Source: Saccoglossus kowalevskii
Taxonomy: Eukaryota; Hemichordata; Enteropneusta; Harrimaniidae
Assembly (NCBI RefSeq): GCF_000003605.2
Contig: NW_003147780.1
Location: 28,874 to 54,565, forward strand
Length of the DNA: 25,692 bases
Direction: 5' to 3'
Shown here: positions 1 through 25,692 of the stretch, one piece after another
Layout: every line of letters starts with the position of its first letter
Numbering within the stretch: the first letter of the stretch is position 1
Notes under the pieces: generated by a model
The model's database searches: none
What the model was told of the DNA's origin: nothing
What the model saw: the letters and a program-made list of their open reading frames with translations, nothing else
Program-made: the position numbers and the translations under genes

Positions 1-814
1 CAACAAGACATTGGCCTGACTGCTTCGTATGGTGTTACCCTTTGTTTTATTTTTCGCGAAATACTTCGACAGCTCAAAACAGCGAAATCAGATGTTTCCA
101 CAGCACACACCACAGAGTACAAGAAGTAAATACGCCATGCTTGAAATGCATGAACAACCAGGTCTTGGCATAAGAAAATAAATCAGTTTTTGTTTCTGTA
201 TTTGACTGTAGGACGAAACGGCGCCTAGACAACACGTCACAGGCAGTTCCAATTCATATCTTTTACAATAGATCGTTTTCGTTCATGCGTCGCATATATG
301 TCCAGACAATTTAATCGAGTGTATGTGTGTATTTATATTCTATTTTTGGATTCTTATTTATAATAAATACAACGCTGCAGATTGGTCGTTAAAATTGAGT
401 CTACGGTAAAATTGTTTGACAGAACGTTCTTCTCCCCCTCACCGCTCATTTGATTTTGACTGTAAAGTCAAACCCGACGTTCACCCACCAGATCACAAGA
501 ACTCAAATCTCACACGAGATACAAGCCGGTACCACCCGTGTACATACGGGCTAGGCTTCACGAAAGACAAGACTGTACATTTTGATTTTCCACACGAGTG
601 TCGTAAACAGGTTACAAGATAAGCCCGTGATGTCGCGGCGACTTTTCTTTACTAATGATTTTGATATTTTATACGGGAATTTCCGTGCAATAACCTGTAC
701 TTATAATATACAGTAAACTTTTTCATTGTCGCCTCTACCAATTAGTCAATATTATATGGAAATTTGAGGGCAATAGTAAATACACGTTCTGTTTACCGAT
801 TTGTGACGGAAATA
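1..814. other. Non-coding stretch, nothing recognised
   Basis: AT-rich DNA without a recognisable gene. A 68-codon open frame at 416-622 (+) begins at a non-ATG codon just after a TTTGACAG that could act as a splice acceptor (AG near 418-419). Its translation matches no family I know, so I do not call it a gene. Confidence 0.5.
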
Positions 815-846
815 TGAAAACCGAAGTCATTGACTTCGTGTTTTCA
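815..846. repeat. Near-perfect 32-bp palindrome
   Basis: TGAAAAC (815-821) plus CGAAGTCA (822-829), a single centre base T, then TGACTTCG (831-838), an unpaired T at 839 and GTTTTCA (840-846). This makes a 15-bp stem with one bulge and essentially no loop. It could extrude as a cruciform or be the core of a small palindromic element. The spacer is too short for a microRNA precursor. Confidence 0.7.
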
Positions 847-1365
847 CACTTGTTATATTAGCAGTCTGGAGGAGTAGTATGTATACAGAATGTGCATAGG
901 AAGTTTCGTTCTCAGGTTTACTGTATACGAGATCAGTACCGTCAATAGACCGACGCAACGGAAACAGGCAAATAAACTTGAGTCGGCGTATTTTCTTCGC
1001 GACCGTTTAGCAACACTCTGGCCGTGTGTATCCGGTGGAATGCCACCTTTTCTTGTTGGCCATCATTAACTTGAATTAGTTCCGCGTCATATTTTTCCGA
1101 CGATGTATAAATTACCGAGCGCGCGATGTTTCAAATCATGGCTCATGAAGACTGCTCTGTATTTGTTTGAAATTCAATTGCTATGTTATATTTAAACAAG
1201 CAAATTGTAATCCGTTCTTAGAATGTTTATATCAGTTGTTGTTTTGTGGGATTAGCGGTACATGGGGGGGGGGAGGGGAGATAAGCATTCATTTACTCAG
1301 TGGACAGAGGAGGAGTTAATTACCCATGAGCACTTGGTGCAATCAAGGGATTGAGCGTTTCCCCT
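847..1365. other. Non-coding stretch with poly-G tract
   Basis: No gene is recognised. A G-rich run lies at about 1264-1280. Confidence 0.4.
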
Positions 1366-1600
1366 TTAAGCAAAAATCAAAGTTTCCTTTGTTTTCATAA
1401 GCACAGACTGTGCTTCGGGTGTAAAGCTTTCCTGGTCTATAAGATATGAAAGATATTTTAAATCCAACTTAGTTTTCAAAGAGTTCAAACCGCCTAGATT
1501 CAAATCCTCTTTTCCTATCTTATAAGGGTGTTTATTGAGTGAGTACTCCACAGCTTTGTTTTTATTTACTATCTTTAGCAGGATAGATTTCCCTCCTTCC
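1366..1600 (-). other. Unidentified minus-strand open stretch, possible decayed coding fragment
   Basis: Read on the minus strand, an open frame runs from about 1600 down to a stop near 1366, with ordinary globular-protein composition (Lys/Leu/Glu mix, for example KIGKEDLNLGGLNSL). It lacks an obvious ATG near its start, and a neighbouring frame opens upstream (toward 1640), which suggests a frameshifted remnant of something longer, possibly a transposon protein. I do not recognise the family. It could also be chance. Confidence 0.2.
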
Positions 1601-1763
1601 TGCAGCCTTTTCTGTAGTCGTTTTTTGGCTTTATGCTTCCCCTCCCCTCCTAAGGTCTATTAAATGCAAACACTAAAAATTATGTCAAAATTATGGCAAA
1701 CCATGATATTTTCAATGCACATATAATACATTTTGTATTCATGTCAGAGCCAAAACTGTTAAT

Positions 1764-1870
1764 GTTTCTTTGTTTTTTTTGTTTTTTTTGGGGGGGAGGG
1801 GGTGTGTCAGCACGTTTTAAAATATAATGTTGGGGGGGGGGTCTCCCACTTTTTTTTTATTTGATAGGGG
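1764..1870. repeat. Poly-T / poly-G low-complexity tract
   Basis: Runs of T and G (for example GGGGGGGAGGGGG near 1790-1801 and a G run near 1832-1841) form a simple, G-rich low-complexity tract. The G runs could support G-quadruplexes, but no gene context explains them. Confidence 0.7.
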
Positions 1871-2091
1871 GTGGGTCAACTGAGATTTACAGCTGGCAAA
1901 ATGGAATCTGCCGACCCCACCTAGGCTGAAGTAACTGACCAATCCCTTAGTCGGTATGAGCCCTGAAGTGAAGTTACGCGTAATATCCGGGTCATTTCCC
2001 TGAGGTCATTTAATACGGAAGTTTGCAGATGTATATGGTTCACGCATGCGCATATGGCAATAAACGGCGAAGATTATTTCCTCCGTCAAAG

Positions 2092-2141
2092 CATTGAGCT
2101 CTCTATTTAGCTCAATGGTCAAAGCACGGCAAAGCTTTGCC
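2092..2141. repeat. Two adjacent hairpin-forming palindromes
   Basis: CATTGAGCT and AGCTCAATG form a 9-bp stem with an 8-base loop, followed at 2128-2141 by the perfect 14-bp palindrome GGCAAAGCTTTGCC. The segment TAGCTCAATGGTCAAAGC also resembles a tRNA A box, so a decayed tRNA-derived SINE head is possible, but no convincing B box follows. Confidence 0.45.
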
Positions 2142-2315
2142 TAGCCACGACCCTCCTGATTCTGAGCGACGGCTCACACAAGACCACATCGTTATTATTC
2201 TTGTCCTTGATAGTGAAGTTGCGACTGGTTGGATTTGCTCGAAACATTTCTTCGATTTAGCAGGTAAACTTGTGTTGCTTGCGTGACGAAGTTCGATCAC
2301 GTGTATGACTCATAT

Positions 2316-2344
2316 CACAGTCCCTCAACACCTGAGGGACTGTG
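2316..2344. repeat. Perfect 12-bp stem, 5-base loop hairpin
   Basis: CACAGTCCCTCA (2316-2327), loop ACACC, TGAGGGACTGTG (2333-2344). The half-motif AGGGACTGTGGT recurs at about 14232 (and AGGACTGTGGT at about 2529), so it may belong to a dispersed repeat. A (TA)-rich tract follows directly. Confidence 0.75.
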
Positions 2345-4350
2345 CTCATATATATAAATATATAACACTCGACTGTGTCTCGATTAATTTCTGCCGCCAA
2401 ACTGTATACACACTTTTGATAAAGTTAGATCTACTTCCGCTTACATTGGTTTAGCAGACTCCTTCGCATCATATATTATTACGAGTTTTTCGTATGTTTT
2501 ATCACATCATTCACCCTATCACGATAGAAGGACTGTGGTTTAATGGTCGATTGTGGTCCAAGTGAATTAGTGTTAAATTCGGGGGAAATCGTTGGTAGGA
2601 TATGCCTGATTGCTAGGTCAAAGGTCATCGTCTGCATCACGTTATAAAACTTAAACTTTATTACACTACTATAACATTAGATAATTTATAATATAATAAA
2701 CGCTATATATCGACTTTATTTTGAAAACTGTGTTATATAATTTTTAAATTTTTGAATATAAATTTTATTCCATCATGTCGTCATATTCTAAATTTATATA
2801 CAAAAAAAACTTTTTTTAGTGTACATTGCTTTTTTTTCATTTGACCTGCTTATTTGTGTGATGTTTATTTAAGTTGTTCTCCATTGTAAACAGTGTTAAA
2901 TCACTAAGTGTTGATAATTATGTATCTACTTATGTTTATCTTAAGTGTAAATGTCGGGCGTGCAAGCAACCGATGTAAACGGAACATAAATACCACTATT
3001 CGAGAGAACCACAAGGAACCGGGGTTAATTGTAAATGTTTGAACGTGCATTCGAATTTTATTTAGGTGTTTTTACCATAGAAAAAAATGTTGATGTTCCT
3101 CTGTCGCGGTAACGTTGTGTACACATGCATCCGGAAGCTTTCTTCCAAGAAACCACGTGTTGGTTTGAATGACGAGACTTTGAAAAATTATATATTGTTA
3201 CATATAAATATGACGACACGTACCGGAAATCTTTTGCCTTGTATTCATGTGGTACACACGAAATAGTGTGTTGCTTATGCGTATGCATGTTATATTTAAT
3301 TATGAAGTTATTTGTATTTTATCGAAGAAAGTACGCTGTATGATGTGAGGCTTTGAAAATGACTCTCTAATATATTAGTTAGGATAATTTAAATTGCTTT
3401 GACCCCCCCCCCCCCGCATTTGTATTTGCTTTATTTTAATAAATGACACAACGTTACTTGTCATCTCCTTACCTCGACGCGTATAAATCAAAACTATTTG
3501 TTCTGAGTAAACGACGTATTACTTGGTATCTTCAACTTTTGATTAGCTGAGGAGTGAATACTTGTACTTTTTAACCGGTGTTTCCTAGTAGAGTGGGTGG
3601 GATTATGTGCTTTCGCCGAGATTTAGACGTTTACCATACCATATCAATGGAAAAACGTCCCTCTCGATGTTCGACGTTTTGTGAAAGGTTATATCACCAT
3701 CCTGCCTATCACCATCCCCGGGTTTGTTCATTTTGCAAATATCTGATTTATAACGACGCCTTTATTTTTGAGCTGTTACTTGATATATGTGGATGTGGAC
3801 AGAACTTTCCGTGAAACGAGAACCTGTTACTATAAAGAAGTGTGAGAACCAAAGTTTGAAAAATGTTATCAAATACATGATCTTTTTCTAGAAAAGAAAA
3901 ATAAATTTTGAGAAACATTAGAATAATTGACAATAATTTGGAATCGAATTGGTAGAAGAAAAAAACTTGGTGTAAACAAGAAAAATAGATTTTGTAAAAA
4001 AATGCACTGAAAATTTGAGAATGAATTTCACTTCACACTGTCTGTGAATTATGATGGACGAAAATATATGTGAACCATGTATTACCCACGGATAATTAGT
4101 GCTGAGTTATTTTTATATCTTTATCAATAACATTAATTCTGTAAATATAAAATATTTGCATTTTCTGCTGGTTGACGGATATATATGTTCCCGGGATGAA
4201 CTGTAACTAAGTTCATTCGAACCTTGCTATATACAATGTACATTGTTTGTGATCAGTGTACGAGATTCGACTTGTGGATTACCGTCTTTTCGTTGCGGAC
4301 GGTCTTTACTAAGTGAGTGTGGTTTGATAGGTAGCACATCAGCCTGCCCT
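2345..4350. other. Non-coding AT-rich stretch, nothing recognised
   Basis: Very AT-rich DNA with poly-A/T runs and a poly-C run at about 3404-3415. The short open frames here (for example 3058-3288 minus and 3578-3814 plus) have no recognisable protein signature. Confidence 0.5.
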
Positions 4351-4500
4351 GAATGCACTGGCGGATCAAGAAATTCGATAAAGGGGCGACCTTCTATTGA
4401 CCTTCGACCACGTCCGCGCACCTCCAGTGGGCTGGGTTTGTCAATTGATTTGTCAATTTTGTTGCGGGCGCCTCCCCCTAAATTCAGTGATTCGTAATCA
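4350..4500. mobile_element. Possible decayed inverted-repeat element
   Basis: The left part reads CACTGGCGGATCAAGAAATT followed by AAAGGGGCG. The reverse complement of the right part (about 4460-4497) reads GAATCACTGAATTTAGGGGG, an imperfect match to it. Ends starting CTGGCGGATC with a GGGG run are common in small metazoan inverted-repeat elements (from memory of such repeats). The arms are well diverged. The open frames on both strands over this region are a by-product. Confidence 0.25.
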
Positions 4501-5840
4501 ACTCATTCTGCAGAAGAGTTCATGGAATGTATTAAATGTGTAATTACCACGACTGTATTAGAGATAACAGACCTATATAATAGAATAAAACGTAACTTTG
4601 ACATAATATAATAATTCTTAAAATTAGATTTATAACTGTTTTACGTTAACCTTTTAATATGCAGGGCGTATATTATATACTAAATATTGTGGAAGATGAC
4701 TGAAAACGATTTTGACATGGGTGACTCAGGTCAGGCACAACATACTAAATATCATATCTACCAAGTTTGACCGTTTACTCCTGGGTGTGAGAATTTACAT
4801 GAATATTATTCATCCCTGTTTTCCAATAACATAAGTAATTTATCTAAGTTTGCTTTCTGGTGATCTGTATGTGAATGCTGCATTACCCACTATATTATAC
4901 AGACGTCACGTGACAATTACGCAACATATTTTCTGAATTCGTTTTCAGAAACAATAAACTCAATAAACAGATTTACCCGGTACTGAACACTCAGTAAATC
5001 GCCCTTGAAATAAATAATGCATTATTATCGTGCCACATGGCAGTCATTATAGATATGTACCATATGTACCTTTTCTAATTCGCCGTCTTTTATTTCACTA
5101 AACAATGAATTATCTTATCTTGGATAGCTGCTAAAAACATGCTTATCATACGTCAGGGGTCATGTAAGCTCAATAAACTGACCCCCAATTCCAGTGAGTT
5201 ATGACTGTTTGCAGCCATTGCACAGAATACATATATGCCATAAGCTATTATACCAATATATTGATTCTTTATATACACACGTTTATTGTGTTAAGCCTAA
5301 TCACAGTTAATCCACACGTGTGAGAGCTTGATGAAATAAATAACATAACATGGTTCAATATGCAGAGTGCTGACTAATTTCACTTGTCAAAACATCACTG
5401 ATGACAAGTTTATGTCTCTCATTCATGGGATTCCGAGATAGAAATTTCAAACAGTACAAACAGCATCGTCACTGCGGTTACACATAGTGTAATCCCATGA
5501 AAATGTCAGTTTTTTCATGTTTAAACAGATTTGAGAAGCAATTTCAAAGTATTCGCAATATATAATTTTGTGCTATATTTTCAATCGATATTATTTGGTT
5601 TGATCAGATTTGGTTCGGTGAGAATCTATGTTGGTATGCGTATTGGCAAATATACATCATATTGTTCGAGTAGATCGAATGATATGTTAATAAGTGTACT
5701 ATGTGTCTTAGAATAAACGTGGTCATTGATATTGTCATTTTTGTCACTGACACTGAAAAATATTCAGATATTCTAAATCAAACCTGGTCATACTTGATTT
5801 AATTTAATGACATTACGTATTAATAAATTGGAATATATTG
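4501..5840. other. Non-coding stretch upstream of the Mab-21-like gene
   Basis: Presumably intron or promoter DNA of the gene that follows. It holds small hairpins, for example TTTCTGAA/TTCAGAAA near 4934-4955 and an 11-bp inverted pair at 5422-5432 and 5491-5501, plus recurring CTCAATAAAC words. No coding exon or first exon could be identified. Confidence 0.4.
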
Positions 5841-5848
5841 TTTTACAG
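5841..5848 (+). promoter_or_regulatory. Candidate 3' splice acceptor before the Mab-21-like CDS
   Basis: TTTTACAG at 5841-5848 follows a T-rich tract and sits 18 bases before the ATG at 5867. It fits a 5' UTR intron with the entire coding region in the next exon. The upstream non-coding exon was not found. Confidence 0.6.
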
Positions 5849-5866
5849 GTACACTGATCGCAAAAC

Positions 5867-7891
5867 ATGGAAAGTAATAAAATGGACAAAATTAATGACC
5901 TACTACTTATGTGGGATGAAAGCTGTGTTAGCAGAATGCTTGGACTACAACTCAGTGATCATTCATCAGCGCATATTGGTCCAGAGGGCATAATGCTACA
6001 TGTACTTATTGAATACTTTACTTCTTATGTACTCTCAGAAGCTTCTAAAAGCGATGACAGATTTGCTGTCCAGGATATGGCGCGTCACGGAAACATGTAT
6101 GAAGGTGTGTGTGTTGATAAACCCTGTGAATTTCAATATTTAGTCACTTTCAAGAAACTGAACCCGGAAGTATGCTTCTTTGAAGATGTTAGTCTTGATC
6201 AGTCTGGTGCAAATAGTGTTAGAATCACTGATAAAAATGTTCTGAAGGAATGGTCTGATGTTGTAATTCCTGGTGGTTTTCTCCACGCCCAACATCTGTT
6301 GAATCAGTTTGCATCTTGTGTCAAGAAATTTGCCAAGGATTTATCACGGGCCAGTCTATATCCTTGTCAAATGACAGGATTGCTGCCGCAGAATGATTTG
6401 CCCTGCATAACTGAGTGCACTCAAAAAGAGGGGCATGTCGAATTGAATGTTACATTTCCGTGTCTTGGGAAACTTTCCACCAACATGAAGTCTGTCACAA
6501 TATGTATTATCCCATCTATCAAATTTCCCGGATGGCCGTCTTCCACAAACATTCCTGAACGTATTCCTTTGTCAAATCCTTTACACAACACTTTCATGGA
6601 TGAATCTTCAAATGGGTTTTATGTAACTCCACCGCTCAGCCTCCACCATCAAACTACGGATGGCTGCTTTTGGCATGTATCAACAAATTTGGTCTCTACA
6701 CACGTGATTACCCGCTCTTCTGTCCCTCTTGCTGGCTATTCATGCCTTAGAATGATCTTGATATTACTTGGCAGGTGTGAATCTATGAAATCTGACCATA
6801 TGCTGCAACATATTTCTAACCAAATTATGTCTTCATCTGTTAGCATGAGCATGTTAAAAACAGCCCTACTGTTAGAAATTGAACAAAATCCAGACCAAGC
6901 AAGATGGAGTGCTAACGAGCTAATCAAAAGAGTACTGAGTGTCATTAACAAACTTGAGATAGCATGTCAATGTTCTTCATTAAATGATTACTACTTCCCA
7001 GGTTTGTCCCATCTTCCACAATCAGACTCAAAACGATTAGTACAGAAAGAAAGCTGCAGATCTGTTGACATTCAAGATCTGTTCACAGATGAACTTATCA
7101 ACGATTCTGAGACACTCAATCATGTTGCTGATCGCCATTGTATGATGGATGATGTTCGATATGATGAAGATGCATTACAATTTATTGAATGCCCCTCTGT
7201 AAATAACTTTCCGAGTAACTCAAAGATGGAGCATAAATGGAAGCTTCTTGCAGAATCAACCATTTTTGCCCATCATATTTATGAGTTACAACCCCGGGAG
7301 AACATTATCATATATGCACTAGAGTTACCCAAAGATAGCCTTGCATACACTCTAATTATGCTGTGTGAACTATTTCGTCAGTATCAATTGAATGACCCAA
7401 ATCCGTCAGAAACTCTCCAGAAAGTGATACAGGAAGTAAAATGCAATGAAAATAATGTATCTCCCCAAGATATTGACCTCATTTTCAACACTGCCGCAAT
7501 TGCTGGACATCAAAATGCTATAGTTGTACAACCATCCACTGATCACATACTATATACTAATCAAGGCTTAGGTGAGACAAATATAGACAGGGCAATAGGG
7601 TCAGCTATGGATGTACATACAGTACATGGTGATGGTTGCTGTAACAGTTGTTATAACAATGGATGTGCAGACGAGGATGGATGTTGCCAGTTCTCCAGCT
7701 GTCCATGTTTTCCTTGTTGTGATAAATACAGTGATAGGTGTTGTTCATGTGAAGATGGCGGTTGCTGCTCCTGTGGAGATGACGGATGTTGTTCCTGTGG
7801 AGATGATGGATGTTGTTCCTGTGGAGATGATGGGTGTTTTGATGTTGGTGACAGAGATTATGACTGCGATTGTGATTGCGTCATAATGTAA
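5867..7891 (+). CDS. Mab-21/cGAS-like pseudo-nucleotidyltransferase with cysteine-rich CaaX tail
   Basis: A 674-residue, intronless coding exon. The start ATG has a strong context (A at -3, G at +4). Residues about 60-385 match a Mab-21/cGAS fold. GNMYEG (75-80) lies at the nucleotidyltransferase Gly-Ser loop. CEFQ (87-90) lies where active members have E-F-D. ICIIPSIKFPGWP (212-224) lies at the third-acid strand. WHVST (269 on), KTALLLEIEQNP (331-342), W347 and DYYFP (374-378) match the helical C-lobe. Two of the three catalytic acids appear lost (Q90, C213), so enzyme activity is unlikely (inference by eye). No cGAS zinc thumb is visible. Residues about 450-530 look helical. The tail (591-674) has 26 Cys in 84 residues, including four CCSC-type 8-residue repeats, and ends C671-V-I-M, a farnesylation-type CaaX box identical to that of K-Ras4B. 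It is probably membrane-anchored. Mab-21/cGAS-like receptors are expanded in molluscs; the native role of this one is unknown. Confidence 0.87.
   Translation: MESNKMDKINDLLLMWDESCVSRMLGLQLSDHSSAHIGPEGIMLHVLIEYFTSYVLSEASKSDDRFAVQDMARHGNMYEGVCVDKPCEFQYLVTFKKLNPEVCFFEDVSLDQSGANSVRITDKNVLKEWSDVVIPGGFLHAQHLLNQFASCVKKFAKDLSRASLYPCQMTGLLPQNDLPCITECTQKEGHVELNVTFPCLGKLSTNMKSVTICIIPSIKFPGWPSSTNIPERIPLSNPLHNTFMDESSNGFYVTPPLSLHHQTTDGCFWHVSTNLVSTHVITRSSVPLAGYSCLRMILILLGRCESMKSDHMLQHISNQIMSSSVSMSMLKTALLLEIEQNPDQARWSANELIKRVLSVINKLEIACQCSSLNDYYFPGLSHLPQSDSKRLVQKESCRSVDIQDLFTDELINDSETLNHVADRHCMMDDVRYDEDALQFIECPSVNNFPSNSKMEHKWKLLAESTIFAHHIYELQPRENIIIYALELPKDSLAYTLIMLCELFRQYQLNDPNPSETLQKVIQEVKCNENNVSPQDIDLIFNTAAIAGHQNAIVVQPSTDHILYTNQGLGETNIDRAIGSAMDVHTVHGDGCCNSCYNNGCADEDGCCQFSSCPCFPCCDKYSDRCCSCEDGGCCSCGDDGCCSCGDDGCCSCGDDGCFDVGDRDYDCDCDCVIM
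7739..7834 (+). repeat. 24-bp coding tandem repeat (4 units) in the cysteine-rich tail
   Basis: Four in-frame 24-bp units encode CCSC followed by an acidic/Gly tetrad (EDGG once, GDDG three times), residues 625-656. The last three units are nearly identical in DNA (TGTTGTTCCTGTGGAGATGA), which points to recent slippage or unequal exchange. Tail length may vary between individuals. Confidence 0.9.
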
Positions 7892-7954
7892 TAACTTTCA
7901 TAAGACGATTATGTTTTTTGCTGACATATGTTTATTTGTTTATCTTCAACAAGA

Positions 7955-8140
7955 TTCTCATGGAAGTTTAAAGACAGGCTGCCCTTGACACGGGGACTAA
8001 CCTATTATATTTCACTAGAAATCAAGTCCAGTTTCCATGGAAACAACTATATTATTTATAACTCGAAACATTAAAAATGGATTCTCGTGAAGTTGTAAGG
8101 ACCATGGAACAGCCATTTAATTTGTAAGCCAAACTGGTAT
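7955..8140 (+). repeat. Diverged duplicate of the adjacent LINE segment
   Basis: Three landmarks recur about 190 bp later. GATTCTCATGG (about 7953) resembles GATTCCCATG (about 8147). CTTGACACGGGGACTAA (about 7984) resembles CTTTGACCCAGGGACTAA (8175). TTTCCATGGAAACAACTA (about 8032) resembles TTTGCATGGAAACAGCTA (about 8227). This is an old tandem duplication of part of the LINE, starting about 60 bases after the Mab-21-like stop codon. An ATTAAA at 8070-8075 could be that gene's poly(A) signal. Confidence 0.45.
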
Positions 8141-8204
8141 AAATAGATTCCCATGAAATGTTCAGCATGGATTACTTTGACCCAGGGACTAAGCAATTAC
8201 ATTT

Positions 8205-9225
8205 ATGTTCAGATGTAGGGCATACTTTGCATGGAAACAGCTAATATTGGGAATACTTTTATTACTCAAAACGTTGTTGATGGATTTGCATGAATTGACA
8301 AAAGAAATTACCTTTGACACAGGAACCCATGGATTAGTTTTTGGCAATAACATAAATCAGGCGATTATATTGCATACGAGATCTACAGTGAGTTTCTTTT
8401 TGAAGGATTCTTCACCATTGGATGATGACTCAATTTGGTCTTATGAAGCTAATGTCAATATGATAAATGATTTTGTAATAAGAATAGTCGAGGGTTGCTC
8501 GTCTGATTTTTTCCCTGTCAATTCAAGTGTTTTCCAGTGATTCGTCTTGGGGCCATCCTTGTTTCTTCTATAAATGACTCAAAAAACAGTAAAATGGCAC
8601 TATTTGCCGAAGACACCAAATTATACAGACGTATACAAAACAAAAACATGACCTAGATGCTTTATATAATTGAAATGCTGAAATGGGATATGGAATTTAA
8701 TGACAAGTAATGTAAAAGAAGTATTAATTATAAGAAAAGATTCCCAATGTAATTCAGCTAGACTATGAATGATGTAATTTTTAAATAGTGTCAAATATTC
8801 GATACTTACCTTTCTGCCAAGGTTAAAAATGCGAATCCAGAACGTTTGATAATCACATTGTTATGTCGACCATAACATTTTATATATTAGTCTTGCATGG
8901 TCGTCTGTGGAATATGGCAGTATTGTTTGTTCCCTTGGAACCAAACAAAACTTAGATCTGTACGAATCAGTTCTGAGGCGTGCCACAATGACTATGAAAT
9001 GAGTTACAGGGAACAACTGAAAATGTGTGACTTGTTACCTTCATCTTTACGTGAAGATATGATTGAAGTTACATTTTTTGGATAAACGTTTGACAAATTA
9101 ACTGATCTAAATATTCATGAGTTTTTCATTTTTTATGATACAGTTTATGGGATGTCAACAAGGGCTAGTTATGATACCACCTTAATCAAGAACAAAAAAA
9201 CAAATTATTTATATTTAGATGTTTT
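8205..9225 (+). mobile_element. Decayed CR1/Jockey-like LINE reverse transcriptase fragment
   Basis: Read across frameshifts, this is a non-LTR reverse transcriptase. HELTKEI (about 8290-8310) matches the finger region. VEGCSSDFFPVNSSVFQ, ending at the stop at 8540, matches the segment before motif B. FVLGPSLFLL follows directly, and a frameshift leads to INDSKNSKMALFAEDTKLY. The catalytic FADD-type motif is FAED (8603-8614), so the first Asp is changed. EMLKWDMEFN follows after another shift, then YREQLKMCDLLPSSL in the frame at 8897-9085, typical of the C-terminal part. Several stops and shifts make it inactive. It is 5' truncated. Confidence 0.75.
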
Positions 9226-11065
9226 TGTTTGTTTGTTTTATTGTTCAAATTGTTGAATCTGCTAGTTTACGCTCATTTAAGTCGACCGGAAGTGCACTTT
9301 ATTTGCTGCATTACATTTCACGCCACACATTTATATCTATTAATACGTATATGCTAGTATACATTTCGAGACACAATTTACCCAATTATTATAATGTAAA
9401 ACACTATCGTTTACTCCGTTTGTGAAAAGATGACATGTATTTAATAAAAGCCTAACTCAAAGAATTGTATACAAACAGTTGCATGCATTATTAAAGCAGG
9501 CGTTACAATGCAATGATTTGAATTACTTCAACTTTTCAATGCCAATAAAACATGCATGTATACATGACATACATGACATTCATATCATCTTCTGATCAGC
9601 AAAGCAAATATTATATGTCTCTTCTTTTTTCTTTATACCAATTACTATAGTGATTCTAGTGGCTCGAAGTCACATGGCAAAGGCACCAAATTTTTCATGC
9701 GGCGAGATCTGCTCACCAACCTTCCTTAACTAGCGTGGGCACTGCTTTCATTGCCATTGACGTCATCAATTTTCATCAGCGATTTCCTGTTGACTACGAA
9801 ATCTCGTGTAATGCGCAAAAGGAGCGTCCCGAACATGTCATCGGAAAATACTTGTTGGTAAATTATATCGCAATTCAAATGCAAATGTCTGACTTATAAC
9901 TGTTCTCATCACTTGCGTTTCAATAGGGAGATCATTTGTTTTAATATAACCCATGAAGCAATTGTATCTCACCAAAATAGCACATGTTACTTATTTGTAT
10001 TTGATATAGGTAGAATGCCACGTGTAGGCACATCCTTCTACCTTACACACACAGTTTATAAGGCTCATGGGTAGACGCTTGTTTGTAAACAATGACACAC
10101 TTTGGCCATCTGACGCATGCGTAGGTGACGACTCTCCCGCTTTAATGTTTAAAAATGTGAATAAATGAAGAGGGTTATGATCAGAGTTACCTATGTGGAG
10201 CCGTAAGGAACTCTTACACCTTTAAAACATCTATTACAAATGGTTATTACAAGAGATTGTTATATAGAGCAGTTCATATGCAATGGACACATTCAAATAA
10301 ATAATATATAAGCAATGTACGCATGTAAAATCAATCAAACATTAAACAATCAAAATGTAATCAATATAAATAATGGTAAGTTCTCAGTAGATAATATTTT
10401 AATCATAAATAGTTATAGGGGGCTCCACACACACACACACACACACTGTCACGTGCTTTTCAGTCTTTTCTACACCATTGTGATTCTCTGTCCCATTTAT
10501 ACACAGGTGGCGACGCAGTTAACATGGTCGTACTTTCATCTTATGTTGAGACTTCCCAACATTAACTTACACAAAATTGTAGTCCTGAATGCTTTCACAG
10601 TCGCACAAACACGCACCTTCCCCAGAGTTCGGTTTAACATGAAACAAAAATGTCAAATGGTAGATCAGCCACGCGTATCATCACATTCTAGTTTATATAG
10701 CGATGAGCCTTTTCTTTACGACATGTAGGCCAGTTGTTGTTCCAATCCACCAATCGGCAGCCTCCGTACAGAGTTTCAGTTTAACCAGGTCGTGTGCTAT
10801 ATGCACCCGCTCGTAGGTACCATCCAATCAGTAGACACACCTATTTATTCAGTCGCATACAGGTTCAATGAGAATATCCAAATGGGTGTTCACCAATACA
10901 ATTCCCCATACATACTGTATTATTACGTTGTTCGCGTCCTTTCAGCATCGGCAAGGAAGAGTGCCATACGTGTGTCAAATGTACTATCAGAGAGATTCGC
11001 TCATTTAAGCTATGTACTTTCTTGTTGTTAATACCTATACTTTTTTCGCGAGAAAATTGAAGTGA
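9226..11065. other. Non-coding stretch
   Basis: No recognised gene. Contents include a full CRE-like octamer TGACGTCA at 9758-9765 and a (CA)n microsatellite at about 10424-10447. Two open frames (10315-10728 and 10792-11031) have AT-biased, low-complexity translations without a family signature. Confidence 0.45.
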
Positions 11066-11198
11066 TTAAAGCGCAGTGATCGTCGCGCAGCCTGTGTTAG
11101 AATTTCATGTAAACAAACAATGTATTTTACACGCGTTGTGTACGTCGCTATGAGTCCTATATCGAACAGGACGCAGTGCGACGATCACTGCCTTTTAA
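11066..11198. mobile_element. 133-bp TTAA-flanked MITE
   Basis: TTAA at 11066-11069, three bases, then GCAGTGATCGTCGC (11073-11086). At the other end the exact reverse complement GCGACGATCACTGC (11178-11191), three bases, then TTAA (11195-11198). The equal spacing at both ends and the TTAA on each side fit a miniature inverted-repeat element of a TTAA-targeting DNA transposon (piggyBac or Kolobok type). There is no internal coding capacity. Confidence 0.7.
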
Positions 11199-11789
11199 AT
11201 ACTAGTATAAAAAAATAGGTCCAACAATGAATGTGTCGTTGTATGTTAGAGCGCCCTCAATACATGCCACAAGACAATTTGATCACTTTATACTTCTAAA
11301 GCTATATATTTATTTTATTTTTGTAAATCATTATTTGAGGATATTGTATACAATTTGTATTTAGCTAATTTCCTTCATTCTGTATATTTTCTGTATAGTG
11401 CCATGCATATTATTATTACTGCTCTTAATTGATTTGCATAATATGAAGACATTGTGAGTAAGATCACTGAACACTTTAAATAAAATTTCTGTTATTTCGG
11501 TGTTCACATAAGCTGATCTATATTCTATTGTTGCTATAGTGACACGGTAGTGTTATGACTTGCATATTTTGAAATTTTAGTGGTCAATTGTATGTTTGAA
11601 AGTTGTATTTAAAACATCTTTAGTAAGTATTTAGTAGCTGAACTCTTGAATCTGTAATAGTTAATACGTACCTTTTTGGATTTGGTATTTCCTTTAATAG
11701 TGTAGGAGTTATTTTCTTGCTACATTGTACATGTCTTTAGGCTATTATATATTACTGTGTTGACTCTATTTACATTACAGTAGTAGTTT
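11199..11789. other. Non-coding stretch
   Basis: AT-rich, no gene recognised. It may partly be retrotransposon 3' sequence leading into the tail signal that follows. Confidence 0.35.
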
Positions 11790-11860
11790 CATCTCTTCTT
11801 TGTATTTTTTATTACACGGCACCCCTGGTAGAAAATTGTTATGTCCAGGGCAACAATAAA
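11790..11860 (+). mobile_element. Possible LINE 3' tail with hairpin and AATAAA
   Basis: A T-rich run is followed by GGCACCCCTGG, a 16-base loop and CCAGGG (stem CCCTGG 11823-11828 with CCAGGG 11845-11850), then AATAAA at 11855-11860. This layout resembles the 3' ends of CR1/Jockey-like LINEs, but it could equally be the 3' end of an unidentified host transcript. Confidence 0.3.
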
Positions 11861-14479
11861 CAGTTGACACAATATTGCAATTTGTTCAAGTTGTTTATTT
11901 TACGTGTCTGTATGTTTGGAATGGTGTATACGTATATAATAATATGTGATGATGAAAGACCTGATACCATTGCATTAGTGAAATTCGTGTGTTTGGATAT
12001 CAGAGGTAACTTGATACATAACGATTCGGAAGCAAATATTTCACTTAAAAGAAGGGAAAATGGCGTCTTTTTCCATGATTACAGATTAAAATGAAAATAA
12101 AGTGGCATACACTAGCGCTAATGAGGGCTAAAATGATTACATGGATTTATGCCATGTTACTGCACAATACGTCTGATAAATAAATAATAACATGTGTATC
12201 AGGACAATGTCATGGTTTGTTGCCTGGTCAGGAGACAGTTGCTACGACTATAATATTCATGACGTCAGAGCCGAAAGCGAGGCTATTATTAACATTCCGA
12301 TTTTATTTAATATGGAGGAAGTATTACATGGTTTTATGTCACTTATAGATTTGTCAATTCTTTGTTTGCATGTACTAGTCCACGTCATAACCAAGTTACG
12401 GCATATGACCACGGAAATTCCAGCACGCCCATTGGTCAATTCATGACAGACGCAGTAGAACCTGAATTTGCCTGCAAACCATTACATCATATTCATCAGG
12501 CAGCATATTGTAAAGTCTGACCCCATATTTCATATCTAATTACTGGTTGGAAAACTTACTATATGAACAAAAATTATTACAGACATTCACTAGTTAGTTA
12601 CACCTAGCTTTATTTCGTCCAAACGAAATCGCGCACGGTAAGTTCATTTTGAATTGCGTCAATACGACCCAAGTGTTCGATCATAGGGGTATCAGGTGCT
12701 AACACTCGAATGCATTTCAAAAACAAGCCTATCGTTATGAGCATAGCGTATATACTATTTAGAGACATCTTTCATTAAATATTAATTATTAAAATGACAA
12801 AGACGCCTAAATAATAGAAAACACAGATTATGACAATTACAGATTAGTCTGTATTATGTATCACATATGTAGGTCATCGTCTTCACCATGACAAATGACT
12901 CACGTAAATTAATAGTGTTATATATTGTTATATATAGCCATAACAGCTAAACTTTCAAAACATTGTCTGGAGAACTTGACATCACCAAATTAACTTGTTC
13001 CAGATACGACACAAGACGCTAAAACAACCCAATTACCCTAGAATTGACATTAAGAAAAGCGAGTAGAAATAAGCAGTCACTGTATACAATCACTTAAGAA
13101 ACTTATTTAATCTAATTAAAATCAGGCAAAAATACAGGATTGATTTGAAAGATACACAACAACGCAGCACTTTATATTAATGTATAATGTGACTTGACTA
13201 AAAATTATAATCAGTATAATTACGTGTACTTGCCTGCATGCATGGCTTGGAAATCGTGTGTAAGCTAGCTCAGCTAGTGAAATTAAATTATTGGGAAAAA
13301 CAAACACATCTCTACGAAGGAGGCTGGCCGCCATGTTTTGATAAACACTTTAGTTGCCAAAATATACCAATCCACCCAGACCCACGACAAAGTAAACAAT
13401 AATAAAATAACCAGTCAATCCTCACAGTATATCCAGCCATTATACATCAAACCAATACCCTGAGATACACTTAGAGATTATCAGAGGGGAAATATTTTGA
13501 AAGACATCTACATAATCCCTGTAAACAATTGGCGTGACTGGCGGAACAACAGCATAGACACTGACAATAGATAGAGGGCAGCACAAACACACACACACAA
13601 AGCTGACATCATCATTGTAAACACTAATATATGCATTGAGCTACGGGGTGTGGTTGAATTGCGTTGATTGACGTTACAATATACAATAGATAAGAAGTCA
13701 CGTTCATTTGTCATCGTGTGATTGTACTTGAAACGTTCATTCTCAGTTAAAGTCACGTGCATGTGATGACTAGCAACCAAACTGTATTTTCACTTCAGTT
13801 AGTGCAGATATACCAGCAAACATGGAGTGTAATGTCTAATAGTTCACACGTGTGATACTGCACGTCACCGTAGTACGTATGTATAGTATTAGCGTATTTT
13901 ATTTTACTTCTGTCAGAATAACAAACCCTCAGTTAAGCGTCACACCACGGTCCCTCTATCCCCGGTCTGGAAACGACTAGCGTTCTTTCGTCTCGAACCG
14001 CGTTGTGGGTAAAAAAAAAAAACGTTCACACACGGGCCGAGGGAGTCAGGAAGTCAGACAGATTACAATACCGTCAGGATATTCATTAAAATCGACAAAT
14101 TTACCGTCATGAAAGGCGATACCTCATTGTATGACTTTAAATTCGGGCAACTGCAACGTAAACAAAACATGTAAACAAAATTAGCACTATGACATTTAGG
14201 GTTTTTGAACCCTGATACGCATCAAACAGAGGGACTGTGGTCATACGAATCAACCCCGGGGAACTCACGCAGACGCCGGACACGCTCTTGTTTGTATATT
14301 ATTGTCTGTATTACCTGCATTCATTTAGTTTATGGTGTTTTACTAGCTTCGTAATTATATGCATGTAGTTAAGACTCACTACAAGAGCCACGAACACACC
14401 CACTGCTTATAATGGTAGCATTACATTGAAATCAAAAGATGTAATGAACAAAGGCAATGCGCACTGTCGATGCTACCTC
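11861..14479. other. Non-coding stretch
   Basis: No gene recognised. It includes a second TGACGTCA (12260-12267), a short CA tract at about 13586-13600, and many TA-rich segments. The small open frames (for example 11864-12094, 12192-12446 and 13508-13780 minus) lack any family signal or splice-site support. Confidence 0.45.
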
Positions 14480-14526
14480 GTTCCACCCATGGAGCTAAAT
14501 CTTATTTTAGCTCCATGTTCCACCCA
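14480..14526. repeat. Palindrome flanked by 10-bp direct repeats
   Basis: GTTCCACCCA occurs at 14480-14489 and again at 14517-14526. Between them lies a palindrome with arms CATGGAGCTAAA (14488-14499, overlapping the left repeat by two bases) and TTTAGCTCCATG (14506-14517) around a 6-base loop. The arrangement looks like a tiny inverted-repeat insertion or excision footprint with a target-site duplication. It sits 19 bases outside the large TTAA element. Confidence 0.65.
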
Positions 14527-14545
14527 ACCTTCTAACTAGGTCGTG

Positions 14546-14768
14546 TTAAAGGGGAGCAGAGGTGTGGCTTTTGACACTCTGAACATGAAATTTGAGATCT
14601 ATGAAAGAATTCTGTCGATAAAAACAACTTATATGTGCTGCGAAATGCCCTAAATATCGGGTATAAAACGGGCTGTGAAGCAGACGACAAACGCCCGCTT
14701 TGCCTGGCGTCATTTCGCCTCTAGAGGGCCAGTCAGATGATGTCATCAGTGAACACTGGTCATTGAAC
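14546..14768 (+). repeat. Left terminal inverted repeat, 223 bp
   Basis: Reverse complement of 16958-17180 with about 97% identity. The minus strand is open for 66 codons, and the right arm encodes nearly the same peptide on the plus strand. This follows from the arms being copies and is not evidence for a gene. Confidence 0.9.
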
Positions 14769-15038
14769 GATGGAACTATAAACCCTATCCTGTGACTCTT
14801 CGGTGAACATGCACCCGTTAGTTAGCTTCATCTTTTCTATGAATGTCGAGTAGTAAAATTATTTTGGGATACATTCTTTGAGATATGGGGGACAAAACTG
14901 AGTTTCCCTCGGGTAAACTACCCAGAATGCTTCTTGTTTGGTGATAGTCTTCTCCCCCTTCTGTTAAACTTTTTGCTTTTGGTAGCCAGGAGGTTTATTT
15001 ATATTTGCAGATGTCAGGGTAACAAACCCAAATTTTAG

Positions 15039-15161
15039 GAATTTAAAGACTTCGTGCAGAGGGTACAGAAAACTGAGTACTTGATTGCAAACAGAAAAGG
15101 TAAATTGGGAAAACATTTAAAAAAATGGGGAAAATTTATGAAAATTGTAGCAACGACCTAG
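15039..15161 (+). other. Short open segment, possibly the end of a LINE ORF
   Basis: A 40-codon segment (FKDFVQRVQKTEYLIANRKG early, then KWGKFMKIV, stop at 15159-15161) begins right after TTTTAG, which is either a stop codon or a splice acceptor. The composition looks coding-like. It could be the last residues of a plus-strand retrotransposon ORF or chance. No family is assigned. Confidence 0.2.
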
Positions 15162-15247
15162 CATATCAACATGAATTCCTGAAAAAATTGTTAAATTTTT
15201 GTGGAGACTTTGTACTTGTTTGTTGTGCAATGTAATTTGTTGGTACA

Positions 15248-15297
15248 NNNNNNNNNNNNNNNNNNNNNNNNNNNNNNNNNNNNNNNNNNNNNNNNNN
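15248..15297. other. Assembly gap (50 N)
   Basis: Exactly 50 unresolved bases lie inside the LINE reverse transcriptase region, at the place where the motif-B/catalytic segment should start. The true gap length is unknown, because 50 may be a placeholder. Confidence 0.98.
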
Positions 15298-16030
15298 ACG
15301 TTGCGTGTGACAGTGCCTTTGTTCATAACACAACTGGAGATGTCAGAGTAAAATACTTTTATCCATTTTATAAAACTTGGGCCAAAATTATAAGTCTCCA
15401 ATGCTCTAAAGAGGAAAGGCAACTCCACAGTATCAAAAGCTTTTTCAAAGTCTACTGTTAGTAACAAACCAGGGATGTCCTCCTCGTCCATGTACTCCAT
15501 TACACAGTCAACCAATCTCACATCTCCTATAAATCTATTTTTGACAAAAGCCGATTGGGTTATATGTATTAACTGTGGAAGGATTTTTTCTAATCTTTTA
15601 GCTATACATTTTGTACCAATCTTATAATCTGAATTGAGGAGTGATATAGGCTGCCAATTTTGGATCTTGCTATTATCCCTTCCTTTTTTCTCCAGCAATA
15701 TTATTACAGCTTGTCGTTGAGATGTGGATAGCCTGCCTTTCTCAATGGTATTTATATGACTGGCTTACCAGAAAATAGGCTAGTCTACTTTGGATCAATA
15801 CAGGATTAAAGCGTTTGCATGTAAAGCTACTTTTCTCCGGATGTATGATTCTCCATACATCTACCTGATCAACCGCCTCCAAAAAGCCATGAAACATTTC
15901 CGAAACACGAACCCATTTCTGGGGGTTACCACCTTTCCTATCTTTAACCATGTCCAATACAATGTTGTGATCGCCCCCCACACATTTTGGATATCATGGG
16001 TCTGACATGCTCCCCCTGATCTCACTGAGT
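15298..16030 (-). mobile_element. L1/Tx1-like LINE fragment: endonuclease end fused to reverse transcriptase start
   Basis: On the minus strand, about 16000-15745 encodes the C-terminal part of an APE-type endonuclease: GGDHNIVLD, DRKGGNP, QVDVWRIIHP and QSRLAYFLVSQ (normally SRLDYF, so the Asp is changed). From about 15740 down it encodes the reverse transcriptase N-terminal region: KGRLSTSQRQAV, NWQPISLLNSDYKI, QSAFVKNRF and LTVDFEKAFD (motif A, about 15430-15455), then WIKVFYSD, ending at the gap. The stretch normally linking endonuclease to reverse transcriptase is missing, so there is an internal deletion near 15740. No catalytic YADD/FADD motif remains. It is a dead copy inside the TTAA element. 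Confidence 0.8.
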
Positions 16031-16957
16031 AAATTCTTCAGAAAATTTATGTACCACAGTACTCATTTTGCCCAACTTCCCACTTTTTAAACGATCGCTT
16101 AATTTCCGACCTCACTGTATTTTCCAACCGGAAAACGGCCACATTTTTACCGTTTTTTTCTCTCTCGCTCGCTTATTGAAAACACCGACCGCTCACCAAA
16201 ACACCGACCGCTCACCAAAACACTGGTCATCGGCACAGGAGTAGTCAAAATGTTTGGGGATATGCAACGAGTGTTAACTATTATAAATTCTGAACGGCTC
16301 TTCAAATCTATACCACTCTGTATCGTTCGCGAACAACTTCATCTGTGTCCAATACTAGAGCCGGTACAATATTGTAAACAAATGCCATGATATCTCAGTC
16401 ATATCGCTATTGTATCACTACCTTTTTTATTCTTGGTTTGCACAAACGTTGAATAGCCGTCAAAACATTCAAATATATTTAGTTTTTAACTATCTATAAT
16501 TATATGCATGCAATTTGACACCTTTGACCTAGATTTGATTGGGATGGAATATTTTATTTTAAACAATATTCTGACGTTACTTACTGCCCCAAAAATGTTT
16601 CAACACAATTGCGGTATGACTGTCCTATTTGTACATCGGGTAATATATTAATATTCATTCTCACCAATCGCTAGCTTAGGAGAGAGTAGGAAATCAAACA
16701 GCCGAAGGTCGCCTGCCTTTTATGCATAGATTCAGGTATGTACGACCTAGAAATGAGGGGATGAAATGGATTACAAATCAAATATTAGTAAAAGAAAAAT
16801 TTGTCAGTCGTTTGTATAGAATCGATGTTTGCTCTTCACGAAATTGCACAGGAAACGTGAAAGCACAATAATTTAATAAACGGTTTCAACCTTTATGTTG
16901 TCAGTTAACAAGGTCTTTCATAGCATTTCTATGGGATTGACGTACTAGCATGAATGG
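16031..16957. other. Interior of the TTAA element, no gene seen
   Basis: Non-coding DNA between the LINE fragment and the right arm. It contains a 19-bp tandem repeat listed separately. Confidence 0.4.
16180..16227. repeat. 19-bp tandem repeat, 2 copies plus part
   Basis: The unit AAAACACCGACCGCTCACC occurs twice in a row, followed by a partial copy that breaks off at AAAACACTGG. Confidence 0.85.
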
Positions 16958-17180
16958 GTTCAATTATCAGTGTTCACTGATGACATCATCTGACTGGCCC
17001 TCTAGAGGCGAAATGACGCCAGGCAAAGCGAGCGTTTGTCGTCTGCTTCACAGCCCGTTTTATACCCGATATTTAGGGCATTTCGCAGCACATATAAGTT
17101 GTTTTTATCGACAGAATTCATTCATAGATCTTAAATTTCATGTCCAGAGTGTCAAAAGCCACACCTCTGCTCCCCTTTAA
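16958..17180 (-). repeat. Right terminal inverted repeat, 223 bp
   Basis: Mate of the left arm. Six mismatches were counted by eye, two of them close to the inner end (ACTGATAATT against ACTGGTCATT). The arms stop matching at the same inner point, so this is one paired structure rather than two independent short elements. Confidence 0.9.
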
Positions 17181-17440
17181 CAAAATAACGTGATATACGA
17201 AGACGCGTTGTTTCTTAATTTGTCTACTGGAACTTATTATGTGTGATTGATTTGGCACACGATTTGAAAATACGCTATTGCAGACATCATGCTGTTTTTC
17301 TCCAGACCACTGTACGCCATCATATACGTTGCCGTATGGTTGGAAACTTTGACTTTTTAGTTTAGGAACTTAGTATTGCGTTTTAACCTAATATAAAATG
17401 TAAGACGCATAGTCCAGAATTCCATTGTAACATCCATTGT

Positions 17441-17453
17441 GTTTTGTTTATAG
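17441..17453 (+). promoter_or_regulatory. Candidate 3' splice acceptor before the small CVIM gene
   Basis: GTTTTGTTTATAG at 17441-17453, T-rich and ending in AG, lies 7 bases before the ATG at 17461. The layout mirrors the Mab-21-like gene, with a short untranslated leader after an acceptor. Confidence 0.5.
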
Positions 17454-17460
17454 AATATAC

Positions 17461-17802
17461 ATGGCTCAACAAACTTTCCAGCATCAAAGCGGCCCTGGTA
17501 TTGTATTACAACAACCCCCATGGCAACAACCAAATGTGATACATTTCCAACAACAAAATATCATCTACCCTTCACATGCAAACATTCCACCACCTGGAGA
17601 TAATCAGCGAAGCAGTGGCGTATCCGGTGATAACTGCTGTGATTGCTGTAACGGTAATGATTGTGGAGGGTGCACGTCCCAGGATTGCTGTCCAGACTGT
17701 AAATGCGATTGTTGTGAATGCAACTGCTGTGATTGTGGAGGATGTGATTGTGGCGGCTGTGACTGTGGAGGCTGTGATTGCGGGGGCTGTGTCATCATGT
17801 GA
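17461..17802 (+). CDS. Small cysteine-rich protein with Gln/Pro head and CVIM CaaX box
   Basis: 113 residues. I chose the ATG at 17461 (MAQQTF) because the open frame upstream has no ATG and crosses a likely splice acceptor. Residues 1-58 are hydrophilic and rich in Gln and Pro, without a signal peptide or membrane helix. Residues 59-113 hold 23 Cys in 55 residues, in CC, CxC and CxxC spacing with Asp and Gly, including four in-frame CDCGG units (90-109). The protein ends C110-V-I-M, a farnesylation-type CaaX box. The tail recalls metallothioneins (metal thiolate clusters) and heavily palmitoylated anchors; either reading is inference. The absence of a signal peptide plus the CaaX box predicts a cytosolic, membrane-tethered protein. 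No family was recognised. The tail strongly resembles that of the Mab-21-like protein upstream. It could instead be the last exon of a longer gene. Confidence 0.72.
   Translation: MAQQTFQHQSGPGIVLQQPPWQQPNVIHFQQQNIIYPSHANIPPPGDNQRSSGVSGDNCCDCCNGNDCGGCTSQDCCPDCKCDCCECNCCDCGGCDCGGCDCGGCDCGGCVIM
17728..17787 (+). repeat. 15-bp coding tandem repeat (4 units, CDCGG)
   Basis: Units such as TGTGATTGTGGAGGA repeat four times in frame. The CaaX cysteine codon at 17788 is the first codon of what would be a fifth unit, so the prenylation site grew out of, or merged with, the repeat. Confidence 0.9.
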
Positions 17803-17858
17803 ATATTGAACTTCTTTCTACAATTGAAATTGTACACTCCATATGTTGTGTACACATG

Positions 17859-18262
17859 GCGATTGTAAATCTCCACACCTGCATTCACATGAAGATTGCA
17901 CATGCCACACCTGCATTCACATGAAGATTGCACATGCCACACCTGCATTCACATGAAGATTGCACATGCCACACCTGCATTCATATGAAGATTGCACATG
18001 CCACACCTGCATTCACATGAAGATTGCACATGCAACACCTGCATTCACATGAAGATTGCACATGCCACACCTGCATTCACATGGAGATTGCACATGCCAC
18101 ACCTACATTCACATGAAGATTGCACATGCCACATCTGCATTCACATGAAGATTGCACATGCCACACCTGCATTCACATGGAGATTTCATGTGCTACACAT
18201 GCATTCACATGAAGATTACACACTCCACATTTGCATTCACATGGAGATTTCACATGTCACGT
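17859..18262. repeat. 32-bp minisatellite, about 12 copies, in the 3' UTR of the small CVIM gene
   Basis: The unit begins GCATTCACATGAAGATTGCA and continues CATGCCACACCT. Starts at 17881, 17913 and 17945 show the exact 32-base period. The last three or four copies are more diverged. It begins about 57 bases after the stop codon and ends before an AATAAA at 18327. Open frames across it are a property of the repeat, not a gene. Confidence 0.92.
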
Positions 18263-18326
18263 GATATTTGACAAAGTGTACACCAGTTTTTTTTAAAGCT
18301 GTGTTAGTCAATATAGTTTACCTCGA

Positions 18327-18332
18327 AATAAA
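18327..18332 (+). terminator. Candidate poly(A) signal AATAAA
   Basis: The first AATAAA hexamer after the small CVIM gene's stop codon, about 525 bases downstream, just past the minisatellite. It would give a 3' UTR that includes the whole repeat. Confidence 0.4.
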
Positions 18333-19160
18333 AAATAACGATAACGAAACTATCTTAAAAACAACAGCGAATGGTACAATCAAGATTAGATAGATTGAAC
18401 GAATATTGATATGATTGTTGCCGGAACAACATTTTTATATTATTCACAATATGACGGGCATTTTTGAAAAAAAATGTTCATAGCAGGAAAGTAAAAACAA
18501 CAATTTTCTCATTTCTCCTAAAATGTTGTTTATTCAAAAATTGCCTAGGTGAGATTGGAGTTAATAATTAACAAACTATCAACGCATGGAAAACATGTTT
18601 TGGAATAGGCATTTATGTACTCCACGGTGAATACCATTCATAAAGGATATTGCATAACGTGTTGAATATTGCATAGAACCAGGGCCATATCGATGGCGAC
18701 GGCGGTGCTTACATTACTGCTCTGAACTTTTCGAACTGGAAAGCGCTTTAAAATATGTCGAGTTGTGCTATTCTGAAACTATCTTCATACATCGACAAAA
18801 CAGCTTCGAATATAAATTGACAGTCCAAGAATGTGTCAACGCACATAAAGCATCACACACTGGAAACAACCCCAGGCAACGATGGCATAACTTTGGTCCT
18901 GGACAAGATAACTAAATGTTCATAGCTTGAATGAATCTTTCGATGCGGGGGTGGTGTTGTAAATTCAAAGAAACAGATGTCGATATACTGGAGAAACTAT
19001 TCCGACAGTTAGTGATATAATAAACTAAAAAAGATTAGATAGATGATTTTAAAACGTTATAGCATCGATTTTCAGAGTATTTTAGACTGGACTTGAACAA
19101 TTTAGCTTTGGTCCTCTAATTCACTAGATGAACTAACCAACATCTCGATCTGCATTATTG
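18333..19160. other. Non-coding stretch
   Basis: No gene or strong repeat recognised. Confidence 0.45.
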
Positions 19161-19336
19161 AAAATGGGTGAGCTTGAAACAAATGGGTGAGTTTGGGACA
19201 AAATTGGTGAGCTTGGGACAAAATGGGTGAGCTTGGGACAGAATGGGTGAGCTTGGGACAAAATGGGTGAGCTTGGGACAAAATGGGTAAGCTTGGGACA
19301 AAATGGGTGAGGTGATCTTGGAACAAAATGGGTGAG
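19161..19336. repeat. 20-bp minisatellite, about 9 copies
   Basis: The consensus AAAATGGGTGAGCTTGGGAC repeats with point changes and one insertion near 19313. Overlapping minus-strand open frames (Pro/Leu/Ser/His-rich, 20-residue periodic) arise because a 20-base unit keeps several frames open. Confidence 0.92.
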
Positions 19337-20372
19337 ATTAAACACAGATGGTTTTAAATGTATGGTTGCAATTAAACCAGCGACATTTTCATTAGAAAAA
19401 AAGATTATATGGATGTGTTGTGAAAGTAACATTAGTATAATATGACGCTACATCTCTCTTGCTTTCTTCTTGTTGTTTAGCATTGTGAGAACACATCTGA
19501 TCTCAATACAAACAAGGATAACACTGATTGTAATGTGCATTGGATTACCAACATGTGTCAACAACTTCTGGGTATCACTATGTAACTGTAGGCTTTGGAG
19601 TGGGTTATTTAATCGTACAGGTTTTTACAGATAACAGGCAACTCGCTGAGCACATAAACTCGTTCGAACTCGTTTAAATTTCTATGATAATTTGATGCTG
19701 ATTGGATGAAAGAAATATAGCTTATGTTGCCCACGTTGTCAGGGTAACCATTTTAAAGGTTTAAATAACGATATCATTTACGTGCGTGTTAAATTAAGAT
19801 TTGAATTAAAAAAATAAAAACTCTTTAACGTGTTAACGAGGAGACCTGGATGTTTCTGTAAGAAATAACCTGACACCCAACAACAGAATTCTAATACCAT
19901 GTTTACACCAATCAACGACAATAATCATGTAACATTGCACTTAAAGAACATGAATATATTATATATTAAAACCTATAGAATTAACTGCGCAGAGTAATAT
20001 ATAAGAGTGGAATTTCAACAATATCGTTAACGTACATAACGAAATTACGGATCCCAAAATAAAACTCTGTGAAATATAACACTTGCCCAACTAGAGACAT
20101 CGTCACGAATTACAGCCCATTGATGTCAATCACCAAGATATTACTTGTTTATTAATTTATTTATCTATTTAGGAAAACAAAATAAATTAAATCACCAAGT
20201 AGAAACCAGTGTTAGAGTGCAATAAGCATATAATACACAGACTGGTATTGTGACAGGAAATGGTTTGCGGAATCATTTTGTAAAGACGATATATATACTG
20301 AGTCGATGTGTATACAAGCAAAGATTTCACTTAGTGGTGTAGTTTACATAACATTCAACATTTATGTCAGTT
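19337..20372. other. Non-coding stretch
   Basis: AT-rich, no gene recognised. Confidence 0.45.
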
Positions 20373-20536
20373 GATGTCAAGGCAACCGTATCTCGGAGTT
20401 GACTAGACTGATTTCAAAGCAACTTTATCTTGCCGATGACTAAGTTGATGTCAATGCAACTGTATTTCGTAGATGACTAGATGTAGGTCAACTAAACTTT
20501 ATCTTGAAGATGGCTAAGCTGTTGCCATAGCAACAA
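20373..20536. repeat. Degenerate 37-bp tandem repeat, about 4.5 copies
   Basis: Unit starts at 20373, 20410, 20447, 20483 and 20521. The shared core is GATGTCAANGCAAC, then TATCTTG, then GATGACTA. The copies are diverged, so the tract is old. Confidence 0.75.
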
Positions 20537-23204
20537 GACATTCATGAAAATAATAATTCGCTACCACATGCAATTGAAAAGACAGAATAATCGTCACCTA
20601 AGCCCTAAATAAGATGGATTTGTTCATACACTGCCCTCAATCAGTATCAGACTTTATAGACAAAAGACAGATGTCACTGTCGCCTGAGGCGGCGCTATTC
20701 AATTTGTCTTGCCAGTTTACTATCTTGCCATCAGAAGTTTAGTATTTGTCGTTGTGGGCAGTGTTCCACAATTTCTAATATTTCTACCTTTTTACTTGTT
20801 GGACAAACTGTTCTATGTTTATACCAATTGTATTTCGGGTGTAAGTCGCTTCCTTGGCCCGGATAACAAATTAAATATACAAACTGTTAAATACAATATA
20901 GTTACGAGGTGATAATAAAGATATACTGTTTTGTGCCAAGGAATTGTTCTTTCCTACCATTCAAAGTGCGTGGCACTATGCCTTGCAATCAATATACCCA
21001 TGATATGTATTTTCCAATTACCGATTGAGAAGAAAAACTGACCGGCCTGGTTTTCATTCTTTTCCAGTCCAGTAGACATCGGATGAACTTTCACAACGTT
21101 TTCGTCGTGTGCTATCAACCTCAGTAATCAGTACAATTGTTTTAATGTGATTTCTCTGTGTGACAACATTTTGACGCTGTCGAGTTGATTAACCTGCCAC
21201 TCATCATGTGAGTACGATGACTGGGAACAAATACTCCACGGTATGCCCTCGTTTCATTTCACCGATGCTCTCATACCATGTCTTCTTTGACGTAGGCGAC
21301 ATTTCACCATACTTTTCGCATTCAGTAAACTATTAGCGCAGAAGACGGGTCAATTTTTTCATAAACATTCCTGTCATTTTTAACTGCGGGGTTGCGTTGT
21401 AGGTCAAATGTCGCGTCATTCTCCCAAGAAATCTATCAAGATTTATCCGCGACATCCTCAGCAAGACGTCACTAAAGTTAACTTGTAACTGTTTCAGTGA
21501 TGAGACCACCATATTTGTTTACTAATTTCCTGTTGCTAAAACGACATTTCTTATAATTAGAATGTTGTATCTCGACCTACCATTTCCTACCACACACCAG
21601 CTAAAATGTCACTAATTTGCAGGACTTCTCACGCGAGTCGCATCGCCACCATCGGAGGTTGTGTTTGCAAACTAACATCCTCTTGTTTAAGTCAACGGAG
21701 CGAAGTTTCAAATTCCAAATCAGAGAGGAAAACGTGACACGAATTCAGCCAACGAGATGCCTAAAACATAGACACTTACACTCGAAGCACTCATGGAAGT
21801 GTCATTTTTGATAAGTATTAAGTAAAATGTGCTTCAGACATGAATTGAGAAAAATCTTCGTAGCATAAACAATAACTACAGATACAGTTTAAGTGATTTA
21901 TTGTATAATTGTTGTCCATTTCACTCTTGAATAGTTTTAGTCATATACAGGGTATCTTTCGACAGAATACGAAATAAATGTAGACACTAACTAAGTAGTA
22001 TACAGTTATTCAGATTCAGAATGTTTGATTAAACGGATTCTAAATTACAGCGCGGGTGTTGTATTTATGTAAACTTCCAATCACAGACAATATGGTGGTC
22101 AGCGACAGATTTCATCAAAATAAATCAAATTAATAATTAAAAAAATTTTCTACATCCCAAGTTTTTCAGCGGAATTGCAAATACACATACAATATATAAA
22201 TACACCAAAAAAAATACACATAGAATAAATTATTCCAATCATATTAAAGAATTACATTTTTCTGTGACGGTTCAAGTTAATCACTCGGCATTCATCTTAT
22301 GCCTGACAGGGAATGCTCTAATCGTTTTTTTTTTATGGAATTTCTAGACATTTTAATCTGATATTTCAAGCATGGGGGGGGGGGCATGGTTATGCAAATT
22401 AGCTATAAACTTTGTGCAACGTCTTGGTAGACGGACGATCAAGGCGAGACACAATTGGTTTATCGTCAAATTCATAGGCTTCCCAGAAAGTCTATAATAT
22501 GTTCACAGAAAACGCAACTTTCTAAAATCACGGGTTTAAGAAATGAGTCGACGCGAACTGAAACCTTTGTTGTTGGTTTGGAAGAGTCATTCTTGATGTG
22601 TCTCTGATTGTATGGCGTAATGACGTAAGCAATGTCACATGATCATAATATAATAAGTGTTCAAGAATATACATTGATATGATCATTCTGATTCTCACTA
22701 CTTTTCTACCCACAGCAACGATGTGAGGCGTTTTTATTAATTTTTCACCCAAATTAATTGTCTTTGTGGAGTTTGTTGTCATAACGTTCATTTAATAATT
22801 TGGTAGAGAAGCTGCCAGATGTGAAGCATGTATTTGGAAATCTTTGTTTTTTCTCGCAAAAACCTGAAATAAATTAATTGATTTTTTCAACTTTATATTC
22901 AGTTACATTCGCCATGTACAACGGGAAAGTTACAAATTACATCGTAATATTGTGCAAGAAACCACGCCAGCCAGTCATTGCCGATTCTTACTGTGATTTA
23001 CTACATCGAATGTTGTTTGAACTGGGTTTACTGAAGCACGTTAAATTTATTGTTTCTTTTTATTTGATGAAAAAATCAAATGGCTGAAGCAGCTACGAAT
23101 TATTGGACTCTATATTCATTGTTGTTTTAGCCTACAAAGAAAAAAAACGGTTCTGAACGAACTCTTGCATGTCACGTCCATGCATTCATCTTTTATATTC
23201 ACCA
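20537..23204. other. Non-coding stretch
   Basis: No gene recognised. Short open frames (20709-20912, 21617-21811, 22528-22791 minus, 22878-23087) have no family signature; the one at 21617 follows a possible acceptor (TTTGCAG). A poly-G run lies at 22375-22383. Confidence 0.45.
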
Positions 23205-24055
23205 CAGTACTCACAATCCAGGCTACGCACAGCTATCCAGACCATCCCATATCTTCATTCCCACTATCCAGTCTACTTCATAACTCCATTCCCACTATCT
23301 TTGTTACCCCATAACTTAATTCCCACTTTCCAGGCAATCCCATAACTTCATTTTTACTATCCAAGCTACTCCAAAACTTGCTTCTCACTATCTTTGTTAC
23401 CCCATAACTTCATTCTCACTATCCAGACTATCCCATTACCTATTCTCACTATCCAGACTATCCCATTACCTATTCTCACTATCCAGGCTAACCCAAAGAT
23501 TCATTCCCAATAGTCCGCGCCACCCCATAACTTCATTCTCACTATCCAGGCCATCCCATAACTTCATTCCCATAATCCACGCCACCCCATAACTTCATTC
23601 TCACTATCCAGGCCATCCCATAACTTCATTCTCATAATCCGCGCTACCCCAGAACTTCATTCTCACTATCCAGGCCATCCCATAACTTCATTCCCATAAT
23701 CCTCGCCACCCCATAACTTCATTCTCACTATCCAGGCCATCCCATAACTTCATTCTCATAATCCGCGCTACCCCAGAACTTCATTCTCACTATCCAGGCC
23801 ATCCCATTACTTCATTCCCATAATCCTCGCCACCCCATAACTTCATTCTCACTATTCGTGCAATCCCATTACTTCATTCCCATAATCCACGCTACCCGAG
23901 AACTTCATTCTCACTATCCAGGCCATCCCATAACTTCATTCCCATAATCCTCGCCAACCCAGAACTTCATTCTCACTATTCAGTATTCACACTATCCTAT
24001 AACTTCATTCCCATAATCCACAATACCCCATACTTTCATTCCAATTATCCATGTT
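23205..24055. repeat. 31-bp minisatellite with 62-bp and 124-bp higher-order structure
   Basis: About 27 units. Two 31-bp variants alternate: one containing CACTATCCAGGCCATCCCAT and one containing CATAATCCNCGCCACCCCAT, giving a 62-bp dimer. A further alternation (ATCCGCGCTACCCCAGAAC at 23637 and 23761; ATCCTCGCC at about 23698 and 23822) gives a 124-bp tetramer in the centre. Outer units are more diverged. Confidence 0.9.
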
Positions 24056-25493
24056 GCAAGTCGTATGACAACACTCTAGAACATCAATTAAATATAAAAT
24101 AAGTGCAGTTGATACACTTTAGCTTCAGGTTCCTCAAATGTGTTTTCCTAAAAAAACCTCAAGGTTAACAGAGAATATTACCGAAGGCCTGTGGTGTAAA
24201 ACGTTTTTTTTTTAGATCTATCACAATCCGATACATTAGAAAAAGAAAATGTGAAACGAACATGCATTATTTCTGTCTATCAGTAAACTCATCGATGTTT
24301 CTGGTTAGCGTTATCACAGATTTGTTCCAGATAGAACGACATTTGTACCGTTGGAATGACCCTCGTAACAGCGTCATCGAAAAAAACTACGGTCATTTTG
24401 AAAACACTGCGTATCAGTTTGACGAAACGGACAATACCAGTGAATGAATTCTCACGCAGGTGGTGGGGATATTGACACTTTTAACAAAGCAGCCGTTTTG
24501 TGTCATCTCATTGTCCAGCGGGGTTAATGAATCATCGTGCTTTGTGGAATGGTGAATTACACTACAATTGAATGTGATAAGCAAAATAGGCGTGGATATG
24601 CGGTCACGATTTTGGTATCACATTCATCTTTACCCACAATCCTTTGCATTGAACTCTTTGTCCAACTCAAGGCCAGGGGAGAAAACGTGCTGAAGTTCGT
24701 TGTAATCTTGAGTGAAACAAAGCATTTATAAACAAAATGGATTACTTTTGTGAAACACTGTATTAATTTTGTGACAGTTCAAATGGAATAATAGAAGTAT
24801 GTGCACTAAGAACAGCTGGACACCATCAGCACAAATAGCAAACCTGTAAATGGTCGAAATGTATAGTCAGAGAGTCCACAATATATTAAGGGACAGTGAT
24901 TTCTCTTCTATTTCTCTGCGATGCACAAGTTGATAGTTTTCAGGTGAAGTGAATTACACTGAATGCAATAGGTTACCGTTATGCCATAGATAATAAAGTT
25001 TGGGGTATCATGTGGCATTGGCGTTAACTGAACAAATAAGGTTGCAAATTACTTACAATGAACACCATAAATAATTTTGTTTTCAAATTACTTTCTCGGA
25101 TTGGGAGAACTTACTAAATGAAAACCAACAATTATTAATGTGTATTCCTACACTACCTGTGTGAATCTTTGCTCAGTTAAAGTAAGATATCGAATCATGC
25201 GATAATATGCGATAGACATTCTTATGTTTCAATGAGTTTCAGTAAACAGTAAACCTGTGAATATTATTGTAACACTGATTTCAACTTACATTGTGTATAT
25301 CATATGCTACAAAGAACATCCTATACAAGAGAGCGATGGTGGTGGTAATTTATACTTGGTCTTTACGCTATGTTACAACAGTATTTATTGTGTATAACTT
25401 TGTGAAGTCTGGTTATTTGCATTAACTTTTAATTCGTTTTTATTATTTGTATCAAACGATATACTTATACGATATATATGGATTGACATTGTT
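24056..25493. other. Non-coding stretch
   Basis: No gene recognised. A plus-strand frame open from 24169 to 24447 (ATG at 24262) follows a long T tract ending in AG near 24215 and has ordinary protein-like composition, but no family match, no second exon and a position next to a minisatellite. I treat it as unproven. Confidence 0.4.
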
Positions 25494-25692
25494 CTGTCGT
25501 GTCGAGCGAAAAGAAATACAAGTTTTACTCTGTCGTGTATTACGAATCACTAGTTGTGCCCTGTCGTGTCGGGCAAAACACAAGTTTTGCTCTGTCATGC
25601 ATTACGAGTCACAAGTTCTGTTCTGTTGCGTCGATAGAAACACAAATTTTGCTTTGTTGCTCCGTCGTGTGTTGCGAATCACAAGTTCTGTT
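25494..25692. repeat. Tandem repeat of about 62-67 bp, 3 copies, running off the window edge
   Basis: CTGTCGTGTCG starts at 25494 and 25561, and a variant CTGTTGCGTCG at 25623. Each copy contains ACAAGTTTTGCTCTGTCGTG and then ATTACGAATCACAAGTTCTG or a variant. The array probably continues beyond the window. Confidence 0.85.

Follow-up and report, generated by a model that had tools for sequence, protein, structure and literature searches.

A Mab-21-like protein and a small Gln/Pro-headed protein encoded at one Saccoglossus kowalevskii locus end in cysteine-rich tails closed by the same candidate prenylation motif

Introduction

OAS, cGAS and Mab-21 proteins belong to one wider nucleotidyltransferase (NTase) fold. 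The C-terminal CTIL of OAS1 is geranylgeranylated, and OAS1 is not known to carry a Cys-rich repeat tail. In H- and N-Ras, a Cys just upstream of the CaaX box is S-acylated, and the tail of KRas4B has a polybasic stretch; Ras tails do not resemble dense acidic Cys tails. According to excerpts of one study, the CaaX motif directs OAS1 p46 to endomembranes and is required for its stronger antiviral activity, and the CaaX box alone does not confer full activity (PMC8357416). CVIM is given as the CaaX motif of KRas4B in excerpts of another, where human farnesyltransferase modifies it fully in a yeast system and GGTase-I modifies it as well (PMC11152559). Partial text on animal cGAS-like receptors (cGLRs) states that active enzymes require GS together with [DE]h[DE]h in the active site (PMC9980059), and shrimp Mab21 proteins, in the excerpted account, bind neither dsDNA nor dsRNA, do not synthesize cGAMP and signal via IKK-epsilon (PMC12928593). 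Plant HIPPs, as portrayed in extracts, pair metal-binding residues with an isoprenylation site. Literature searches returned no prenylated, CaaX or farnesylated Mab-21/cGLR protein among the matches listed, and searches on Cys-rich tails and on Cys-rich CaaX proteins of molluscs and bivalves likewise returned nothing describing the present proteins among the matches listed.

Here we analyze a window of 25,692 nucleotides from the hemichordate S. kowalevskii (contig NW_003147780.1, positions 28,874 to 54,565, forward strand), in which two neighboring genes with different heads have Cys-rich tails ending in CVIM. Both proteins are most likely prenylated at membranes, judging from their sequences, and perhaps also acylated or metal-binding.

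Results

Locus layout

The features discussed below are as follows, in window coordinates.

5837..5848, + strand: putative 3' splice site ATTGTTTTACAG, 18 bases 5' of the Mab-21-like ATG (read from sequence)
5867..7891, + strand: Mab-21-like gene, one coding exon, 674 aa (ORF call, Pfam, phmmer)
6086..6139, + strand: NTase motif region HGNMYEGVCVDKPCEFQY (phmmer alignments; MAFFT with five genome paralogues)
7628..7888, + strand: Cys-rich acidic tail of the Mab-21-like protein, residues 588-674, 26 Cys in 87, CVIM end
7739..7838, + strand: 24-bp in-frame tandem array, CCSCGDDG units (repeat search)
17437..17453, + strand: putative 3' splice site TTGTGTTTTGTTTATAG, 7 bases 5' of the small-gene ATG (read from sequence)
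17461..17802, + strand: small Gln/Pro-headed gene, 113 aa counted from the ATG (ORF call)
17626..17799, + strand: Cys-rich tail of the small protein, residues 56-113, 23 Cys in 58, CVIM end
17726..17791, + strand: 15-bp in-frame tandem array, DCGGC units (repeat search)

A first-pass annotation had placed the two genes on the same strand about 9.6 kb apart and had described their N-terminal parts as different, and both points hold: the two frames are on the + strand with 9,569 bases between the Mab-21-like stop and the small-gene ATG, and neither head matches the other gene within the window. An in-frame TGA (5855-5857) lies between the first putative splice site and the Mab-21-like ATG. The stretch from the second putative site to the small-gene ATG is stop-free in frame, and the open frame of the small gene already begins at 17431; with no in-frame stop 5' of the ATG, an upstream coding exon is therefore possible for this gene. 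The intergenic stretch contains an inverted repeat and a reverse transcriptase fragment. Rfam and tRNA scans of the window gave no matches, nine further open frames have no Pfam match up to E 0.01, and the adjoining stretches covered beside the window read as N only.

The Mab-21-like head departs from the cGLR active-site motif

Pfam assigns residues 321-386 to Mab-21_C (PF20266) with 35.8 bits against a cut-off of 24.1, and phmmer gives distant matches to Mab-21-like 1 (5eog) and cGAS-like receptor 1 (8gjy). Mab-21_C is the sole Pfam domain, no OAS family domain being found up to E 1. A possible N-terminal NTase-fold half is indicated by a weak phmmer stretch (residues 53-154 against 5eog, stretch E 0.03-0.054), where Pfam matches nothing. 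Within the NTase motif region (HGNMYEGVCVDKPCEFQY), the motif start h[QT]GS is replaced, with GN where 8gjy has GS, and in place of [DE]h[DE]h there is EFQY, that is, Gln at the second acidic position. At the third acid (h[DE]h), a Cys occupies the MAFFT column where L042, L044 and L045 carry Asp, the alignment being weak there. Because the published cGLR active-site motif is departed from, the head is probably non-enzymatic.

Single-protein searches for relatives of either protein in the organism's own genome returned the window copies alone, and the window holds no remains of a second Mab-21 copy (best match beyond the gene, E 0.86). The end of the open frame could be read in 13 of the 16 further Mab-21_C places in the genome and not in the other 3; none of the 13, read as single frames with downstream exons left out, has a CaaX end or more than four Cys in its last 60 residues. 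Among bacterial and archaeal contigs, 45 stretches matched the pattern used for Mab-21-like relatives, of which none was confirmed.

The small protein has no family match

No family match was found for the small protein in Pfam (up to E 1 and E 10), the PDB or NCBIfam (up to E 1), and none of 13 pattern-matching stretches in viral contigs was confirmed as a relative. A possible analogue is the mammalian cysteine-rich tail protein CYSRT1, which has a Gln/Pro-bearing head and a Cys-rich C-terminus with a CaaX-like end. An HMA domain is absent from the Pfam matches of the small protein (E 1, E 10), as from those of the Mab-21-like protein, which has Mab-21_C only. Neither protein has a metallothionein match in Pfam or, up to E 1, in NCBIfam, searches in which short Cys-rich proteins are easily missed.

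Both tails are repeat-built and end in CVIM

The Cys-rich tails with identical CVIM ends were correctly described: each frame closes with C-V-I-M-stop, a C-terminal C-a-a-X sequence, and the last 60 residues hold 18 Cys in the Mab-21-like protein and 23 in the small protein. Cys residues also lie just upstream of the CaaX box, at -2 and -4 in the former and at -3 and -5 in the latter, and both tails start with GD-x-CC. The claim that the tails are built from tandem codon units is right for each of them, but the units are not alike, with 8 residues (24 bp) in the Mab-21-like protein and 5 residues (15 bp) in the small one. Over unit pairs of the four units from 17731 on, the small-tail array has 14 synonymous and 0 non-synonymous codon differences, and all 4 of its variable columns fall at third positions (P 0.004), which argues that the small tail is under protein-level selection. 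Selection is less clear in the Mab-21-like array, since all pairs of its 4 units show 6 non-synonymous codon differences beside 16 synonymous ones.

Cys-rich CVIM tails are rare among the genomic places read

The own-genome patterns CxxCVIM-stop, CxCVIM-stop and CCVIM-stop, which have a Cys at -1, -2 or -3, gave 52, 16 and 6 matches, or 72 distinct places, since two CCVIM-stop matches coincide with those of other patterns; TGG is tolerated for the stop and stands there in one CxxCVIM match and two CxCVIM matches. We read 55 of the 72 places, both window genes included, and the 17 others all share a single repeated word, intact or with one base changed. Among the 55, the two window genes alone have Cys-rich CVIM tails, and outside the window the last 60 residues contain at most 6 Cys at any place read.

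The architecture nevertheless recurs in the genome, because a third, unrelated head (L051, on contig C172) bears an 11-Cys tail ending in CTIM. This tail resembles the two window tails no better than shuffled sequence does (862 and 411 of 2,000), and Pfam gives L051 neither a metallothionein nor an HMA match. NCBIfam gave L051 one weak match, to NfuA, at E 0.43 and with 10.5 bits where the cut-off is 268; we do not credit it.

Tail-unit patterns were searched genome-wide as well. Of 6 matches to units of the Mab-21-like type, 4 belong to the window gene, and neither of the remaining 2 represents a Cys-rich CaaX reading frame. CCxCxxC[DEG]C matched 27 times, twice in the small gene and once in the C172 gene. 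Three of the remaining 24 contain an in-frame stop in the matched word, and the 21 others, which may be exons of larger genes, include no frame of at least 60 residues with a CaaX end. Under a loose rule, eight short frames with this pattern (14 to 50 residues) have Cys as their fourth-last residue; we do not count them as genes. C[DEG]CxxC[DEG]C matched 7 times. The small gene accounts for 3 of these matches and the C172 gene for 1, and the other 3 lie in open frames of 23, 60 and 48 codons that lack a canonical CaaX end and may likewise be exons of larger genes.

The tails were probably built independently

The first-pass annotation had suggested a tail module that was duplicated and fused to different heads, to be checked by aligning the tails at the DNA level. 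That alignment argues against it: the local score of 25 falls below the codon-shuffled mean of 29.4 and is reached by 863 of 1,000 shuffles. The protein score (128 against 115 ± 12 for shuffled tails) is reached by 270 of 2,000. Besides this absence of similarity in order and the difference in units, the 5' and 3' UTR flanks of the two genes show no similarity (scores equaled or exceeded by 109 to 425 of 500 shuffles), and three of the four variable CVIM-stop codons (C, I and stop) differ between the genes. The non-repeat part of the tail taken alone is borderline (129 of 2,000), with segment and gap costs picked afterwards. When a common non-repeat part was simulated without indels, all 20 of 20 pairs were recognized as related at every divergence up to 35%, and 18 of 20 at 45%. 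A recent common origin is therefore unlikely, though an old one masked by heavy turnover may lie behind the tails, which were probably built independently.

The further argument that chance convergence at one locus is unlikely keeps some force, as the places read include no Cys-rich CVIM tail besides these two, while the shared module drawn from it is unsupported. If the tails are independent and the sole Cys-rich CVIM tails seen lie 9.6 kb apart, their adjacency is an unlikely accident, about 20 kb/572 Mb = 3.5e-5 under uniform placement and for a window chosen post hoc. The adjacency hints at a common function or regulation.

Discussion

The Mab-21-like protein resembles Mab-21-like 1 and the animal cGLRs in its Mab-21_C domain and in its distant matches to both. 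It differs from cGLRs in having GN for GS and Gln for the second acid, and from both groups in the stretch of roughly 200 residues that separates the Mab-21_C match from the tail, as well as in the Cys-rich CaaX tail itself. Both window tails differ from Ras tails in being acidic, with far more Cys and no polybasic stretch, although the CVIM is identical to that of KRas4B (excerpts of PMC11152559). The C-terminal CaaX box of the Mab-21-like protein parallels that of endomembrane-bound OAS1 p46 (CTIL), as far as the excerpted study goes (PMC8357416), whereas OAS1 has a different head and is enzymatically active. A non-enzymatic mode would be akin to that of shrimp LvMab21-1 to -3, for which partial text describes antiviral signaling without dsDNA or dsRNA binding or cGAMP (PMC12928593). 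Plant HIPPs, unlike the window proteins, carry heavy-metal-associated (HMA) domains, and extracts describe them as confined to vascular plants.

What we infer from these features covers splicing, prenylation, acylation or metal binding, membrane placement, function and co-function, and can be put as one model. The CVIM box would carry both proteins to the cytosolic face of membranes, the last Cys being prenylated, followed by trimming and methylation. The Cys residues at -2 and -4 in the Mab-21-like protein, and at -3 and -5 in the small protein, would be S-acylated as in H- and N-Ras, and the remaining Cys/Asp/Gly tail would bind metal or act as a multi-acylation patch. The Mab-21-like protein would then act as a non-enzymatic, membrane-tethered sensor or scaffold, and the tails would have arisen separately, by tandem codon expansion ahead of a CaaX box. 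We give this account as a whole (CaaX anchoring of both proteins at membranes, a non-enzymatic head, independent tails) an even chance of being right. It is plausible that both proteins are routed to the same membrane or metal environment, as had been proposed, and the tails suggest an immune-sensor relative tied to the membrane.

Several other readings of the locus deserve consideration. The tails might descend from one ancestral tail, copied through last-exon shuffling or a partial tandem duplication and attached to two heads in a linked unit, with repeat turnover later erasing the similarity in order. The two sole Cys-rich CVIM tails in the places read would then lie close together on one strand as expected, and the common GD-x-CC start, the borderline non-repeat part and the splice-site-like sequence ahead of each ATG fit as well. 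The tail comparisons at both the DNA and the protein level, the different units and CVIM-stop codons, the dissimilar flanks and the indel-free simulations nonetheless speak against a duplication, which we consider unlikely. The same polypyrimidine-AG sites, 18 and 7 bases ahead of the two ATGs on one strand, could instead mark two terminal exons that one transcription unit uses alternatively, or trans-spliced polycistron neighbors, with one promoter and a common 5' leader, and a single exon does suffice to read each protein; but chance makes splice-site-like words common, and the inverted repeat and reverse transcriptase fragment lie in the intervening DNA, so we regard such an arrangement as very unlikely.

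With regard to function, the tails could be chiefly metal-binding in the manner of metallothioneins, with CVIM holding a metal buffer at the membrane and the Mab-21 protein being metal- or redox-regulated. Their CC, CxC and CxxC spacings and acidic residues are consistent with this, and HIPPs, in the extracts cited above, provide a precedent for prenylated metal-binding proteins; the lack of Pfam metallothionein or HMA matches for the small protein, L051 and the Mab-21-like protein counts against it, and we judge it quite unlikely. A bolder and doubtful extension of the anchoring model is a linked membrane-signaling pair, in which a catalytically altered Mab-21 protein would share one address with a small adaptor through fast-turnover Cys-rich prenylated tails matched by selection or exchange; if true, prenylated OAS1 would have an invertebrate-type counterpart carrying a Mab-21 head.

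Returning to anchoring with independently built tails, this account would, if true, mean that Cys-rich anchor tails can assemble repeatedly out of short codon repeats. If the CVIM tail is used, the Mab-21-like protein would be a lipid-anchored member of the Mab-21/cGLR superfamily, parallel to the prenylated OAS1 of human antiviral immunity, and its tail would offer a simple handle on where non-enzymatic Mab-21 proteins act.

Two adjacent genes end in cysteine-rich CVIM tails

The window is contained in a 137-kb contig of the 572-Mb genome and holds two genes relevant here:

5867-7891, + strand: Mab-21 gene, an open reading frame of 674 residues
17461-17802, + strand: small gene, an open reading frame of 113 residues from the ATG, with a Gln/Pro-rich head

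The first-pass annotation was right that these neighbours each carry a Cys-rich tail ending in CVIM: cysteines account for 26 of the 87 tail residues of the Mab-21 protein (588-674) and for 23 of the 58 of the small protein (56-113).

The head of the Mab-21 protein contains a Mab-21_C domain (residues 321-386; 35.8 bits against a Pfam cut-off of 24.1), and phmmer finds distant similarity to Mab-21-like 1 and cGAS-like receptor 1. It departs from the active-site criterion for cGAS-like receptors (cGLRs) published in PMC9980059: GN stands in place of GS, and EFQY in place of [DE]h[DE]h. The third acid may well be lacking too, since a Cys occupies its column, in a weak stretch of the alignment. 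A polypyrimidine-AG sequence lies 18 bases before the ATG, but an in-frame TGA separates the two, and the protein should therefore begin at its ATG. The corresponding site of the small gene, 7 bases before its ATG, is followed by no in-frame stop, so an additional upstream coding exon may exist. The small protein has no match in Pfam, PDB or NCBIfam.

An inverted repeat has arms of 225 bases at 14544-14768 and 16958-17182, 97% complementary and separated by 2,189 bases. Its second arm stops some 280 bases short of the small gene's ATG, and a reverse transcriptase fragment (RVT_1, 57.6 bits, 15300-15764, - strand) lies between the arms. Directly 3' of the small gene, a 32-bp unit is repeated in tandem about 12 times (17873-18260); further on are a 20-bp array of 7.6 copies (19161-19311) and a 31/62-bp array with strong strand bias (23233-24041; GC skew -0.60 in 23001-24000).

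Coding signal and origin of the tails

Within the four units of the small gene array, all 4 variable columns fall at third codon positions (P 0.004), as do 5 of 7 in the Mab-21 array (P 0.02). Counted over pairs of units, which are not independent, codon differences are synonymous in 14 of 14 cases in the small gene, and 16 are synonymous and 6 non-synonymous in the Mab-21 gene. These biases support translation of both arrays and selection on the amino acids they encode, the case being clearer in the small gene.

The proposal that the tails are one duplicated module is unsupported by sequence. The repeat units differ (24 bp, CCSCGDDG, versus 15 bp, DCGGC), and the tail DNA aligns locally with a score of 25 against a codon-shuffled mean of 29.4 (sd 4.8), 863 of 1,000 shuffles reaching or exceeding it (926 of 1,000 without CVIM). 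At the protein level, the score is 128 against 115 +/- 12 (270 of 2,000 shuffles at or above; 532 of 2,000 without CVIM); the non-repeat part alone gives 129 of 2,000, with segment and gap costs chosen afterwards. Among the four variable CVIM-stop codons only the Val codon agrees, and no similarity was found in the upstream and downstream flanks (across four comparisons, between 109 and 425 of 500 shuffles equalled or beat the real score). Simulated common tails with swapped repeat arrays, and no indels in the kept non-repeat part, were detected in 20/20 pairs for every divergence level as far as 35%, and in 18/20 at 45%. Recent duplication is therefore unlikely; an old duplication may or may not have taken place.

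A third protein bears on this question, encoded at locus L051 on another contig, C172:

L051:1243-1614: 123-codon open frame, giving 102 residues when read from its Met

Its acidic, Gly-rich head is unrelated to the others and the protein has no family match; its Gly/Asp-rich tail has 11 Cys, ends in CTIM, and aligns with the other two tails no better than shuffled sequence (862/2,000 and 411/2,000). This same architecture, with an unrelated head and a non-aligning tail, favours repeated origin of Cys-rich CaaX tails over a single locus-bound module.

Cys-rich CVIM ends are rare among the genome places examined

CxxCVIM-stop occurs at 52 genome places, mostly copies of one repeat, CxCVIM-stop at 16 and CCVIM-stop at 6; the patterns allowed TGG instead of stop, giving three such matches (1/52 CxxCVIM, 2/16 CxCVIM). 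Two CCVIM places coincide with those of other patterns, leaving 72 distinct places. We examined 55: all 16 CxCVIM, all 6 CCVIM and, for CxxCVIM, 30 loci, four further stretches and the window gene, the other 17 all matching the word of that repeat, either exactly or with one base changed. Among these 55, those outside the window reach at most 6 Cys over their final 60 residues. The dispersed repeat (L004-L033, on many contigs) encodes a short end, HLCTKCVIM, in many copies, so that searching this genome for CVIM-stop yields inflated counts. Under random placement, our own arithmetic gives P ~3.5e-5 for a second such tail within 10 kb of the first, only a rough guide given that it was the pair that led to the choice of this window, only these Cys spacings with CVIM were surveyed in this way, and genes cluster.

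Mab-21_C is found at at least 16 other places, 13 with an open frame readable to its end; none of these 13 (all but L038, L039 and L041), each read in its own frame only, finishes with a CaaX box or exceeds 4 Cys over its final 60 residues. Locus L034, on contig C263, is by eye a probable Mab-21-like 1/2 orthologue, with EFQ where the PDB Mab-21-like 1 chain has EFE.

Possible functions

Both window proteins share their CVIM end with KRas4B. According to PMC11152559, this CaaX motif is fully modified by human farnesyltransferase and can also be modified by human GGTase-I. The Mab-21 protein also parallels human OAS1 p46 in ending in a CaaX box, here a predicted signal. According to PMC8357416, p46 is directed to endomembranes by CaaX prenylation, and its stronger antiviral activity depends on this modification, though in that study a CaaX box by itself was insufficient. 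Shrimp Mab21 proteins are described in PMC12928593 as functioning without dsDNA or dsRNA binding and without cGAMP. Given these precedents, the CVIM end and the active-site departure, we read the Mab-21 protein as a putative non-enzymatic, membrane-tethered member of its family. The small protein may likewise be bound to the membrane, serving there as a Cys-rich partner or as a metal buffer. Splicing of the genes is putative, as are prenylation, acylation and metal binding of the proteins and their acting together. The first-pass alternative, that both proteins are sent to the same membrane or metal environment, is plausible as a putative shared cellular address. The kinds of protein involved, the Mab-21 family and CaaX proteins, are known, and the significance of the pair would come chiefly from their adjacency and from the parallel with prenylated OAS1.
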